Shown: piece by piece, positions 1 through 64,000 of the stretch | How the letters are laid out: the number at the start of each line of letters is the position of its first letter | How positions within the stretch are numbered: the stretch's first letter is position 1 | Assembly (NCBI RefSeq): GCF_000217795.1 | Contig: NC_015681.1 | Location: 1,913,244 to 1,977,243, forward strand | Source of the DNA: Thermodesulfatator indicus DSM 15286 | GTDB taxonomy: Bacteria; Desulfobacterota; Thermodesulfobacteria; Thermodesulfobacteriales; Thermodesulfatatoraceae | Direction: 5' to 3' | Length of the DNA stretch: 64,000 bases | Position numbers and translations under genes: made by a program | Notes under the pieces: generated by a model | The model's database searches: none | Told to the model about the DNA's origin: nothing | What the model saw: the letters and a program-made list of their open reading frames with translations, nothing else

Positions 1-551
1 GGAATATTTTCTTTTTTGAGGAAATCTTCTATTTCTTCGCGAGAAACCATGAGAAGAGGCCTTATAAAAATGCCTCCCCTTTTAACCGGGATACCAGCAA
101 GCCCACGCCTACCAGCCCCTCTTATAAAGCGAAGAAGTACTTCTTCGGCTAAGTCGTCAGCCTGGTGGGCAAGGGCTACTCTATTTAACTCATATTCCTC
201 GGCAATTCTTTCAAAAAAGCGATACCTAAGTTCTCGCCCGGCTGCTTCAAGCGAGATCTTTTCCCTTTTGGCATAAAGCTTTACAGGAGCTGCTGCTAAA
301 ATAAATGGAAGTCCTAGTTTTTCTGCGTATGATTTGACAAATAGGGCTTCCTTTAAGGATTCTTTGCGCAAGCGGTGGTCATAATAGGCCACGAAAAGGT
401 CGAGTTCAAGTTCATCTTTTAAGGCCAAAAGTACGTGAAGTAAGGCCATAGAATCTGGCCCGCCTGAGACCGCTAAGAGTACTCGCTCCCCACCAGAGAG
501 AAGGCCAAATCTTTCTATATCTCGCCTGACCTTACGAATGAGTTTTGACAT
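1..551 (-). CDS. tilS: tRNA(Ile)-lysidine synthase TilS (N-terminal part, runs off the window)
   Basis: TilS attaches lysidine to C34 of the AUA-reading tRNA-Ile in the cytoplasm, using ATP and lysine. The ATG is at 551-549 and the frame stays open to the window edge, about 183 codons. The PP-loop ATPase signature SGGPDS lies at residues 29-34, followed by the family's YYDHRLR stretch and a later LAHQADD segment; the C-terminal tRNA-binding part is beyond the window. The start lies inside the end of the upstream unknown gene (20-base overlap), and there is no strong Shine-Dalgarno, so translation is probably coupled to that gene. Identity is confident from the motif and general similarity. 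Confidence 0.93.
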   Translation of the reverse strand, partial: MSKLIRKVRRDIERFGLLSGGERVLLAVSGGPDSMALLHVLLALKDELELDLFVAYYDHRLRKESLKEALFVKSYAEKLGLPFILAAAPVKLYAKREKISLEAAGRELRYRFFERIAEEYELNRVALAHQADDLAEEVLLRFIRGAGRRGLAGIPVKRGGIFIRPLLMVSREEIEDFLKKENI

Positions 552-1254
552 AATCAAGGATAGCTTGGGACTTTTCTCGATAGCGGCCAAAGGCCTCTTT
601 GGCCAGAGAGGTTAGCTCTTTTTGGACTTCTTTTAAAGGGGGAAGAAGGGGGATATCTGGTAATAGTTCTTCAGGAGGCGTAATTTTTTTGAACTCCATT
701 TTTTTTTCAAGTTTGGCGGTGGATTCGTCTAAAGATGTTTGTCCTAGATCAGCGTACTCCGAAGAGGAATCAAGGCTTTTTAGAAAATGCATTATTTCGC
801 TGAGATTATATTTTTCTTTGAAGATTTCGATCTCGTGGTTGATGACCTCGGCCTCAACTTTAAGATCCTCAAGAGTTTTGTGATATTCTTTTAAGGTTTC
901 ACATAGTTTTTCATAACAGTCTAAAAATAAATTTTTGTAACGCCCTTTGGAGGTAAAGCCTCTTAGGTGAAAACCAGAAAGAGATTCAAGAGAGGGTTCT
1001 TTTTCCTGAAAGTAGGCCTCTTTTAGACCGGTTATTTGAAGAAATCTGTTGATAAATTCTTTATCTTGATGGAGAAGAAGGTAAAGACGCCCAAAAGCTT
1101 CTTCAAGCTTAGGAATAAATTTCTTTTTGACTTCTTCTACTTTTCTAAAATAGTTTTCGGTGTCTTCTTCAATTACTCTTCTGGCGCTAAAATAGCGTTC
1201 GGCAAGGTCTCTTTTAACTTGATAGGCTAAGGCCTTGGCTACATCTTCTTCCAT
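532..1254 (-). CDS. Unknown coiled-coil protein, 240 aa, upstream of and overlapping tilS
   Basis: I do not recognise this family. The protein is highly charged, rich in Glu, Lys and Leu, with no signal peptide, membrane segment or cysteine cluster. Long helical stretches at about residues 1-70 and 105-155 look able to form coiled coils; a Pro-rich hinge (PPEELLPDIPLLPP-like, about residues 192-206) precedes a C-terminal helix. It starts 34 bases from the divergent cbiB start, so the two promoters must be very close or overlapping. Its 3' end overlaps tilS by 20 bases, implying cotranscription. A cytoplasmic structural or adaptor role is possible but unproven. Confidence 0.8.
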   Translation of the reverse strand: MEEDVAKALAYQVKRDLAERYFSARRVIEEDTENYFRKVEEVKKKFIPKLEEAFGRLYLLLHQDKEFINRFLQITGLKEAYFQEKEPSLESLSGFHLRGFTSKGRYKNLFLDCYEKLCETLKEYHKTLEDLKVEAEVINHEIEIFKEKYNLSEIMHFLKSLDSSSEYADLGQTSLDESTAKLEKKMEFKKITPPEELLPDIPLLPPLKEVQKELTSLAKEAFGRYREKSQAILDYVKTHS

Positions 1255-1288
1255 GCTAATATGGTGAGTCTTTTTGGAGCAGACGTCA

Positions 1289-2269
1289 ATGGTTAATTTA
1301 CCAACACCATTAATTATATTGCTAGCCTTTGTTCTCGATTTATTATTCGCAGACCCTCAGGTGCGCTGGCATCCTGTACGTGTGATAGGTCAAGTAGCCG
1401 AATTTTTTTGTCGTTTTTTCTATTCGCTGGGAAGACTTGGCGGCCTTCTCACTTTATTGTTTACCAGCATCGTTTTTGTAGGGGGGGTGTCTTTCACCGT
1501 TTGTCTTTTTCCACCTTTGGAAATCCTTTGGCTTTATTTTTTTATAGCCCCCACTTCCCTTCAAAAAGAGGTACTGAAAGTGGCTGAAGCCTTACAAGAG
1601 AACATCTCTTTGGCCAGAAAGAGGCTTTCTTTTTTAGTGGGGAGGGAAACTAAAAACCTTGATACATCTCAATGTGTGCGGGCTGCAGTAGAAACACTTG
1701 CAGAAAATTTCACCGATGCCCTGGTAGGCCCGCTTTTCTGGTATATGGTGGGCGGTATTTATGGGGTAGCCTTTTACAAAGTTTGTGAGACTCTTGATTC
1801 CATGTATGGTTACAAGACCAAAAAGTGGCTTAGATTCGGCTACTTCTCCGCTAAGTTTGACGATATTCTTAATTTTTTGCCAGCCCGATTGGCAGGCCTT
1901 TTTATTGTATTAGCTTCAGGTCTTACAGGGCAAAATTTATGGCGAGCTTTTAGGACCATGCTGGCTGATGCTCATAAACATGATTCCCCTAATTCGGGCT
2001 ACACTGAGGCCGCTATGGCCGGAGCACTGGGCATAGAATTGGGTGGCCCGGTGGTTTACCAGGGGCAATTTTTTGAAAAAGAGCGTTTTGGAAAACCTTT
2101 GCGTGAGAGGGAAGTTTCAGATATCTTTTTGGCCGGTAAAATCATAAGATTGGCTACTTTTTTAATAGTGGCCACTATAGTCTTTCTGGAGGTATTTTTA
2201 TGGAAATTAGGTTACCCAAACTTAATCGAGCTGATTATGAACGAGCTCAAAGGCGCCTTGATAACTTAA
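1289..2269 (+). CDS. cbiB: Adenosylcobinamide-phosphate synthase CbiB/CobD
   Basis: CbiB is an integral membrane enzyme that joins the aminopropanol (phosphate) arm to adenosylcobyric acid in cobalamin synthesis. The protein opens with the typical hydrophobic segment and the LLFADP...RWHPVRVIG signature, and has further family motifs such as ETLAENFTDALVGPLFW and DDILNFLPARL, and HKHDSPNSGYTEAAMAGALG near residue 240. I chose ATG 1289 over the in-frame TTG at 1274 because GGAG at 1276-1279 sits 9 bases before it; this gives 326 aa, normal for the family. The end overlaps cobT by 70 bases, and cobS follows, forming a three-gene late-cobalamin operon. Confidence 0.93.
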   Translation: MVNLPTPLIILLAFVLDLLFADPQVRWHPVRVIGQVAEFFCRFFYSLGRLGGLLTLLFTSIVFVGGVSFTVCLFPPLEILWLYFFIAPTSLQKEVLKVAEALQENISLARKRLSFLVGRETKNLDTSQCVRAAVETLAENFTDALVGPLFWYMVGGIYGVAFYKVCETLDSMYGYKTKKWLRFGYFSAKFDDILNFLPARLAGLFIVLASGLTGQNLWRAFRTMLADAHKHDSPNSGYTEAAMAGALGIELGGPVVYQGQFFEKERFGKPLREREVSDIFLAGKIIRLATFLIVATIVFLEVFLWKLGYPNLIELIMNELKGALIT

Positions 2270-3243
2270 CCAAGCCTCGAGGAAGCCTTGGATACCTGGA
2301 AGAACTTGCCAAACAATATGTTTACATTACAGGGGAGCTTTTCCCTTCTCTACCTTTGAAAAAGCATGTTTATGTTTTTGCTGGGGACCACGGTGTAGTG
2401 GAAGAAGGAGTTAGTGCCTATCCTCAGGAAGTTACCAAACAGATGATATATAATTTTTTGGCTGGTGGGGCAGGTATAAACGTTATTGCCCGGCAGGCTG
2501 GAGCTGAAGTCTTTGTGGTAGATGTTGGTGTCGCTGGTGAAGTCGAGGCCGAAGGTTTGATTAAACGCAAGGTTTGCCCTGGCACCAAGAATTTTCTGAA
2601 AGAGCCGGCTATGACTCGCAAAGAAGCTGAAACCGCCTTGCAGGTAGGTTTTGATCTGGCCACTCAGGCAGCCGAAGAGGGAGTTAAACTTCTTATCCCC
2701 GGAGAGATGGGAATTGGAAATACCACGCCTTCGGCGGCGGTAATATGCGCTATTCTTGATGAAAAGCCAGAAGACATCGTGGGCCGTGGCACGGGCATTG
2801 ATGATCAGGCCTTACAACACAAGCGCGAAGTGGTGGCTAAGGCCCTTTCCCGTTATCAATTCAAAGATCCTATAGACGTCCTAGCCAAGGTAGGAGGAGC
2901 TGAAATTGGAGCCATAGCCGGACTTTTTCTGGGCGGGGCCTCAAGAAGGGTACCAGTTATCATAGACGGCTTTATATCTCTTGCCGGCTATACTATTGCT
3001 CAGGCCCTGGCCCCAGAGATAAAGGATTTTGTCTTCCTAGGCCATTGTTCTGAGGAAAAGGGAGCAGCAAAAGTTGTTAAAAAGCTGGGTTTAAGGCCCA
3101 TTGTTGACCTCAGTCTCAGGCTAGGGGAGGGCACGGGGGCCTGCCTGGCGAGCATTATTGTTGAAACAGCCCTTAGAATACTTACAGAAATGGCCACTTT
3201 TGATGATGCAGGCGTCACCAAAGGGAATGAGTTTGAAGAATAA
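2200..3243 (+). CDS. cobT: Nicotinate-nucleotide--dimethylbenzimidazole phosphoribosyltransferase CobT
   Basis: CobT activates the cobalamin lower-ligand base by transferring phosphoribose from nicotinate mononucleotide. At 347 aa it has the usual family length. Visible motifs include GDHGVVEEGVSAYPQEVT near residues 62-79, GGAGINVIARQAGA, PGEMGIGNTTPSAA, the SLAGYTIAQAL region, and RLGEGTGA, which holds the catalytic Glu near the C-terminus. ATG 2200 is preceded by GGAGG at 2188-2192. It overlaps the end of cbiB by 70 bases in another frame, and its stop shares a base with the cobS start (TAATG), so the three genes are tightly coupled. Confidence 0.95.
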   Translation: MEIRLPKLNRADYERAQRRLDNLTKPRGSLGYLEELAKQYVYITGELFPSLPLKKHVYVFAGDHGVVEEGVSAYPQEVTKQMIYNFLAGGAGINVIARQAGAEVFVVDVGVAGEVEAEGLIKRKVCPGTKNFLKEPAMTRKEAETALQVGFDLATQAAEEGVKLLIPGEMGIGNTTPSAAVICAILDEKPEDIVGRGTGIDDQALQHKREVVAKALSRYQFKDPIDVLAKVGGAEIGAIAGLFLGGASRRVPVIIDGFISLAGYTIAQALAPEIKDFVFLGHCSEEKGAAKVVKKLGLRPIVDLSLRLGEGTGACLASIIVETALRILTEMATFDDAGVTKGNEFEE

Positions 3244-3974
3244 TGCTTAAAAAAGAATGGCAGGCTTTTCTTTCAGCGGTATCCTTTTTTACCAGGATAC
3301 CGCTTACTCCTAAAGAGTTTTCTCTGGAACTCGGCGTTTTTTATTTGCCCTTGATTGGCCTTTTTCTAGGAGGCCTTTTTTTTCTCTTGGCCTTATTGCT
3401 TATATCTTATCTTCCTTCGGTTTATCTGGCGCTTCTTCTTATGGCTATAAAGTATTACCTAGCAGATTTTTTTCACTTTGACGGCCTTCTTGACTGGGCA
3501 GACGCCATGGCCGCAGGAGGTGATATCTCCCGTAGGCTTGAGGTCTTAAAAAAGCCAGAAATTGGAGTTGGAGCCTTTTTGTTTGGTTTTTTCTTCCTGC
3601 TTGGAGAATTTTTACTAACTAAAGATTTACTGGAAAAAGGACTTTTGTTAGTCATTTTGTGGATGCCTGTTGCCGGAAGGCTTGCCTCTTCTCTTATAGC
3701 CCTTTTCCTTGAACCTGCCAAAAAAGAAGGGCTGGGCTTTCTTTTTCTATCTGGCTCAAGAAAGCGATTGTGGCTGAGCCATATTTTTGGGCTTCCGCTC
3801 TTTTGCCTTTACCCTTTGCCAACTCTGGCTGTGTTACTTCTTGTTCTCTGTCTGCGTTTCTCTTTTCGTAAAAACTTTGGCGGCTTAAGTGGAGATCTTC
3901 TCGGTGCCACCTTGATGCTAGCTGAATGGATTTTTGTAGCTGTATCTCTTATTTCTACCAAGATTCCCGCTTAA
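3243..3974 (+). CDS. cobS: Adenosylcobinamide-GDP ribazoletransferase CobS
   Basis: CobS is a multi-spanning membrane enzyme that joins adenosylcobinamide-GDP to alpha-ribazole in the final assembly of cobalamin. The 243-aa protein carries the family signature near residues 78-110 (FHFDGLLDWADAMAAG, then RRLEVLKKPEIGVGA), an N-terminal FFTRIP motif, and at least five hydrophobic segments. The start overlaps the cobT stop by one base, so it is the last gene of cbiB-cobT-cobS. No CobU/CobY nucleotidyltransferase or CobC phosphatase lies beside it. About 84 bases separate it from the next gene. Confidence 0.93.
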   Translation: MLKKEWQAFLSAVSFFTRIPLTPKEFSLELGVFYLPLIGLFLGGLFFLLALLLISYLPSVYLALLLMAIKYYLADFFHFDGLLDWADAMAAGGDISRRLEVLKKPEIGVGAFLFGFFFLLGEFLLTKDLLEKGLLLVILWMPVAGRLASSLIALFLEPAKKEGLGFLFLSGSRKRLWLSHIFGLPLFCLYPLPTLAVLLLVLCLRFSFRKNFGGLSGDLLGATLMLAEWIFVAVSLISTKIPA

Positions 3975-4058
3975 TTGGGAATTAAGGCGTTGGCTTTGTT
4001 TGGTAGAAGGTTTAGAATTTAACAAAAGATCTTAGTTTAACCATGGGAGTGACTTTCT

Positions 4059-4619
4059 ATGAATAAGCCGTTCATGCTGCTGGTACCTTTTGGAAAGGTT
4101 TCAGGCCCCTGGCTTGAAGAGCTTATTAAAGAACTTGCGGAGACTTTTCACTCCCAGGTAGAGCTAACAAGACCTCTTTCTTATCCTCCATCAGCTTTCT
4201 GTTTTAAGAGGCGTCGTTTTTTTGCTCACCTTCTTATTGATTTTTTGCGGGAAAAGGCAGGGCCGGTAGATTTTGTAATAGGCTTAACTGATGCGGAACT
4301 TTATAGCGTAAACTACAATTCTGTTATCTCAGAAAGCCATTTTCAGGCCAGAGCAGCGGTGGTTTCTGTTAACAAATTGCGAGATTTTCTTTTTGGTGAA
4401 CGCCCAGAAGAGCTTTTTTTAGAGCGAGTTTTTAAAGAAATTTTAAGGTCTTTTGGGCATATGCTCGGGCTTGGGCCCTGTTTTAATCCTCGCTGTGTAA
4501 TGTATCCTTCTTTAAGCCTGGTAGAGACTGATCTTAAAAGTAGTTCTTTTTGTCCTGATTGTTCTTTGAAGTTGCGTCTCCGCTTTGGAGATATTCCAAT
4601 TTTGAGGAAAGCAGCTTGA
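4059..4619 (+). CDS. Archaemetzincin-family protein with a degenerate catalytic site
   Basis: Archaemetzincins are small metalloproteases with a catalytic zinc motif HExxHxxGxxH followed by a four-cysteine structural zinc site. This 186-aa protein keeps the fold signature (VIGLTDAELY near residue 73, AVVSVNKLR near 100, HMLGLGPC and NPRCVM near 134-148). At the catalytic site, however, the HE pair is Arg130-Ser131 and the third His ligand is Pro140; only His134 remains. The structural cysteines Cys141, Cys146, Cys165 and Cys168 are intact. It is therefore probably a pseudoenzyme that kept its fold. The start has a good GGGAGTGA site upstream. Its stop overlaps the murI TTG start (TTGA), suggesting coexpression. 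Family assignment is firm; loss of peptidase activity is inferred. Confidence 0.8.
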   Translation: MNKPFMLLVPFGKVSGPWLEELIKELAETFHSQVELTRPLSYPPSAFCFKRRRFFAHLLIDFLREKAGPVDFVIGLTDAELYSVNYNSVISESHFQARAAVVSVNKLRDFLFGERPEELFLERVFKEILRSFGHMLGLGPCFNPRCVMYPSLSLVETDLKSSSFCPDCSLKLRLRFGDIPILRKAA

Positions 4620-5446
4620 TAGGCGTTTTTGATTCAGGCATTGGTGGATTGACCATTGTCAGGGAAATTTTGCGCAAGCTCCCTGGTTACCGAATAATTT
4701 ATTTTGGTGATACTGCTCGCACTCCTTATGGTACTAAAAGCCCTGAAACTATTATCTCTTACGCTATTCAGGATGCCGAGTTCCTTTTGGAATATGGAGC
4801 CAAGATTATCGTGGTGGCTTGTCACTCAGCCTCAAGTGTAGCCACCGAGGCGTTGCGCGAGCGTTTTCCCGATGTACCTATTTTTGAAGTGGTATCTCCT
4901 TCGGTAAAAAAGGCCCTGGCCGTTACCACCAAAAAGATTATCGGGGTAATAGGCACAAGAGCTACTATTTCGAGCGGCATATACCAGCGGAAAATTGCAG
5001 CCATTGATCCTGAGGTAAAAGTTTACGGAAATGCGTGTCCTCTTTTAGTGCCCTTAGTGGAAGAGGGATGGCTTAAAAAGCCTGAGACTAGACGCATTGT
5101 CAAAAAATGTCTTATCCCCCTTAAAATACGAGGCATTGATACCTTGGTTTTGGGTTGCACTCACTATCCGTTGCTCAAACCAGTTATTCAAGCCAAGGCT
5201 GGCCGTAGGGTAAGGCTGGTTGATCCTGCCGAAGAGGTTGCTATCGAGGTAGCTGAATTTCTAAAGGCTAATCCTCGTTTTGAGGAAAAACTTTCTCGTG
5301 GAGATGAGCCTCTCATCTATGTTTCTGATTTAACCGAGGCCTTTGAAAGAGTGGCGAGACTTTTTATGGGGCGAAGAATTACCCTTCTCAAGGCTGACTG
5401 TGAAATGTCCCATATAATAAAACCGCATATAACCAAAACAGGTTAA
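4616..5446 (+). CDS. murI: Glutamate racemase MurI
   Basis: MurI makes D-glutamate for peptidoglycan by a two-cysteine racemisation. The motifs are FDSGIGGLT at residues 5-13, FGDTARTPYG at 30-39, VVACHSAS with catalytic Cys69, and GCTHYPLL with the second catalytic Cys near residue 180. I chose TTG 4616: GAGGA at 4604-4608 is correctly spaced, and the conserved N-terminus begins exactly here, giving 276 aa. The start overlaps the stop of the preceding archaemetzincin-like gene. Residue 70 is His where many MurI proteins have Asn (CNTAS). Confidence 0.93.
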   Translation: MIGVFDSGIGGLTIVREILRKLPGYRIIYFGDTARTPYGTKSPETIISYAIQDAEFLLEYGAKIIVVACHSASSVATEALRERFPDVPIFEVVSPSVKKALAVTTKKIIGVIGTRATISSGIYQRKIAAIDPEVKVYGNACPLLVPLVEEGWLKKPETRRIVKKCLIPLKIRGIDTLVLGCTHYPLLKPVIQAKAGRRVRLVDPAEEVAIEVAEFLKANPRFEEKLSRGDEPLIYVSDLTEAFERVARLFMGRRITLLKADCEMSHIIKPHITKTG

Positions 5447-5533
5447 TATTTTTGATGACTTGGGCCGGAATGTTTACTAGAATAATTTGGAGAAATAACG
5501 TTAGGTTTTTTAATTTTTTGTATGGAGGGGAAT

Positions 5534-6010
5534 ATGGGATTGCAATCAATAATTACCAAATATATTCCACAAGGAGTCTTTGTTGTAACCGTTAGAGAGG
5601 GAAAAATAATAAACGGTATGACTGCGGCTTGGGTGGGCCAGGTGTCTTTTAGGCCCAAACTTTTATCTGTATCTATAGCCCCTCAACGTTACACCTATGA
5701 CCTTATCAAAAGCTCTGGTATTTTTTGTATAAATGTCCTTGGGGAAGGGCAACTTGAGCTTGCTAAACACTTTGGCTTTAAGAGTGGGCGTGAAGTAAAC
5801 AAGTTCGAAGGAATTGATTACATGTCAGCGCTTAATGGTTCTCCGGTTTTAAAAGACGCCATAGCCTATTTTGAATGTAAGGTGTTTTCTACCTGTGATG
5901 CCGGGGATCATGTCCTTTTTATTGGGGAAGTTATAGACCATGCTGTTTTGAAAGAAGGGGTAGAGCCTCTCATATTTCGTTGGGATGACTTTTTCGGAGG
6001 TAGAGGGTAA
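5534..6010 (+). CDS. Flavin reductase-like (FMN-binding split-barrel) protein
   Basis: This 158-aa protein resembles the flavin-reductase domain family: small FMN-binding split-barrel proteins that reduce flavin or serve as electron carriers. Family-like stretches include the N-terminal IPQGVFVVTVREG, NGMTAAWVGQVSFRPKLLSVSI, the SGIFCINVLGEGQ region and a C-terminal GDHVLFIGEVID. ATG 5534 is chosen over ATG 5522 because GGAGGGG at 5524-5530 lies just before it. The stop overlaps the start of the next gene (TAATG), so the two are coupled. The substrate and partner cannot be read from the sequence; in anaerobes relatives act in oxygen or redox defence. Confidence 0.82.
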   Translation: MGLQSIITKYIPQGVFVVTVREGKIINGMTAAWVGQVSFRPKLLSVSIAPQRYTYDLIKSSGIFCINVLGEGQLELAKHFGFKSGREVNKFEGIDYMSALNGSPVLKDAIAYFECKVFSTCDAGDHVLFIGEVIDHAVLKEGVEPLIFRWDDFFGGRG

Positions 6011-6672
6011 TGGCCAAAGAGAAGAGAAAAGAAGACAAGCCAACTGAAGAACTTCTTGTTCTTCATGAAAAATGGGTTCACTTTGCGCAACGCCATATCC
6101 GTGAAATAGTCGTAGCTGCTATAGCGATAGTTTTAGTGGTGGCTGTCTGGTCGGGCTTCTCTTATTATCAAAAGCAAAAAGCCGAAAAGGCAGCTGTTCT
6201 TTTGACGCAGGCCATAATGACCCAGGACCAAAACCAAAGGGAAAGCCTTTATCAACAAATTATTAAAAAATACGGAGGTACTCCTGCTGCCCTAGAAGCT
6301 CGTATGGCTTTATTTGAAGAGTATTACTCTCAAAAAAAATTCGATAAAGCCTTTTCTGAACTCAAACAAATTGAAAGTAAAGCCAGAGGGGACTTAAAGT
6401 ACTTTTCTTTTTTAGGGCTCGGTTACGTAAACGAAGAACAGAAAAAGTTTCCTGAAGCTGAAGCCGATTATATGAAAGCAGCTAAAGCTCGTATAGGGCT
6501 TGAAAAAGTAGCTTACTGGGATTTAGCGCGGGTGGCCGAGTTACAGAATAAAACAAAAGAAGCCATAAATTACTATGAAGAGCTAATGGCTTTACAACCA
6601 GTAGGCGAAAAACTTACTTTTATTCAAGTAAAATTGGCGCGCTTGGAGAATAAGCAAGGCCAAAAGCCTTAA
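6010..6672 (+). CDS. YfgM-like membrane-anchored TPR protein
   Basis: A charged cytoplasmic N-terminus of about 30 residues is followed by one transmembrane helix (about residues 32-52) and a helical repeat domain with TPR-like pairs up to residue 220. This is the architecture of YfgM/TPR_21 proteins, which in Escherichia coli associate with the SecYEG translocon and periplasmic chaperones. The ATG shares a base with the preceding stop. Typical partner genes (bamB, der) are not adjacent, so the specific role here is inferred from architecture only. A long AT-rich spacer follows before the DUF2202 gene. Confidence 0.7.
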   Translation: MAKEKRKEDKPTEELLVLHEKWVHFAQRHIREIVVAAIAIVLVVAVWSGFSYYQKQKAEKAAVLLTQAIMTQDQNQRESLYQQIIKKYGGTPAALEARMALFEEYYSQKKFDKAFSELKQIESKARGDLKYFSFLGLGYVNEEQKKFPEAEADYMKAAKARIGLEKVAYWDLARVAELQNKTKEAINYYEELMALQPVGEKLTFIQVKLARLENKQGQKP

Positions 6673-6799
6673 TTTTATTACGGGGAATTTATAACCCTCA
6701 TTTTTATCTTTTTTTAAAGCGGAGAAATATCTTTGTAAAATATTGATTTGCCCCTACGGCGCTCGAAAAAATTTATAAAAATGTTCAAATAAATTGTTC

Positions 6800-6828
6800 C
6801 CAAATTCCAAAAATTTGGATAGTATAAT
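6800..6828 (+). promoter_or_regulatory. Inverted repeat upstream of a TATAAT box, candidate operator/promoter of the DUF2202 gene
   Basis: A perfect 7-bp inverted repeat (CCAAATT, 5-base spacer, AATTTGG) occupies 6800-6818, directly upstream of TATAAT at 6823-6828. A bound regulator there would cover the -35/spacer region of the promoter. No good -35 hexamer is visible at standard spacing. The gene start is 33 bases beyond the -10 box. Confidence 0.45.
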
Positions 6829-6860
6829 AAAATAAAATTTAATTAAAAGGAGTTTTAAAA

Positions 6861-7550
6861 ATGAAAAGATTATTGATTGCGTTTCTGGTGTTTTTTGTAG
6901 CAGGCAGTGTTTGGGCTTTTCCTCCTGGAGCTTTTAAAGAAAATAATTTTCCCATACAATGTATAACCTTAGTCAAAAAGTTACCTAAACAACCTCTTAG
7001 TCCTGCTGAAAAAGAAGGCCTTTTTAAAATGATAGAAGAAGAAAAATTAGCCCATGATGTTTATTACGCCTTGTTCCAGCGCTGGCAGCTTCGGGTTTTT
7101 AATAATATCGCCCGAAGTGAACAACGCCATATAGATATGGTAAAAACTTTGATAGAAAAGTACGGTTTAAAAAATCCTGTTGAAGGTTTAGATGTTGGTC
7201 AGTTTAAATCCAAGGAAATGCAAAAACTTTATATGGAACTTGTTCGTAGAGGGATGTCATCTTTGGGAGAGGCAGTTAAGGTTGGCGCTTTAATTGAAGA
7301 AATGGATATTTACGATCTCCAGCAAGAACTAAAAAAGGCCGACAACGAAGATATTCGTATAGTTTATCAAAACCTGATGAAAGGCTCTCGCAATCATCTA
7401 CGTACTTTTGGAAGCTGGCTTGAAAAAATGGGCGTTCCCTACACACCCCAATATCTCTCCAAGGAAGAATTTGCTAAAATCGTCTCTTCACCTAAAGAAA
7501 TAGGCCCAGTAGATGCCCAGGGCAAACCTATGAAAATCAATACGAAATAA
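6861..7550 (+). CDS. Secreted DUF2202 ferritin-like protein
   Basis: The protein begins with a signal peptide (about residues 1-19, ending VWA). The rest is a four-helix ferritin-like domain of the DUF2202 family. Putative di-metal ligands are regularly placed: EEEKLAHD at 59-66, SEQRH at 86-90, EEMDIYD at 146-152 and GSRNHLRTF at 175-183. Length (229 aa) fits a single-domain member. It stands alone, with its own promoter region containing an inverted repeat and a 28-base palindrome after the stop. The role of the family is not established; metal or redox stress handling in the periplasm is a reasonable inference. Confidence 0.85.
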   Translation: MKRLLIAFLVFFVAGSVWAFPPGAFKENNFPIQCITLVKKLPKQPLSPAEKEGLFKMIEEEKLAHDVYYALFQRWQLRVFNNIARSEQRHIDMVKTLIEKYGLKNPVEGLDVGQFKSKEMQKLYMELVRRGMSSLGEAVKVGALIEEMDIYDLQQELKKADNEDIRIVYQNLMKGSRNHLRTFGSWLEKMGVPYTPQYLSKEEFAKIVSSPKEIGPVDAQGKPMKINTK

Positions 7551-7557
7551 ATCTTTT

Positions 7558-7585
7558 ATCTGGGGGTGACTAGTCACCCCCAGAT
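7558..7585. terminator. Perfect 28-base palindrome after the DUF2202 gene, possible terminator
   Basis: The 14 bases at 7558-7571 (ATCTGGGGGTGACT) are followed immediately by their exact reverse complement, giving a perfect uninterrupted palindrome. As RNA it would form a very stable hairpin just after the stop codon at 7550. A clear T-run is missing on both strands, so it could also be a protein-binding site or an mRNA-stabilising hairpin. Confidence 0.5.
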
Positions 7586-7626
7586 AAATTGCAAGAGATC
7601 AAAGCCTCTAGTATCACTCTCTTTAT

Positions 7627-8445
7627 ATGGCGCGTTATATCCTTTTAGGGCATTTGACCCGTGATCTTTACCCTGGCTATTTTCTTTACGGTGGAGCAGT
7701 TCTTTATGGTGGCCTTCTGGCGAGGAGGCTTGGCTTTGAGACCTGGATTATTACTGCTTCGGTGGAAAAAGATTTGAAACATATTTTTCCCGAACTCAGG
7801 TTCTACAACTTCAAAGCTAGAAAAACCACCATATTTGAAAATATTGAAACCCCTTCTGGCAGGCTTCAAAAGGTATATGCTAAAGCTCCGGCCATTCCAT
7901 TAGAGAAGGTTCCAGATTCTTTGAGAAAAGCAGAAATAATTCAGGTAGCCCCTGTTCTTGACGAAGTTGATCCCGCTTCACTGGCTTTACTAGAAACAAA
8001 ATTTTTGGTTTCTAATCCTCAAGGCTGGTTTAGAGAAGTTTTGCCTTCCGGGGAAGTTAGACCCAAAAGGCCAGATATAAATATCTGGCCATACTTCAAG
8101 GCACTAGTAATTAGCGAAGAAGACGTTAAGGCCTGCCCGGATATTTTACCTCTACTTTGTGAAAAAGCAGATAATCTCGTGGTTACTATGGGCAAGGCAG
8201 GCGCCAGGCTTTATTCTAAAAACGAAGAATTTTTTCTTGAAGCTCCCTTGGTGTCCAAAATAGTTGATACTACTGGGGCTGGAGATATTTTGGCTACTGC
8301 TTTTTTTGCTATGCTTTATGCTACCGGGAAGCCTAAGGTAGCCCTTGAGTTTGCCATGTGTCTGGCCGCCATTTCTGTTACGCGAAGGGGTCTTGCCAGC
8401 GTGCCCACTTTAACAGAAATAAGCCGCTGCCTGGAAAAACCTTAA
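7627..8445 (+). CDS. PfkB-family carbohydrate/nucleoside kinase
   Basis: A 272-aa ribokinase-like protein. The C-terminal signature DTTGAGD at residues 214-220 supplies the anion hole and the catalytic Asp220, and the VVTMGKAGARLY stretch just before it is typical. The N-terminus (LGHLTRDLYPG, then YGGAVLYGGLLARRLG) matches the family's substrate-binding start in degenerate form. It is somewhat shorter than ribokinase. The substrate cannot be assigned. No Shine-Dalgarno is evident before ATG 7627. It precedes ilvC by 71 bases but has no obvious metabolic link to it. Confidence 0.85.
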   Translation: MARYILLGHLTRDLYPGYFLYGGAVLYGGLLARRLGFETWIITASVEKDLKHIFPELRFYNFKARKTTIFENIETPSGRLQKVYAKAPAIPLEKVPDSLRKAEIIQVAPVLDEVDPASLALLETKFLVSNPQGWFREVLPSGEVRPKRPDINIWPYFKALVISEEDVKACPDILPLLCEKADNLVVTMGKAGARLYSKNEEFFLEAPLVSKIVDTTGAGDILATAFFAMLYATGKPKVALEFAMCLAAISVTRRGLASVPTLTEISRCLEKP

Positions 8446-8457
8446 AAATTCCTGAAG

Positions 8458-8475
8458 ACAGATGTTTTTATCTGT
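8458..8475 (+). promoter_or_regulatory. Small hairpin in the pfkB-ilvC spacer
   Basis: ACAGAT at 8458-8463 and ATCTGT at 8470-8475 form a 6-bp inverted repeat with a T-rich loop, between the pfkB stop and the ilvC start. It may be a weak terminator or an operator. No T-run follows, so the function is uncertain. Confidence 0.25.
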
Positions 8476-8516
8476 GTTATCTAAACTGCAAATTAGTAAA
8501 TATAAGGAGGTAGCCC

Positions 8517-9506
8517 ATGAAAATTTATTACGATCAGGATGCTGATCTTTCTTATCTAGAAAATCAAACCATTTGTATTCTTGGTTACGGTAGCCAGGGA
8601 CATGCCCATGCTTTAAATCTGCGTGATAGTGGACTTAAAGTTATTGTCGGGCTACGAAAAGGCGGGCCTAGCTACGAAAAGGCCAAGGCCGATGGTTTTG
8701 AGCCCCTTGACCCGGCTGAGGCTTGCGCCCAAGCCGATGTTATCATGATGCTTGTGCCGGACCAGATTCAACCTGAAATTTACGAAAAGGCTGTTAAGCC
8801 TAATCTTTCTTCCGGCAAGATGTTAATGTTTGCCCATGGGTTTAACATTCATTTTGGCCAGATTATTCCCCCAGTTGATGTTGACGTGACCATGGTAGCC
8901 CCTAAAGGCCCAGGGCACTTAGTGCGCCGTGAATACGAAAAGGGTGCTGGTGTTCCCTGTTTGATTGCTGTTGAGCAGGATGCTACCGGAAAGGCTTTTA
9001 AAAGGGCTCTTGCTTACGCCAAGGGAATAGGCGGCACACGGGCCGGTGTTCTTGAAACTACTTTTCGTGAAGAGACAGAGACTGACCTTTTTGGTGAACA
9101 GTGTGTTCTTTGTGGAGGGGTTACGGCTCTTATTAAGGCTGGATTTGAAACCTTGGTAGAAGCTGGTTATCAGCCAGAAATTGCTTATTTTGAATGTTGT
9201 CATGAGCTAAAACTTATTGTTGACCTCATTTACGAAGGCGGGCTTTCATACATGCGTTACTCCATAAGTGATACGGCTGAATATGGTGATCTCACTCGTG
9301 GTCCGCGCATTGTCACTGAAGACGTGAAAAAAGAAATGAAGCGCGTGCTTGAAGAAATCCAATCAGGCCGTTTTGCCAGGGAATGGATTTTAGAAAACAA
9401 GGCCAATCGTCCTGTATTAAACGCCCTAAGACGCCGCGAAGCTGAACATCAGATTGAAGAAGTGGGCGCTAAGCTTCGAGCCATGATGCCCTGGTTAAAA
9501 AAATAA
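8517..9506 (+). CDS. ilvC: Ketol-acid reductoisomerase IlvC
   Basis: IlvC converts acetolactate and acetohydroxybutyrate to dihydroxy acids using NAD(P)H and Mg2+, the second common step of valine, leucine and isoleucine synthesis. The N-terminal Rossmann motif [17 protein letters not shown] is at about residues 24-40, followed by [13 protein letters not shown], the [20 protein letters not shown] motif and the [13 protein letters not shown] metal-binding region. Its 329 aa is normal for the short class I enzyme. A strong AAGGAGG precedes ATG 8517, and a clear terminator follows. ilvB/ilvH are not adjacent; leuCD lie 4 kb downstream. Confidence 0.97.
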
Positions 9507-9509
9507 GCC

Positions 9510-9536
9510 AAAGGCCCTCCCTCATGGAGGGCCTTT
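9510..9536 (+). terminator. Intrinsic terminator after ilvC
   Basis: An 11-bp perfect stem (AAAGGCCCTCC at 9510-9520, GGAGGGCCTTT at 9526-9536) with a 5-base loop begins 3 bases after the ilvC stop. The T-tract is short, but the fit to ilvC is good. Confidence 0.75.
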
Positions 9537-9719
9537 AAGTAAGTTGAAGCATTTATATTTTGCTATTTGCCAGTGGCTACTTACTATATATTCTCTGTGA
9601 GTCTTACGGGTGAGGCGATCTTTTAAGTAAAGCATTTTGCTATGGTTTCATTATTAATATCACCAATTATCATTTAAACCCGGAATTTTACGCGCAACTA
9701 GAATAAAGTTTTAAAAATT
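9537..9719. repeat. Non-coding spacer with a fragment of a dispersed repeat (9598-9644)
   Basis: No gene is seen. The stretch around 9613-9640 (GGCGATCTTTTAAGTAAAG, then CATTTTG) closely matches the end of the repeat at 57626-57655 (AGTCTCTTAAGTAAAACA, then TTTTG). It is probably a degraded copy of the same dispersed REP-like element. The remainder is AT-rich and presumably holds the promoter of the next gene. Confidence 0.4.
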
Positions 9720-10358
9720 ATGAAGCGTTTCAGACGTAGATACTATGACTTGTTTTCGCATTTATACGATAAAATTATTGCTCTCCATAGTCAGGATAAA
9801 CGAGCTTTATTAAGGGAGCTTTTAGTTGAAAAAACAGGTTTAAAACCAGGGGGCTCTTTAATTGACCTGTGTACAGGGACAGGTGCTGTAGCTATTACCG
9901 CTAGCAAAGTGGCTGGAAAAGAAGGTCTAGTTATAGGCGTTGATTTTTCATTGGGTATGCTGAAAAAAGCTCATCAAAAAGCCAAGACTATCAAGGCCAC
10001 TAATCTGTACTTTGTGTTAGCTGATGTGGCCAGGCTACCTTTTGCCGATAAAAGCTTCGACGCGGTAACCTGCTCCCACGCCATGTACGAATTAGACCCT
10101 TTGACTAGAGAAGCTGCCTTAAAAGAGGCCTATCGGGTGCTTAAGCCTGGTGGCTGTTTCGCCATGATGGAGCACTGCGAACCTAAACACCCTTTTATTC
10201 GTTTACTCTACTACATCCGCTTGGCTAGTATGGGATCAACAGAAAACCGCACATTTGCTCGCGACGAAAGACCTTTTTTAGCCCGTTATTTTGAAGACGT
10301 AAAACTAGAAGTTACCCCTACTGGCGGGTCAAAAATTATAAGAGGGATCAAAAAATAA
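9720..10358 (+). CDS. Class I SAM-dependent methyltransferase (UbiE/MenG-like)
   Basis: A 212-aa methyltransferase. SAM-binding motif I is LIDLCTGTGAVA at about residues 48-59, followed by the acidic VIGVDFS strand, ADVARLPFADKSFDAVTCSHAMYEL and the RVLKPGG motif near residue 140. This motif spacing resembles the UbiE/MenG quinone methyltransferases, but the protein is shorter than MenG and the family is broad, so the substrate is unassigned. It is followed closely by the RNase P RNA gene on the opposite strand, so the two transcripts converge near 10360. Confidence 0.8.
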   Translation: MKRFRRRYYDLFSHLYDKIIALHSQDKRALLRELLVEKTGLKPGGSLIDLCTGTGAVAITASKVAGKEGLVIGVDFSLGMLKKAHQKAKTIKATNLYFVLADVARLPFADKSFDAVTCSHAMYELDPLTREAALKEAYRVLKPGGCFAMMEHCEPKHPFIRLLYYIRLASMGSTENRTFARDERPFLARYFEDVKLEVTPTGGSKIIRGIKK

Positions 10359-10361
10359 AAA

Positions 10362-10795
10362 GGGGCCGGCCATAAGCCGAGTTCTGTACCCCATTCGGGG
10401 TGGAGGTCATTCCTCTAGGCGATTGGTTACCCAACCGCTCAAGCGGCCTACCCGGGAGCATCGGGCGGGGCACCCTCAAGCGCTCCCCTACATGGCCTTT
10501 CTCCGGGTGGGGTTTGCCGTGCCCTCTCCTGTTACCAGGAGAGGCGGTGGGCTCTTACCCCACCTTTTCACCCTTACCCCGCACCCATTTTTGAGGCAAA
10601 TTGGGTAGCCCCTAAAAATAAACGTACCTTCTCAATCGTCTATAGATTCAATTCGCCCTGAAAATGGGTACGGGGCGGTCTGTTTTCTGTGGCACTTTCC
10701 AGGGGTTACCCCCTCCGGGAGTTACCCGGCACCCTGCCCTGTGGAGCTCGGACTTTCCTCCGAGGATTACTCCCCGGCGACCTCCGACCGACCCC
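10362..10795 (-). ncRNA. rnpB: RNase P RNA (bacterial type A)
   Basis: The minus strand carries the universally conserved P RNA core: GAGGAAAGTCCGAGCTCC near the 5' end, ACAGGGCAGGGTGCCGG, CCACAGAAAACAGACCGCC, and the 3' motif ACAGAACTCGGCTTA. The first ten bases (GGGGTCGGTC) pair with the last ten (GGCCGGCCCC), allowing G-U pairs, which defines helix P1 and both ends; the length is about 434 nt. A T-rich tract follows the 3' end in the direction of transcription. It is the catalytic RNA of tRNA 5' processing. Short open frames on the plus strand here are spurious. Confidence 0.96.
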
Positions 10796-10801
10796 ATTTA
10801 A

Positions 10802-10830
10802 AATATAAGCAAAAAACAGGGACAGGCAAA
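10802..10830 (-). promoter_or_regulatory. Candidate promoter of rnpB
   Basis: Reading the minus strand, TTTGCC (10830-10825) is followed after 17 bases by TATATT (10807-10802), six bases before the inferred RNA 5' end at 10795. The -35 region is part of a 12-base sequence (GGGACAGGCAAA on the plus strand, 10819-10830) that recurs in two other divergent spacers in this window. Confidence 0.45.
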
Positions 10831-10918
10831 CATTAAGTAAATGAGTTTTTATCTTTCATTCACAAAACTGTCTTTTAATGGTAAAATTTGGCAAATACTT
10901 TAAAGCGGGAGGTTTGCC

Positions 10919-11410
10919 ATGTTCAGCGTAGGAGACATGGCCGTTTATCCTGCTCATGGCGTAGGGGTCATTGAAGCAGAGGAAAAAAAGGTCATTGGCG
11001 GTAAAGAAAAAATTTTTTATGTAATGCGTATCCTTGATAATGATATGACAGTTCTCATTCCTAAAGACAATATAGATCGCATTGGCTTACGAAACATCAT
11101 TTCTAAGGAAGAAACGAGCAAAGTCTATAGTATCCTCCAAGAAAGAGACGTTTCTTTAAACAACCAGACCTGGAACAGGCGTTACCGCGAGTACATGGAA
11201 AAAATCAAAAGTGGCTCCATATTTGAACTTGCTCAAGTCCTTAGAGACCTTTATCTCATCAGCAATGATAAACAGCTTTCTTTTGGTGAACGCCGTATGC
11301 TTGAAACAGCCAAGAGTCTATTGATTAAAGAACTTTCTTTGGCGGAGGGAAAGACCGAGGCCGAAATAGAAGACAAGATAAATGGCCTCCTGTCTGACAA
11401 TGGAGGATAG
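10919..11410 (+). CDS. carD: CarD family transcription regulator
   Basis: CarD proteins bind the RNA polymerase beta subunit through an N-terminal Tudor-like domain and stabilise open promoter complexes, affecting rRNA and stress genes. The N-terminus FSVGDMAVYPAHGVGVI followed by a basic loop and YVMRILDNDMTVLIPKDN (residues 38-56) is diagnostic, and the helical C-terminal half (about 75-160) fits the DNA-binding part. Length is 163 aa. The start has a good GGGAGG site. GGAGG near its stop serves as the ribosome site of the next gene, so the two are cotranscribed, an arrangement I recall as common in related bacteria. Confidence 0.94.
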   Translation: MFSVGDMAVYPAHGVGVIEAEEKKVIGGKEKIFYVMRILDNDMTVLIPKDNIDRIGLRNIISKEETSKVYSILQERDVSLNNQTWNRRYREYMEKIKSGSIFELAQVLRDLYLISNDKQLSFGERRMLETAKSLLIKELSLAEGKTEAEIEDKINGLLSDNGG

Positions 11411-11413
11411 TTA

Positions 11414-12448
11414 GTGCTGAAAAAGGTTCTTACGGCGGCTCTTTTTCTGATATGTGCTTTTTTGGGTTTTTTTGCCTTTAAGAACCTGTCTTATGCTAAC
11501 GAACACCCCTGGTTTTCTTATCTAGGTTTTTTAGTGGGCCTGGGAGTTGCTGCCTTGGCCATCTTTATCGAAAAAGTTTTTCGTAAAGTTCCTTTAGCAG
11601 TCATAATCGGCGGTGCTTTTGGTCTATTTCTGGGTCTTGGAGTGGCCAGGTTACTTTCTCTTGTGTTTGAACAACTAAATTCAAGTCTGTTTAGTGCCTT
11701 TCTCTATGGTTTATTATCAGTATTTTTCGGCTATTTGGGACTGGTTTTAGGGGGCAAGAAGTTTCAAGAAATCAAAATGCCTGACAGCGTTAGCAATGCG
11801 GTATCTTATGTTTCCAAAAAGTTTCAGCGGGAATGCCCAAAAGTTCTAGATACCAGCGCCATTATAGACGGCCGCTTGGCAGACCTGTGTGAAACCGGTT
11901 GGGTTGACGGCCCACTTATTATCCCGAGTTTTGTTTTGACTGAACTGCAACACATTGCTGATAGTACCGATCCTCTAAAAAGAGCCCGCGGACGGCGGGG
12001 CCTTGACACCCTTCAACGTATTCAAGACTCAGGAAAAGTAGAGGTAAGAATTCTTGAGATAGACTACCCTGAAATCAAAGAAATAGACCATAAACTGGTA
12101 GAACTTTGCCGTGAAATCGGGGCTAAACTTATTACCACTGATTACAACCTCAATAAAATAGCCCGTCTCAAAGGTGTACCGGTGCTTAACGTAAATGAAC
12201 TGTCCATGGCCTTAAAGCCTATAGTTACTCCTGGAGAAATTATTAGAATTACATTGGTTAAAGCAGGGAAGGAAAAGCACCAGGGAGTAGGTTATCTTGA
12301 TGACGGTACTATGGTCGTGGTGGAAAATGCCCGTGATTTGATAGGCAAAGAAGTGGAAGTAGTAGTTACCAGTCTTTTACAAACGCCTGCTGGCCGCATA
12401 GTCTTTGGCCGTTTAAAAGAGGCCCAAACCAAAAAAGCCGTAGCCTAA
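11414..12448 (+). CDS. Membrane protein with PIN and TRAM domains (YacL-like)
   Basis: The 344-aa protein has four hydrophobic helices in the first ~115 residues, a PIN nuclease domain (about 140-260; VLDTSAIIDGR with the first acidic residue, IPSFVLTELQHIAD, and TTDYNLNKIA) and a C-terminal TRAM RNA-binding domain (about 270-335). This is the YacL architecture, a membrane-tethered putative ribonuclease whose substrate is unknown. The start is GTG 11414, preceded by GGAGG at 11402-11406. It follows carD with a 3-base gap. Its stop overlaps the stop of the convergent moeA by four bases, with no terminator between them. Confidence 0.9.
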   Translation: MLKKVLTAALFLICAFLGFFAFKNLSYANEHPWFSYLGFLVGLGVAALAIFIEKVFRKVPLAVIIGGAFGLFLGLGVARLLSLVFEQLNSSLFSAFLYGLLSVFFGYLGLVLGGKKFQEIKMPDSVSNAVSYVSKKFQRECPKVLDTSAIIDGRLADLCETGWVDGPLIIPSFVLTELQHIADSTDPLKRARGRRGLDTLQRIQDSGKVEVRILEIDYPEIKEIDHKLVELCREIGAKLITTDYNLNKIARLKGVPVLNVNELSMALKPIVTPGEIIRITLVKAGKEKHQGVGYLDDGTMVVVENARDLIGKEVEVVVTSLLQTPAGRIVFGRLKEAQTKKAVA

Positions 12449-13674
12449 GGCAAAAGAAAGACTTCAGCCAATTCACCTTCGTAAATTCCTTCAGAATTTT
12501 CTGGAATACGTAAAAAACCATGAGCTTCAGCCATAGAAGAAATTAGACCGCTTTTTTTTAATATCGGGAGGGCTATCACTCCTTTTTCGGAAAAAGAAAG
12601 TTTTACCCTAACGTAATCTTCGCGCCCTGGAGTAGAAGGAATATTCCGCGCGGCATAGGCCATGATTTTTCTCAGAAAAAGATGTTCACCTTTTGCGCCT
12701 TGCATGTGAAGCAATAAAGGCCTGACCATAATGTAAAAGATTAAAAGGGCACTGGCTACTTGACCAGGTAATCCGAAAATGGCTTTGGAGCCCACTTGCC
12801 CAAGGATGGTTGGCTTACCAGGCTTTACTGCTACCCCATGACAGATTAGTTCTGCCTCAGGTAATCGTGAAATAGCCTCAAGAGTAAAATCCCTAGTCCC
12901 AACCGAAGAACCCCCAGATATAAGTAAGACATCATTTTCTTGAATGGCTTTTTCTACTTTTACAAAAAGTTTCTCTTTAACGTCAGGCACAATGCCATAA
13001 AGCGTGGGAATAGCCCCTGATTCTAAAGAAGCGCTGTAAAGAGTATAAGAATTTATATCTCTAATTTTTCCTAGAGGGAGCTCTTTTTCTGGAAGAACCA
13101 GTTCATCTCCTGTAGAAAGAATTCCTACTTTCGGCCTTTGGCCGACTTCTACTTGGGTAATACCAAGCCCAGAAAGTACACCAATAACAGCCGGAGTGAT
13201 TTTAATCCCGGCGGGAAAAACTATAGTTCCTTTTTCGAAATCTTCTCCTTTAAAGATGACATTTTCATAAGGAGCTACAGGCCTTTTAACTTCAATAATA
13301 CCTTTTTCCTCTTCGGTATATTCAAGCATGACCACAGCGTCAGCTCCTTCTGGGAGCATTCCTCCAGTGGCAATACGAGCGGCTTCTCCAGAAGCAAGGG
13401 AAAAGGAAGGTACCTCGCCCATAGCAATTTCGCCTTTAATCTTTAGGATAACGGGCTCAGACTCCCTAGCACCAAAAGTATCTCTGGCATATACAGCGTA
13501 ACCGTCCATAGTAGCCCGACTAAAAGGCGGGAGGTCTTCTTTAGCCAAAATATCTTTGGCTAAATATCTACCAAGGGCTTCTTTTAAGCCTAAGGACTCT
13601 TCCGGCAACATAGGAAATTTTGTTATCTCTTCCAAGACTTCAGCCACCTTTTTGACTTTGAAAAACGTAAACAT
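12445..13674 (-). CDS. moeA: Molybdopterin molybdenumtransferase MoeA (paralogue 1)
   Basis: MoeA inserts molybdate (or tungstate) into adenylylated molybdopterin in the cytoplasm. Motifs include FSRATMDGYAVYA, AARIATGGMLPEGADAVVMLEYTE, ILSTGDELV, LLISGGSSVGTRDFT and VKPGKPTILG...FGLPGQVASAL. I prefer ATG 13674 (MFTFFKVKKV; 409 aa) over the upstream ATG 13713, because GGGTGG lies just before it and the shorter form matches family length. A second, more divergent MoeA is at 32.2 kb; two paralogues are known in organisms that use both Mo and W. It converges on the PIN-TRAM gene with overlapping stops and diverges from leuC. Confidence 0.92.
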   Translation of the reverse strand: MFTFFKVKKVAEVLEEITKFPMLPEESLGLKEALGRYLAKDILAKEDLPPFSRATMDGYAVYARDTFGARESEPVILKIKGEIAMGEVPSFSLASGEAARIATGGMLPEGADAVVMLEYTEEEKGIIEVKRPVAPYENVIFKGEDFEKGTIVFPAGIKITPAVIGVLSGLGITQVEVGQRPKVGILSTGDELVLPEKELPLGKIRDINSYTLYSASLESGAIPTLYGIVPDVKEKLFVKVEKAIQENDVLLISGGSSVGTRDFTLEAISRLPEAELICHGVAVKPGKPTILGQVGSKAIFGLPGQVASALLIFYIMVRPLLLHMQGAKGEHLFLRKIMAYAARNIPSTPGREDYVRVKLSFSEKGVIALPILKKSGLISSMAEAHGFLRIPENSEGIYEGELAEVFLLP

Positions 13675-13740
13675 ATTGCCACCCAGCCAGCTAATAATGG
13701 TGTTTTTTAGCATAGTCAACTGACTTAAAAATTCAACTTT

Positions 13741-13761
13741 GGGACAGGCAAAACTCTTGCC
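13741..13761. promoter_or_regulatory. Inverted repeat and shared 12-mer in the moeA/leuC divergent region
   Basis: GGGACAGGCAAA at 13741-13752 is one of three exact copies in this window. It overlaps an inverted repeat GGCAA-aaact-cTTGCC (13747-13761) in the spacer between divergent moeA and leuC. A regulator site is plausible but not shown. Confidence 0.35.
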
Positions 13762-13812
13762 TAAACACTATATTGAAGCTAATTTTTGCTAATCATTAGT
13801 AAGGAGGACAAG

Positions 13813-15084
13813 ATGAAAAGGCCTATGACCCTTGCCGAAAAGCTTTTAGCAGCCAAAGCCGGGCTACCTGAAGTAGAACCAGGCCAGCTTATAGATTGTC
13901 CTGTAGACCTAGCCCTAGCCAATGACATTACGGCTCCTATTGCTATTAAAATCTTTAGAGAAGCAGGTTTTAGTAAAGTTTTTGACCGCAACAAAATAAT
14001 TCTGGTAATGGATCACTTTACTCCCAATAAAGATATCCAAAGCGCTGAACAGGTGCGCCTCTGTCGTGAATTTGCCCGTGAACAGGGTATCGTCCATTAC
14101 TATGAAGGTGGCAACTGTGGGATAGAGCATGTGTTATTACCTGAGAAGGGGCTGGTAGTCCCAGGTGACGTTGTCATAGGGGCTGACAGCCACACCTGTA
14201 CCTATGGGGCGCTTGGGACATTTGCCACTGGTATGGGCTCCACTGATGTAGCTGCTGCCTGGATAACCGGCCGTACCTGGTTTCGTGTGCCTGAATCAAT
14301 AAAGTTTGTCTATCGTGGCGAACTTAAACCTTGGGTCACAGGAAAAGACTTAATTCTTTATACCATAGGTGACATAGGCGTAGATGGTGCTCTTTATAAG
14401 GCCATGGAATTCACGGGGGAAGTTATAAAACGGCTTTCTATGGCCGAGCGCTTTACTATGTCAAACATGGCTATTGAAGCTGGGGCTAAAGTAGGGCTTA
14501 TCGCCCCAGACAAAAAGACACTTTCTTATGTAAGAAAACATAGCCACCGCGAACCAGTAGTTTTTAAGGCAGATCGCAAAGCCAAATACTTGGACGTAAT
14601 AGAATACGATTGCTCCAAGATAGAACCCCAGGTGGCTTTTCCTCACTTACCGTCAAACACCAAGCCCATAAGTGAAGTAGGCCATATCGATATTGACCAG
14701 GTGGTCATTGGTTCCTGTACAAATGGACGTATTGAAGATCTAGCAGTAGCCGCCAAAATTTTGGCCGGTCGTCAAGTAAACCCGAATGTAAGAGCTATAA
14801 TAATCCCCGGAAGTCCAAAGGTCTATCGTGAGGCCTTACGCAAAAAGTATATCGATATATTCGTTGAAGCTGGAGCTATTGTCTCTCCTCCTACTTGTGG
14901 GCCGTGCCTTGGCGGGCACATGGGAATTCTTGCCAAAGGGGAGAAAGCGATTTCAACTACTAATCGTAACTTCTTGGGCCGTATGGGGCATCCAGAAAGC
15001 GAGGTTTATCTGGCCAGCCCGGCAGTGGCCGCAGCCTCAGCAGTACTAGGCCGTATTGCTAGTCCGGAAGAATTAGGTCTTTAA
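13813..15084 (+). CDS. leuC: 3-isopropylmalate dehydratase large subunit LeuC
   Basis: Together with LeuD it isomerises 2- to 3-isopropylmalate in leucine synthesis, using a 4Fe-4S cluster. Aconitase-family motifs are present: [41 protein letters not shown] with one cluster Cys, and [14 protein letters not shown] with the other two. The family includes homoaconitase-like enzymes (HacA type), but adjacency to leuD and proximity to ilvC favour leucine. ATG 13813 follows AAGGAGG at 13801-13807 and gives 423 aa, normal for this subtype; the in-frame ATG at 13786 has no ribosome site. leuA and leuB are not in the window. Confidence 0.95.
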
Positions 15085-15108
15085 TCTTAGGAAACTTAGG
15101 AGGACATA

Positions 15109-15621
15109 ATGCAAAAGATAAAGGGTCGAGCCTGGAAATTCGGCAACGATATAGATACCGATATAATAATACCAGCTCGCTATCTTAATACTTCTGATCC
15201 ACAGGAACTCGCCAAGCACTGTATGGAAGATGCCCGCCCGGAATTTGCCAAAGAGGTTAAGCCAGGAGACATCATTGTAGCTGGCAAAAACTTCGGTTGT
15301 GGCTCCTCTAGGGAACATGCCCCCATTGCTATCAAAGCGGCCGGTGTAGCCTGTGTAATAGCTGAAAACTTTGCCCGTATCTTTTACCGCAATGCTTTTA
15401 ATACGGGACTCTTGATTCTTGAAGCTCCAGGAGCCGCCAAAGAAATAGAAGAAGGCCACGAGGTGGAAGTTGACCCAGAATCAGGAACCATTAAAGACTT
15501 AACCACTGGAAAGACATATACTTTTCAGCCTATTCCGCCATTTATGCAAGAACTTTTGAAAGATGGAGGGCTAATTCCTCATATTAAAAAGCGTTATAAA
15601 CAGGTTCAGCTTGAAGAGTAA
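15109..15621 (+). CDS. leuD: 3-isopropylmalate dehydratase small subunit LeuD
   Basis: The small subunit of the LeuCD isomerase completes the active site. It has the opening [21 protein letters not shown] and the swivel-domain motif [20 protein letters not shown] at residues 62-81. At 170 aa it matches the short, archaeal-like LeuD subtype that pairs with a 420-residue LeuC. It follows leuC by 24 bases with AGGAGG upstream of the ATG, so it belongs to the same operon. Two tRNA genes with their own promoter follow. Confidence 0.95.
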
Positions 15622-15634
15622 ATAGTTCGTTTAG

Positions 15635-15662
15635 TTGACAACGGGTGGCACGAGTTTAAAAT
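15635..15662 (+). promoter_or_regulatory. Promoter of the tRNA-Arg/tRNA-Leu pair
   Basis: TTGACA at 15635-15640, a 16-base spacer and TAAAAT at 15657-15662 precede the mature tRNA-Arg 5' end by ten bases. This is a good sigma-70-type match in the right place. Confidence 0.65.
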
Positions 15663-15672
15663 CAAGATTGAT

Positions 15673-15749
15673 GGGCGCGTAGCTCAGTAGGATAGAGCGT
15701 TGGCCTCCGGAGCCAGAGGTCGTGGGTTCGACTCCCGCCGCGCCCTCCA
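15673..15749 (+). tRNA. tRNA-Arg (anticodon CCG), CCA encoded
   Basis: The acceptor stem GGGCGCG pairs with CGCGCCC at 15739-15745, and CCA is encoded at 15747-15749. The D arm (TAGCTCAGTAGG), the anticodon loop CTCCGGA with anticodon CCG, and the T arm GGGTTCGACTCCC are all standard. It reads CGG arginine codons. One base separates it from the following tRNA-Leu, so the two are cotranscribed. Confidence 0.95.
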
Positions 15750-15750
15750 C

Positions 15751-15838
15751 GCGGGAGTGGCGGAATTGGTAGACGCGCTGGATTCAGGATCCAGTGGGGC
15801 TATTCCCCGTGGGGGTTCAAGTCCCCCCTCCCGCACCA
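15751..15838 (+). tRNA. tRNA-Leu (anticodon CAG), CCA encoded
   Basis: The acceptor stem GCGGGAG pairs with CTCCCGC, followed by A and CCA. The long variable arm (GGGGCTATTCCCC region), the anticodon loop TTCAGGA and the T arm GGGGGTTCAAGTCCCCC identify a class II leucine tRNA reading CUG. It directly follows tRNA-Arg. Confidence 0.95.
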
Positions 15839-16124
15839 AGAATTCTTTAAAAGAAAAGTAATCAAAGATCCTCGAAGTGAAAATTAGATATTATCCGAGC
15901 GTTTTTTACACGACAAAGCATTATTGCTAACATAATCGCTAAGGCTAAGTAACCCTCGCTCTCACTGTGAGGCCTCGTTAGAGGTCGAAGTAGTCTTCAG
16001 AGATCCCTTCGCTGCGCTCGGGACAAGGATTGTTTTGCTTCACTCTCAATGACTCAATATCGCCTATTTAATGATCTCATTAATAGCATAGTGAAGTATT
16101 AAGTTGCGATAGGTGAATTACTGC
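15839..16124. repeat. Non-coding spacer with a dispersed REP-like repeat (about 15955-16050)
   Basis: No gene is seen between tRNA-Leu and the end of livM. The segment at 15998-16030 (GATCCCTTCGCTGCGCTCGG, then GACAAGGATTG) is nearly identical in reverse complement to 22572-22603. It is bracketed by TCACTGTGAG (15960-15970 region) and CTCTCAATGA near 16043, which form imperfect terminal inverted repeats, like the copies at 22.5 and 57.5 kb. Confidence 0.6.
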
Positions 16125-17162
16125 TCAATTTTCATAAATTTTTTTAAATTTTTTCTTAATCGGAATAGTAAAAATAGGCCTTTCAGGGATAATCCCTCTA
16201 GGTTTAAAATATAAAATAAGTATCATTAATGTACCAAATATCATATAAGCAAGCCAAACGGGCTCAAAAGGAATATGTAAAATAAATTTCAAATTATATT
16301 TATATACATCGAGAAAAACTTTTATCAAAACATAAAGAACAACCCCCAGAAAAACTCCCCGGTTATTACCTTTACCGCCTAATAAAAGCATCAAAAATGG
16401 GAAAAAGGCCCATTCTGCCCTGGTGAAAGCGTTTGCAACTATATTAACTGTGTAAAGAGTATAGAGTACTCCAGCAATAGCGCCTACAGCAGAACCAATG
16501 GCTACAGTTTTCATTCTCAAAAACATAATATTTCTACCATATGCCTTGAGGACATCCTCGTTTTCTCTCATTGCCCTTAAAGATCTACCAAAAGGCGTAT
16601 TAAGTAGCTTTTCAAAAAACAAATAACATAAAAAGGCTATAAATAAAACAATACCAGCGAAAATCCAGGTTCTATAATTTCCCGGCATAAAGGCTAATAT
16701 GTCAGGAGCAGAAGTTCCATAATATCCGCCTATTATTTTCAAATTGTAAGTACATAATAAAAATAAAGATTCACTTATAGCTAATAGTGTTATACCCAAA
16801 TAGTCTTCTTTTAGTTTGGCACTAGGTAAAATAAACAAAGCCCCAGCTATTAGACCAATGATTACGGCGATTAAAATAGCTAAAAGTAGTATAAAAAGAC
16901 CAACTAAAGGCTCTTTGGCGATAAGATCATTTATATTCGCTGTAGCATAAGTACTAGCCGTAATAAAATCACCTTTGATACCATAGTAATAAATAAGCAA
17001 TCTATTTAAAATCCCACCAACTGCTATAGCGCCAATAATAACTGAAAAAGCTTTTCCAAAATTAGGAATGCCGGCATAACCAAATTCCATATTAAGAGAG
17101 ACAGTAACTATATAATAAATTCCAATCCAAAAAAGAAGAAGAGGAATAATATCTATACTCAT
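16125..17162 (-). CDS. livM: Branched-chain amino-acid type ABC transporter permease LivM
   Basis: One of two inner-membrane permeases of a LivHMGF-type importer. The 345-aa protein has about nine hydrophobic segments and the LivM signature region LKEDYLGITLLAISE and FGRSLRAMRENEDVLKAYGRNIMFLRMKTVAIGSA, which contacts the ATPases. GGAGCG precedes the ATG. It is the last gene of the minus-strand order livK-livJ-livG-livF-livH-livM and starts 5 bases after livH ends. The region is more AT-rich than neighbouring biosynthetic genes. Confidence 0.93.
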   Translation of the reverse strand: MSIDIIPLLLFWIGIYYIVTVSLNMEFGYAGIPNFGKAFSVIIGAIAVGGILNRLLIYYYGIKGDFITASTYATANINDLIAKEPLVGLFILLLAILIAVIIGLIAGALFILPSAKLKEDYLGITLLAISESLFLLCTYNLKIIGGYYGTSAPDILAFMPGNYRTWIFAGIVLFIAFLCYLFFEKLLNTPFGRSLRAMRENEDVLKAYGRNIMFLRMKTVAIGSAVGAIAGVLYTLYTVNIVANAFTRAEWAFFPFLMLLLGGKGNNRGVFLGVVLYVLIKVFLDVYKYNLKFILHIPFEPVWLAYMIFGTLMILILYFKPRGIIPERPIFTIPIKKKFKKIYEN

Positions 17163-17167
17163 AGTTG

Positions 17168-18076
17168 TTACGCTCCTAAATATTTTTTAATCTTTTTCCA
17201 TTTAATAGAAGTTAAACCTTGAGGAACAATAAGTAATGTTAATACCATAATTAACATAGAGACTAGTTTACCATATACCAAGAAACCCGTACCTAATAGA
17301 ATAGCCATTATATATGTTATTAAGCTTTCGGAGATACCAATAATATAGCCACCTAATAAAGCTCCATTGATATGTCTCAGGCCCCCGACAATACTTGCAG
17401 CAAAAATAGAAATAATCATTATAGCTCCTGTACCAGGAACTATCTCTTGCATAAATGGAATTAGTCCTCCAGCTACACCTGCCAAAGCTCCAGAGAGAAT
17501 CCAGGAAAATAAGCGAGTTTTTTCTACATTTATTCCCATAATTTGGGCTAAAGCAGGGTTTTCCATAGAAGCTCTTAACGCAATACCGAACTTAGTTTTA
17601 TAAAGAAGGAGATATAAAGAACCAACTAAAAAGAAAACTACTCCAAATGAAACCCAAAAAATACCCCTAATACCCCAAAGATAAAAATCTAAATAAGAAA
17701 AAACAAATTTTGCCTGCGTAGAACCTATTATATTACTAAGAATTTCAGAATATGCTCCAATAATACCTAAAAGAATAAGATCAATAGCCAAAGTAGCTAT
17801 CATCAAAACTTCTATACTACTTCCTCTCCTGACTAAAGGATTTAAAACAAGAAAGGTTAAAAATCCAACAACTCCTCCAATAATAAAAAGAGCAGGCAAG
17901 GAATAATAAGGAGAAATATGCCAAATTCTGTAAAATGTTAGGGCGGCGTAGCTTCCAACAATAGCAAAACTTCCTTGCGCAAAGTTAGGTACATTTGTGG
18001 TAATGTAAGTAAGAGTTAAGCCTAGCGCAAGAAGAACTAATAGATTAGCGTAAATGATTGCTCCTTCTATAACCAT
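17168..18076 (-). CDS. livH: Branched-chain amino-acid type ABC transporter permease LivH
   Basis: The second permease, 302 aa with about eight membrane segments. Typical LivH motifs are LALGLTLTYITTNVPNFAQGSFAIVGSYAAL near the N-terminus and KTKFGIALRASMENPALAQIMGINVEKTRLFSWILSGALAGVAGG in the second half (given here in pieces of the same region, residues 165-210). It pairs with LivM to form the channel. It lies between livF and livM with short gaps, in one operon. Confidence 0.93.
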   Translation of the reverse strand: MVIEGAIIYANLLVLLALGLTLTYITTNVPNFAQGSFAIVGSYAALTFYRIWHISPYYSLPALFIIGGVVGFLTFLVLNPLVRRGSSIEVLMIATLAIDLILLGIIGAYSEILSNIIGSTQAKFVFSYLDFYLWGIRGIFWVSFGVVFFLVGSLYLLLYKTKFGIALRASMENPALAQIMGINVEKTRLFSWILSGALAGVAGGLIPFMQEIVPGTGAIMIISIFAASIVGGLRHINGALLGGYIIGISESLITYIMAILLGTGFLVYGKLVSMLIMVLTLLIVPQGLTSIKWKKIKKYLGA

Positions 18077-18097
18077 TAAAACGACTCCCTACAATAT

Positions 18098-18811
18098 TTA
18101 TACATTTTTAATTCCTAAAGAATATTCTTTAAATTTTTCATGATTTAAAACGTCTTTAGCTGTTCCTTCTAATGCTATTCTTCCACTAACAAACATATAT
18201 CCATTGTCACTTATTTCTAAAGCTCTTTTTGCGTTTTGTTCAACAAGCAAGATAGTAAGACCAAATTTATCCCTCATATCTAAAATTTTTCCAAATATTA
18301 TCTCCGCTAACTTAGGTGATAGTTGGGCGGTTGGTTCATCTAACATGAGAACTTCGGCATCTCTTACTAATGCCATTCCCATAGCCAAAAACTGCCTTTG
18401 ACCTCCACTAAGAGTCTCAGCTTTCCTATTTAAAATGTCTTTTAGTTCCGGAAATACGTCTAAAGCGATATCAATTCTTTCTCTAACTTTATCTTTTGGT
18501 AAGATATATCCCGCAATTTTTAAATTTTCATTTACAGTAAGTTGAGAAAAAACATTATCAATTTGAGGTAAATAAGCAATTCGAAGTTTTACCTTTTTAT
18601 AAGGTGGAATATTAGATATATCTTTCCCTTTAAATATTATTTCACCAGTGTATATTGTGGTAAGCCCGAATAGAGCTTTTAAAAATGTAGATTTTCCACT
18701 ACCATTTGGCCCTACAACTGTAGTAATTTTTTTGTCTTCAATAATAGCGTTAATATCAAACAGAATCTGTAATTTACCATAACCTGTATTTAGATTGACT
18801 ACTTTTATCAT
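18098..18811 (-). CDS. livF: ABC transporter ATP-binding protein LivF
   Basis: One of the two ATPases powering the importer. It contains Walker [10 protein letters not shown] near residues 34-42, signature [15 protein letters not shown], Walker [14 protein letters not shown] and the switch His region [18 protein letters not shown], typical of LivF. Length is 237 aa. It starts 5 bases after livG ends and is followed by livH. Confidence 0.94.
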
Positions 18812-18816
18812 TTTAT

Positions 18817-19605
18817 TTAATCCCCGATATATATCTCTATAATTTTGGGATCATTAAGAACTTCTTTAATTTCTTTTTCCCCTTTACCTTCAGCAATAAC
18901 CTTTCCATTAAACATGATATATAGCCTATCAATATATTTGAGAACAATATCTAACCTATGTTCAACTATTAGAAATGTTACATCTTGTTCTCTGAGTTCT
19001 AGAATTTTACTGAATATCTCATGAGACAATCCTGGAGCTACTCCTGCGATAGGCTCATCTAATACGATAAGTTTAGGATTAGTCATCAATGCCCTTCCCA
19101 AGGCTACCAGTTTCATTTGGCCACCACTAAGCTCTCCTGCTTTTTTAAAAGTAAGATGAGATAGTTTCAAAAAATTAATTATATCTAAAGCTTTTTCTAA
19201 TATTTCTTCTTCTTGTTTGAGCCATTTTTTATAAAAGAGTGCAGTTAATGGTTCTTCTCCCTTTGAAGTAATTCCTATCATTATATTTTCAAGTACAGTC
19301 ATTTCAGGTAAAGGTTGAGGGGTTTGAAAAGTTCGAACCATTCCTCTTTTATATAATTCTGAAGGATCTTTACCTGTAACATCTTCTTTTTCAAAAAAAA
19401 CTTTACCTTCATCAGGTGGCAGAAAACCGGTAATTACATTAATTAGTGTTGATTTTCCGCTACCATTTGGCCCTATTAGTAATACTATTTCTTTTCTATC
19501 AACCTGTATTGATACATTATCTAAAGCTCTTAGTTCACCAAAGTTCTTAATCAATCCATCGGTTTCCAAAAAAGAATTTATTTTTTTATTGTTTTTATTT
19601 TTCAT
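18817..19605 (-). CDS. livG: ABC transporter ATP-binding protein LivG
   Basis: The second ATPase of the importer, 262 aa. Walker [21 protein letters not shown] is near residues 44-63, the signature is [15 protein letters not shown] and Walker B is [16 protein letters not shown]. The longer Q-loop insertion and the [21 protein letters not shown] end are LivG features. The N-terminus is Asn/Lys-rich. It sits 9 bases after the lipoprotein gene livJ. Confidence 0.94.
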
Positions 19606-19614
19606 GGCTACCAG

Positions 19615-20853
19615 TTATTTCCAAATCACTTTTTTAGTCTTAAAGTCCCATAATGCTTTAATCTTCCAGCCTTCATTAGTAACAGCATAGATAGCATAAC
19701 TTCCACTAACTCTATCATTCCACTCATTAAATTTAATATATCCAGTAATAGGTTCTACTCCAAATTTACCTTCAGAATAATTAATAGCATTTTCTTTTAT
19801 TTTTTTAGCTAACATATCAGCATCATAACCGTGATTTTCTTTTAGAAGCTCAGCGTAAGAGATCGAAAGTATCCAAGCGGCGTCGTAAATATTTAGTGCA
19901 TACTGATCAGGACTAGCAAATTTTCTTTCTTGAAATTCTTTTTTAAGCTTTTCTGCTTCTTTGCTTTCCGAATAAAATATTGCTGAGTATAGGCCAATTT
20001 TTTTAGCCTTGTCTTTAACTTCTTCCAGAACTTTTTGACTGCCAGCTACAGCATCTCCAGCCAACCATTTAACATTTAAAAGAGGGGAATTTTGGGAAAT
20101 CTGAGAGAGAAGGGTACTTACTTCTTCAAATCCTAGAAAAATTACCGCATCGTTTTTGTTAAAGTCTTTCTTTACTATATTAGTGGCTTTACCTATTATA
20201 GGACTCCAGTCACTTATATTGGGATCGTAAGGAATAACTTGAACCAGATTTATATTGTTAGCTTTTAAAAATTTAACAGTTGATTTTTTTACTCCCTCTC
20301 CCCAGGCATCCACTCTGTATATTATTATAGCCTTTTGTGCTCCTAAATCTTTGGCAACGTCTGCAATCGCTTCACCTTCAGAATCAGCAGAGGCGACTAT
20401 TCGAAAGATATACTTTTTATCTTCTGGTTTTGCACAACCAATAGCCTCAGGAGGTGCGGTAGAGGATGGGGAAATGATGATAAGTTTATTAGAAAGTAAA
20501 TAATTTTTAAGATTTTTTACTTCCGCACTAGAAAGTGGCCCTAAAAAGACGTTGATACCTTTGGCTTGTAGAGATTGAACTTTATCTAAACAAAGCTTGG
20601 GATCCGTCTTTGTATCTTCAAGATAAAGTTTAATCTTATAAGGATAATTTTTTTCTTCAAAAAATTTGTTAATTTTTTCTTGAGCGATCTCGCAGGCATG
20701 TTTGCTATTAACGCCGTAAGTGACAAGAGGTCCTGAAACATCTACCAGTAATCCTAATTTTATTTCTTCTTTTTGGGCTTCTTTTTTTTCTTGTTTAGAA
20801 CAGGCAACCGTAAGAACAAAAAAAACGAAAAAAAGTATCAAATATTTTTTCAT
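19615..20853 (-). CDS. livJ: Substrate-binding lipoprotein of the Liv-type importer
   Basis: A periplasmic binding protein (type 1 fold) anchored as a lipoprotein: signal sequence of 17 residues with lipobox LTVAC and Cys18. The mature 394-residue part starts IKLGLLVDVSGPLVTYG and is strongly similar along its length to the neighbouring livK product, e.g. GCA(K/R)P.DK(K/R)YIFR and GYIKFNEWNDRVSGSYAI. The pair thus looks like a tandem duplication with different membrane attachment. The ligand cannot be read; amino acids are likely, but amides or urea are alternatives. It is separated from livK by an attenuator-like hairpin and followed directly by livG. Confidence 0.9.
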   Translation of the reverse strand: MKKYLILFFVFFVLTVACSKQEKKEAQKEEIKLGLLVDVSGPLVTYGVNSKHACEIAQEKINKFFEEKNYPYKIKLYLEDTKTDPKLCLDKVQSLQAKGINVFLGPLSSAEVKNLKNYLLSNKLIIISPSSTAPPEAIGCAKPEDKKYIFRIVASADSEGEAIADVAKDLGAQKAIIIYRVDAWGEGVKKSTVKFLKANNINLVQVIPYDPNISDWSPIIGKATNIVKKDFNKNDAVIFLGFEEVSTLLSQISQNSPLLNVKWLAGDAVAGSQKVLEEVKDKAKKIGLYSAIFYSESKEAEKLKKEFQERKFASPDQYALNIYDAAWILSISYAELLKENHGYDADMLAKKIKENAINYSEGKFGVEPITGYIKFNEWNDRVSGSYAIYAVTNEGWKIKALWDFKTKKVIWK

Positions 20854-20884
20854 ACGCCTCTCCTCAAAAAAAATTTAAAATTTC

Positions 20885-20922
20885 AGAAAAAAAGGGGAGA
20901 ATTATATCCCCCCTTTTTTTCT
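20885..20922 (-). terminator. Hairpin with A/T flanks between livK and livJ (attenuator-like)
   Basis: AAAAAAAGGGG (20887-20897) and CCCCCCTTTTTTT (20908-20920) form a stem flanked by A- and T-runs, so it would work as an intrinsic terminator in either direction. Placed between the first binding-protein gene and the rest of the operon, it could let livK be made in excess over the membrane parts. Confidence 0.65.
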
Positions 20923-20941
20923 AAAGGCTATCAAGTTTTCA

Positions 20942-22177
20942 CTATTTTTGTTTCCAGGTTATTTCTCCAGTTTCAGAATGCCATATTCCGCCAAGGACCC
21001 ATCCTTTCTCAGTGACCATAAAAATGGCGTAATTACCGCTAGCTCTGTCATTCCATTCGTTAAACTTTATGGTTCCGGTAACAGGCTTTACACCATATTC
21101 TCCCTTAGAGTATTTGGTTGCTACTTCTCTAATTTTGCTAGAAAGATAGTCAGCATCATATTTGCCTTTTTCTTTCAACATTTCGACATAAGAAATGGCC
21201 CCGATCCAAGCACCATCATAGATATTAAGTGCGTATTGGTCAGCCTTTAGGCCTTTCTTTTCATAAATTTTTTGAAGTTCTTTGGCTTCATCTGAAACAG
21301 AGTGGAACATGGTAGAATAAAACTTAACTTTTATGGCTCTATCCTTGGCTTCTTCTAAAATTTTCTTACTATTGGCCATACCGTCTGTTCCAATCCATGT
21401 GTAATTGAGAGCCGGACAATCAAGCTTCATCTGGGCCAATAAAGAAGCAACCTCTTCAAAACCAATAAATACAACTCCCGTATTTTTAGGGTCTTTGTAT
21501 TTTAAATCATCAATCAATTTTTGAATAATGGGGCTCCAGTCTGCAATATTAGGATCATAGGGAATAACATCCAATAAAGTAATGCCCCACTTTTTGATTC
21601 TAGCTACACTGGCCTGTTTCAAACCGTCTCCCCAGGCGTCTTTACGATAAATAACTACTACATTTTTAAAACCCAAAGATTTGCAAAGATCACCTACAGC
21701 GTTTCCCTGAAAATTATCAGTAGGAACAAGACGAAAAATATATCTTTTGTCTTTAGGACGAGCACAGCCGATTTTATCCGGGGGAGCAGTGGAAGAGGGA
21801 GACATAATGATAATTCTGTTAGAATTAACAAAGTTTTTGAGGTTTTTAACTTCTCCACTTGACATGGGCCCTAGCATTAATTTTATGCCCAGGGCATAAA
21901 GGGCTTGAGCCTTATCAAGGCAAACCTTAGGATCACATTTGGTATCTTCTACATAAAATCTAACTTTATAAGGATAACCTTTTTCTTTAAAGAATTTGTT
22001 AATTTTACCTTCAGCTATTTCAGAAGCAATTTTTTCAGTATGACCATAAGTACTTAGCCCACCAGATAAATCTACTAATACTCCAATTTTAATAGTTTTA
22101 GCATAACCAGTAGTAGAAAATGCAAAAACTAACAAAGCTACCAAACAGGCACCAAGTAACCTAAATCCCTTTCGCAT
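20942..22177 (-). CDS. livK: Periplasmic substrate-binding protein of the Liv-type importer
   Basis: A 411-aa type 1 periplasmic binding protein with a classical signal peptide (about residues 1-26, ending GYA) and a mature part beginning KTIKIGVLVDLSGGLSTYG. It lacks a lipobox, unlike the paralogue encoded next. The ABC importer partners follow on the same strand. A strong AAGGAGG precedes the ATG. It is the promoter-proximal gene; a terminator-like hairpin after it probably sets its higher expression. Ligand identity is inferred only from the operon type. Confidence 0.91.
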   Translation of the reverse strand: MRKGFRLLGACLVALLVFAFSTTGYAKTIKIGVLVDLSGGLSTYGHTEKIASEIAEGKINKFFKEKGYPYKVRFYVEDTKCDPKVCLDKAQALYALGIKLMLGPMSSGEVKNLKNFVNSNRIIIMSPSSTAPPDKIGCARPKDKRYIFRLVPTDNFQGNAVGDLCKSLGFKNVVVIYRKDAWGDGLKQASVARIKKWGITLLDVIPYDPNIADWSPIIQKLIDDLKYKDPKNTGVVFIGFEEVASLLAQMKLDCPALNYTWIGTDGMANSKKILEEAKDRAIKVKFYSTMFHSVSDEAKELQKIYEKKGLKADQYALNIYDGAWIGAISYVEMLKEKGKYDADYLSSKIREVATKYSKGEYGVKPVTGTIKFNEWNDRASGNYAIFMVTEKGWVLGGIWHSETGEITWKQK

Positions 22178-22905
22178 GGCTAACCCTCCTTATAATTTTT
22201 CATTCGCACTATCTAAAATGTTACTTTTATGTAATATTTTGGTCTAGATTTTAACACAAAATATTCCTTAATCTGTAAACATTTTAGTTATCAAATATAA
22301 TCAAATGACCGCTATCATAAAGATTTTTTTTTGTCAAGAAATTGTATCATTACCTAGATTTGCCCTTTAAGCTATATGGACACTAGGGGGATAACCCCCA
22401 ATGCCTTGTTCCAATGGTGAACCGGGAGTTAAGGATCAGGGCTCGCAGTGACAGAAAGGGAAAAAACTCGCAGTGACAAAGGAAGTAAAGGCTCGCCGTG
22501 ACACCGGGAATAAGTCATTGCGAGCCACGGAGTGGCGAAGCAATCTCGCAAGGCTACGCCCAGCAGCCGAAGCAATCCTTGTCCCGAGCGCTAGCGAAGG
22601 GATCCCTGTCGCCAGGCGATAGTCTCGCTGTGCGGGCTAAATCTATGCTTTTTTAATTTTTCAAAAGTCTCAACTCGGGGTTTGGGGACACAGCCATCAG
22701 GAGCTCCGCTCCTGAAACCCCAGAAATAAGGGAAAAAATCTAAAAGATCTAAAAGTTTTTAAAAAAACAAAGAATTTGGGAGATTGGGGGCTGCGCTCCC
22801 AATGCCTTAACCGGTAATCTTAAAGGCTATTTTGCCTCTCACTTTTGCAAAGATATCTTTCTAATATTAAGCTCATTAACAAAACCTTAAGACGGGAGAA
22901 GGTAC
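22178..22905. repeat. 728-base intergenic region with REP-like repeats and GC hairpins
   Basis: No gene is visible between divergent livK and lon. At 22442, 22467 and 22492 the motif CTCGC(A/C)GTGACA recurs with an exact 25-base period. At 22514-22546 the classic TCATTGCGAG, GCCAC-gga-GTGGC and GAAGCAATCTC arrangement appears, followed at 22572-22603 by a segment nearly identical in reverse to 15998-16030. GC-rich hairpins lie at 22698-22714 (CAGGAGC-tcc-GCTCCTG) and 22785-22801 (TGGGGGC-tgc-GCTCCCA). TTGACA on the minus strand (22337-22332) may belong to the livK promoter. Confidence 0.65.
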
Positions 22906-25308
22906 ATGAGTGAACACGAAGAAACGTTAGTAATAAATGAAGTGCTTGAAGGCGAAAATATTGAAATTCCCGAAGAGCTTCCGTGTCTTGCAGTGCGAGA
23001 TGTGGTGCTTTTTCCCTCAATGGTTGTTCCTTTATATATAGGAAGAGAACCTTCTTTAGCAGCCGTGGAGGAGGCCCTTAAGTCTGACCGCTTAATTGTT
23101 ATCCTCACCCAAAAAGATCCTGACGTAGATGAGCCTACTCCAGAGGATGTTTATCACACAGGAGTGGTAGCGGTTATCATGCGTACTTTGAAGCTCTCTG
23201 ATGACCGTCTTAAAGTGCTTGTTCAGGCAGTAGCTAGGGCTAAAGTTTCTGAGTTTGTGCAAACAAAGCCTTATTTTCAAGTAAAAATTGAACTTTTGCG
23301 AGATGAGGAACCTAAAAAAATAGACGTTGAAGCTGAAGCCTTAATAAGGGAAATAAAGGAAACTACTGAAAAAATATTTGTCCTAAAAAATCAGTTAACT
23401 CCTGAGTTAAATACCGCTCTTGATAGTATTGAATCTCCTGGCAGGCTTGCCGATTTTGTTGCCTCTCACTTGAGGCTTAAAACCAACGAAGCCCAGGAAA
23501 TACTTGAAATATCTGACGCGCTGGAACGTTTGCGAAAGCTTTATCATTATCTTTTACGCGAATTAGAAGTAGCTACGGTACAGGCCAAGATTCAAACCCA
23601 AGCCCAGGAGGAGATGAGTCGAACACAGCGGGAGTATTTTTTACGCGAGCAGTTACGGGCCATCAAGCGAGAGCTTGGTGAAGTTGATGAACATTCCCGT
23701 GAAATTGAAGAGTTTAAAGCCCGCATAGAAAAAGCCCGTATGCCCAAAGAGGTGGAAAAAGAGGCCTTAAAGCAGCTGAGACGGCTTGAGATGATGCATC
23801 CTGATTCTGCCGAGGCTACCATTGTACGTACTTATCTTGAATGGCTTACTGAGCTTCCCTGGCGTAAACAAACTAAAGATAAACTTGACCTCAAACGGGC
23901 TAAGGAAATCCTTGATGAAGATCACTATAATCTTGAGAAAGTGAAAGACCGCATTCTTGAATATCTTGCGGTGAGAAAACTCAATCCCAAGGCCAAAGGG
24001 CCGATTCTTTGTTTTGTAGGGCCTCCTGGAGTGGGAAAAACTTCTCTTGGACGCTCTATTGCTAGGGCCTTGGGCCGCAAATTTGTGCGTATATCTCTAG
24101 GTGGTGTAAGAGACGAGGCCGAGATACGCGGGCATCGTCGCACCTATATTGGCTCTATGCCCGGACGTATTATTCAGGGTCTTAAACAAGCAGGCACTAA
24201 TAATCCGGTCTTTATGATAGACGAAGTAGATAAGCTTTGTGCTGATTTTCAAGGAGATCCCTCAGCAGCTCTTCTAGAAGTTCTTGATCCAGAACAAAAT
24301 ACTTCCTTTGTGGACCACTATCTCGGTGTGCCTTTTGACTTGTCTAAAGTCATGTTTATCTGTACAGCCAATATGACTGACCCCATTCCCCCTGCCTTAA
24401 GGGACCGTATGGAAATTATCTACATTTCCGGCTATACCGCTGAAGAAAAGCTTGTCATTACCAAGAGATATCTTTTGCCCCGTCAGCTTAAAGAACACGG
24501 GTTAAAACCTGAAGATATACAGATTTCAGACGAAACTATCTTGAAAATTATAAATGAATATACTGAAGAGGCCGGGTTGAGAGAACTGGAAAGAAAGATT
24601 GCTGCTATTTGTCGTAAAATTGCCAGACGTTTAGCTGAAGGAGACAAAGGTCCTTTTAGAGTGAATCGCCAGAATCTGCATAAATATCTTGGCCCTCCTA
24701 GTTACGTCTCTGAGCTTGAACAAGAAAAGGACGAAATCGGCGTAGCCACAGGGCTTGCCTGGACACAGGCTGGAGGAGAAGTCCTTTATGTGGAGGTCTT
24801 AGTCATGGAAGGGAAGGGCAATCTCATTTTGACTGGCCAGCTGGGAGAGATTATGCGAGAGTCCGCCCAAGCTGCCCTTTCTTATACCAGGGCTAAGGCC
24901 AAAGAATGGGGGATCCCTAAAAACTTTTACGAAAAATATGATGTGCATATTCATTTGCCAGCCGGTGCTATTCCCAAAGATGGTCCAAGTGCTGGAGTGA
25001 CGATTGTTACCGCTATGATTTCAGCCCTTGCTGAGATTCCGGTTTCAAAAGACGTGGCCATGACAGGGGAGATTACACTTAGGGGCAAAGTGCTTCCGGT
25101 TGGCGGGATAAAAGAGAAGTCACTAGCAGCTTTACGTAAAGGGATAAGGAAAGTGATTATTCCTGAGAAAAACCTTAAAGACCTTGAAGAAATTCCCAAA
25201 CATATGCGCCGCAAAATAGAGTTTATTCCAGTGCGCCACGTAGACCAGGTGCTTGAAGTAGCTCTTCTTCCCGAAAAGTGCAAAAAGAAGCGGAAAAAGG
25301 CTTCATGA
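22906..25308 (+). CDS. lon: ATP-dependent protease Lon
   Basis: Lon degrades misfolded and regulatory proteins in the cytoplasm. The 800-aa protein has an N-terminal substrate-binding LON domain (about 25-220), a coiled-coil region, an AAA+ module with Walker A GPPGVGKT at residues 372-379 and Walker B FMIDEVDKL, and a C-terminal Ser-Lys protease. Ser695 in KDGPSAG and Lys738 in KEKSLAALRKG are 43 residues apart, as in the Escherichia coli enzyme. The start has GGGAGAAGG upstream. The gene stands alone after a long repeat-rich spacer; no heat-shock operator was recognised. Confidence 0.97.
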   Translation: MSEHEETLVINEVLEGENIEIPEELPCLAVRDVVLFPSMVVPLYIGREPSLAAVEEALKSDRLIVILTQKDPDVDEPTPEDVYHTGVVAVIMRTLKLSDDRLKVLVQAVARAKVSEFVQTKPYFQVKIELLRDEEPKKIDVEAEALIREIKETTEKIFVLKNQLTPELNTALDSIESPGRLADFVASHLRLKTNEAQEILEISDALERLRKLYHYLLRELEVATVQAKIQTQAQEEMSRTQREYFLREQLRAIKRELGEVDEHSREIEEFKARIEKARMPKEVEKEALKQLRRLEMMHPDSAEATIVRTYLEWLTELPWRKQTKDKLDLKRAKEILDEDHYNLEKVKDRILEYLAVRKLNPKAKGPILCFVGPPGVGKTSLGRSIARALGRKFVRISLGGVRDEAEIRGHRRTYIGSMPGRIIQGLKQAGTNNPVFMIDEVDKLCADFQGDPSAALLEVLDPEQNTSFVDHYLGVPFDLSKVMFICTANMTDPIPPALRDRMEIIYISGYTAEEKLVITKRYLLPRQLKEHGLKPEDIQISDETILKIINEYTEEAGLRELERKIAAICRKIARRLAEGDKGPFRVNRQNLHKYLGPPSYVSELEQEKDEIGVATGLAWTQAGGEVLYVEVLVMEGKGNLILTGQLGEIMRESAQAALSYTRAKAKEWGIPKNFYEKYDVHIHLPAGAIPKDGPSAGVTIVTAMISALAEIPVSKDVAMTGEITLRGKVLPVGGIKEKSLAALRKGIRKVIIPEKNLKDLEEIPKHMRRKIEFIPVRHVDQVLEVALLPEKCKKKRKKAS

Positions 25309-25328
25309 AATTATTTTTAAAAATCTTC

Positions 25329-25376
25329 AGGGGCGAAACAGTCCTTACATGTAATGATAAGGTGCTATTCGCCCCT
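25329..25376. terminator. Hairpin between convergent lon and the metal-transport permease
   Basis: AGGGGCGAA (25329-25337) pairs perfectly with TTCGCCCCT (25368-25376), with a further inner CCTTA/TAAGG stem. It follows the lon stop by 20 bases, and its distal arm lies inside the last codons of the convergent permease gene. The T-tract (TATAATTTT) is weak. Confidence 0.5.
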
Positions 25377-26174
25377 TATAATTTTCCACAAAAAGCAAAC
25401 TAAAAAGAAGACACCAGATAATAAAACAATGGTTCCAGAGGCAGGTAAGTTAAAAACCCCTGCTAAAAGGATACCTAAAACAGCACTGATAATACCCAAG
25501 AAAGAAGCCAGAATAACACAGGAATGAAAGTTTCTAGCCACCTGTAAGGCTGCGGCTGATGGAATGGCCAAAAGAGCAGAAACCAATAGCAGACCCATTA
25601 TTTTCATACCAATAACTACGGTAACAGCTGTAAGCATGGCTAATAAGATATCAAGTTTGGCTACTGGAAGGCCTGAAGCCTTAGCACTTTCCTCGTCAAA
25701 GGTTACGTAAAGTAATTCGTGGTAAAACAGGATTAAGCAGGCTATTACTACCCCAGCCAGAGCCAAAGAAAGATAAAGCTCAAAAAGGCTTACGGCTAGG
25801 ATATTTCCAAAAAGATAGGAAAGCAAAGAGACGTTAAAATTCTTCCCCAGAGTAGCTAGGCAAATGCCAGCGGCCAGGCCTAGGTTTGATATAATGGCTA
25901 CCGCTGTGTCGCCATAAAGCCCAACTTTTTCGCGTACCTTTAGGATAATAAAGGCCGCGATGGTTGAAAAAATCAGGGCTACCGGGAAGGGCAAAATGTT
26001 TAAAAACAAAGCCAGAGCCACACCGGCAAAGGCGATATGGGTAAGACCATGGCCCATCATGGCGTCTTTTCGGAGTATTAAAAAGATTCCGAGGATAGAG
26101 GCCGCCCAGGCCAGAAAACCACCGGCCAAAATGGCCCGCCTAAAAAAGTCGTATTGTAAAAGTTCTAAAATCAT
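25365..26174 (-). CDS. Metal ABC transporter permease (ZnuB family)
   Basis: A 269-aa membrane protein with about eight hydrophobic segments. Family motifs are AILAGGFLAWAASILGIFLILRKDAMMGHGLTHIAFAGVALA near the N-terminus (residues 14-55), TFDEESAKASGLPV and the SALLAIPSAAA region. It belongs to the ABC-3 family, which imports Zn2+, Mn2+ or Fe2+. The start overlaps the preceding ATPase gene by one base. No periplasmic metal-binding protein gene is adjacent, so the metal is unassigned and the partner must lie elsewhere. Confidence 0.9.
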   Translation of the reverse strand: MILELLQYDFFRRAILAGGFLAWAASILGIFLILRKDAMMGHGLTHIAFAGVALALFLNILPFPVALIFSTIAAFIILKVREKVGLYGDTAVAIISNLGLAAGICLATLGKNFNVSLLSYLFGNILAVSLFELYLSLALAGVVIACLILFYHELLYVTFDEESAKASGLPVAKLDILLAMLTAVTVVIGMKIMGLLLVSALLAIPSAAALQVARNFHSCVILASFLGIISAVLGILLAGVFNLPASGTIVLLSGVFFLVCFLWKIIRGE

Positions 26175-26917
26175 CAGTGTCTATGGATTACCAGATGATG
26201 TTCACCGATAATTTGCTGGAGCCTTGGTGAGGAACAAAATTCTTCATGTGTGCCATGATAAACCAGCCTGCGATTTAAACAAGCTACTTGTTTAACGTGT
26301 TTGTTCACTATGCCTATATCGTGAGTAACAATGACAATAGTCAATCCTTTCTGGTTAAGTTCAGCAAGTAGATCGTAAAAGCGTTCTTGAGTGGCAGCAT
26401 CAATCCCTGTGGTAGGTTCATCAAGAATAAGTATTTCAGGATAACTTACTATGGCCCTGGCAATAAATACTCGTTGTTGTTGCCCACCAGAGAGATTTGA
26501 AAGACGATGATGAAGATATTTCTCCATTTCTACGCGTTTAAGAGCCTGGTAAATGGCCTTTCGGTCTTCTCGGGTAAAAAAACGAGGGAATCTTTTTTTA
26601 GGGATAAGACCAAAGCCTACTACTTCTTCTACGGATAGGGGGAAAACCGGGTCCACCAAAGCGGTAGCCCTTTGGGGCACATATCCCAGACGCCATTTTT
26701 CTTTAAATTTTTCAACAAGTATTCCAAAAAGCCTTATCTCGCCCTTTTGGGGTTTAAGTAGGCCCAAAATACATTTCAATAAAGTGGTTTTCCCTGAACC
26801 ATTCGGCCCGAGGATAGCCAGAAAGTCTCCCTGATTAATATCAAGGTTAATATCCTCTAACACCAAACGGTTTCCATACCAAAAAAATAGATGTCTTATT
26901 TCTATTAGAGGGTTCAT
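26174..26917 (-). CDS. Metal ABC transporter ATP-binding protein (ZnuC family)
   Basis: The ATPase partner of the adjoining permease, 247 aa. Walker A is GPNGSGKTTLLK near residue 36, the signature is LSGGQQQRVFIARAI, Walker B is ILILDEPTTGID and the switch His lies in VTHDIGIV. The stretch VPQRATALVDPVFPLSVEEVV and the YHGTHEEF end are typical of ZnuC/MntB-like ATPases. The gene starts 4 bases after the Yip1-family gene ends, so it continues the purB-mutT-yip1 transcription unit. Confidence 0.91.
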   Translation of the reverse strand: MNPLIEIRHLFFWYGNRLVLEDINLDINQGDFLAILGPNGSGKTTLLKCILGLLKPQKGEIRLFGILVEKFKEKWRLGYVPQRATALVDPVFPLSVEEVVGFGLIPKKRFPRFFTREDRKAIYQALKRVEMEKYLHHRLSNLSGGQQQRVFIARAIVSYPEILILDEPTTGIDAATQERFYDLLAELNQKGLTIVIVTHDIGIVNKHVKQVACLNRRLVYHGTHEEFCSSPRLQQIIGEHHLVIHRH

Positions 26918-26921
26918 TTGT

Positions 26922-27479
26922 TCAATTTATATGCACGAAAAAGGGACTTAATAACAAACTTATCAAAGAAAAAAAGACTATAGTTATCAAAGTAACCACT
27001 ATTGTAAAAACGACTGCTTTTTCTTGAGGAATTTTTTTAATAATAGGTACTCCCAGGTAGAATATATAAATTCCGTATAGGCTTAAAAAAAGCCCCAAGA
27101 TAATAGCCGGTGGGAAAATACTTAAAAGCCCACCTACCCAACCAGGGGTAGAAGAAAAGACCGCCAATTTATGAGACGCCAAAATATCAGCTTCGCCTCC
27201 AAAACGAGGGGCCAAAAAGTCAACTATATAGGCCATGACAAAAAGACTCCCCACTCCCATTAAAGCACTTAAAATTAATTGCCTTGCCAGGAGGTTAGAG
27301 GTCATGGGTAAATTGCTAAACAAGACCAATCCAAAAGAGCTGGCAATAAATACAGCGAAAATAAAAATCAGGGCATAATTGAAATAAAGGTCTGTTAAGG
27401 TTAGGTTTTCTTGCGCTATAACCTGCCATTCTTCTTTGGGAGAAAAAATGATGTTTTTAGCGCGCGTAAATAAGTTCAT
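26922..27479 (-). CDS. Yip1-family membrane protein
   Basis: A 185-aa protein with five hydrophobic segments and the Yip1-type opening NLFTRAKNIIFSPKEEWQVIAQE. Bacterial Yip1-domain proteins are integral membrane proteins without an established function. The start overlaps the end of the Nudix gene by four bases. It sits within a purB-mutT-yip1-ABC transporter run on the minus strand; the context does not suggest a specific role. Confidence 0.82.
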   Translation of the reverse strand: MNLFTRAKNIIFSPKEEWQVIAQENLTLTDLYFNYALIFIFAVFIASSFGLVLFSNLPMTSNLLARQLILSALMGVGSLFVMAYIVDFLAPRFGGEADILASHKLAVFSSTPGWVGGLLSIFPPAIILGLFLSLYGIYIFYLGVPIIKKIPQEKAVVFTIVVTLITIVFFSLISLLLSPFFVHIN

Positions 27480-27880
27480 TGTTGGCTACCAGATTCAAGA
27501 GTTTTCTTTATTTCTTGCCATAATAATTTATCTGCTGGTGCCAGTGACAAATTTTCTATATCAGAAGGCAAGAATAGGCCAATTTTTTGTCCTTCAAGGG
27601 CCTGAGGTGTGCCTGAAAGAATTTCACACCGAAAACAATGAAGGGTTATTGCTGCTTCAGGATAGTTAAAGTCAACCTCAGCTAGCTTTTGTCCTACCGC
27701 AACTTTGAGGCCGAGCTCTTCTAATATCTCACGTTCAAGGGCCTTTTCTAAAGTTTCCCCTTTCTCAAGTTTTCCCCCAGGGAATTCCCAAAAACCTGCT
27801 CTTATCTTGCCAGGGGGCCTCTGGGTTAAGAGCACCTTGCCATCTTTAAGTAAAAGAGCCGCCACTACCGGGAAACGCAT
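27476..27880 (-). CDS. mutT: Nudix hydrolase, MutT-like (8-oxo-dGTP diphosphatase)
   Basis: A 134-aa single-domain Nudix protein. The complete Nudix box GX5EX7REUXEEXGU is at residues 35-57 (GGKLEKGETLEKALEREI, then LEELGL). The surrounding LTQRPPGKIRAGFWEFPGG stretch is typical of MutT and CTP-like housecleaning enzymes. It probably removes oxidised nucleotides. The start shares a base with the purB stop, and the end overlaps the Yip1 gene, so it is cotranscribed with both. Confidence 0.88.
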   Translation of the reverse strand: MRFPVVAALLLKDGKVLLTQRPPGKIRAGFWEFPGGKLEKGETLEKALEREILEELGLKVAVGQKLAEVDFNYPEAAITLHCFRCEILSGTPQALEGQKIGLFLPSDIENLSLAPADKLLWQEIKKTLESGSQQ

Positions 27881-29202
27881 TAGCCAAAAACCCGCCTAAA
27901 AATAGTATCCACATGCCGCAGGTAGTGGTTAAGGTCAAAAATCTTTTCTAATTCGTCAGAAGAAATATGCCTGGTTATCTCAGGGTCACTTTTTACCACT
28001 TCAGGAAAGGTTTTGTTTTCATCTTCCCAAACTTCCATGGCCCTTCGCTGAACCAAAACATAGGCCTCCTGTCGTGGAAGGCCCTTTTCAGTTAGGGCTA
28101 AAAGAAGCGGCTGGGTATAAATTAGCCCCCTTAGCAAGTTTAAATTCCTTTGCATGCGTTCGGGGTAAACTACAAGCTTATCAAGCATGCCGGTTAAGCG
28201 CTTGAGCATAAAGTCAGAAAGAGTGGTAGCATCTGGCACTATTACCCTCTCAACCGAAGAATGGCTTATATCGCGCTCGTGCCAAAGGGCGTCGTTTTCA
28301 AGGGCAGGCATGACATAGCCGCGCACCATGCGTGCTAAGCCGCACAGATTTTCTGAAAGGATAGGGTTTCGTTTGTGCGGCATAGCCGAGGAACCTTTTT
28401 GGCCTTTGGCAAAAAACTCTTCGGCCTCAAGTACTTCCGTGCGCTGAAGATGCCTTATCTCGGTGGCAATTTTTTCTACCGTGCCCGCCAGCACCGCCAG
28501 CGCGGCCATGTACTCAGCGTAGCGGTCTCGCTGAACCACCTGGTTTGAGACCGGCTCGGGTTTAAGGCCCATTTTTTCGCAAACATAGGTCTCAACTTCA
28601 GGTTCAATATGGGCAAAGGTGCCTACGGCTCCTGAGATTTTGCCGTAAGAAATCGTCTCAAGGGCGGCTTCAAGGCGCTTTTTATTGCGGCGCATCTCTT
28701 CATACCATAAGGCAAACTTTAAGCCAAAAGTTATGGGCTCAGCGTGAATACCATGAGTGCGGCCAATCATGACTGTATCTTTGTGTTCAAGAGCGCGGCG
28801 TTTAAGGACTTGAAGGAGTTCGTCTGTGTCTTCTGTGATGATTTCCATGGCCCGTTTCATGAGCCAGGCCATAGCCGTATCTAGCATATCAGAAGAAGTC
28901 ATGCCCAGGTGGAGATAGCGGCCTTCAGGGCCGATTACGCGTTCCATGTAAGTTAAGAAGGCGATAACATCGTGGCGGGTCTCACGCTCAATTTCTTCTA
29001 CCTTGGCTACGTCTTCAGGGCTAAAGCCTTCTTCGAGAAAAGGCTTTGTCTTTTCCTGAATAACTTTTATGGCGCTTTCTGGGACTTTTCCAAGCTTGGC
29101 CCAGGCTTCAGCGGCTAGCACTTCCACCAGGAGCCAGGCCCTTAACTTTTCTTCTGGGCTCCATAGTTTGGCCATTACCTCGCGGGTATAACGTGGAATC
29201 AT
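27880..29202 (-). CDS. purB: Adenylosuccinate lyase PurB
   Basis: PurB cleaves SAICAR and adenylosuccinate in purine synthesis, releasing fumarate. It has the fumarase/aspartase signature GSSAMPHKRNPI near residues 268-279, the active-site MIGRTHGIHAEPITFG with catalytic His, and the N-terminal MIPRYTREVMAKLWS typical of the short bacterial/archaeal PurB. Length is 440 aa. It is the first gene of the minus-strand run purB-mutT-yip1-znuCB and is divergent from trmH. Confidence 0.96.
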   Translation of the reverse strand: MIPRYTREVMAKLWSPEEKLRAWLLVEVLAAEAWAKLGKVPESAIKVIQEKTKPFLEEGFSPEDVAKVEEIERETRHDVIAFLTYMERVIGPEGRYLHLGMTSSDMLDTAMAWLMKRAMEIITEDTDELLQVLKRRALEHKDTVMIGRTHGIHAEPITFGLKFALWYEEMRRNKKRLEAALETISYGKISGAVGTFAHIEPEVETYVCEKMGLKPEPVSNQVVQRDRYAEYMAALAVLAGTVEKIATEIRHLQRTEVLEAEEFFAKGQKGSSAMPHKRNPILSENLCGLARMVRGYVMPALENDALWHERDISHSSVERVIVPDATTLSDFMLKRLTGMLDKLVVYPERMQRNLNLLRGLIYTQPLLLALTEKGLPRQEAYVLVQRRAMEVWEDENKTFPEVVKSDPEITRHISSDELEKIFDLNHYLRHVDTIFRRVFG

Positions 29203-29289
29203 AGGCTATCTCCTTTTGGCTTTGTTGAATAATAAATTTTGCAAAGGAAACATTTTCGGCTAAAAATCATACCCCAAAGGGAGGCCTTT

Positions 29290-29916
29290 ATGAAGGATTT
29301 TTTGGTTATTCCAGAAAGACTGGCGCGCATAAAAGAGGTCCTTGAAAGACGTCAGCCTGATTTACGCCTTTTTCTTGAGCGGGTGGTGAATTATCACAAT
29401 GTAAGCGCCATTTTGCGTACCGCCGATGCCGTAGGCGTGCTTCACGTGCATTATTTTCATGAGGGCGAGCTTCCCATAAATGACGCCATTACCTGTGGGG
29501 CCCACCGTTGGCTTTTACTACACCGGGAAGAAAAAGTAAAAGAGGCCCTTACTAAGTTGCGAGACCAGGGGTTTCAACTGGTGGCCACCGGGCTTTTCCC
29601 GGAAACTATTGACTTTCGTGAGGTAGATTATACCCGGCCCACAGTTATTATCGTGGGGCACGAACTTGAAGGTATTTCTGAAACCGTGCGAGAGCTTGCC
29701 CACGCAGTGGTGAAAATACCCATGCACGGCATGGTGCAAAGCCTTAACGTTTCTGTCGCTACAGGGATTATTCTTTATGAAGCTGAAAGGCAGCGAAAAG
29801 AAAAAGGCCTCTACGAAATTTCTCATCTTTCCGAGGAAGAAATAGAATCTATCCTTGAAGACTGGGCCTATCACCGTGTAATCAAAGACAAAGCCAGAGG
29901 CCGCCTTTCTTCATGA
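29290..29916 (+). CDS. trmH: tRNA (guanosine-2'-O-)-methyltransferase TrmH
   Basis: A SPOUT-family enzyme that methylates G18 of tRNAs. The N-terminus (PERLARIKEVLERRQPDLRLFLE, then HNVSAILRTADAVGV at about residues 37-51) closely follows TrmH, and the knot motifs are IVGHELEGIS and MVQSLNVSVATGIILYEAERQR. ATG 29290 follows GGGAGG and gives 208 aa; an upstream in-frame start at 29239 lacks a ribosome site. The stop overlaps the start of the pseudouridine synthase gene, pairing two RNA-modification enzymes. Confidence 0.92.
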   Translation: MKDFLVIPERLARIKEVLERRQPDLRLFLERVVNYHNVSAILRTADAVGVLHVHYFHEGELPINDAITCGAHRWLLLHREEKVKEALTKLRDQGFQLVATGLFPETIDFREVDYTRPTVIIVGHELEGISETVRELAHAVVKIPMHGMVQSLNVSVATGIILYEAERQRKEKGLYEISHLSEEEIESILEDWAYHRVIKDKARGRLSS

Positions 29917-30851
29917 ACCAGGGGAAAACTTTTGAACTTAAAGTTTTGCCTGCTGATGAAGGTAAGCGCCTTGATGTCTTTTTGGCTGAAAATATTTCCG
30001 AGCTCACCCGCTCGCAGGCGAAAAAAATCATTGAAAATGGCCACGTGAAAATAGACGGCAAAGTAGTTTCAAAGCCAAGGCACAAAATCAAGGCAGGCGA
30101 GATCATAGAAGTTTTTGTGCCGGCGCCAAAGCCACTGGAAATAAAACCCGAAGAGGAAGTTCCCTTTGAAATACTTTACGAAGATAAACACTTGGCGGTG
30201 ATAAATAAGCCGCCTGGGGTGGTGGTACATCCAGGGGCTGGGCACTACGAGGGAACTCTTGTTCACGGGCTTTTGGCCAGGCTTAAAGATCTTTCTGGTA
30301 TCGGCGGGGAATTGAGGCCAGGAATAGTCCATCGCCTTGACAAAGATACCTCAGGCCTTCTGGTGGTGGCTAAAGATGATAAGACCCATCAGGCCTTGAC
30401 TCAGATGTTTAAAGACCGCGAGATAAAAAAGATTTATCTGGCTCTGGTGCACGGTGTCCCAAGGCTTTCAGCAGGAAAAATAGAAAAGCCTATCGGGCGT
30501 CATCCAGTTAATCGGCAAAAGATGTCCGTTCACGCCAAAACTGGCCGTGAGGCCCTAACTTTTTATCGGGTGCGGGAAAGGTTTCCTAAGGCAGCACTTC
30601 TTGAAGTTGAGCCCAAAACCGGGCGTACCCATCAAATAAGGGTCCACCTGGCTTCAATAGGCCATCCCATAGTGGGTGATGAACTCTACGGTGGAGCAAG
30701 GCCTCACGGCCCTAAGGCCAGGCGGCAGATGCTTCATGCATATCGTTTGGCTTTTAAGCATCCTGTCACAGGAAAAGAACTTTCTTTTGAGGCCCCTTTG
30801 CCGGAAGATTTTGAGGAGATTTTAAGTGAGTTGCGCCAGGTCAAGAATTAA
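29913..30851 (+). CDS. rluD: Pseudouridine synthase, RluA/RluD family
   Basis: The 312-aa protein has an N-terminal S4 RNA-binding domain (about residues 12-75) and an RluA-type catalytic domain with HRLDKDTSGLLVV at 140-152, where Asp143 is the expected catalytic aspartate. The PKTGRTHQIRVHLASIGHPIVGD motif is also present. It is most like RluD, which modifies helix 69 of 23S rRNA; RluC-type specificity cannot be excluded. The start overlaps the trmH stop (ATGA), and the end overlaps the convergent gene by 11 bases. Confidence 0.9.
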   Translation: MNQGKTFELKVLPADEGKRLDVFLAENISELTRSQAKKIIENGHVKIDGKVVSKPRHKIKAGEIIEVFVPAPKPLEIKPEEEVPFEILYEDKHLAVINKPPGVVVHPGAGHYEGTLVHGLLARLKDLSGIGGELRPGIVHRLDKDTSGLLVVAKDDKTHQALTQMFKDREIKKIYLALVHGVPRLSAGKIEKPIGRHPVNRQKMSVHAKTGREALTFYRVRERFPKAALLEVEPKTGRTHQIRVHLASIGHPIVGDELYGGARPHGPKARRQMLHAYRLAFKHPVTGKELSFEAPLPEDFEEILSELRQVKN

Positions 30852-31542
30852 TCCATTCGTAACTTTGAACTACGATGATACCGGCTTTTTGGGCTCGTTC
30901 AAGTATTTCCGGTTTAGCAAAGTGGGTAATGATTAGCGGGATCACTTCTCCGCCAAATTCTTCTCTGACTACATTCACTTTTTTCCACAAATTTTTAAAC
31001 TTAGAGGCGTCATCTAGTTTTAAAACCGCCTCCCCCACTAAAATGGCTTCTTTGCCATTTAGTCGCACCCTGGCAAATATGTCCACCTCTTCATTTTGGA
31101 CGGTGGTTCTAATGAGACGATCAATGATTTCAATGTCGTGGGTCTTTTTTAGAAACGTAGGAAGGTAGCGAAAGGCTTCATTTTCTAAAGCATAAGCAAC
31201 ACTACGCGCAAGGCCACCGAGTTCTTTTCTGGTGCGCTGAAGGCCTCGCGTCAATTTGGCTATTTCTTTCTCGGTTCTCTTCTGGGCTTCGGCTAGTTCC
31301 TGCATAGTGATTTCTAGCTTGGTCAAGCGTTCCTCACTCCGTTTCTGGGTATTGATCAGGTCTGCTATTATTTTGGATTGTTCTTTTATTACTTCTTTGA
31401 GCTCGTTAAATTCTTCTTTGGTGACCTGGTTCTCAAGCTCTTTGCGTTGTTGTTCCATCTCCTCCAGAAGGGAGAAAAAGATTTCGCGAAGTTCTGGAGG
31501 AGTCTCGCTGATTTTTTTGATAAGTGTAACGCTAACAGGCAC
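30841..31542 (-). CDS. Coiled-coil protein with a PD-(D/E)XK nuclease-like C-terminal domain
   Basis: The first ~110 residues are a long charged coiled coil (Glu/Lys/Gln-rich), followed by an alpha/beta domain (about 112-233) of the DUF3782-like type seen in many thermophiles. The presumed nuclease core is EVDIFARVRLNGKEAILVGEAV, with Asp154 and Glu171, but the usual Lys two residues after the Glu is Val173, so catalysis is doubtful. It has its own start facing coaE (84 bases apart) and overlaps the rluD end. The function of the family is unknown; such genes often occur in variable copy number. Confidence 0.75.
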   Translation of the reverse strand: MPVSVTLIKKISETPPELREIFFSLLEEMEQQRKELENQVTKEEFNELKEVIKEQSKIIADLINTQKRSEERLTKLEITMQELAEAQKRTEKEIAKLTRGLQRTRKELGGLARSVAYALENEAFRYLPTFLKKTHDIEIIDRLIRTTVQNEEVDIFARVRLNGKEAILVGEAVLKLDDASKFKNLWKKVNVVREEFGGEVIPLIITHFAKPEILERAQKAGIIVVQSYEWINS

Positions 31543-31625
31543 TAGCTATCCCTCCCTATTGAGGCTATAAAAACATTATAATCACCTTACGGTTAAGAGC
31601 CAAACTTGTAATCGGACAGGCTTTC

Positions 31626-32213
31626 ATGGAACACTCTAATCCTATTAAAATAGCCATAACTGGCCCGCCAGCGGCGGGAAAAACCACAGTACTTTCTATT
31701 TTTGCCCAAAAAGGAGTGCCAGTTTTTTCTGCTGATGAAGAGGTGAAACGCCTCTCTCAACCATGTAAGCCTGGGTTCCACCTGGTAGTGAAAAAATTAG
31801 GTAAAGATTTTTTGACTAAAGAAGGTCAGCTTAACCGCCGCAAGCTCCTTCACGCTATGTTGGCTGATCCGAAAACAAAAAAAACCCTTGAGGAGATTTT
31901 TCATCCGTTGGTTAAAAAAAGCCTTCTTGACTGGTTTGAAAAAAATAAAGACAAGCCGCTTTTAGTAGCGGAGATCCCCCTTCTTTACCAGGGCAGCTGG
32001 GAAAAAATTTTTGACCGGGTTATCTGGGTTACTGTTCCGCAAGAAGTTTTGCTTGAGCGCTTAAGCAAAAGGTTGAAAGACGAAAGGCTCGCCAAAGATC
32101 TCCTTAGATGTTATCAAAAAGATTTACCGGAGAAAATTTTTCCGGATTTAGTGATTGAAAGTACGAGCCCGCTATCAAAAATTGAAGAGAGAATAAAAAA
32201 TGATTTCTTTTAG
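31626..32213 (+). CDS. coaE: Dephospho-CoA kinase CoaE
   Basis: CoaE phosphorylates dephospho-CoA in the last step of coenzyme A synthesis. The P-loop TGPPAAGKTTV is at residues 13-23, followed by FSADEEVKRLSQP (conserved Asp of the D-x-(I/E)-x-R region), GQLNRRKLLHAMLADP, EIFHPLVKKSLLDWF and the PLLYQGSWEKIFDRVIWVTVP lid region. At 195 aa it is normal length. It overlaps the start of the second moeA by 14 bases. GGACAGGC lies just upstream of the ATG, resembling part of the 12-mer described for three other spacers. Confidence 0.93.
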   Translation: MEHSNPIKIAITGPPAAGKTTVLSIFAQKGVPVFSADEEVKRLSQPCKPGFHLVVKKLGKDFLTKEGQLNRRKLLHAMLADPKTKKTLEEIFHPLVKKSLLDWFEKNKDKPLLVAEIPLLYQGSWEKIFDRVIWVTVPQEVLLERLSKRLKDERLAKDLLRCYQKDLPEKIFPDLVIESTSPLSKIEERIKNDFF

Positions 32214-33432
32214 AGAAGCGCTTTCCCTTATTGCCAAACATTTAAGTCCTCTTAAACCAATTTATTTGCCCGTGTGGAAAGCCAGAGGTTTTGTTCTGGC
32301 TGAAGACGTAAAATCCAGGGTAGATGTACCTAACCGAGACGTTTCCTTAAAAGATGGCTATGCCGTAAGAGCTGAAGACATTTCCGCGGCTAATCCCGAA
32401 GATCCCGTTATCCTTAAGCTTATTGGCGAGATTTTTGCTGGCGGAGACGAAGATTTTGAAGTTTTGCCTGGCACTTGCGTGAGGATTACAGCCGGTGCCC
32501 CTTTGCCCACAGGAGCCAATGCCGTCTTGGCCGAAGAGTTTAGTCGTCTTGAAGGAGAAAGTGTTTTGGCTCTGGCCGATGCACCAGAAGGCATAAATGT
32601 TATCAAAAAAGGTGACGACCTTCTTAAAGAAGAAATTATTTTAGAAAGCGGTACCTTTCTTTCTCCTACAGAAGTGGGGCTCCTGGCCGCCGCTGGCTTT
32701 GATAAAGTCAAAGTATTTTCTCGTCCCAGAGTAAAGATAATTGCTACTGGAGATGAAGTGGTAGCTCCGGGAAGCCCACTTGAGCCCGGAAAACTCTACG
32801 CCAGCAATCTGGTTACACTTGTTAGCTGGTGTAATCACTTTGACTTTCCTGTATCCTGGGCCTTAATCAGTGATGAAAAATCGCAGTTAAAAATTGCTGT
32901 TGAAGAAGCCCTTTTAGAAAATGATGTTTTGATTACCAGTGGGGGTGCCTGGAAAGGCCCTAAAGATTTGGTCTTGAGAGTTCTTAAAGAACTTGGCTGG
33001 CAAGAGATTTTTAACTACGTGCGCATTGGCCCTGGAAAAGCCATTTCTTTTGGCAAAATTGGAGAAAAAGTGATTTTTTGTCTTCCTGGTGGGCCACCGT
33101 CTAATCAGATGGCTTTCTTAAACTTGGCTTTACCAGGGCTTTTGAGGCTTTGCGGCCGGGGAATGAATCCTTTCCCCACTATAAAAGCTTTGAATCGCCA
33201 AAGACTTTCCGGTGAGAGGGAGTGGACTCAATTTTTCTTTGGAAAAATTCTTCGCAAAAAAAATTGTCTCTGGTTTCAAGCTCTACCTTTTAAAAGTCGT
33301 TTAAGTTACGTAGGACAAGCTGATGCCCTGGCCATTCTTCCTGAGGGCCAAGATGTGCTAAAAGAGGGAGAGTCTATTTGTGTGCGTATGTTAAAACCTT
33401 GCTCTGCTTGTGACTTTTCAGAGGGGTATTGA
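32200..33432 (+). CDS. Divergent MoeA-family protein (paralogue 2)
   Basis: The 410-aa protein is full-length MoeA: DGYAVRAED (52-60), VRITAGAPLPTGANAVLAEEF (94-114 region), KKGDD (136-140), IIATGDEVV (180-188), ITSGGAWKGPKD (245-256) and PGKAISFGK...CLPGGPPSNQM. It differs from paralogue 1 at normally conserved places: TAGA replaces (A/M)TGA, GAWKG replaces the GVSVG-type segment, and GPPSN replaces GNPVS. It may serve tungstate insertion or a specialised molybdopterin form; that is inference. It overlaps coaE by 14 bases. Other cofactor genes are not adjacent. Confidence 0.85.
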   Translation: MISFREALSLIAKHLSPLKPIYLPVWKARGFVLAEDVKSRVDVPNRDVSLKDGYAVRAEDISAANPEDPVILKLIGEIFAGGDEDFEVLPGTCVRITAGAPLPTGANAVLAEEFSRLEGESVLALADAPEGINVIKKGDDLLKEEIILESGTFLSPTEVGLLAAAGFDKVKVFSRPRVKIIATGDEVVAPGSPLEPGKLYASNLVTLVSWCNHFDFPVSWALISDEKSQLKIAVEEALLENDVLITSGGAWKGPKDLVLRVLKELGWQEIFNYVRIGPGKAISFGKIGEKVIFCLPGGPPSNQMAFLNLALPGLLRLCGRGMNPFPTIKALNRQRLSGEREWTQFFFGKILRKKNCLWFQALPFKSRLSYVGQADALAILPEGQDVLKEGESICVRMLKPCSACDFSEGY

Positions 33433-33481
33433 AAAGTTAAATATTTTCTCGTATCAAAGCCTAAAATTTTGAGTTTAATTC

Positions 33482-33510
33482 TTGACAAGTTCTAAAATGT
33501 TTTTTATATG
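33482..33510 (+). promoter_or_regulatory. Promoter of the polyamine regulator operon
   Basis: TTGACA at 33482-33487, a 17-base spacer and TATATG at 33505-33510 make a strong sigma-70-type promoter. It predicts a transcript with an untranslated leader of about 110 bases before ATG 33629. Confidence 0.65.
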
Positions 33511-33557
33511 AACGCCGCACACTAACATTAAACTTTTTGTTTAAAGATTGTAATCAA

Positions 33558-33594
33558 AACCTGGACCAGGTCTTGCCAAGGGCCGGTTCAGGTT
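33558..33594 (+). promoter_or_regulatory. Leader stem-loop upstream of the HTH-cupin gene
   Basis: AACCTGGACC (33558-33567) pairs with GGTTCAGGTT (33585-33594) over ten positions including one G-U pair. It lies in the inferred leader, just before AGGAGG at 33604-33609. No known riboswitch class is recognised. It may be an attenuator, an operator (ACCTG-gac-CAGGT palindrome at 33559-33571), or both. Confidence 0.4.
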
Positions 33595-33628
33595 TATTGA
33601 TTTAGGAGGGCGGGCTTGAAGCCCCAAT

Positions 33629-34159
33629 ATGCTGAAAATAGGAGAAAAAATTAGAAAATTGAGAATAGCAAACGATCTCACGCAAGAAGAGTTAGCCAGC
33701 AGGGCTGGTTTAACTAAAGGTTATATATCGCAGCTTGAGAGGGATTTAACTTATCCCTCGATAGTAACTTTGAAAGACATTTTAGATGTTTTGGGAACTG
33801 ATTTAGCTACGTTTTTTAAAGAAGAAACTGCAGAAAGGGTGGTCTTTCGTAAGGAAGATCGCCAAAAAATAGAAGGAAGTGGAATTGAATTTTTGATCCC
33901 GGGATCAGGTCAGAAAACAATGGAGCCGGTGTTAGTAACATTAAAACCCGGAGAGAAGACCACACCGGATGCGCCCCACGAGGGCGAAGAGTTTGGTTTT
34001 GTTTTAAAAGGAGTGGTCAAGCTCTGGATAGGAGCACGAGCAGAAAAGCTCCGTCAGGGTGAGTGTTTTTACTTTCGGGCCGACAAGCGCCATTTCGTAG
34101 AGAACGTGGGGCGCTCCATGGCCCAAATCCTGTGGGTGGTATCTCCGCCCACTTTTTAA
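33629..34159 (+). CDS. HTH-XRE/cupin transcription regulator, likely polyamine regulator
   Basis: The protein has an N-terminal XRE-type helix-turn-helix (about residues 5-60, IGEKIRKLRIANDLTQEELA, then YISQLERD) and a C-terminal cupin domain (about 95-172) with PHEGEEFGFVLKGVVKLWIG. PuuR-like regulators with this design respond to small metabolites; its position 22 bases before speD suggests polyamine control. The start is unusual: the nearest AGGAGG (33604-33609) is 19 bases upstream, and the intervening GGGC-ttgaa-GCCC hairpin could bring it near. In-frame upstream extension is blocked by TGA at 33617. Confidence 0.88.
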   Translation: MLKIGEKIRKLRIANDLTQEELASRAGLTKGYISQLERDLTYPSIVTLKDILDVLGTDLATFFKEETAERVVFRKEDRQKIEGSGIEFLIPGSGQKTMEPVLVTLKPGEKTTPDAPHEGEEFGFVLKGVVKLWIGARAEKLRQGECFYFRADKRHFVENVGRSMAQILWVVSPPTF

Positions 34160-34181
34160 ATTTTGTTTAGGAGGGACGGCC

Positions 34182-34619
34182 ATGGAAAAAATAGAATACG
34201 GTTTTGGTCAACACTTGATTTTAGACGGCTATGGGTGCAATAGGGAAAAGCTCATGGATATCGACTTTATTTACGATTTCTTGAGCAATTATCCCGCTGA
34301 AATTGAAATGACAAAAATTATGCCCCCTTATGTTTTCAAGTACCACGCACCGGTACCAGAAGATTGGGGCATATCTGGTTTCGTAATTATTGCTGAAAGC
34401 CACATAAGCATTCACACTTTTCCAGAAAAGCTTTACATGAGTGTAGATATCTTCTCTTGTAAGGATTTTGATGTGGATAAGGCTATTCGTGACATTACTA
34501 AAATTTTTGAGGTCAAAAAGAGTGAGATAAAAGTGCTTGATCGTGGCCTTGAATTTCCCCGCTCAATAAGAACTGTGGAACGCTTTATTCGGGCTGAACG
34601 CAATCAGTTTACTGTTTAA
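34182..34619 (+). CDS. speD: S-adenosylmethionine decarboxylase proenzyme SpeD
   Basis: SpeD supplies aminopropyl groups for spermidine synthesis by decarboxylating SAM with a pyruvoyl cofactor. The 145-aa proenzyme has the self-cleavage motif ESHISIHT, with cleavage expected between Glu72 and Ser73, plus the conserved His78, FPE and catalytic Cys93 in VDIFSCKDFD. It is a bacterial class 1b-type short enzyme, somewhat longer at the N- and C-termini than the minimal forms. GGAGGGA precedes the ATG. A terminator-like hairpin separates it from speB. No spermidine synthase gene is in the window. Confidence 0.95.
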   Translation: MEKIEYGFGQHLILDGYGCNREKLMDIDFIYDFLSNYPAEIEMTKIMPPYVFKYHAPVPEDWGISGFVIIAESHISIHTFPEKLYMSVDIFSCKDFDVDKAIRDITKIFEVKKSEIKVLDRGLEFPRSIRTVERFIRAERNQFTV

Positions 34620-34644
34620 GAAGACTTTTAAATAAGGAAACTTA

Positions 34645-34670
34645 AAAGGCCGGGTTTTGTCCCGGCCTTT
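34645..34670 (+). terminator. Terminator-like hairpin between speD and speB
   Basis: AAAGGCCGGG (34645-34654) and CCCGGCCTTT (34661-34670) form a perfect 10-bp stem with a 6-base loop, followed by ATT. It ends only ten bases before the best speB start codon, so it may attenuate speB transcription or mask its translation start. Confidence 0.7.
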
Positions 34671-34680
34671 ATTGCGTAAA

Positions 34681-35526
34681 ATGACTTTTCTAGGGTTATC
34701 GGAAAATCCTGAATCGGCCAAAATAGTTTTTTTGCCAGCACCTTATGACGCTACGACATCTTTTTATCCTGGTACGCGTTTTGGCCCGCGTCGTATCATA
34801 GAGGCAAGCCCTTATCTTGAGTTCTACGACGAAGAAACAGATTGCGAGGTTTATCAGAAAGCTCCTTTTCTTACCTTACCCGAAGAAGAACTCCCCATAG
34901 CTCCACAAAATATGCTTGAGGAGCTAAAAAGGCGTCTTAAGCCATACCTTGAAAGAAATATGTTTCCAGTAGTGCTTGGTGGAGAGCATACGGTCAGCCT
35001 GGCCCCAATAGAGATTTTGGCCGAAAAACATCCTGGTCTTTGCGTAGTACAAATAGACGCTCACGCAGATCTGCGAGAGAGCTATCAAGGAAGCCCTTAT
35101 TCACATGCTTGCACTATGAGACGAGCTTTAGAGTATGGAATAGAGCTTTTCCCCATAGGAATTCGTGCTATTTCTCGCGAAGAAATGGAGTTTGTCCGTG
35201 ATAAGGGGCTTGAGATTTTCTGGGCTAAAGATGTGGTGTTTAAACCTCATTCTATCGCCCAAAAGATTTCCCAAAGGATTGGTAGCCGGTCGGTTTATGT
35301 AACTATAGATCTTGATGGATTTGATCCTTCAGAAGTGCCTGGAGTGGGTACACCGGAACCAGGGGGGCTGAAATGGTACGATGCCCTGGTTATTTTGAAA
35401 GAGCTTGCCGGATTAAACGTAGTAGGTTTTGATGTGGTAGAACTCTTACCCGCAGATAATCGTTCTCCTTTTTTTGCGGCTAAATTGATTTATAAGTTTC
35501 TTTCATATTTGTTTTGCCGTATTTGA
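34681..35526 (+). CDS. speB: Agmatinase SpeB
   Basis: SpeB hydrolyses agmatine to putrescine and urea using two Mn2+ ions. Metal-binding motifs of the ureohydrolase family are present: LGGEHTVSL, VQIDAHADLRESY and TIDLDGFDPSEVPGVGTPEPGG, as is the N-terminal PAPYDATTSFYPGTRFGP. The only ATG before the conserved region is 34681 (281 aa), which lacks a Shine-Dalgarno and sits right after a strong hairpin; TTG 34672 is a weaker alternative. With the upstream regulator and speD it completes a polyamine cluster, although arginine decarboxylase and SpeE are not seen here. Confidence 0.93.
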   Translation: MTFLGLSENPESAKIVFLPAPYDATTSFYPGTRFGPRRIIEASPYLEFYDEETDCEVYQKAPFLTLPEEELPIAPQNMLEELKRRLKPYLERNMFPVVLGGEHTVSLAPIEILAEKHPGLCVVQIDAHADLRESYQGSPYSHACTMRRALEYGIELFPIGIRAISREEMEFVRDKGLEIFWAKDVVFKPHSIAQKISQRIGSRSVYVTIDLDGFDPSEVPGVGTPEPGGLKWYDALVILKELAGLNVVGFDVVELLPADNRSPFFAAKLIYKFLSYLFCRI

Positions 35527-35579
35527 AAACAACGTTTGAGTTGCCTTTTTCGGGGAACATGTTATTTCTTATAAGGCCA

Positions 35580-35655
35580 GCCGGCGTAGCTCAATCGGCA
35601 GAGCACGGGATTTGTAATCCCGGGGTTGAGGGTTCAACTCCCTCCGCCGGCTCCA
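35580..35655 (+). tRNA. tRNA-Thr (anticodon TGT), CCA encoded
   Basis: The acceptor GCCGGCG pairs with CGCCGGC (35645-35651), and CCA is encoded at 35653-35655. The D arm TAGCTCAATCGGCAGAGCA, the anticodon loop with TGT (GATTTGTAATC) and the T arm GAGGGTTCAACTCCCTC are standard. It reads ACA codons. Confidence 0.95.
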
Positions 35656-35682
35656 GCTTTCCTCAATGAAGCAATTTTTTGT

Positions 35683-36747
35683 TTATACCGGTGGTATTGG
35701 ATAAAACATTCTTACTGGTAATTCCATCACTACGGTAGTTCCTCTTCCTGGTTCGCTCAAAATGTGTAAAACCCCTCCATGGGTTTTAACCACTTTTTGC
35801 ACAAAAAAAAGTCCAAAACCTGTTCCTTGGGCTTTGGTCGTAAAAAATGGCATGGTAGCCTTTTCCAATATATTTTTTTCCATTCCAGGACCTTCATCTT
35901 TTACTACTATGGCTACTTCGTCATAACATAGTTTAGTTTTTACTAATATTTCTCCTCCCGTTTTTTCCATAGCGTCTTTGGCATTTTGTAGTAACTCATA
36001 TAATGATTGAGAGATAAATTCCTCATCTAAAAAAATTTCTGGAATGTCTTCTTCTAAATCAAGTTTTATTTTAATGTTAGGGGGCAGTTCTCTTTTGAAA
36101 TTTTCTACTACTTTTCGTACTAACTGATTTAGAGATACTAATTTTAGATTTAATTGTAATGGTTTACTAATAAATGTTAGTCTATCCATTAATTTTTCTA
36201 GTCTGTTAACTTCTTTGATTATGGCATTAATATATGTTTTAGTTTTTGGATCTATTTTTTCTAGCTTTGATAATATTTTACATAATCCACCTATTACTAA
36301 TATAGGATTTCTCATTTCGTGAGCAAACTGAGCGATTATATCAATATAGAGTTTCATTCCTTCTAGTTGTTGTAATCTTCTTTCATATAAATTTTTTTCC
36401 TGTAATATAGAAATAATTTCCCAAAAAAGACGAGCGCCTAAGTGATCAATAACTTTGGTTTTAGGAGGTTTAGTTTTAAAAATTTTCTCAAGAACTTCAT
36501 CTGAGCCGGTAAGTTCAATTACTAGGTCTATATGAGGGAATTTTTTAAATAATTCCCGAAAATCCGTAGAAACACAGTAGCCCTTTTTTTGAGCATAAAG
36601 GTAACCTGGAGCTTGAGGATTAATATCGGCTACACCTAAGATCACGAGATGTAAATGTTTAGGTTCGTATTCTTCTAGGAGGGCTAAAAGTTCCCGGCAA
36701 GCTTTGCCTCCACCGACAATAACTACGTCAACTTCTTTTTTCTCCAA
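35683..36747 (-). CDS. Soluble sensor histidine kinase with an N-terminal Rossmann-like domain
   Basis: The first ~110 residues form a nucleotide-binding-like domain: VVIVGGGKACRELL (8-21), GVADINPQAPG, and VIELTG...KVIDHLGARLFW (76-109). It is joined to a HisKA domain with the phospho-acceptor His143 in FAHEMRNPILVIGG and a HATPase domain with the N box ELLQNAKDAM and G boxes DEGPGM and GTGFGLFFV. No membrane segments are present, so it is cytosolic. I recall similar fusions in sulfate-reducing bacteria, but the ligand is unknown; NAD(P) or CoA sensing is possible. No response regulator gene is adjacent. Confidence 0.88.
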   Translation of the reverse strand: MEKKEVDVVIVGGGKACRELLALLEEYEPKHLHLVILGVADINPQAPGYLYAQKKGYCVSTDFRELFKKFPHIDLVIELTGSDEVLEKIFKTKPPKTKVIDHLGARLFWEIISILQEKNLYERRLQQLEGMKLYIDIIAQFAHEMRNPILVIGGLCKILSKLEKIDPKTKTYINAIIKEVNRLEKLMDRLTFISKPLQLNLKLVSLNQLVRKVVENFKRELPPNIKIKLDLEEDIPEIFLDEEFISQSLYELLQNAKDAMEKTGGEILVKTKLCYDEVAIVVKDEGPGMEKNILEKATMPFFTTKAQGTGFGLFFVQKVVKTHGGVLHILSEPGRGTTVVMELPVRMFYPIPPV

Positions 36748-36825
36748 GATTTGCCCCTTAGTGCTTTTTTATATTTTTAGCATAAAATTTATGTTTAAAG
36801 GCAAGTAAAAAATTTATCTATCCGA

Positions 36826-36853
36826 TTGGCCTTACGGCTAATAAATGTATAAT
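36826..36853 (+). promoter_or_regulatory. Candidate promoter of the ribBA-ribH-nusB operon
   Basis: TTGGCC at 36826-36831, a 16-base spacer and TATAAT at 36848-36853 lie 31 bases before the ribBA start. No FMN riboswitch sequence is seen between promoter and start; there is not enough room for one. Confidence 0.5.
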
Positions 36854-36884
36854 GGGCAAAGATTCATAAAGGCAAGGAGGGCTT

Positions 36885-38096
36885 ATGCCTATATCTAGTA
36901 TTGAAGAGGCACTAGAGGATATAAAAGCCGGAAAGATGATCATTGTCACCGATGATGAAGACCGTGAAAACGAAGGCGATCTGGTAATGGCTGCGGAAAA
37001 GGTTACTCCCGAAGCTATAAACTTTATGGCCAAATACGGCCGAGGCCTGATTTGCTTGACCCTTACCAAAGAAGATGTAGAAAGACTCCAGCTACCCTTT
37101 CAACCCAAACGCCATGGAACCAAATTTGACACCGCTTTCACAGTTTCTATTGAAGCACGCCACGGTGTTACCACTGGTATTTCGGCTCATGATCGAGCCC
37201 ATACTATTAAGGTAGCTATTGATCCTAAAAGTGGTCCAGAAGATATAGTAACGCCTGGCCACATTTTTCCAATAATGGCCCGCGATGGGGGGGTGTTGGT
37301 GAGGGCAGGCCATACTGAAGCTTCGGTGGATTTAGCTCGGCTTGCTGGTTTGAAACCAGCTGGCGTTATTTGTGAGATAATGAATGATGACGGAAGTATG
37401 GCTCGTATGCCTGACCTTGAAAAATTTGCCGCCAAGCACAATCTTAAAATTGTAACAATTAAAGATCTTATAGCCTATCGCTTAAGAAATGAATGTTTAG
37501 TCAAAAGGGAGGTGGAAACAAGGCTTCCCACTCCCTGGGGAGAGTTTAGGCTCCTAGCATATACGAATTTGATTGATCCCTTTACTCATGTAGCGTTAGT
37601 TATGGGTGAAGTAACGGAAGAGCCGATTCTTGTTCGAGTTCATTCGGAATGCCTAACAGGAGATGTTTTCGGTTCCCTTCGTTGTGATTGCGGGCCTCAG
37701 CTTGTTAGAGCTTTAGAAATGATTGCCGAAGAAGGTCGAGGCGTACTTCTTTATTTGAGGCAAGAAGGCAGAGGTATAGGTCTTTTAAACAAGTTAAGAG
37801 CGTATGTTTTACAAGACCAGGGCAAAGATACTGTAGAAGCCAACGAAGCCCTAGGTTTTAAGCCAGATTTAAGAGATTATGGGATAGGAGCCCAAATTTT
37901 AAGAGATATAGGTGTTAAAAAGATGCGGCTAATGACCAATAATCCCAAAAAGTTGATAGGGCTTGCTGGTTATGGTCTCGAAGTAGTAGAACGTGTACCT
38001 ATAGAGATAAGACCTCATGAAGAAAACTATCGTTATCTAAAGTGTAAATGTGAGAAGATGGGTCATTTATTGACGGTTTTTAAGGAAAAATTTTAA
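36885..38096 (+). CDS. ribBA: Bifunctional RibBA: DHBP synthase / GTP cyclohydrolase II
   Basis: RibBA supplies both precursors of riboflavin: the N-terminal domain (about 1-200) makes 3,4-dihydroxy-2-butanone 4-phosphate and the C-terminal domain (about 205-400) opens GTP. The motifs are [18 protein letters not shown] and [16 protein letters not shown] for RibB, and [21 protein letters not shown] (zinc cysteines) and [13 protein letters not shown] for RibA. The 403-aa length is normal. A strong AAGGAGG precedes the ATG. ribH follows by 11 bases; ribD and ribE are not in the window. Confidence 0.96.
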
Positions 38097-38107
38097 GTGG
38101 AGGTTTT

Positions 38108-38578
38108 ATGAATAATCTAAAAACTATAGAGGGTGAATTTAAGGGAGAAGGTCTTAGGTTTGGTATAATAGCAGGGCGTTTCAATAGCCTTATAACTAAA
38201 AAACTCCTTGAAGGTGCTCTTGATGCCTTAAAAAGACACGGGGTCTCTGATAGCAATATAGAAGTAGTGTGGGTGCCCGGTTCTTTTGAAATACCTTTGG
38301 TGGCCAAGAAAATGGCCCAATCAGAAAGATATGATGCCCTTATTTGTTTGGGCACTATTATTAGAGGAGCAACCCCTCATTTTGATTATGTGGCTGCCGA
38401 AGCCAGCAAAGGGATTGCTCAGGTTATGCTTGAAATGAATGTGCCCATAGCTTTTGGTATTTTGACCACAGACAATATCGAACAAGCTATAGAAAGGGCC
38501 GGTACTAAGGCTGGAAATAAAGGCTTTGATGCGGCTATGGTTGCTTTAGAGATGGCCAATCTTTTGAGGAAGTTATAA
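38108..38578 (+). CDS. ribH: 6,7-dimethyl-8-ribityllumazine synthase RibH
   Basis: RibH condenses the two RibBA-derived branches to lumazine, usually as a large oligomeric shell. Motifs are [19 protein letters not shown] near residue 19, [17 protein letters not shown] near 56, [16 protein letters not shown] near 80 and [19 protein letters not shown] near 117. Length is 156 aa. GGAGG precedes the ATG, and the stop overlaps the nusB start (TAATG). Confidence 0.95.
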
Positions 38579-38997
38579 TGGGTTTGCGCCGAAAAGCTCG
38601 CGAAATAGCCGTACAAATACTTTACCAGGCAGACGTGGCCGGAGTCCCCTTCAATGAAGCCTTTGCTACCTATGAAGGGTACTTTAACCCATCGCCTAAG
38701 GTTTTAGAGTTTGCGAAGGAGTTGGTAAACGGAGTGGCCGAAAAACAGGAAGAAATTGATAAAATAATTGAAAAATATGCCAAACACTGGAAATTGTCAC
38801 GCATGTCTGCTACCGATAGAAATATATTACGACTGGCCACTTATGAATTACTCTATCGGCCTGATATTCCTGAAAGAGTTTCTATAAATGAAGCCATAGA
38901 GCTGGCTAAATCTTTTGGCTCAGATGAATCTGCTTCTTTTGTTAATGGCATTCTTGATGCTATTTACAGACATGAGTGCAGAAAAACTGCTAATTAG
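38578..38997 (+). CDS. nusB: Transcription antitermination protein NusB
   Basis: NusB binds boxA RNA with NusE (S10) and promotes rRNA antitermination. The all-helical 139-aa protein shows the family opening RRKAREIAVQILYQADV and the C-terminal KSFGSDESASFVNGILDAIYR. ribH-nusB linkage is very common in bacteria. Its end overlaps by eight bases the end of the convergent pilus operon, with no terminator between them. Confidence 0.95.
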   Translation: MGLRRKAREIAVQILYQADVAGVPFNEAFATYEGYFNPSPKVLEFAKELVNGVAEKQEEIDKIIEKYAKHWKLSRMSATDRNILRLATYELLYRPDIPERVSINEAIELAKSFGSDESASFVNGILDAIYRHECRKTAN

Positions 38998-39925
38998 AAC
39001 AAAATCTTAACTTAATAGAAATTAATTCAGGGGTAAGATTTTTAGCGTTATTTAATAAGGAACAAGTTTTTTTAGTTTTTTGTTGTTTTAAATAGGCAAT
39101 GGCTAAATTATAGATAATTGAAGGATCGTCAGATATCTTAACAGCTTTTTCAAGAGTTATTTGTGCTAAATATGGTTTATTTTGTAATAAGTAGATAGCT
39201 CCCATATTGTTTAAAATATCAGCCTTTTTTTGTGTGTCTTTTTCTTCAGCTAAAGCCTGTTGGTAATAATAAATAGCTTTTTCGTACTGGCCACTTTGGC
39301 GAGCTTCTTCGGCGAGTAAAAGATAATTGTTAAACTGGTTTTTAATGTTAGAAGAAATTTTGAATTGTTTGTTTGTTGTATTGTTATTAACTTTTATATT
39401 GTTTTTTGTCAATGTTTTATTGTCCTGTAATAAAGATAGTGTTCTCCTTTCTTTTGCTAAATCTTTTTGTGTGAGTTTTTCTTGATTGAATTTGTTTTTA
39501 ATCGTGCTGTTAATTATTTGTTTTTCTTTTGTTTTTATAGTATTTTGAGTTTCAATTTTTTTAACATTTTCCTTTTGAGATAAAGTTTTTTGGTTTTTAT
39601 TTTTTTGGGGTTGTTGAAAATTTTGTTCTACTGAAGAGATATTTTGTTTTTTGAAAATGTGTATATAGTTGTTTTGAGGTATCGGTTTTTTTATTGATTG
39701 TCTGTTGGTTAACTTGGTTTGTCTTTTTAAAGGTTTTTGTTCAAAAGTAAAAAATAACATTAATACTAGACACCCTAGTAGCAATGAACAAATTATTATA
39801 TATAGATAAATTTTATTTTTTTTAGTCTGATTTTCTTTTTCTCTATTGAGATTGTTAGGTTTGATAGAAAATTCTGTCTGTTGGTTTTCTTGTAATTTTC
39901 TTATAGCCTCAAATAATTTGCTCAT
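38990..39925 (-). CDS. Membrane-anchored TPR protein of the pilus operon (MshN-like)
   Basis: The 311-aa protein has a cytoplasmic N-terminus, one membrane helix (about residues 38-62), a long Lys/Asn/Gln-rich linker and C-terminal TPR repeats (about 205-300, e.g. GQYEKAIYYYQQALAEEKDT and NKPYLAQITLEKA). This is the plan of MshN, which in MSHA operons follows the secretin. It is the last gene of the minus-strand operon, with the start overlapping the secretin end by four bases. The gene is strikingly AT-rich, and the linker may be poorly constrained. The role, probably periplasmic scaffolding, is inferred. Confidence 0.7.
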   Translation of the reverse strand: MSKLFEAIRKLQENQQTEFSIKPNNLNREKENQTKKNKIYLYIIICSLLLGCLVLMLFFTFEQKPLKRQTKLTNRQSIKKPIPQNNYIHIFKKQNISSVEQNFQQPQKNKNQKTLSQKENVKKIETQNTIKTKEKQIINSTIKNKFNQEKLTQKDLAKERRTLSLLQDNKTLTKNNIKVNNNTTNKQFKISSNIKNQFNNYLLLAEEARQSGQYEKAIYYYQQALAEEKDTQKKADILNNMGAIYLLQNKPYLAQITLEKAVKISDDPSIIYNLAIAYLKQQKTKKTCSLLNNAKNLTPELISIKLRFCSN

Positions 39926-41400
39926 TTTATTATGCTAGCCTTTATTAGAATTATTAGTTCTACTTTTGATGACGATTCTTCTTTGCTTTTGAATATGTTT
40001 CCGATAATAGGTATGTTGCTTATTACGGGAACACTATTATTATTTTTTTCGTTTTTATTCATTATTAGGCCACTTATGACAATTAAATCATTATTTTTGG
40101 TTTTTACGACGGTGCTTGTTTCGCGAAGGCTTATTTCTGGAAGGGTTATTTCATAATCGGCTATTTTGCTTTTTTCTAAGCTAATAATATCACTTTTTAT
40201 AGGTACTATAGATAGTAATATATTATTTTTGTCATCAATATACGGAGTTACTTTGAAGGCTAAACCATCAAAAATAGAACTAGTTTCAATGTTTGTACTT
40301 GCAGTAGTTATTCCTTCAGATGATGTTGTTTCTTTTGTTATTTCTTTAATATATGCGATAGATTTTCCAACTCCTATAAAAGCTGGTTGGCCATGTAGAG
40401 TTCTGATTCTCGGATTAGAAACTATTTTTACTTGTCCATACTTTTCTATAGCATTTACAATTATATTAAAATAAGGGTTTCCTGTAAGGGTAAAAGTGAA
40501 AGCTCCTGAATTGTTCCATAAAAAACTAGTTGTGCTACTTAAATGTAGTGTATTCTTTAAATCATTTTGTAAAATATTTTGCCAGTTAATTCCAAGTTGA
40601 TAGTTTTTGTTTAGGTTTACTTCGATTATTTCTGCCTCTATTAATACTTGTTTTGAGTACTTTTCTTTTACCTTGTTAATAAAATTTGATATTCTTCTTA
40701 AATTTTCTGCTTTATCTCTTACATATAATGTGCCTGTATACTTATTTAATATGTATTTGCCATTTTTTGATAATAAATTTTTGATATTTTTTTCTATTAT
40801 TGAAAATATGTCATTTTCCTTTGAGTTTCCACTGAGTTCTATTTCTCCTTTTAAGGGATTACTTGTATTCTGATTGTCTTGATTACCTCCTAAGACATCG
40901 CCTCCGATATTGTAGTTAACTTTTCGTACTGTTGTTAAAAAGTTTAGGTCAAATAACTTTTCGTCGTATAGTTTAACATAAATAATTCCATCTTTTATTT
41001 TATATGTTGTGCCTGTAAGGCGTGTAATAACATCTAATGCATTCTTTAGTGTTACATTGTTTAGATTTATAGTTATAAATTTTTGCTCTTCAGGTAGTTC
41101 TTTTTTTATATCATTATCAATAATGAGATTTAAATCAGCGGTTCTAGCAATTAAAGCCAGTATTTTTTCAAAATCTTCATTGATAACAGAAATGCTTATT
41201 TTTTCTTTTTCAATAGGCGATAGTTTTTTGAATATAGGTTTTAGATTAGATAGTGTTAAATTGTTTTCTGTTTCTTTTTGAGGCGCCACTGGCAGGTTTA
41301 TTTGTGGTAAATTATCCGTTTTTTTTGGTGGAATTGTTTGTTGGCTTGCACACGCAGTAAGTGCGAATATAATAAATAAGATCGCTATGCTTTTTTTCAT
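39922..41400 (-). CDS. mshL: Outer-membrane secretin of the MSHA-like pilus system (MshL/PilQ family)
   Basis: Secretins form the outer-membrane pore for the pilus. The 492-aa protein has a lipoprotein signal with Cys17 (LTACAS), an N-terminal STN-like short domain (about 65-130, FEKILALIARTADLNLIIDND), and a C-terminal secretin domain (about 255-490) with QVLIEAEIIEVNLN, VSNPRIRTLHGQPAFIGVG and the end motif VPVISNIPIIGNIFKSKEE. MshL-type secretins are shorter than PilQ, as here. It is AT-rich compared with the upstream ATPase genes. Confidence 0.88.
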   Translation of the reverse strand: MKKSIAILFIIFALTACASQQTIPPKKTDNLPQINLPVAPQKETENNLTLSNLKPIFKKLSPIEKEKISISVINEDFEKILALIARTADLNLIIDNDIKKELPEEQKFITINLNNVTLKNALDVITRLTGTTYKIKDGIIYVKLYDEKLFDLNFLTTVRKVNYNIGGDVLGGNQDNQNTSNPLKGEIELSGNSKENDIFSIIEKNIKNLLSKNGKYILNKYTGTLYVRDKAENLRRISNFINKVKEKYSKQVLIEAEIIEVNLNKNYQLGINWQNILQNDLKNTLHLSSTTSFLWNNSGAFTFTLTGNPYFNIIVNAIEKYGQVKIVSNPRIRTLHGQPAFIGVGKSIAYIKEITKETTSSEGITTASTNIETSSIFDGLAFKVTPYIDDKNNILLSIVPIKSDIISLEKSKIADYEITLPEISLRETSTVVKTKNNDLIVISGLIMNKNEKNNNSVPVISNIPIIGNIFKSKEESSSKVELIILIKASIIK

Positions 41401-41417
41401 AATTTGCCTCGTCTATT

Positions 41418-41849
41418 TTATACTATAATTTTTTCTCCTGGTTTTATGTTTATATTTTGACCATTAATTTCTATTTCAACTTTATTGTGGAAAATTTTTA
41501 TTATTTTAATATTCTTTATTGTGTCACCTTCTTTTAAAAACATTCCATTTATTATACAAGCTTTTTTATTGTTTATTACTAAGATCCCTGATAATAGCAA
41601 TATTTGTTTTTTATTTGTCTTTTGGTTAATAAATTTTTGCTTGTTGTTTAGTTCAAAAATTTCTCCGGATATTATGAATCTTTCGTTTGTTTTGTTTTTT
41701 TGGGGTAGAACAATGGTTTTTGCTCTTAATGTGTTATTAATTTTATTGTATTTACTGTTAATTTGCCATATTGCTATGCTTATCGATAAGAATGTTGTGA
41801 ATATCATTATCCACATTATAATTATGTTGACGTTTTTTAGTTTTATCAT
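41418..41849 (-). CDS. Small pilus-assembly protein (MshK/PilP/GspC-like)
   Basis: A 143-aa protein with one N-terminal membrane helix (about residues 9-28) and a periplasmic part ending in a small beta-rich motif (SGILVINNKKACIINGMFLKEGD, then IKIIKIFHNKVEIEINGQNI) resembling the PilP/GspC homology region. In MSHA operons MshK occupies this place before the secretin and is thought to link the inner-membrane complex to it. Similarity is weak, so the assignment rests on topology and position. Confidence 0.6.
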   Translation of the reverse strand: MIKLKNVNIIIMWIMIFTTFLSISIAIWQINSKYNKINNTLRAKTIVLPQKNKTNERFIISGEIFELNNKQKFINQKTNKKQILLLSGILVINNKKACIINGMFLKEGDTIKNIKIIKIFHNKVEIEINGQNINIKPGEKIIV

Positions 41850-41854
41850 TTTTA

Positions 41855-42259
41855 TTAAAAAAATTCTATCTTTTCTCCTGATAATTTTAATACTCTAAAA
41901 CAAAAATCTTTCTGACATACCTTTTTGAATGTAAATGATTTTATAAATAAATAGGAATTTTTATCATATAAACTATCTAAATATAAAGATAGTATTCTCT
42001 GGTTATTAACTATTGCGTTAATTTCTATATTTGATCGTACTATGTTTTTAGGTTTATATTTTTCTATAAAGTCTTTTATTTTTTGATTATTTGTTTTTTG
42101 AATTTTTAGTTCTTGTTCTAATTTTTGATTTACTTTTAAATAATAGTTATATTCTTCCCAGTTTTTAAAAGCTAAGCCCCCTGAAACTGCAAAAATTATG
42201 CAAATAGTAAATATTCCTAAAATCGTTTTGTATTTATCAAAAATTTTTAGCATTTTCAT
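41855..42259 (-). CDS. PilO/MshJ-like inner-membrane alignment protein
   Basis: A 134-aa bitopic protein: a membrane helix at about residues 13-31, then a coiled-coil stretch (about 38-66), then a small alpha/beta domain. Length and order after the PilM/N-like gene fit PilO/MshJ, which with PilN aligns the motor and secretin. Two Cys (KVCQKDFCF) near residue 115 could form a disulfide. Sequence similarity alone is weak. Confidence 0.6.
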   Translation of the reverse strand: MKMLKIFDKYKTILGIFTICIIFAVSGGLAFKNWEEYNYYLKVNQKLEQELKIQKTNNQKIKDFIEKYKPKNIVRSNIEINAIVNNQRILSLYLDSLYDKNSYLFIKSFTFKKVCQKDFCFRVLKLSGEKIEFF

Positions 42260-42260
42260 T

Positions 42261-43565
42261 TTAAAATCTTTGGTATATTCCTTTAATTATTAAGTTTCCT
42301 TCTCTTTTATTTTGATCATAAAGAAGTTTTATTTGATTTTCGTTTATATCTATTCGTTCCTTTAGATTAGCCAAAAATAGGGTAAGTTGTTGTTGTGTGT
42401 AATGAAAATCTCCTTTGCATTCAGCCTTAACTAAAAGATTATTCCCCTTTCCCGAGGTTTCTGTGATAACTACGCCAGTAGGTGTTATTGTAGATAACCA
42501 GGCCAAAAATTCGTTAAGCTTAAATGTTTTCCTATACTTTTCGTAAATTTTAGCTTCTTCTTCAATTAACTTTATTTCTTTTGGAGAAATCATCTTATTG
42601 AATTTTTCAAGTTCTTTATTTAGCTCGCTTTTAATGGTGTAATGCTCTTTTTTAATTTTTTCCACTTTTGGATAATAATAAAACCAGATTCCGTAATTTA
42701 AAATGGAGCCGACAAGCATTGCAAATGTGATTTTTCTAATTATGGAAAAATGCTTCTGATACTGCTGGTAGTCAGCGGGGAGGAGGTTAAGTTCTTGAGG
42801 AACGAAAGGGAGGCCGAAAAATTCAGGATACTCTAAGGCAGTGTCTAAAAAGCTCTCTTCAATAAAAGAGAAGTCCGGCCTTATTAGTGGCAAAGAAGTT
42901 TCTGGAAGGAGTTCCCTTTTTGGGCCATAGGCAATAATTCCTTTAAGATTGAGACCAAGAACGCGGTCTCCGTAATCCATAACAGCAAGAAGTGCTTCTT
43001 CCACCTGAGCTGAAGTGAGCAGAGAACCGGGTATGGGCTTAATAGAGCGCAAGTAATGAATGTTTTTAAATCCGGTTATAGCCAGGAAGCCATAGTCTTT
43101 ATCAATATAGACGCTGATAACCGGAGAATCTGTTTCCTGTAAAGTGAGATAACAAGTTGCCAGCTGAGTAGCTGTTAATACTTTTATTTCGGTTTCATAT
43201 TGTTGGAAATCACTAATAATTTCTTCTACTGGAAATTTATTAATAGCTACGAAATTTACTTCTAACTGAGTTTTAAGATCTTCTTTAATATGAAAAATTA
43301 TTAATGGTGTTCCTTCAAAGATACCTAATTCCTTTAAACGTTCTCTTAATTGAAGCTCTATAAGCTCTTTAGGGCCTGTTGGCAAAGTTTCTCGCCCTAG
43401 GTAAAGCTCTGGGAAGTATTTGACAGCAATTACTTGTTTTCCTTTAAGTTTTTTTAAGCTAGTTTTTTGAGGAGCCTCAAGAAGAATATATTTGCTACCG
43501 CGTTTAGCCAGTTTTGCGAATAAGTAACTATCTTCTTCTTTTTTTACTATAAGAAGCTTTTTCAT
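42261..43565 (-). CDS. mshI: Fused PilM/PilN-like pilus assembly protein (MshI-like)
   Basis: The N-terminal ~250 residues look like a degenerate PilM-type actin-like domain (e.g. PVISVYIDKDYGFLAITG and SAQVEEALLAVMDYGDRV). The PQELNLLP motif near residue 270, a membrane helix (about 285-305), a coiled coil and a ferredoxin-like end follow, as in PilN. MshI has this fusion design. ATG 43565 overlaps the mshM stop (ATGA) and is preferred over TTG 43580. The DNA changes from moderate to strongly AT-rich within the gene, towards its 3' end. Confidence 0.75.
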   Translation of the reverse strand: MKKLLIVKKEEDSYLFAKLAKRGSKYILLEAPQKTSLKKLKGKQVIAVKYFPELYLGRETLPTGPKELIELQLRERLKELGIFEGTPLIIFHIKEDLKTQLEVNFVAINKFPVEEIISDFQQYETEIKVLTATQLATCYLTLQETDSPVISVYIDKDYGFLAITGFKNIHYLRSIKPIPGSLLTSAQVEEALLAVMDYGDRVLGLNLKGIIAYGPKRELLPETSLPLIRPDFSFIEESFLDTALEYPEFFGLPFVPQELNLLPADYQQYQKHFSIIRKITFAMLVGSILNYGIWFYYYPKVEKIKKEHYTIKSELNKELEKFNKMISPKEIKLIEEEAKIYEKYRKTFKLNEFLAWLSTITPTGVVITETSGKGNNLLVKAECKGDFHYTQQQLTLFLANLKERIDINENQIKLLYDQNKREGNLIIKGIYQRF

Positions 43566-44479
43566 AATCCCAAAATCCAATAGGATATTGTTAGACCAAA
43601 TGCTATTAATATTAAAACACCTATTAGTAAAATAACAAACTTTGATTTGAACTCTATATTCCTTTTATAAGGATTTAAACTTACTAATGCTTCTTTCAAA
43701 ACTTTTGAGTCTATCTTTTTTTTCTTTTCAGCAGCAGCGAAAAGAACTGCTCTATCCATAATCTTATTGAGTAGCCGAGGGATCCCGCCGCTTTCACGAT
43801 ATAAAACTTTCAAAGCTTTGTTTTCAAGTTTTAAGCTGTGTCCACCTGCCCGGTGCCAGCGGAAGTTCAGGTATTCTAAAATCTCTTCTTGGTTAAGCGG
43901 AGAAAGCTTTTCCCAGACAGTTATACGCTGAAGTAGTTGAGATAACTCTTTAGAGTTGAGTTTGTCAGCTAGCCCGGGTTGACCCACCAGAAGAATTTGA
44001 ACAAGCTTTTTTTTGTCTGTTTCGAGGTTTGAGAGAAGCCTTAGCTCTTCAAGACTTTCTGTCGGGAGATTTTGGGCTTCATCGATTATTAAAAGGAGCG
44101 TCTTTCCCTCTTGGGCGAGACTGAGCAGATAGTCCTTAAATCTGCGTAGGAGTTGTTCTTTGCTTTCTTCAGTAGAAAAAGGAATGTTTAGGTCTTCAAG
44201 AATGGCCTTAAGAAGCTCTTTAGGAGAAAGAGTGGGTGAAAGTATTAAAGCTACTTCGCGATCAGCAGGTAGTTCCTCAAGCAAGATGCGAAGAAGAAGG
44301 GTTTTGCCTGTACCAGGTTCTCCTGTCAACACTAAAAAGCCTTCTCCTCTGGCGAGGGCATACTTCAGGACTTCAAGGGCGCTCGTGTGTTTCTCTGAAG
44401 GAAAAAAGTAAGAGGTGTCAGGGGTGAGCCTGAAGGGATGATCTTTTAATCCAAAATTTTTAAGATAATCCAGAGTCAT
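43562..44479 (-). CDS. mshM: AAA ATPase of the pilus operon (MshM/ExeA-type)
   Basis: A 305-aa protein with the ExeA-type opening YLKNFGLKDHPFRLTPDTSYFF, Walker A GEPGTGKT at 53-60, Walker B TLLLIIDEAQNLP, sensor LVGQPGLADKL and a single C-terminal membrane helix (about 279-300). ExeA/MshM ATPases help assemble the secretin or cross the peptidoglycan. It starts immediately at the end of mshG (one-base overlap) and overlaps mshI. Confidence 0.88.
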   Translation of the reverse strand: MTLDYLKNFGLKDHPFRLTPDTSYFFPSEKHTSALEVLKYALARGEGFLVLTGEPGTGKTLLLRILLEELPADREVALILSPTLSPKELLKAILEDLNIPFSTEESKEQLLRRFKDYLLSLAQEGKTLLLIIDEAQNLPTESLEELRLLSNLETDKKKLVQILLVGQPGLADKLNSKELSQLLQRITVWEKLSPLNQEEILEYLNFRWHRAGGHSLKLENKALKVLYRESGGIPRLLNKIMDRAVLFAAAEKKKKIDSKVLKEALVSLNPYKRNIEFKSKFVILLIGVLILIAFGLTISYWILGL

Positions 44480-45690
44480 TAGAACTTACCTATCTGAGAA
44501 ATCATGTCGTAAATTGGCCCAATTAAGGCTAAAACGATTATCAGAAACAGCAATCCTGCCACTGTAATTAAAATAGGTTCAAGCATTTTAGAAAGCGTGG
44601 CCACCAGGCGTTCAAGCCTCTGATAGTAGTAATCGGCAAGATATCTAAGCTGGTCCACCAGCCGACCAGTTTCTTCTCCCACCTTAACCATACGTAGTTC
44701 AAGAGGTGAGAAAAAGCCCGTCCCCTCACAAGCTTCAAAAAAACTAAAACCTTCTTCTATGCGGTTTTTAAGAGTCATTATAATTTCGTCCATGTATGGG
44801 TTTTTAAGACTTTCCTGCATAATTTCAAGGGTCCGCATAAGGTTTACACCCGCTTCAAGTAAAAGGGCAGTATATTCAAAAAAGAAGGCCATAAAAGAAG
44901 TTCGCCTGACTTTACCAACAAGTGGAAGCTTTAAGATTATTTTTTCGAAGTAAAATCTGGCCCTGGGAACTTTCCAGACAAAGAGCCCTGCCACTACCAG
45001 GCCAAAAGGAACGGCCAAAAAGTAAAACCAATTGCTTGTGCAGAAAGAAACCAGGGCAATTAGAATCCGCGTGGCTAGCGGTAGTTTGACCTTCATTTCC
45101 TGAAACAGGGTGAGAATCCTGGGTAAAACAAAAAATATCCAGAAGGCGAGAGCCCCTGTCATGCTTACCAGAATGAAAGCTGGGTAAATGAGAGCTCGTT
45201 TGGTGGTGGAGATAATTTCGTCCACGCGTAAAAGGTGTTCGGCAGCGGAATAAAGGGTCTCATCAAGGCGGCCGGTTTCTTCCCCTACTAAAGTTAGAGC
45301 CTGAACGATAGGATAAAATACTTTTGGGTGTTCTTTTATGCTTTCGTAAAAAGGCTTTCCTTCTTCAACGTTCTGTCTGAGTTTGCGGATAGCTTTAGCC
45401 AGGGTTTTGTTTTCAGCGGTCTTTTCCAGGTCTTCCAGGGCCTGAATAAGGGGCACTCCGCCTCTTATCATGAAGGCAAGATTGCGGCAGAACTCAGCCA
45501 GTTCCACGCGGGTTACTTTGGGGGCAAAGAGCTCCTCCCAGAAATAGCGCTTTTTAAGGCGATACCGTATAAGAATTAAGCCACGACGCTCAAGCCAGCG
45601 TAAAAGTTCAAGAGGGCCTTCAAAGTATCCCTCATCTTTTATACGCCTCCCGGTAGCTGGCTCTAAGGCTTCATAAACAAATTCAGGCAT
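44479..45690 (-). CDS. mshG: Type II secretion/pilus inner-membrane platform protein (MshG/PilC/GspF)
   Basis: The 403-aa protein has two GspF domains (about 65-190 and 265-390), each with the LVGEETGRLDE or VKVGEETGRLVDQL motif, and three membrane helices near 170, 220 and 375. It forms the platform on which the extension ATPase turns. The N-terminal FVYEALEPATGRRIKDEGYFEG is typical. It is coupled to mshE upstream and mshM downstream by one-base overlaps. Confidence 0.93.
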   Translation of the reverse strand: MPEFVYEALEPATGRRIKDEGYFEGPLELLRWLERRGLILIRYRLKKRYFWEELFAPKVTRVELAEFCRNLAFMIRGGVPLIQALEDLEKTAENKTLAKAIRKLRQNVEEGKPFYESIKEHPKVFYPIVQALTLVGEETGRLDETLYSAAEHLLRVDEIISTTKRALIYPAFILVSMTGALAFWIFFVLPRILTLFQEMKVKLPLATRILIALVSFCTSNWFYFLAVPFGLVVAGLFVWKVPRARFYFEKIILKLPLVGKVRRTSFMAFFFEYTALLLEAGVNLMRTLEIMQESLKNPYMDEIIMTLKNRIEEGFSFFEACEGTGFFSPLELRMVKVGEETGRLVDQLRYLADYYYQRLERLVATLSKMLEPILITVAGLLFLIIVLALIGPIYDMISQIGKF

Positions 45691-47321
45691 TAGCCAAGCA
45701 CCCTCACCGCTTCTTCTACTGTAGTTTCTCCTGCTAGTATGCGTTTTTTAGCCGAATCCCAGAGAGTCTTCATGCCCTGGGCCACGGCTACTTTTTTTAT
45801 TTCCACCGTGGAGACACCTTTGGCTATCAACTCTTTAATCTCTTCATCAAATAAAAGAATTTCGGTAACCGCCGTCCTGCCTAAAAAACCTTTGCCACGG
45901 CAGATTTCACAGCCTTTTCCACGGAAGTAAGTAGCGTCATGGGGAAGCCCATATTTTTCAAGTAGTTCTGGAGAAGGCCTGTATTCTTCAAGGCAGTGGG
46001 GGCAAAGACGCCGCAGAAGCCGCTGGGCAGTAACGCCAAGGAGACTTCCCGCCAACAGGAAGTTCGTAATGCCTAAGTCGCGCAGACGCTCAATGGCCGA
46101 AACGGCGTCGTTTGTGTGCAGGGTAGAAAGCAGGAGATGTCCTGTCAAAGCGGCGCGCACTGCCATCTGGGCTGTTTCCTCGTCCCTTATTTCGCCTACA
46201 AGAATTACATCTGGGTCCTGTCGTAAAAAGTGTCTAATGGCTTGGGCAAAAGTGTAGCCTATGTCTTCGTTTATCTGGGTTTGCCGAATTAGGGGAAAAT
46301 AGTATTCTACAGGGTCTTCAGCAGTAAGTACATTTTTCTTGATAGCGTCAACAAGTCGCAGAGCGGCATAAAGGGTGGTAGTTTTCCCAGAGCCTGTAGG
46401 CCCAGTTACCAGCACCATGCCATTTGGCTTGGTGAAGAGTTCTTCAAGGGCCTTTACTTCTTCCTGGTCAAAGCCAAGGGAGATTAGGTGCCTGATGGAG
46501 GCCTTAATAGGGAGAAGCCTTATGACCATGTTTTCGCCAAATAACCCGCGCACAGTGGAAATTCGCAGGTCAAATTCTTCTCCCAGAAACTCAAAGCGCA
46601 TCTTGCCATCCTGCGGCAGGCGCTGTTCGGCAATGTCCATGCCGGCTCTAATTTTTACTGCGTTTATTAAGCGCCCGTGAATCGGAGCGGGAAACACGAA
46701 AGCCAGCTCAAGGAGCCCATCTACCCGGTAGTAAACCCTAAATGTTTTTTCATAGGGCACAAAGTGTATATCAGCAGCGTTTACGTTAATGGCTTCTATC
46801 ATCAGGTTTTGAAAAAGCTGATCCACATCAAAATTAAGGGTTGGATTTCTTTTAAGTCTATCAAGGAGGTTGTTAATTTCTTCTCTTGGTGGGTGTTGAA
46901 GCAGGTAGTAAAAGTGTTCGACGGTCTTTTGTATTTGAGACTTCGGTGCTACATAAAGTTCTATTTTTGTTTGGGTATGGCGCAGAAGGGCTTCTCTTAC
47001 CCGTCGGTCAAACGGATCAGCAATTGCCACATGCAAAACACCATTTTCAAGTTTGAAAGGCAATACCTGTGCCTCTCTGGCAAACCGTGAGGGAATTTGT
47101 AAGAGGGCCCTTTTTTCAGGATTAATGTTGGCAAGGTCAATGAAGGGCAGGTTACTTTGCTGGGCGAGAACCTGGGCAATCTCTGCGTCCGTAACCAGCC
47201 CCAGACGCACCAGAATTTCGCCCAGGCGTTCGCCGGTGGCCTGCTGCTCCACCAGCGCAAACCTGATGTGCTCTTCGGTGATACAACCTGCTTCTTTAAG
47301 TAACTGGCCTATGGGTTTCAT
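45690..47321 (-). CDS. mshE: Pilus extension ATPase (MshE/PilB/GspE)
   Basis: The motor ATPase of pilus assembly, 543 aa. An N-terminal MshEN-type domain (about 1-140), which in MshE binds cyclic di-GMP, opens with IGQLLKEAGCITEEHI and RLGEILVRLGLV. The ATPase core has Walker A GPTGSGKT at 307-314, Walker B DVILVGEIRDEETA, the His box STLHTNDAVSAI, and a tetracysteine zinc site (CPHC, then CEIC). All key residues look intact. It follows the minus-strand pilin after a 57-base gap. Confidence 0.94.
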   Translation of the reverse strand: MKPIGQLLKEAGCITEEHIRFALVEQQATGERLGEILVRLGLVTDAEIAQVLAQQSNLPFIDLANINPEKRALLQIPSRFAREAQVLPFKLENGVLHVAIADPFDRRVREALLRHTQTKIELYVAPKSQIQKTVEHFYYLLQHPPREEINNLLDRLKRNPTLNFDVDQLFQNLMIEAINVNAADIHFVPYEKTFRVYYRVDGLLELAFVFPAPIHGRLINAVKIRAGMDIAEQRLPQDGKMRFEFLGEEFDLRISTVRGLFGENMVIRLLPIKASIRHLISLGFDQEEVKALEELFTKPNGMVLVTGPTGSGKTTTLYAALRLVDAIKKNVLTAEDPVEYYFPLIRQTQINEDIGYTFAQAIRHFLRQDPDVILVGEIRDEETAQMAVRAALTGHLLLSTLHTNDAVSAIERLRDLGITNFLLAGSLLGVTAQRLLRRLCPHCLEEYRPSPELLEKYGLPHDATYFRGKGCEICRGKGFLGRTAVTEILLFDEEIKELIAKGVSTVEIKKVAVAQGMKTLWDSAKKRILAGETTVEEAVRVLG

Positions 47322-47378
47322 ATTAAAAGTGCAATCTCAATTTGTGATCGCTGAATTTTGCAAAGATCTCTTTAGAAA

Positions 47379-47981
47379 TCATTTGCAACTTAATTTTGTT
47401 TTAAGTTCCCAAATCGTCACCCAACGCGCAATATCATCGTATTCTTCAGAGCGATCAAGGTCGTTAGGGAAATCGTCAACGTCTTGAGTTCCCTGTTCAT
47501 AAACCTTAACCGTTACGTTACTCGTTACTTTTGCAGTAAATAAAGAATTTTTTTCTATATCCGCAGAACCTGCAATAAGCCCGGTCTGAATGTTGTAGTT
47601 AACACCGCTTCCCACCATGATGAAAGCTACATCAGTGACGCTGCTGCCGTCCGGTCGTTCCACTGTAATGTTAGTGGTAGTTTGAGTGCAAATACTATCT
47701 GTTGTGGTAAGATTTTCGTCGTAAATATACAAAAATGGCTTTCCGGTGCTGTCCCTGGCGTAGGGAACGACCTTTGCCACCTCCGTAGCATTTGGTAATC
47801 TGCCATGGGCAATGGCATAGCCGATTATGGCTTCCACATTGGCGTTGAGCTTCTCACGGCTTTCCCTATATTTAGCTTGTTTGGTGAGCGGACCTATGAG
47901 GCTTACGCCGAGCCCTAACAGAAGACCCAGCACCACCAGTACAATAGCAAGTTCAATTAAGGTGAAGCCTTTATTTTTCAT
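47379..47981 (-). CDS. Type IV prepilin-like protein, first gene of the pilus operon
   Basis: A 200-aa prepilin: short leader MKNKG, predicted cleavage before Phe6, the FTLIELAIVLVVLGLLLG helix with the conserved Glu at +5, then a globular domain with two Cys (SICTQ and the C-terminal SCK). It stands first in the minus-strand operon before mshE, so it may be the major pilin or a major pseudopilin. The leader would be processed by a prepilin peptidase not encoded in this window. Confidence 0.88.
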   Translation of the reverse strand: MKNKGFTLIELAIVLVVLGLLLGLGVSLIGPLTKQAKYRESREKLNANVEAIIGYAIAHGRLPNATEVAKVVPYARDSTGKPFLYIYDENLTTTDSICTQTTTNITVERPDGSSVTDVAFIMVGSGVNYNIQTGLIAGSADIEKNSLFTAKVTSNVTVKVYEQGTQDVDDFPNDLDRSEEYDDIARWVTIWELKTKLSCK

Positions 47982-48026
47982 TTTTTCTTTGACATGGAAA
48001 ATTTTTAATTTAAATTTATTTTTCGG

Positions 48027-48055
48027 TTGAAAATAAATTTAACCCAAAATATAAA
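48027..48055 (+). promoter_or_regulatory. Promoter of the divergent pilin gene
   Basis: TTGAAA (48027-48032), a 17-base spacer and TATAAA (48050-48055) precede a good AGGAGG ribosome site and ATG 48080. The spacer between the two divergent pilin genes is only 98 bases and very AT-rich, so the promoters nearly overlap. Confidence 0.55.
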
Positions 48056-48079
48056 ACTTATAAAGTAGGAGGTTAAAAA

Positions 48080-48646
48080 ATGCGAAACAAGAAAGGTTTT
48101 ACTTTGGTGGAACTGGCCATTGTGTTGGTAATTATCGGTATTATTTTGGGAGGCATTTTGAAAGGGCAGGAAATTATCAAAAATGCTAAAATCAAACGCC
48201 TTTATAATGATTATAAAGGAATAGTAGCTGCTATTTACACTTATCAGGATAGGTATCATTCTCTTCCCGGGGATGATCCTCAGGCAACTACTCATCTTGG
48301 CACTTGTACTACCCATAATGGAGATGGTGACGGCTTGATGTATGACGAGACGGCGACCGATGGTAGCTATGTTTGGGAACATTTAAGGTGCGCAGGTATA
48401 ATCCCGGGTTCTGGTACAACTAATCCCTCTCATGTTTTTGGAGGGAATATAGAAATTTTAAATAAAAGAGGAGATAAAATCTGTTTTAATATAGTCCCAG
48501 GAGATGTAGCCGAAGCTATTGATATTTCTAACGACGATGGCAAACCTGATTCTGGTAGTATTAAGGCTTATAGTTCTCGTACTGCCACTACTCCAGTGAC
48601 TTCTTATAGTTCTGATAGTAATTATACTTTTTGTTTCTCAATGTAA
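48080..48646 (+). CDS. Type IV prepilin-like protein, divergent from the pilus operon
   Basis: A 188-aa prepilin: leader MRNKKG, cleavage expected before Phe7, FTLVELAIVLVIIGIILGGILKG helix region with Glu at +5 (residues 7-29), followed by the NDYKGIVAAIYTYQDRY and LPGDDPQ signature common in a subgroup of pilins from thermophilic and sulfate-reducing bacteria. The rest is Gly/Ser/Thr/Asp-rich with four Cys. It has its own promoter, AGGAGG site and strong terminator, so it can be made independently and in quantity; a major pilin role is plausible. Confidence 0.9.
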   Translation: MRNKKGFTLVELAIVLVIIGIILGGILKGQEIIKNAKIKRLYNDYKGIVAAIYTYQDRYHSLPGDDPQATTHLGTCTTHNGDGDGLMYDETATDGSYVWEHLRCAGIIPGSGTTNPSHVFGGNIEILNKRGDKICFNIVPGDVAEAIDISNDDGKPDSGSIKAYSSRTATTPVTSYSSDSNYTFCFSM

Positions 48647-48648
48647 AA

Positions 48649-48680
48649 TAAAGGGCGGGTGATCCCGCCCTTTATTTTTA
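48649..48680 (+). terminator. Intrinsic terminator after the divergent pilin gene
   Basis: TAAAGGGCGGG (48649-48659) and CCCGCCCTTTA (48664-48674) form a perfect 11-bp stem with a TGAT loop, followed by TTTTT. A classical rho-independent terminator. Confidence 0.9.
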
Positions 48681-48815
48681 GCCCCTCATCAACCTCTCCA
48701 TAAGTATTTTTCATTAAAAAAAGAAAGAAAATTTAGTATTTTCTAGAAAAAAACTATTGAATTTAAACCGTTTTAATTATATTTGAAAACAGTTCTTAAA
48801 GGATATGTGATTTTT

Positions 48816-50507
48816 ATGCAGGAAGATTTTATTTTTTTTAAAAATGCTAAAATAATAAATGTTTATACCAAAGAGGTTTTAGCAGGGAGCTTTGGGCTTA
48901 AAAAGGACCGCTTTCTCTTTGTAGATTATTCTGCTGACCAAAATATCCTTTCTCAATTCCTAAAAGAACACAAAGAGGCCCAAGTAATAGACTTAGAAGG
49001 CTGTTTCGTGTGCCCTCCATTTATAGATGGCCATCTTCACATAGAATCTTCTCATTTGATCCCTTCTGAATTTGAAAAGTTTGCTTTAAGAAGTGGGGTA
49101 GGGAAGGTCGTTATTGATCCTCACGAAATCGCCAATGTATGCGGAAAAGACGGCATAAAATTTATGCTTTCAGACGCTAGACTACTTGAAGTTTACGTTA
49201 TGATACCTTCCTGTGTGCCTGCCTCACCATTTGAAACTTCAGGGAGAGAAATAGGACCAGAAGACGTAGAAGAACTGCTTAGTTTTCATGAAAGAGTGCT
49301 CGGTTTAGCCGAAGTCATGAACTATCCCGGGGTCATTAATGAAGATACCTCTATTCTTGCCAAGATAAAAGCAGCCCAAAAACTTAAAAAAATTATAGAT
49401 GGTCATGCCCCTTTGCTTAAAGGGAAGGGTTTAAATCAGTATATTTTTCACGGAGTAATGAGTGACCACGAATGTGTAGAAGGAGACGAAGCCCTCGAAA
49501 AATTGAGACTTGGCATGTGGTTAATGGTAAGAGAAGGAACTGCTTCGAAAAACATATATTTATTAGAAAAGCTTAAAAAGCTAAACGATTTTAGAAGAAT
49601 AATGCTTGTAAGTGACGATATATCTCCCCTTGATCTTGAAGAATACATGCTAAAAGTTTTACGAAAAGCTACGAAATATGTAGATCCTTTGGCTGCTATT
49701 CAGATGGTTACTATTAATCCTGCTAGTTATTTTAATCTTCCAACTGGCATTAAACCCGGCAATCAGGCCGATTTTTTAGTATTCAAAGACATAGAGACCT
49801 TTAAAATTAAAGATATTTGGTTTAAAGGAAAACCTCTTTCTTTCTGGGAAAAGAACTTATTAAATAAAAAAACTTTTCTAAATAAAAAATTAATCTCTTC
49901 AATTAAGACTAAGCCTAAGACTTTAGAAGAATTTTTAATTTCCGGTTTTGATGACGGTAATACAGGCAAAGTACGATTAATAAAGCCTTTTAAAGATTCT
50001 CTTCTAACCGGAGAAGTTATTCTTCCAATTAATGATGCTAAAAAGGAACTTAAAAGTGGAAATATAAATAGAATTTACGTTATAGAACGCTATAAAAACA
50101 CAGGTAGAATTGGTAAAGGTTTGATTTTGGGTTTAATAAAAAAAGGAGCTATTGCTTCGTCTTATGCTCACGATTCTCATAATATTGTAGTTATCGGAAA
50201 AGATTTAGAAGATATTGTTATAGCTGTAAACGAACTTATTAAAATGCAAGGTGGTTTTGTATTAGTAAAAGATGGTAAAATTATAGCTAAAGTTCCTCTA
50301 AAAATTGGGGGGATAATGGCCGATGATGCTGAAAATTTAATTAAAAATTTGCAATCATTTTATGAAATAGCTAAAGAAATTTCTTTATTAAAAGACATTC
50401 TTTTAAGTATGAGTTTCTTTTCTCTTTCGGTTATTCCAGAGCTTAAAATTACTGATTTTGGTTTGGTCAAAAATTTTAAACTCGTGTCTTTAGTTGAACA
50501 TAATTAA
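48816..50507 (+). CDS. ade: Adenine deaminase
   Basis: The enzyme converts adenine to hypoxanthine and ammonia for purine salvage. Amidohydrolase motifs are present: PPFIDGHLHIESSH with metal His, VIDPHEIANVCG, IIDGHAPLLKG, and LVSDDISPLDL, plus the C-terminal Ade domain with SYAHDSHNIVVIG. I prefer ATG 48816 (563 aa); an upstream in-frame TTG at 48783 lacks a ribosome site, and AAAGGA at 48798-48803 is 12 bases before the ATG. The next gene is a purine permease, consistent with uptake and salvage. Confidence 0.93.
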   Translation: MQEDFIFFKNAKIINVYTKEVLAGSFGLKKDRFLFVDYSADQNILSQFLKEHKEAQVIDLEGCFVCPPFIDGHLHIESSHLIPSEFEKFALRSGVGKVVIDPHEIANVCGKDGIKFMLSDARLLEVYVMIPSCVPASPFETSGREIGPEDVEELLSFHERVLGLAEVMNYPGVINEDTSILAKIKAAQKLKKIIDGHAPLLKGKGLNQYIFHGVMSDHECVEGDEALEKLRLGMWLMVREGTASKNIYLLEKLKKLNDFRRIMLVSDDISPLDLEEYMLKVLRKATKYVDPLAAIQMVTINPASYFNLPTGIKPGNQADFLVFKDIETFKIKDIWFKGKPLSFWEKNLLNKKTFLNKKLISSIKTKPKTLEEFLISGFDDGNTGKVRLIKPFKDSLLTGEVILPINDAKKELKSGNINRIYVIERYKNTGRIGKGLILGLIKKGAIASSYAHDSHNIVVIGKDLEDIVIAVNELIKMQGGFVLVKDGKIIAKVPLKIGGIMADDAENLIKNLQSFYEIAKEISLLKDILLSMSFFSLSVIPELKITDFGLVKNFKLVSLVEHN

Positions 50508-50529
50508 TTCATAAAAAGAGGTGGAAGAA

Positions 50530-51831
50530 ATGGACTTAAGAGAATTTTTTGAATTCGAAAAGTACGGAACGGATTTAAAGAGAGAGGTATTGGCGGGTAT
50601 TACCACTTTTATGACGATGGCTTACATTATCTTTGTCAATCCGCAAATTCTGAGTCACGCTGGTATGGATTTTGGTGCAGTGATGGTAGCAACCTGTATC
50701 TCTTCTGCTATTGCTACTTTTATCATGGGTATTTATGCTAAATATCCTTTTGCTTTGGCACCAGGTATGGGGCTTAATGCTTATTTTACTTATGGTGTAT
50801 GTTTGGGGATGAATATACCTTGGCAAACTGCTCTAGGTGCTGTTTTTATTTCAGGTGTTATTTTTATTATACTTACATTAACTAAAGTCAGGACATGGAT
50901 ATTTAATGTGATTCCTAACGCCATTAAATATGGTACGGCGGTTGGTATTGGCCTCTTTATTGCTTTTATTGGTTTAAAAACAGCAGGAATAATCGTGCCT
51001 AGCAAGGCAACTTTTGTGACTTTGGGAAATATTAAATCTCCCGAAGTTTTATTAGCTTTTTTTGGTATTTTGCTTACAGCTGTTTTAGTAAGCCGTAATG
51101 TAATTGGAGGTATTCTTCTCGGAATAATAGTTACTTCTCTTTTAGGAATGATTTTAGGAATTTCTCCTTTTCCTAAAGGTTTAGTGTCTGCTCCACCTTC
51201 CATATCTCCTACCCTGCTTCAGCTTGATATTAAAGGTGCATTAAACCTTGGTTTAGTTACAATAGTATTGACTTTTCTTTTTGTTGATATGTTTGACACT
51301 TTAGGAACTTTGAGTGCCCTTGCCTCTCAGGCCGGATATCTTGATAAGTTAGGAAAACTTCCAAGAGTAGAAAAGGCATTAATGTCTGATGCAATTGGAA
51401 CAGTGACTGGATCTCTTCTTGGTACTTCTACAGTTACTACTTATATAGAATCCGCCAGTGGTATAGCCCAGGGAGGAAGAACCGGTTTGGTAGCAGTCGT
51501 AGTTGCTTTACTTTTTCTATTAGCTTTATTTTTCTATCCAATAGTGAAAGCTATTCCACCCTATGCAACAGCTTCGGCCCTTGTTATTGTTGGTGCTTTA
51601 ATGATTCAAGCTATCAGGAATATTGACTTTTTCGATTTTACCGAATTAATTCCTGCTTTTATTACTCTTATTACCATTCCTCTTACTTTCAGTATTGCCA
51701 ATGGTTTGGCTTTAGGTTTTATAAGCTACGCTGTTATTAAACTTTTATCTGGAAGGTATAAAGAAGTTCATTGGCTTGTCTATGTTCTAGCCTTAATTTT
51801 TGCCTTAAGATTTTTATATTTGGCAGATTAA
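50530..51831 (+). CDS. Adenine/hypoxanthine/guanine permease (AzgA-like, NCS2 family)
   Basis: A 433-aa transporter with about 12 membrane segments. AzgA-type motifs are EVLAGITTFMTMAYIIFVNP, ALAPGMGLNAYFTYGVC, DMFDTLGTLSALASQAG and GTSTVTTYIESASGIAQGGRTGL, residues that form the nucleobase site in this family. ATG 50530 is selected because AGAGGTGG sits just before it; the GTG at 50521 is within that site. With ade it makes a two-gene purine salvage operon. Confidence 0.93.
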   Translation: MDLREFFEFEKYGTDLKREVLAGITTFMTMAYIIFVNPQILSHAGMDFGAVMVATCISSAIATFIMGIYAKYPFALAPGMGLNAYFTYGVCLGMNIPWQTALGAVFISGVIFIILTLTKVRTWIFNVIPNAIKYGTAVGIGLFIAFIGLKTAGIIVPSKATFVTLGNIKSPEVLLAFFGILLTAVLVSRNVIGGILLGIIVTSLLGMILGISPFPKGLVSAPPSISPTLLQLDIKGALNLGLVTIVLTFLFVDMFDTLGTLSALASQAGYLDKLGKLPRVEKALMSDAIGTVTGSLLGTSTVTTYIESASGIAQGGRTGLVAVVVALLFLLALFFYPIVKAIPPYATASALVIVGALMIQAIRNIDFFDFTELIPAFITLITIPLTFSIANGLALGFISYAVIKLLSGRYKEVHWLVYVLALIFALRFLYLAD

Positions 51832-51871
51832 TCTTAGATTTCCGATCGATTTTATACTTGTTACACTATGG

Positions 51872-51949
51872 GTGGTAGGGGATAGGCGAAACTCCAATTT
51901 CGTCGCCTGTCTCCGCCTTACTTGTGTTGGTCTGTAAGGTAGATTTTTT
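51872..51949 (+). terminator. Two consecutive hairpins ending in a T-run after the purine permease gene
   Basis: The first hairpin pairs GGGATAGGCGA (about 51879-51889) with TCGCCTGTCTC (51904-51914), extended by GGTG/CGCC outside a small bulge. The second pairs CCTTAC (51916-51921) with GTAAGG (51934-51939) and is followed by TAGATTTTTT. It may simply terminate the operon, or be the end of a short structured RNA; I see no match to a known RNA family. Confidence 0.5.
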
Positions 51950-52015
51950 CAAAATTAGGTGACTAAAAGAGCCTGTTGCAAGATGGCTGGCTCTATGTTA
52001 TTTGATTAAGGCAAC

Positions 52016-52103
52016 GCCGAGGTGGCGGAACTGGCAGACGCGGTGGACTCAAAATCCACTGGGGTTCACCCCCGTGCGGGTTCGACTCCCGCCCTCGGCA
52101 CCA
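52016..52103 (+). tRNA. tRNA-Leu (anticodon CAA), CCA encoded
   Basis: The acceptor GCCGAGG pairs with CCTCGGC, followed by A and CCA. The long variable arm, the anticodon loop CTCAAAA (CAA) and the T arm GCGGGTTCGACTCCCGC identify a class II leucine tRNA for UUG codons. TTGCAA and TTATTT upstream with a 16-base spacer may be its promoter. Confidence 0.95.
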
Positions 52104-52211
52104 ATTTTCCTCAATTTATTTCAAAAAATCCTTCTAATTTCCCCTAAAAGTTGGTATTAAAGAGAGGGGTTCTTCTCCAAATAAAAATTAACCTAAAAAG
52201 GAGGTCTTTTT

Positions 52212-53357
52212 ATGAAGGTTACGATTTCCGTGATTAAAGCGGACATTGGTGGTTATGTAGGGCACTCTTCTACTCATCCTGAGGTAGTGGCAAAAGTTGA
52301 AGAATATGCCAAGGCCGGTGTAGAAAAAGGTACTTTGCTTGATGCTTCAGTTATTACCTGTGGTGATGACATTGCTATTGTTATGACCCACACCAAAGGC
52401 AAAGACAATGAAGAAATCCACAAACTAGCCTGGGATGCTTTTGTAGCAGGCACTGAAGTGGCCAAAAAGTTAAAACTTTACGGTGCCGGCCAGGACCTTT
52501 TGGCTGATGCTTTTTCCGGAAACGTAAAAGGCATGGGCCCAGGGGTTGCTGAAATGGAAATTGAAGAGCGTAAAAGCGAGCCTTTTATCGTCTATTTTGC
52601 TGATAAGACTTCTCCCAGTGCCTGGAACCTGGCCCTTTACGAAATGTTTGCTGACCCTATGAACACAGCTGGTCTGGTGATTGATCCTTCTATGCACGAT
52701 GGCTTTACTTTTGAAGTCATGGATGTCTATTCTGGTAAAGCCGTAAAGTTAGAGACCCCTCGCGAGCTTTATGACCTTTTAGTCTTTATCGGTGCTACCA
52801 GCCGTTACGTGGTAAGAGCAGTCTATCGTAACCGCGATGGCGAAATTGCGGCGGTGGCTTCTACCCAGAAGCTTTCCCTTATGGCCGGCCGCTACGTAGG
52901 TAAGGATGACCCAGTGCTTATCGTCCGTTGCCAGAGTGGTTTCCCGGCCGTTGGTGAAGCCCTTGAGCCTTTTGCTCGTCCATGGTTGGTAGAGGGCTGG
53001 ATGCGTGGTTCTCATACCGGGCCGCTTATGCCGGTATCTTTTAAAGAAGCTAAGCCTACCCGTTTTGACGGGCCACCACGGGTGATAGCCGCTGGGTATC
53101 AGCTCTGCGAAGGAAAGCTTGTTGGGCCCAATGACCTCTTTGACGATCCGGCTTTTGATGACGCTCGCAATCGTTGTGCGCTACTGGCTAACCAGTTGCG
53201 TCGTCAGGGTATTTTTGAACCGCATCGCTTGCCACCTGAAGAAATGGAATACACCACACTACCTAAAGTGCTTGAAAAGCTTAAAGATCGCTTTGTTGAC
53301 ATTGGTGAGCCTGAGGCTAAGGCCCCAGGTTCTGGTGAGGGAGAAATCCACGAATAA
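52212..53357 (+). CDS. fbp: Bifunctional fructose-1,6-bisphosphate aldolase/phosphatase (FBPA/P)
   Basis: This archaeal-type enzyme both condenses triose phosphates and removes the 1-phosphate, pushing carbon towards hexose. It is typical of archaea and deep-branching thermophilic, often autotrophic, bacteria. The 381-aa protein matches the family throughout: VIKADIGGYVGHSSTHP at the N-terminus, then GDDIAIVMTH, KTSPSAWNLALYEMFADPMNTAGL, and RGSHTGPLMPVS. Tyr228 and Lys231 (YVGK) correspond to the aldolase residues Tyr229/Lys232 that I recall for Sulfolobus. AGGAGG precedes the ATG and a strong terminator follows, so it is monocistronic. Confidence 0.95.
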   Translation: MKVTISVIKADIGGYVGHSSTHPEVVAKVEEYAKAGVEKGTLLDASVITCGDDIAIVMTHTKGKDNEEIHKLAWDAFVAGTEVAKKLKLYGAGQDLLADAFSGNVKGMGPGVAEMEIEERKSEPFIVYFADKTSPSAWNLALYEMFADPMNTAGLVIDPSMHDGFTFEVMDVYSGKAVKLETPRELYDLLVFIGATSRYVVRAVYRNRDGEIAAVASTQKLSLMAGRYVGKDDPVLIVRCQSGFPAVGEALEPFARPWLVEGWMRGSHTGPLMPVSFKEAKPTRFDGPPRVIAAGYQLCEGKLVGPNDLFDDPAFDDARNRCALLANQLRRQGIFEPHRLPPEEMEYTTLPKVLEKLKDRFVDIGEPEAKAPGSGEGEIHE

Positions 53358-53358
53358 C

Positions 53359-53386
53359 AAAAAGGGGAGCATTGGCTCCCCTTTTT
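53359..53386. terminator. Bidirectional terminator between fbp and cheX
   Basis: AAAAAGGGGAGC (53359-53370) and GCTCCCCTTTTT (53375-53386) form a perfect 12-bp stem with a four-base loop, with A-runs and T-runs on the two sides. It terminates fbp and, on the other strand, the convergent cheX gene. Confidence 0.9.
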
Positions 53387-53855
53387 ATTTTTTATCAAGG
53401 CAGAATTCTATATAAATTTTTGAGCCATTCAAGGAAAAAGGCATAACCAGCCGTTGGGATTTGCAAAGAATTTCTAAAGTGTGATTTTCTCCTGAAACAA
53501 TAGCCGGGGTGGAGCTCTGAAGACTTATTCCGTTTTGCTCAAAACGCCTACGAAAAGCTCCACAAATCATGTTAGCCATTTCTCCAGCAGCATCTCTAAC
53601 TTCATCGTTAATTTCTTCTGGTCGGTGCCCAAATAGGCTTTCCACTACACCGAACAGGGAATCTTTTTCAAAAGTAACCACGAAAGTGCCGGTAAAACCT
53701 TTGCCTGTTAGGCCCAGAATGGCGGAAACATCTCCTAAAGACTTCCGTTCCTGCCGTATGAATGTTTTTTCTGGGGTAGGGGTTTGGCCGGTGAAAGTGC
53801 TGATAACCTCCATAACTGATGCTTCAATGGCTTCTCCAATAGGCGACTTACCCAT
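53385..53855 (-). CDS. CheX-like chemotaxis phosphatase domain protein
   Basis: CheX proteins dephosphorylate CheY-P or related receivers. The 156-aa protein fits the family, with the ExxN catalytic motif at Glu92 and Asn95 (GEMANMICGAFRR) and typical GFTGTFVVTFEKD strands. ATG 53855 is chosen because GGGAGG lies directly before it; the longer open frame (to 53924) has no ribosome site and an untypical N-terminus. No other chemotaxis gene is nearby, so it may act on a receiver elsewhere, possibly linked to the type IV pilus. Confidence 0.85.
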   Translation of the reverse strand: MGKSPIGEAIEASVMEVISTFTGQTPTPEKTFIRQERKSLGDVSAILGLTGKGFTGTFVVTFEKDSLFGVVESLFGHRPEEINDEVRDAAGEMANMICGAFRRRFEQNGISLQSSTPAIVSGENHTLEILCKSQRLVMPFSLNGSKIYIEFCLDKK

Positions 53856-53939
53856 TGAACCTCCCGGAGTATTTTTATTTTCTATTCGAAAGAACTCTTT
53901 TAAAACTTTAAAGACTTTAGGCAAAGTTAATAAAAATTT

Positions 53940-56213
53940 TTAAGTTTCAAATGGTCGGGCACTCATGATGATTATTTGCCAACCAGAGTCGGCCAGAGAG
54001 TTTAAAATATTGAGGGTTCTCTTAGCGCGGTTTTCATCAAAATAAGCTAGGGGTTCGTCAAGCAGGAAAAAGGCCTTATGTTCAAAGAAAAGCTCAACCA
54101 AGGCAAGCCTTGCCGCCAGAAGCAACTGCACTTTAGTGCCGTCTGAAAGGGAATCAATAGGAAAAGCTTTTCCCTCCTGATTAATAGCTACCCAATCTCT
54201 CTTGAAAGCTTCTCTGTCAAAAAATAAGGAAGGGAAATTGAACCTAACAGAAATATAGCGACCTTCGGTTATTTCTTTAAAAATTTCTGCCACTTTATTT
54301 TCAAATTTTTCAAGATAGGCCTGATTTATTCTTTCTTTTAGTCTGGCGAGTATATCTGCTGAAGTGCGTAAGACTGCTTCAAGCCGCTTAAACCTAAGCA
54401 ATTGCCTTTCAAGAATTTTTTTCTCATCAAGAAGCTCTTCATAGCGCGCGAGATCTGGTTTGCGAGCCACCCGGTCTTCATAAAGATCTTTTTCCTTGTC
54501 AAGTTTGATAATCTCAGCTTCAGTTCTTTCTAAGTTTTGGGCTACCTGGTTTAAAAGGTTTGATATGTTTTTTAGGCTGTGGCCTTGATAAGCTTTAATG
54601 GTTTTTAGAGAAAGCCCTTCTTCGAAGTCTCTAGGGTAATCTTTTATTTTAGTCTCAAGGTTTTTGATTTCTGTTTTTTTAGCACTTAGTTCTTCTTTTA
54701 GGGCTAGATATTTCTCTTCAAGATTTCTACGCTTTTGTTCAAGTGTTTTTATTTGGTTTCTAATTTCTTTGGCAAGCTTTTCTTGCTGGACAACTTTTTT
54801 TTGATTTTCTTTGAGATTTTCAATTTCTTTTTGAGTCTCTTCAATCTTATTTTTGAGAGGAGGTAAGTTTAGTTCTTCCTCTAAAGATGTTTCCAGTTGT
54901 TTTAATTTCCTCAGCTTTTGGATAGTTTGAAGTAGATTTTCAGGGGTCAAAAACTCTTTTTCAAGGTGAGTAATCTTTTTAGAGAGGTCAGCGAGTTTTA
55001 CTTGAGGATAAATGTTTAGTTCAAGGTCCTGATACTTGAGATTTACTTTACCCTGGAATTCGATATTTCTAGAAGAGACTTCTTTACCGTTTATTAAAAT
55101 AGTATTTCCAGCATTTAAAATTTCTATTTTCCCCCGAGAAAGAGAGGCCATTTTGAGAAAAGTTCGCCATTCATTTAGATAATCTTGGAGTTTTTCTGGA
55201 TTTTGATTGGCTAAAGGCCCTAAAATTTCCTTTAACTTCTGATATTCTTGCTGTTTAGTAAACTCCTGGTGTAGTTGTTTAAGCTTGTCCTTAAGCAATC
55301 GGATTTCTCGGTTTATGAAATTTTTTTGGGCAAGCTGAGAAATAAGCTTTCTCTCTTTTTCTCCTAAAGCCTCAAGTTCTTTTTTAATTGTTTCTTTTTC
55401 TGCTTCTATTTTTTTGATTTTGGCTGTTAATGTTTTCTCTTCTTCTTTGAGTTTTTGAAGTTTATTTTCTAGGTATTCAATTTCCAGGTAGGCCTGAAGA
55501 TAGCCTAGCTGTTCTTTTTGGTGGGATAGTTTTTTTTGGTTGGCTTTAAGCTTTTCAAGCTTTTCTTTAACTACTTCTAGCCGCTTTTTGTTTTTTTCAA
55601 ATTCTTCTTTTTCCCTTTCAAGGCGAAGAAGCTCCTGGTTTATATTTTTCAGTTTTTCTTGTACTTCTTGTTTCATGCGGCCAAAAGGGTTCTGGCGTAA
55701 GCCACATTTTTGAAGGATAAAATCGTCTCGAATCCGCCTCTCAAGGCCTTCAATGCTTGCAGACTTAAGAACTTTATCGAAAACTTCTCGCAACCCCCGG
55801 TTGCCAGCCACAGAAAGATCCCTTTCCCGCAAAACTAGAAGACCTTCAAGGACTTGTCTGAAATGTTTATACCCCTTTTTTTCCAGAAATTTTTTGATGC
55901 TATCAGGGCTTTCAAGGTCTATCCCGTCTGTTCCCCTAAAATAAGGACGCTTTTCAAGTCCGCTCAATTTTAGCTCATATTCATGGTCTTCTATGAGGAA
56001 ATTTAACTTAATAACCGGAGGGATTCCCTGACCTTTTGTTGTTTTTTGAACTAAAATTTGCGGGCTTAATGAAAAAACATCAAGTATTCCTTCAATAATG
56101 GTGGACTTACCAAATTCGTTAGGTCTGGCAATAAACCTTAGCCCGTTATCAAACAGAAATTCGTGATCCGAAAGAACTTTATAGTTTTTAAAAGAGATTT
56201 TAGTAAGCTTCAT
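53940..56213 (-). CDS. SbcC/Rad50-like (YhaN-like) coiled-coil ATPase without zinc hook
   Basis: The protein is a 757-aa SMC-like ATPase: an N-terminal half-ATPase with Walker A RPNEFGKST at 30-38, a long coiled coil (about 160-345 and 425-600), and a C-terminal half with signature SLSDGTKVQLLLAARLAL and Walker B AFFLLDEPLAYFDENRAKR. No CxxC zinc hook interrupts the coils; instead a small beta-rich insert (about 355-410, IEILNAGNTILINGKEV) sits at the middle. The first Gly of Walker A is replaced by Arg30. It resembles YhaN and overlaps the nuclease gene by 14 bases. DNA break processing is the likely role. Confidence 0.8.
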   Translation of the reverse strand: MKLTKISFKNYKVLSDHEFLFDNGLRFIARPNEFGKSTIIEGILDVFSLSPQILVQKTTKGQGIPPVIKLNFLIEDHEYELKLSGLEKRPYFRGTDGIDLESPDSIKKFLEKKGYKHFRQVLEGLLVLRERDLSVAGNRGLREVFDKVLKSASIEGLERRIRDDFILQKCGLRQNPFGRMKQEVQEKLKNINQELLRLEREKEEFEKNKKRLEVVKEKLEKLKANQKKLSHQKEQLGYLQAYLEIEYLENKLQKLKEEEKTLTAKIKKIEAEKETIKKELEALGEKERKLISQLAQKNFINREIRLLKDKLKQLHQEFTKQQEYQKLKEILGPLANQNPEKLQDYLNEWRTFLKMASLSRGKIEILNAGNTILINGKEVSSRNIEFQGKVNLKYQDLELNIYPQVKLADLSKKITHLEKEFLTPENLLQTIQKLRKLKQLETSLEEELNLPPLKNKIEETQKEIENLKENQKKVVQQEKLAKEIRNQIKTLEQKRRNLEEKYLALKEELSAKKTEIKNLETKIKDYPRDFEEGLSLKTIKAYQGHSLKNISNLLNQVAQNLERTEAEIIKLDKEKDLYEDRVARKPDLARYEELLDEKKILERQLLRFKRLEAVLRTSADILARLKERINQAYLEKFENKVAEIFKEITEGRYISVRFNFPSLFFDREAFKRDWVAINQEGKAFPIDSLSDGTKVQLLLAARLALVELFFEHKAFFLLDEPLAYFDENRAKRTLNILNSLADSGWQIIIMSARPFET

Positions 56214-57285
56214 ATAAGTCCTGTAAGAACTTTTCCTTTAGAAATTCTTTGAGACGTTGAGGTTGCTGAGAAACCATTAGACCGTAAAACAAAAATTCTT
56301 TTACTTCGGCTTGAATTTCTGGAGATACATCTTCTAAAAGCTCAAGTATGATTTGAGAGATAACATCATCTGGTGAAAATACTTTAGCACCTTCGGAGAT
56401 ACTGATTCTTTCTTCAAAGGAAGAACAAAGTTTGCGAAGACTGTTTTCAAAAAGTTCAAGATATGAATCTATACGCACGTAAACTTTTGAAAAATCAAGC
56501 TCTTCAAGTTTTTTAAGGTCATCTTCTGAAAAAATTTGCAGACGAAGATAAGAGGGGACATCGTCAAAAGAGTGTTTGGTTACCTGTAAAGGTGTTTGGG
56601 AAAGATCTACTTTTAGAAAGCCACCTTCTGCCTGGGCTGTAGCCAGAAATTCAAAAGGCACAAAGGCTCCACTGTAAAAAGCATTTTCTCCAATCTTTTT
56701 ATAGCTGTGATAATGCCCCAGAGCTAGGTAATGATAACGTTTGAGGATATCTGGTTTAAGGGGCTTTTCGTATTTTTCATTAGGCCCAAAGGCTCCGTGA
56801 AGAATGGCTATCTGGTAGTCAGCCTCGGGGAATAAATCTGGTTGGGGATAACCAAAAAAACCAGCGTAAAAGGCTATTTTTTGCTCTGGGGTTTGGATAA
56901 TCACAGAAGGACGATCTGGTGAAAGGAAATGGATGTTATCTCTTTCCAATAGGGCGGCCACTTCAGGGCGACGGTAGATTGAATCGGAAGTATAGGCATC
57001 ATGACCACTTATTTCGTTTTCCGTATTCTGGCCGCCTCCAGGAATGAGTACAAAATGAATTTCCGGAAAAAGGCTCAAAATAGAGAAGAACTCAAGGGCT
57101 ATTTTGGTAGAAATAGCATTTGAATCAAAAGTATCACCTGCAAATAGCACTACGGCAACGTTGTTAGCCTGAGCCTCAGCTAGAATCTTTTTTAGTTTGG
57201 TGAAAATTAAAGATACGTGTTCTTCAGCTGAACGCTTTGGAGGAACCACCCCAAGATGTAAATCAGATAAGTGATAAAGCTTCAC
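56200..57285 (-). CDS. SbcD/Mre11-like (YhaO-like) DNA nuclease with altered motif III
   Basis: The 361-aa metallophosphoesterase has motif I SDLHLG (7-12), motif II AGDTFD (49-54), HGAF near 168 and LGHYHSYKK near 200, with the following YSGAFVPFEF typical of Mre11. Motif III, normally GNHD, is changed: PGGGQNTEN is inserted at 82-90, and the HD pair appears as SGHD at 93-96, followed by a recognisable AYTSDSIYRR. The conserved Asn metal ligand therefore seems to be missing or displaced. It is encoded just upstream of, and overlapping, the SbcC-like ATPase, its probable partner. Confidence 0.82.
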   Translation of the reverse strand: MKLYHLSDLHLGVVPPKRSAEEHVSLIFTKLKKILAEAQANNVAVVLFAGDTFDSNAISTKIALEFFSILSLFPEIHFVLIPGGGQNTENEISGHDAYTSDSIYRRPEVAALLERDNIHFLSPDRPSVIIQTPEQKIAFYAGFFGYPQPDLFPEADYQIAILHGAFGPNEKYEKPLKPDILKRYHYLALGHYHSYKKIGENAFYSGAFVPFEFLATAQAEGGFLKVDLSQTPLQVTKHSFDDVPSYLRLQIFSEDDLKKLEELDFSKVYVRIDSYLELFENSLRKLCSSFEERISISEGAKVFSPDDVISQIILELLEDVSPEIQAEVKEFLFYGLMVSQQPQRLKEFLKEKFLQDLYEAY

Positions 57286-57667
57286 GTTTGTAATTATAAC
57301 GTCAGCTATTTAGATAAAAAGGGCTTGAAAAATTTTTTGAATTTTTCTTCTAATAAACGAACCTTTGCAAAATTTAGAAAACAGGGATAGCTTTTGCTGC
57401 TCACGCAGCCTCGCAAGGCTTTCCTTTTTTTGTCATTAAGAGGAGGCACGAAGTGCCGACGAAGCGGTCTCTGAGATTGCTTCGCCCTTGACGGGACTCG
57501 CAATGACAAAGTAAAAGACGGATCGCAATGACTCCTTCATTTGTAACTGAGAGGAACCGAAGGCGACGAAATAGTCCTTGCGCCAATGGCTATCTGCCAT
57601 CTGCCATTTAGGCACGGCGAGGCCTATGGGCGAAGCAGTCTCTTAAGTAAAACATTTTGTAAAGGCC
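57286..57667. repeat. Non-coding 382-base region with REP-like palindromic repeat
   Basis: No gene is visible between cbiA and the nuclease gene. A 78-base imperfect palindrome at 57431-57508 has ends TGTCATTaaGAG and CTCgcAATGACA and an inner GAAGCGGTCTC / GAGATTGCTTC pair, around the hairpin GGCAC-gaa-GTGCC. A second ATCGCAATGAC follows 25 bases later (57522). The end (57626-57655) matches 9613-9640. It is the most complete copy of the dispersed element in this window. Confidence 0.65.
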
Positions 57668-58972
57668 TCATAAAGATCCTAGATGCAAGTGAAGGTAGCT
57701 GGCGATAATGTTTTCTTTAACTAAGCCAGCCGTAGAAACCTCTAGACCTTCAAAATCAGTAACTTTTAAACCACGGAGACCAAAGCCTGAAACGCGACTG
57801 TAATGAAACTCATGGCCCCTGATTTTTTGTCCTTCATTTGCCAAAAAATTAGAAGTCTTAAATGTGGCTTCACGATAACCGATGGCCTGAAGCCTCTTTT
57901 CCATGCGTGCCAGGCCAGGCAAGATCCCGGCCATGGGAAAAACCTGGCCGTTAACCTCAAGGCCTTCTAGAAGAAACATAAAGCCGCCACATTCGGCAAG
58001 GACAGGCATGCCTTCGGCGACATGCTTTTTAAGTTTTTCATGTAATTCGGTTTGGTTAGACAAAGTTTCCGCAAAAAGTTCTGGATAGCCTCCAGGCAAG
58101 TAGAGGACATCTGCTTTTTCTGGAAACTCTCCTTTAATGGGTGAAAAAAAGACTATTTCGTTGCCTGATTCTTTTAAAATATCCAAATTTTCCTGGTAGC
58201 AGAAGGAAAAGGCCTTGTCCCTGGCCACGGCAATTTTTGAGCCTTTAATTTTTACGGGAGAAGTTTTTTCTTGGAAAGCTTTAAAAGATGTCTCTTTAAG
58301 GCGGGCTATTATTTCTGAAAGATTGGTTTCTTTGGCCAGCTTTTCTGCAAAATAAGCCAATTTTTCTTCGAGTTTTATTTCTTCAGCCTGAACCAGACCG
58401 AGATGCCTTGAGGGAAGTTCCAAGTTTTTTTCCCGGGTTACTACGCCAAGAAGAGGAATGTCTAGGCCTTGAAGCGCTTTTTGAAGAATTCTTTCGTGTT
58501 TTACGCTGGCTACACCGTTTAAAATTACACCCGTAAAATTAAGTTCTTTCCAATAAGAAGTAAGGCCTTTTAAGATGGCGGCCGCGGTATGTCCAAAACC
58601 CCTTGCAGGGAACACCAACAAAATTGGCAGATCGAGGATTTTAGCAACTTCAGCGGTGGAAGCGCAGGTGGTGCCACCTGCACCGTCAAAAAGCCCCATC
58701 ACTCCTTCTATTACAGCTATGTGGGCTTTTTTAGCTCCTCGTAAAAAACTTCGTATAACTCCCTTTTTTCCTGTCATCCAGGAGTCTAGGTTGTAACAGG
58801 GGCGGTTGGCCGCCCTAGCAAGATAAGCCGGGTCTATATAATCAGGCCCAACTTTAAAAGGCGCTACCTCAAGGCCCTGGCTTTTAAAGGCCTTAATGAG
58901 CCCGCTGGTAATCACGGTTTTCCCTGAACTACTAAACGGAGCAGCTATAACCAGGCCTTTTGCTTGATTCAT
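57668..58972 (-). CDS. cbiA: Cobyrinate a,c-diamide synthase CbiA
   Basis: CbiA amidates the a and c side chains of cobyrinic acid using glutamine and ATP. The N-terminal ATPase domain has PFSSSGKTVITSGLIKAF (P-loop around 14-20) and VGPDYIDPAYL; the C-terminal glutaminase domain has LAECGGFMFLLEGL with the nucleophile Cys and the GHEFHYSR motif with the catalytic His. Length 434 aa is normal. It overlaps the end of cbiGH by one base and ends the minus-strand cobalamin operon. Confidence 0.95.
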   Translation of the reverse strand: MNQAKGLVIAAPFSSSGKTVITSGLIKAFKSQGLEVAPFKVGPDYIDPAYLARAANRPCYNLDSWMTGKKGVIRSFLRGAKKAHIAVIEGVMGLFDGAGGTTCASTAEVAKILDLPILLVFPARGFGHTAAAILKGLTSYWKELNFTGVILNGVASVKHERILQKALQGLDIPLLGVVTREKNLELPSRHLGLVQAEEIKLEEKLAYFAEKLAKETNLSEIIARLKETSFKAFQEKTSPVKIKGSKIAVARDKAFSFCYQENLDILKESGNEIVFFSPIKGEFPEKADVLYLPGGYPELFAETLSNQTELHEKLKKHVAEGMPVLAECGGFMFLLEGLEVNGQVFPMAGILPGLARMEKRLQAIGYREATFKTSNFLANEGQKIRGHEFHYSRVSGFGLRGLKVTDFEGLEVSTAGLVKENIIASYLHLHLGSL

Positions 58973-60687
58973 CAGTAACGCTTACCCTTATAACCACGCG
59001 GGGTTACCATGAGATTTTCTAAAATAAAGCTGCTTGAGCTGCCTATAAAAACCGTAGTTTGCATGTCAACGTCTTCAGGATTGAGGGCGGTAAGAGTGGT
59101 AATTTTTAGGCTTTCGTCTTTACGCCCAATAGCTTTGGCTATTCCCACCGGGGTGTCTTCTGGGCGAAATTCAAGAATAATGTCTTTGGCGCGGGCCAAG
59201 TGTTCTTTGCGGCCTTTGCTTCTGGGGTTATAAAGCACGATGACAAAGTCCGCCTGAGCAGCGGCTCTAAGGCGCTTTTCAATAATTTCCCAGGGGGTTA
59301 AGCGATCAGAAAGGCTAATGCAGGCAAAGTCGTGCATAAGCGGGGCTCCTAGGCGGGCAGCCCCTGCACTGGCTGAGGTAATCCCTGGTATTATCTCCAC
59401 AGGGATTCGGCCCATGAGTTCTTTTTCTTTCATTAGTTCAAAGACAAGCCCGGCCATGCCGTAAATGCCAGGGTCACCTCCGCTTACTAAAGCTACCTCA
59501 AAGCCCTCAAGCGCTAAATTAAGGGCCAAGGTTACTCGATCAACTTCCTGAGTCATACCTGAAGTAAAAACTTCTTTGTCTTGAAGAAGTTTTTCCACAA
59601 GGGTTACATAAGTTTTATAGCCAACTACTTTTTCTGCTTGCCTAAGGGCCTTGCGTGCTCGAGGAGTAAGTTCTTCAAGGCTTCCGGGCCCAAGCCCAAC
59701 AACCCAAAGTTTTCCCGGCGGAGGCGGTATTTCAGCCACAGCTATGGTAACGCCGTCTTGTTTTTGTTTGGGAATAAGGAGCCTGTCACCTTGAGAGCCA
59801 GAAAGCGCGGCTGGTTCCGCCACGGCCCGCACTTCGGTATGTTTTTTAGCCATCGAGTCTTTAAGGCCGGCTTGGGTAATTATGACGTTTATTTTTTTAG
59901 GGGTAACGGCTAAAGCTTCAGCATTTAGTCTTTGAGCCAGGGCTTTAAATCCAGGAGATTTGGCTTTGCGCTCAAGAGTGGCTAATTTCTTGATAGAAAG
60001 AAGGCTTAAACGGTGCTTTTCAAACACTTTTTTAAGGGCCGTAAAAAGTTTTTCTTCTGAGACTCCTTCATGGAAACCCATACCCACTATAAGCCTTTTT
60101 GGCCGGGCATAAAGCCCTGAAAAATTTTCAAAATAGTGATAGCCCACGACAAGATGAGCCTCTTCGAGCTCATTCGTTAGTTCAAATGTTTCAAGAAGCG
60201 GGACTTTAGTTTCTGTATAAACTTTAAGGCCTTTTTCTTCTATGTAGCGAGAAGTAGTTTTGGGGATAAGTTCTTCTGGTTCAAAGATGAGCTCGTGCTT
60301 TTTAGCCCATAGATCAAGGGCTGGAAGCTCTGAAATATCACTGGCCGTGGTAATAACCGGCGTAGAGTTGAGACAAGCTGCTATCTCACGGGCAAGGCTA
60401 TTAGCTCCTCCTAGATGTCCTGAGACCAGACTTATTACGAAGCGACCAGCTTCGTCGAGAACAAGCACCGCTGGGTCTTTTTTCTTGTCTTCTAGTAGGG
60501 GACTTATCTTTCTTACGGCGATACCACTTGCTCCAATAAAAATTATGGCCCTGCTTTCGTAAAAGCAGCTTTTGAGTTTTTGGTAAGAAAAAGGGAATAT
60601 ATCAGCTTCAGGAAAAAAATCGGCAATCTTTTCTGCCAAAGCTTTTCCTTTTGAGCTTATATAAAAAACAACTACTTTATTATTCAT
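58972..60687 (-). CDS. cbiGH: CbiG-CbiH fusion: precorrin-5A hydrolase / precorrin-3B C17-methyltransferase
   Basis: Two anaerobic-pathway enzymes joined in one 571-aa protein. CbiG (about residues 1-325) opens the delta-lactone ring of cobalt-precorrin-5A: FIGASGIAVRKISPLLEDK, VISLVSGHLGGANSLA, VGMGFHEGVS. A PPPPG linker (321-325) leads to CbiH (about 327-571), which methylates C17 with ring contraction: VVGLGPGSLEELTPRARKA, VALVSGGDPGIYGMAGLVFEL and IIPGITSASAGAARLGAPLMHDF. Fusions of this kind are known. It lies between cbiF (71-base gap) and cbiA. Confidence 0.95.
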   Translation of the reverse strand: MNNKVVVFYISSKGKALAEKIADFFPEADIFPFSYQKLKSCFYESRAIIFIGASGIAVRKISPLLEDKKKDPAVLVLDEAGRFVISLVSGHLGGANSLAREIAACLNSTPVITTASDISELPALDLWAKKHELIFEPEELIPKTTSRYIEEKGLKVYTETKVPLLETFELTNELEEAHLVVGYHYFENFSGLYARPKRLIVGMGFHEGVSEEKLFTALKKVFEKHRLSLLSIKKLATLERKAKSPGFKALAQRLNAEALAVTPKKINVIITQAGLKDSMAKKHTEVRAVAEPAALSGSQGDRLLIPKQKQDGVTIAVAEIPPPPGKLWVVGLGPGSLEELTPRARKALRQAEKVVGYKTYVTLVEKLLQDKEVFTSGMTQEVDRVTLALNLALEGFEVALVSGGDPGIYGMAGLVFELMKEKELMGRIPVEIIPGITSASAGAARLGAPLMHDFACISLSDRLTPWEIIEKRLRAAAQADFVIVLYNPRSKGRKEHLARAKDIILEFRPEDTPVGIAKAIGRKDESLKITTLTALNPEDVDMQTTVFIGSSSSFILENLMVTPRGYKGKRY

Positions 60688-60758
60688 GCCTTGGAGGGTA
60701 CTCTAAGCCTTCCATTTTGAAAGAAATATTCGAATTTTAACCTTTAAGTAAGTCCGTT

Positions 60759-61517
60759 TTAACCAAAGTTCTCGCTTAAGCGGGAATCTCGGTAGAGTTT
60801 TGATCTTTTGTTCATATGTTTTATGGCCGCTTCTAATGCTTCGCCCACGTAAATGAGGGCTGTTTTTTTAAAGCCGGCTTCTTTAACCAGGTGGCTCAAG
60901 TCTTTAAGTTTACCCCTGATAATTTGTTCTTCTGGCCAACTAGCCTTGTAAACCAGGGCTATTGGGGTATCAGGTGCAAGTTTCTTAAGTAAGGCTTGTT
61001 CTATCTCTCTAGCCCTATTGATACTGAGGAAGATTACCAGGGTAACGTCTTTTCTGGCAAAATAAATTAGGTCTTCAGAGGAAGGACCGGGAGTTTTTCC
61101 TCCAAGCCGGGTAAAAATTACCGTCTGGGAAACTTCAGGCACGGTGAACTCGAGGCCAAGGCTTGCCGCTCCAGCAGAAGCTGAAGTTACTCCAGGGATC
61201 ACTTTGTATGCTATGCCTCTGGCTTTAAGCTCAACGATTTGTTCATGAATAGCGCCGTAAAAGGCAGGGTCTCCACTATGGAGTCTTACCACGGTTTTGC
61301 CCTGGAATACTGCCTCTGTAATAACTTCTATGATTTCTTCAAGGGACATTTTAGCTGAATTGTAAAGTTCAGCCTTTAAACCTTCCACAAGCGAGGGGTT
61401 TACCAGAGAGCCGGCGTAGATGATTACATCTGCTTCATTAAGTAAACGTTTTCCTTTCTTTGTAATAAGCCCCGGGTCTCCTGGGCCGGCACCTACAAAG
61501 TAAACTTTAGTTTCCAT
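60759..61517 (-). CDS. cbiF: Precorrin-4 C11-methyltransferase CbiF/CobM
   Basis: CbiF transfers a methyl group from SAM to C11 of cobalt-precorrin-4. The 252-aa protein has the tetrapyrrole methylase motifs VYFVGAGPGDPGLITKKG (5-22), VVRLHSGDPAFYGAIHEQI and VIPGVTSASAGAASLGLEFTVPEVSQTVI, with the family-specific RLGGKTPGP. Its start overlaps the upstream cbiET by 11 bases, so the two are coupled. Confidence 0.95.
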   Translation of the reverse strand: METKVYFVGAGPGDPGLITKKGKRLLNEADVIIYAGSLVNPSLVEGLKAELYNSAKMSLEEIIEVITEAVFQGKTVVRLHSGDPAFYGAIHEQIVELKARGIAYKVIPGVTSASAGAASLGLEFTVPEVSQTVIFTRLGGKTPGPSSEDLIYFARKDVTLVIFLSINRAREIEQALLKKLAPDTPIALVYKASWPEEQIIRGKLKDLSHLVKEAGFKKTALIYVGEALEAAIKHMNKRSKLYRDSRLSENFG

Positions 61518-62751
61518 ATTTTTCTCCTACCAGAAGATATATTTGGTTTTGGGCCTTGAGGTAAGTATAGCCTGAAATGCGGTGGCTTGATCTTGACACC
61601 TGGATAGAAACCACCTCTTTTAGACCATTTTTTTCTTTTAAAAATCGGTAAGCGGTATCCAGAGATTCAATGGTTATGGTCGCTATCACTACCGGGCCTG
61701 ATTTAAGCTTTAGCCACACAGCGTTTAAGATGTCTTCAAGCCCTTTACCTCCGCCTCCTATGAATACTCTATCAGGTGAGGGCAGGGCACTTAAGACTTC
61801 TGGAGCGTTACCTTCAATGACCTTAACATTAAAAAGGCCGAATTTCTGGCGGTTTTTTTTTATTAAGTTTATTCTTTCTCGATGTTTTTCTACGGCATAG
61901 ACCAAAAGCCCTGGTGATAGGTTAGCCACCTCACAAGAAACTGAGCCAGACCCAGCGCCTATATCCCAGAAAATTCCTCGATGAGGGAGCCTTAGTTTAT
62001 GGAGGATAACGGCCCGCACTTCATCTTTGGTTATTAAGCCCCTTTCGTAGAGAAATTCTTTTTCTTTTAGGCCAAAGACAGGATTTTTGTTTAACTCTTC
62101 AGATATGATAATTACTAGGTTTGGAGTTTTAAAGTCTTTTTGAGAAAAATCAGCTGGTGTTCCGTCTATTATATTTTCTTCAGGGCGGCCTAAACGTTCA
62201 GCCACGATCATCTTTATCTGGTAAAGACGAGCTTCTAAAAGGGTGTGGGCAATCCTTTTGGGAGAATTTTCGGAGTCAGTAAGAATTACGAGTTTTTTGT
62301 ATTGCCTAACAAGGGCCGGAATATCCTCTAAAGTATGGTTTCTTTCAGTTTTTCGAGAACCGTGAAGGCTAACAAAAAAAGCGCCTTCCCAGAGGATTTT
62401 GGCTTCAGCAAAAGCGACCTGGAGGCTCGAAAGGGCAGGAATTAGTTTTATTTCCCGAGGGTCAAAGCGGGTGAGAAATTTTTTACCCACCCCAAAAAAC
62501 AAAGGATCTCCTGAAGCCCAAAAGGCTACTTTTTTCTCAGAGGAGAGAGCTTTTTCTACTTCTTCTAAAGCTTCACTGAAGTGTTTGAAAAAAAACCAGT
62601 TTTTGTGTGAGAACTTTCTGTGCCAAGGGACGAGTTTATCTTTAAGGTGCAAAGCCGCTACTATTTTATCAGCTTCTTCAAGGGCTTTGTTAATCTCTGA
62701 GGTATAATCTTTTACAGGTAAGCCCAAAACCCAAAGTTTTGTCTCTTCCAT
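61507..62751 (-). CDS. cbiET: CbiE-CbiT fusion (CobL-like): precorrin-7 C5/C15-methyltransferase and decarboxylase
   Basis: The N-terminal half (about 1-205) resembles CbiE: WASGDPLFFGVGKKFL, LIPALSSLQVAFAEA and VSLHGSRK; the C-terminal half (about 225-414) is CbiT, with RAVILHKLRLPHRGIFWDIGAGSGSVSCEVA and FIGGGGKGLEDIL. The CbiE opening WVLGLPVKDYTSEI lacks the usual GxGPG SAM-binding loop, so C5 methylation may be altered. ATG 62751 (414 aa) is preferred to TTG 62787, though no strong ribosome site is present for either. It is the first gene of the minus-strand cbiET-cbiF-cbiGH-cbiA order. Confidence 0.9.
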   Translation of the reverse strand: MEETKLWVLGLPVKDYTSEINKALEEADKIVAALHLKDKLVPWHRKFSHKNWFFFKHFSEALEEVEKALSSEKKVAFWASGDPLFFGVGKKFLTRFDPREIKLIPALSSLQVAFAEAKILWEGAFFVSLHGSRKTERNHTLEDIPALVRQYKKLVILTDSENSPKRIAHTLLEARLYQIKMIVAERLGRPEENIIDGTPADFSQKDFKTPNLVIIISEELNKNPVFGLKEKEFLYERGLITKDEVRAVILHKLRLPHRGIFWDIGAGSGSVSCEVANLSPGLLVYAVEKHRERINLIKKNRQKFGLFNVKVIEGNAPEVLSALPSPDRVFIGGGGKGLEDILNAVWLKLKSGPVVIATITIESLDTAYRFLKEKNGLKEVVSIQVSRSSHRISGYTYLKAQNQIYLLVGEKYGN

Positions 62752-62846
62752 CTTTGTCAAACTATCGCCCTTGATCCCAAGTGGCAAGATTTTTTTTACA
62801 AACCAATCTTGATTAAGCAGGAGTTTTGGTTTGAGGGTTGAAAATT

Positions 62847-62858
62847 TTTGCCTGTCCC
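62847..62858. promoter_or_regulatory. Third copy of the shared 12-mer, upstream of the btuC-like gene
   Basis: TTTGCCTGTCCC here is the exact reverse complement of GGGACAGGCAAA at 10819 and 13741. All three lie in spacers between divergent genes (here cbiET and the corrinoid-type permease). A regulatory or promoter role is inferred from placement only. Confidence 0.35.
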
Positions 62859-62873
62859 CACTATATTTGGCTT

Positions 62874-63848
62874 ATGAAAAAAAATAGGCCTCTTCTGGTT
62901 TATCTATTCCTTACTTTAGGTCTGATAGGCGCAATTTTTCTGGCCCTTACTCGTGGAGCGGTGAACTTAAACTTTCTTGATCTTTCTCCCGTTGAAAAAG
63001 ACATATTCCTCTACGTGAGGGTACCTCGAGTTCTTCTGGCGGTTCTGGTAGGTGGGGCTCTCGTATTGAGCGGTATTCTTTTTCAATATGTTATGCAAAA
63101 CCCACTGGCCGACTCTTTCACTACCGGAGCTTCAGCTTCGGCGGCGCTGGGAGCCGTAATTGCTATCTTTTTTGGACTTACACATTTTATCTTGCCCTTT
63201 GCCCTGGGTTTCACTTTGCTGGGCCTAGCTATCGTTTACCGCATTGCGTCTTACCAAGGGAGGCTTCTTCCTATAACCATGCTTTTGGCAGGCATTGTTA
63301 TTAGCACTTTTTCTTCCGCCACTATAAGCCTCCTTAAATACCTCAGTGATGATTCGGTTTCTTCCATAGTTTTTTGGCTAATGGGAGGCTTCCAGAATGC
63401 TTCTTACGCCAAAATCGTTCTCCTTGTCGTGACTTTATTGCTAGTGACGTTTAGTCTCTACCGCCGCGCCCTTATGCTTGATCTCATAAGCTTTGACGAA
63501 GCTACGGCCATTTCAAGTGGTGTCCCTGTTTACCGCTTAAGAAAAGAACTACTTTTTTACGGAGCTCTGCTTACGACCTTTGCCGTAGCCTTTTCAGGTA
63601 TAATAGGTTTTGTAGGTTTAATAGTGCCTCATATTTTGCGTCTTTTGGGTTTTTCGCAGGCTAAAAAAATCATACTTACCGGGTTGTTTTCAGGAGCTAT
63701 TTTTATGGTTCTGGCGGACTTATTAAGCCGCACTATACTTCCTCAGGGAGAAGAACTGCCAGTTGGCATTTTAACTTCCAGCATCGGTGGTCTCTTCTTT
63801 CTTTATCTTTTGGTGAAAAGGCGGAAATCCCTTTATGAGTTTGATTAG
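62874..63848 (+). CDS. FecCD/BtuC-family ABC transporter permease (probable corrinoid importer)
   Basis: A membrane permease of the vitamin B12/siderophore family, 324 aa with about nine or ten hydrophobic segments. Motifs are LRVPRVLLAVLVGGALVLSG-like (YVRVPRVLLAVLVGG), GILFQYVMQNPLADSFTTGAS, SFDEATAISSGVP and FVGLIVPHILR, the last contacting the ATPase. ATG 62874 is the most likely start; TTG 62838 would add 12 residues, and neither has a clear ribosome site. Iron or heme is possible, but adjacency to the cobalamin operon favours corrinoid uptake. Confidence 0.88.
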   Translation: MKKNRPLLVYLFLTLGLIGAIFLALTRGAVNLNFLDLSPVEKDIFLYVRVPRVLLAVLVGGALVLSGILFQYVMQNPLADSFTTGASASAALGAVIAIFFGLTHFILPFALGFTLLGLAIVYRIASYQGRLLPITMLLAGIVISTFSSATISLLKYLSDDSVSSIVFWLMGGFQNASYAKIVLLVVTLLLVTFSLYRRALMLDLISFDEATAISSGVPVYRLRKELLFYGALLTTFAVAFSGIIGFVGLIVPHILRLLGFSQAKKIILTGLFSGAIFMVLADLLSRTILPQGEELPVGILTSSIGGLFFLYLLVKRRKSLYEFD

Positions 63849-64000
63849 CTTAAAAAAGTTCAGAGTAAAAAAGGGAAGCTTTTACTTAAAAATAGACGAC
63901 CTTTACCTTTCTTCAGGTGAGTTAGTAGCTATATGTGGTCGCAACGGGAGCGGCAAAACTACTTTTATCAAAGCTTTAACGGGCCTTATTCCCTACAAGG
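63835..64000 (+). CDS. ABC transporter ATP-binding protein (BtuD/FecE-like), 5' part only
   Basis: The start ATG 63835 overlaps the permease stop by 14 bases, and the frame is open to the window edge (55 codons). Walker A GRNGSGKT is at residues 35-42, followed by TFIKALTGLIPY. It is the expected ATPase partner of the permease; the signature and Walker B lie outside. Confidence 0.9.
   Translation, partial: MSLISLKKFRVKKGSFYLKIDDLYLSSGELVAICGRNGSGKTTFIKALTGLIPYK

Follow-up and report, generated by a model that had tools for sequence, protein, structure and literature searches.

The zinc hook and the asparagine of the GNHD motif are taken as hallmarks of Mre11-Rad50 complexes, and the pair YhaN/YhaO, which we take to be the SbcFE (or SbcEF) of B. 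subtilis, has no such hook. PMC6452273 describes SbcEF as implicated in double-strand-break repair and as poorly characterised, and PMC10586767 gives the Walker B glutamate of LmuB, the Rad50-like ATPase of Lamassu, as generally replaced by glutamine.

Here we analyse a gene pair from a stretch of 64,000 nucleotides of the Thermodesulfatator indicus DSM 15286 genome (hereafter the window) and compare it with these systems. Its family was not found described in the open-licence literature searched, a body consulted in excerpts and with few direct queries, which included PMC6452273, PMC12748557, PMC10586767, PMC6265447, PMC4911364 and PMC7326373.

Results

The pair occupies positions 53940-57285 on the minus strand of the window, to which all coordinates below refer. 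The initial annotation had placed a divergent SbcCD-like pair here, and the open reading frames bear it out: a nuclease of the Mre11/SbcD/YhaO type (56200..57285, 361 aa, GTG start) shares 14 bases with the gene for a Rad50/YhaN-like coiled-coil ABC ATPase (53940..56213, 757 aa). Other genes flanking the pair in the window encode CheX and a CobB/CobQ-type enzyme. The orthologue sets comprised six nucleases and five complete ATPases, and the broad layout of the Mre11-Rad50 superfamily, a calcineurin-type nuclease adjoining a split coiled-coil ABC ATPase, was present in the five complete pairs.

Most of the nuclease active site is conserved. Motif I (D8-L-H10, 57256..57264), the motif IV histidine (H163, 56797..56799) and motif V (G190-H191-Y-H193, 56707..56718) are invariant in all six nucleases, as are G50, D51, F53 and D54 of motif II (G50-D51-T-F-D54, 57124..57138). 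Motif III (56998..57042) is rebuilt, with P82-GGGQNTENEISGH-D96 in place of PGNHD; it reads PGGGQNTENEISGHDAY, and P82, G83-85, E91, S93, G94, H95 and D96 are invariant in 6/6 orthologues. The replacement of GNHD by an insertion followed by SGHD, described from the window alone, is kept by every orthologous nuclease found: the lengthened pattern PGGG-x(5)-E-[IV]-SGHD stands where SbcD has GNHD, and because it is conserved in all six nucleases it is neither a chance feature nor a sequencing error. With D8, H10, D51, H95, D96, H163, H191 and H193 all invariant, the loss is confined to the motif III asparagine.

Among 51 nucleases compared, a set that leaves out six of 13 further loci because they yielded no nuclease row after filtering (G185, G199, G145, G255, G158 and G295, the last of which was in the set under a different row), GNHD occurs in 38 and PGTHD in five. 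The PGTHD of some relatives is plausible as an intermediate between GNHD and the rebuilt motif. An AlphaFold model of the nuclease from a two-row alignment had a mean pLDDT of 64, falling below 50 for residues 84-95 within motif III; when it was submitted to Foldseek, matches 1 to 48 were all Mre11, SbcD or complexes thereof, with TM-scores to Mre11 of at most 0.43.

The ATPase carries the expected head motifs in YhaN-like form, NExGK[ST] in Walker A and LSxGT in the signature being found in all five family members. The ABC signature (L689-SDGT-693, 54135..54149) is invariantly LSDGT, where SbcC rows have LSGGE, and D719, E720 and D726 of the Walker B motif and D-loop (F715-FLLDEPLAYFD-726, 54036..54071) are likewise invariant (5/5). 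The arginine that the initial annotation had singled out at the start of Walker A (R30-PNEFGKST-38, 56100..56126) is real in the window protein; it is not a family trait, because this position is R, K, E, A and A in the five complete orthologous ATPases. The protein ends just past its last core strand, and A752 (53958..53960), five residues before the C-terminus, lies at the switch histidine position, which in an alignment made by eye is alanine in 5/5 family members and histidine in SbcC. The G004 ATPase has a histidine one place after this position.

In a low-confidence AlphaFold model (mean pLDDT 62) an outgoing coiled-coil arm at about aa 178-358 (55140..55682) leads to short strands at about aa 359-403 (55005..55139), at the position of the SbcC zinc hook, and a returning arm follows at about aa 404-648 (54270..55004). 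The window ATPase contains a single cysteine, no CxxC and no TM-like stretch, in keeping with the earlier description of a hookless protein with a beta-rich insert in mid-coil. Pattern searches found a CxxC hook in none of the five family ATPases and CPxC in all six SbcC rows, and no TM-like apex hairpin in the family (0/5); the pattern scan of ATPase and nuclease rows was relied on for CxxC and TM-like stretches alone, its Walker A and motif III patterns missing or misreading some rows. Recovery of both hook and asparagine by structural alignment, together with a canonical placement, had been named at the outset as the result that would tell against divergence, and neither residue motif was found in the sequence.

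The apex has a probable counterpart elsewhere. A comparison with the apex found in certain hookless ATPases of greater length scored 30.0, with an hhalign probability of 43-59%, and the segment 281-410, strands included, scored 19.2. Because none of 300 shuffles scored as high as 30.0 (maximum 24.9), a beta apex is probably common to the two groups, and so probably not unique to this family. In many other YhaN-like relatives the apex is formed by a TM-like hairpin, a feature that is not universal among them, since G370, G258 and L121, with its annotated YhaN, also lack it.

Kinship with YhaN/YhaO, suggested at the outset, is supported by several comparisons of the ATPase head. The head tree places the family inside a YhaN-like supergroup, together with L121, annotated 'YhaN family protein', and splits it from SbcC at 100/99; an AU test rejected a clade of the six SbcC rows and the family (p 0.0002); and head profiles scored 204.7 against three YhaN-like rows and 80.3 against six SbcC rows. 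Together with the LSxGT and NExGK motifs, these results make a YhaNO-like kinship of the pair quite probable. The family and the beta-apex group were not joined in the head tree, and the AU test for their union gave p 0.453.

Nuclease trees set the family apart from SbcD on a long stem branch, grouping it with the beta-apex pairs, short nucleases and G381 at 92/92, which is under the support level starred in our trees; a joint clade with SbcD was not rejected (AU p 0.235, 0.203). The SbcD set consisted of seven rows, Paracoccus ('Para') being left out because it fell beside the Sphingomonas row in the nuclease tree. The whole-nuclease profile was best against SbcD (163.8, against at most 130.2 for the hookless groups), and a search with the G381 nuclease gave the family 46-75 bits, overlapping probable SbcD open reading frames such as G375 (59.5). 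Canonical SbcCD placement, which the initial annotation had set against its own proposal, is thus rejected for the ATPase and left standing for the nuclease. The proposal that both subunits had diverged together agrees with the orthologues: all five complete pairs show changes in nuclease and ATPase alike.

The window nuclease scored 47.7 bits with the SbcD model TIGR00619 (cut-off 77.65), which eight of 14 genomes pass in a control search, and PF13558, the SbcC Walker B family, had no match in the host genome and matches in 12 of 14 control genomes. PF13514 (AAA_27) scored 18.6 bits by protein, against a cut-off of 22, and 22.3 by genome with neighbours; such a match does not discriminate, because the family matches in 13 of 14 control genomes.

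Among genomes of the order, canonical SbcD (at least 190 bits) was found in one of six carriers of the pair and 31 of 35 non-carriers, and canonical SbcC (at least 30 bits) in one of six and 28 of 35, counts that were tallied by hand and whose Fisher p values ignore kinship. Neither protein was found in the T. indicus genome, T. dismutans carries both canonical SbcCD and the hookless pair, and two genomes of the same genus (completeness 83 and 96) are without either system. That five of six carriers lack SbcCD suggests that the housekeeping complex was replaced, and we consider it likely that the pair displaced SbcCD in the carrier lineage.

Gene trees group T. dismutans with G005/G006, which suggests gene transfer. 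A scan of genome contigs with the window nuclease, using peptide patterns from one sequence that miss distant relatives, returned one locus, in T. dismutans; the profile surveys covered this phylum. Viral scans gave two weak nuclease matches and none for the ATPase, plasmid scans no ATPase record at E 1e-5 but 16 for the nuclease, all below 60% identity, and the phage scan 118 nuclease records, again all below 60% identity, 112 of them from Staphylococcus phages. With no close relative in any of these, we set aside a viral or plasmid origin.

Discussion

The pair shares with SbcCD the adjoining nuclease, an ABC ATPase split by a coiled-coil arm, the calcineurin fold and its motifs, and differs from it in having no CxxC hook or PF13558 match, in reading LSDGT instead of LSGGE and in its rebuilt GNHD. 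The SbcCD arm is also longer, SbcC measuring 999-1225 aa in five of six rows and 905 aa in Thermus. With YhaN/YhaO, compared here through YhaN-like rows and L121, it has in common the Walker A and signature motifs, the missing hook and the position in the head tree, but the pair combines a beta apex with a rebuilt motif III where many YhaN-like rows have a TM-like hairpin. The beta-apex hookless pairs (G052, G123 and G178 from the phylum; L098, L099 and L125 from rhizobial and Variovorax plasmids) resemble it in lacking both hook and TM-like stretch and in their beta-like apex, and their nucleases fall with it in the 92/92 group, yet their ATPases are of 875-904 aa, they retain GNHD, and their Walker B reads DD where the pair has DE.

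We put at roughly 0.6 the probability that the locus encodes a complete, conserved, hookless beta-apex complex of the Mre11-Rad50 type, YhaN/YhaO-like in kinship, that replaces canonical SbcCD in its lineage. In such a complex two nucleases and two ATPases would assemble into a head for binding DNA ends or hairpins, ATP would open and close this head over the nuclease, and the beta apex may join the two arms in the fashion of a zinc hook. The nuclease would work with Mn2+, the lost asparagine giving way to E91 or S93, both conserved within the rebuilt loop, and from its retained residues we think it fairly likely to be still active, ATP-gated and metal-dependent. Its cellular job is probably that of SbcCD, and the complex would trim and open blocked or hairpin ends in repair and replication. 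A more specific account, in which a soluble beta apex substitutes for the zinc hook, glutamate or serine of an inserted loop rebuilds the metal site and transfer spread the pair, which replaced SbcCD in one thermophilic lineage, is tentative and as a whole rather doubtful.

The initial annotation also raised a defence variant. A Lamassu-like or YhaNO-like system directed against mobile elements, with a nuclease that cuts foreign DNA and an unrelated loss of SbcCD in the carriers, would account for the PADLOC match of the ATPase to LmuB (2.2e-13), which like it is a short Rad50-like ATPase, and for the surroundings of the T. dismutans pair, which alone among carriers has a DNA methylase and helicases (one SNF2-type) nearby, has a decayed second copy adjoining type I restriction genes and may have been transferred, as its grouping with G005/G006 suggests. 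However, the LmuB match covers ATPase parts common to Rad50-like proteins, the nuclease has no PADLOC match at E 1, and neighbours in four other genomes, read by eye, are housekeeping-like. Unlike Lamassu, moreover, the pair keeps its Walker B glutamate and has an Mre11-like (Metallophos) nuclease as partner instead of LmuA or LmuC, and neither the LmuA effector nor LmuC is among the genes flanking it. A defence role is thus weakly indicated at best, and we regard this explanation as unlikely.

Slightly less likely again is a complex that serves as a DNA-end sensor or tether with a dead or nearly dead nuclease. The asparagine is missing in all six orthologues, and the changes at the first Walker A glycine and the switch histidine may slow ATP turnover, but eight invariant catalytic residues would be unexpected in a dead enzyme, and the PGTHD nucleases lack the asparagine in another way. 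Least probable of the three is a canonical SbcCD whose rapid evolution in this lineage cost it hook and asparagine, the YhaN-like look of its ATPase arising by convergence or long-branch attraction. The unrejected SbcD clade, the best nuclease profile and the long stem all accord with this, as do the five carriers without SbcCD, which would be expected were the pair their SbcCD. Against it stand the rejection of the ATPase with SbcC, the missing CxxC and SbcC_Walker_B family, the sub-threshold SbcD model score, the likeness of the apex to that of another hookless group, and T. dismutans, which holds canonical SbcCD alongside the pair.

Judged on its sequence, the pair is a variant of the Mre11-Rad50 kind with a different arm tip and an altered metal site, and it allows three apex types to be set side by side in related ATPases: zinc hook, TM-like hairpin and beta domain. 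It carries a warning that a stand-in may be present in genomes that family searches score as SbcC-negative. A relative with neither hook nor asparagine, standing alone where canonical SbcCD was not found, would provide a natural test of the need for hook and ligand in housekeeping.

The gene pair and its rebuilt motifs

The nuclease gene (56200-57285, minus strand) is overlapped at its end by 14 bases of the ATPase gene (53940-56213, minus strand) in the T. indicus genome, a single contig of 2,322,224 bases in which the window occupies G000:C1:1913244-1977243. The order cobyrinate-synthase-like gene, nuclease, ATPase is shared with the carrier genome G007, where a small ORF intervenes, and the neighbours of the pair differ in the other carriers. 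Elsewhere in the window, a low-GC stretch at 39000-42260, whose ORFs have a GC content of 0.20-0.28 each, lies inside an apparent pilus or secretion gene cluster (by eye).

The nuclease is a calcineurin-type phosphoesterase (Pfam Metallophos, 29.4 bits) that falls under the SbcD model cut-off (47.7 versus 77.65). Foldseek matches 1 to 48 of its low-confidence model (mean pLDDT 64) are Mre11, SbcD or their complexes, with TM-scores of at most 0.43. Residues D8, H10, D51, H95, D96, H163, H191 and H193 are invariant in the six orthologous nucleases, all of which carry motif III as PGGG-x(5)-E-[IV]-SGHD, bearing out the initial annotation's claim that an insertion followed by SGHD had replaced GNHD. 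The 51 nucleases tallied comprise 38 with GNHD, five with GTHD, one with GNHS, the six of the window family and one that is unreadable. The Asn of this motif is a metal ligand in Mre11 structures, and we take its His to be H84 of E. coli SbcCD. In E. coli, the SbcCD variant H84Q was employed as the nuclease-deficient form (PMC6265447). The top match outside the window family in the phylum scan is the nuclease of genome G381 (92.9 bits), and comparison of its motif III, PGTHDCYNASSVYRRPEF, with the SGHDAYTSDSIYRRPEV of the window nuclease suggests that an Asn to Thr change preceded the insertion. PGTHD, with Thr replacing the Asn ligand, occurs in YhaO-like nucleases at loci L074, L111, L149, L150 and L064 (5/51). 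Short YhaO-like nucleases of about 255-266 aa lie at L065 7483-8271, L067 7644-8411 and L068 5924-6724, with no coiled-coil ATPase among their listed neighbouring ORFs.

As initially claimed, the ATPase has no CxxC hook; this and a TM-like stretch are absent from all five complete orthologs, the sixth (G006) being interrupted by a contig end. The reported Walker A Arg is indeed among the first residues found, but that position varies as R/K/E/A/A across the five, with NExGK[ST] retained. The ABC signature is LSDGT and Walker B is DEP[LF]AYFD; the chain ends immediately beyond the final core strand, and Ala occupies the switch-His position (by eye). An AlphaFold model built on a two-row alignment (mean pLDDT 62) places strands at ~359-403 between coils, in agreement with the beta-rich insert proposed for the coil centre.

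Comparison of apices

A central CPxC zinc hook is present in all six canonical SbcC rows, and TM-like stretches occur in the groups F13 (10/10), YHA (3/3), Y842 (2/2) and GTHD-type (1/3 rows), as well as in the Monoglobus and Vescimonas rows. The window-family apex aligns in register with eight ATPases of the G052 group (hookless beta-apex pairs with longer ATPases and GNHD kept) at a score of 30.0, which none of 300 column shuffles reached (maximum 24.9; reversed control 16.6). Only two of 16 sliding windows, 321-450 and 361-490, exceed 20, and because window 281-410, strands included, gives 19.2, the match rests on the stretch just past the strands. Given an hhalign probability of 43-59%, homology of these apices is likely rather than proven. 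By eye, a beta-like stretch also lies at the coil centre in rhizobial and Variovorax plasmid ATPases and in the partly masked G381 ATPase. A second compact hookless pair occurs at L100, L101, L102, L103, L105, L109, L112 and L113, combining a ~350 aa GNHD nuclease with a ~770 aa ATPase that has a TM-like apex and Ala or Ser at the switch-His position (FSAKGE, FSSKGE).

Relationship to SbcCD and YhaNO

Phylogeny, proposed initially as a check, sets the ATPase apart from SbcC (constrained clade rejected, AU p 0.0002) but does not reject a clade of the nuclease with SbcD (AU p 0.235 and 0.203). With joined ATPase-head profiles, the score is 204.7 for the comparison with three YhaN-like rows and 80.3 for that with six SbcC rows. 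The 39-row head tree places the window family, with no resolved sister, within a 30-row YhaN-like supergroup; the remaining nine rows, SbcC and other Rad50-like ATPases, lie across a 100/99 split. Counting against this YhaN-like kinship, the nuclease profile scores highest with SbcD (163.8; other groups at most 130.2). The six window-family nucleases are a single clade (100/100) in both nuclease trees (44 and 51 rows). This clade sits in a larger, unstarred group (92/92) that also includes the beta-apex pairs, short nucleases and G381; the seven SbcD sequences cluster on their own (99/99 and 100/99). Union with the beta-apex group is likewise not rejected for the nuclease (AU p 0.423) or the ATPase (0.453), nor is union of the nuclease with three YhaO-like rows (0.336). 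With the G381 nuclease as query, the window family was found in five of 395 genomes, scoring 46-75 bits. At E 1e-6 the query detected the family nuclease of T. dismutans and missed the canonical SbcD of that genome; this search discriminates little, because other, probable SbcD ORFs score alike (e.g. 59.5 bits in G375).

Distribution and proposed function

The window-family nuclease was found at high score in six of 99 genomes (G000, G004-G007 and G021, the last being T. dismutans). Canonical SbcD (at least 190 bits) is present in 32 of the 41 genomes of the order: one of six carriers, T. dismutans, versus 31 of 35 non-carriers (Fisher p 0.0009, ignoring kinship). For canonical SbcC (at least 30 bits) the counts are 1/6 versus 28/35 (p 0.005, again ignoring kinship). 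The sole SbcD-profile matches in the five other carriers are the window-family nuclease itself, below 36 bits, and SbcC matches in G005 and G006 reach only 23.8 bits, in frames of about 450 aa. Within the genus (eight genomes), five have the pair without SbcD, one has SbcD only and two have neither.

T. dismutans (family code f3) groups with G005 in the head tree as well as the nuclease tree, and in the latter with G006 (f1) too; this grouping is starred and suggests that the pair may have passed by gene transfer. T. indicus is given as the closest sequenced relative of T. dismutans in PMC4911364. T. dismutans also has a decayed second copy (L116 5648-6235, plus strand), of which only the C-terminal part of the ATPase survives, as an ORF of 195 aa; its DNA is 93.7% identical to the intact copy over 987 columns; the 2.9-kb segment upstream is likewise duplicated (89.4%), and type I restriction genes follow.

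The gene pairing, motif conservation, change of apex and failure to find SbcCD are established. Of the SbcCD hallmarks tested, the pair lacks the hook, a PF13558 match and GNHD, and its ATPase falls outside the SbcC clade. Even so, it most likely works like SbcCD. It would process DNA ends and hairpins with Mn2+ under ATP gating, E91 or S93 would complete the nuclease metal site, and the beta apex would join two arms. We put the probability of this whole reading at 0.6. The pair is a variant of the Mre11-Rad50-type complex.
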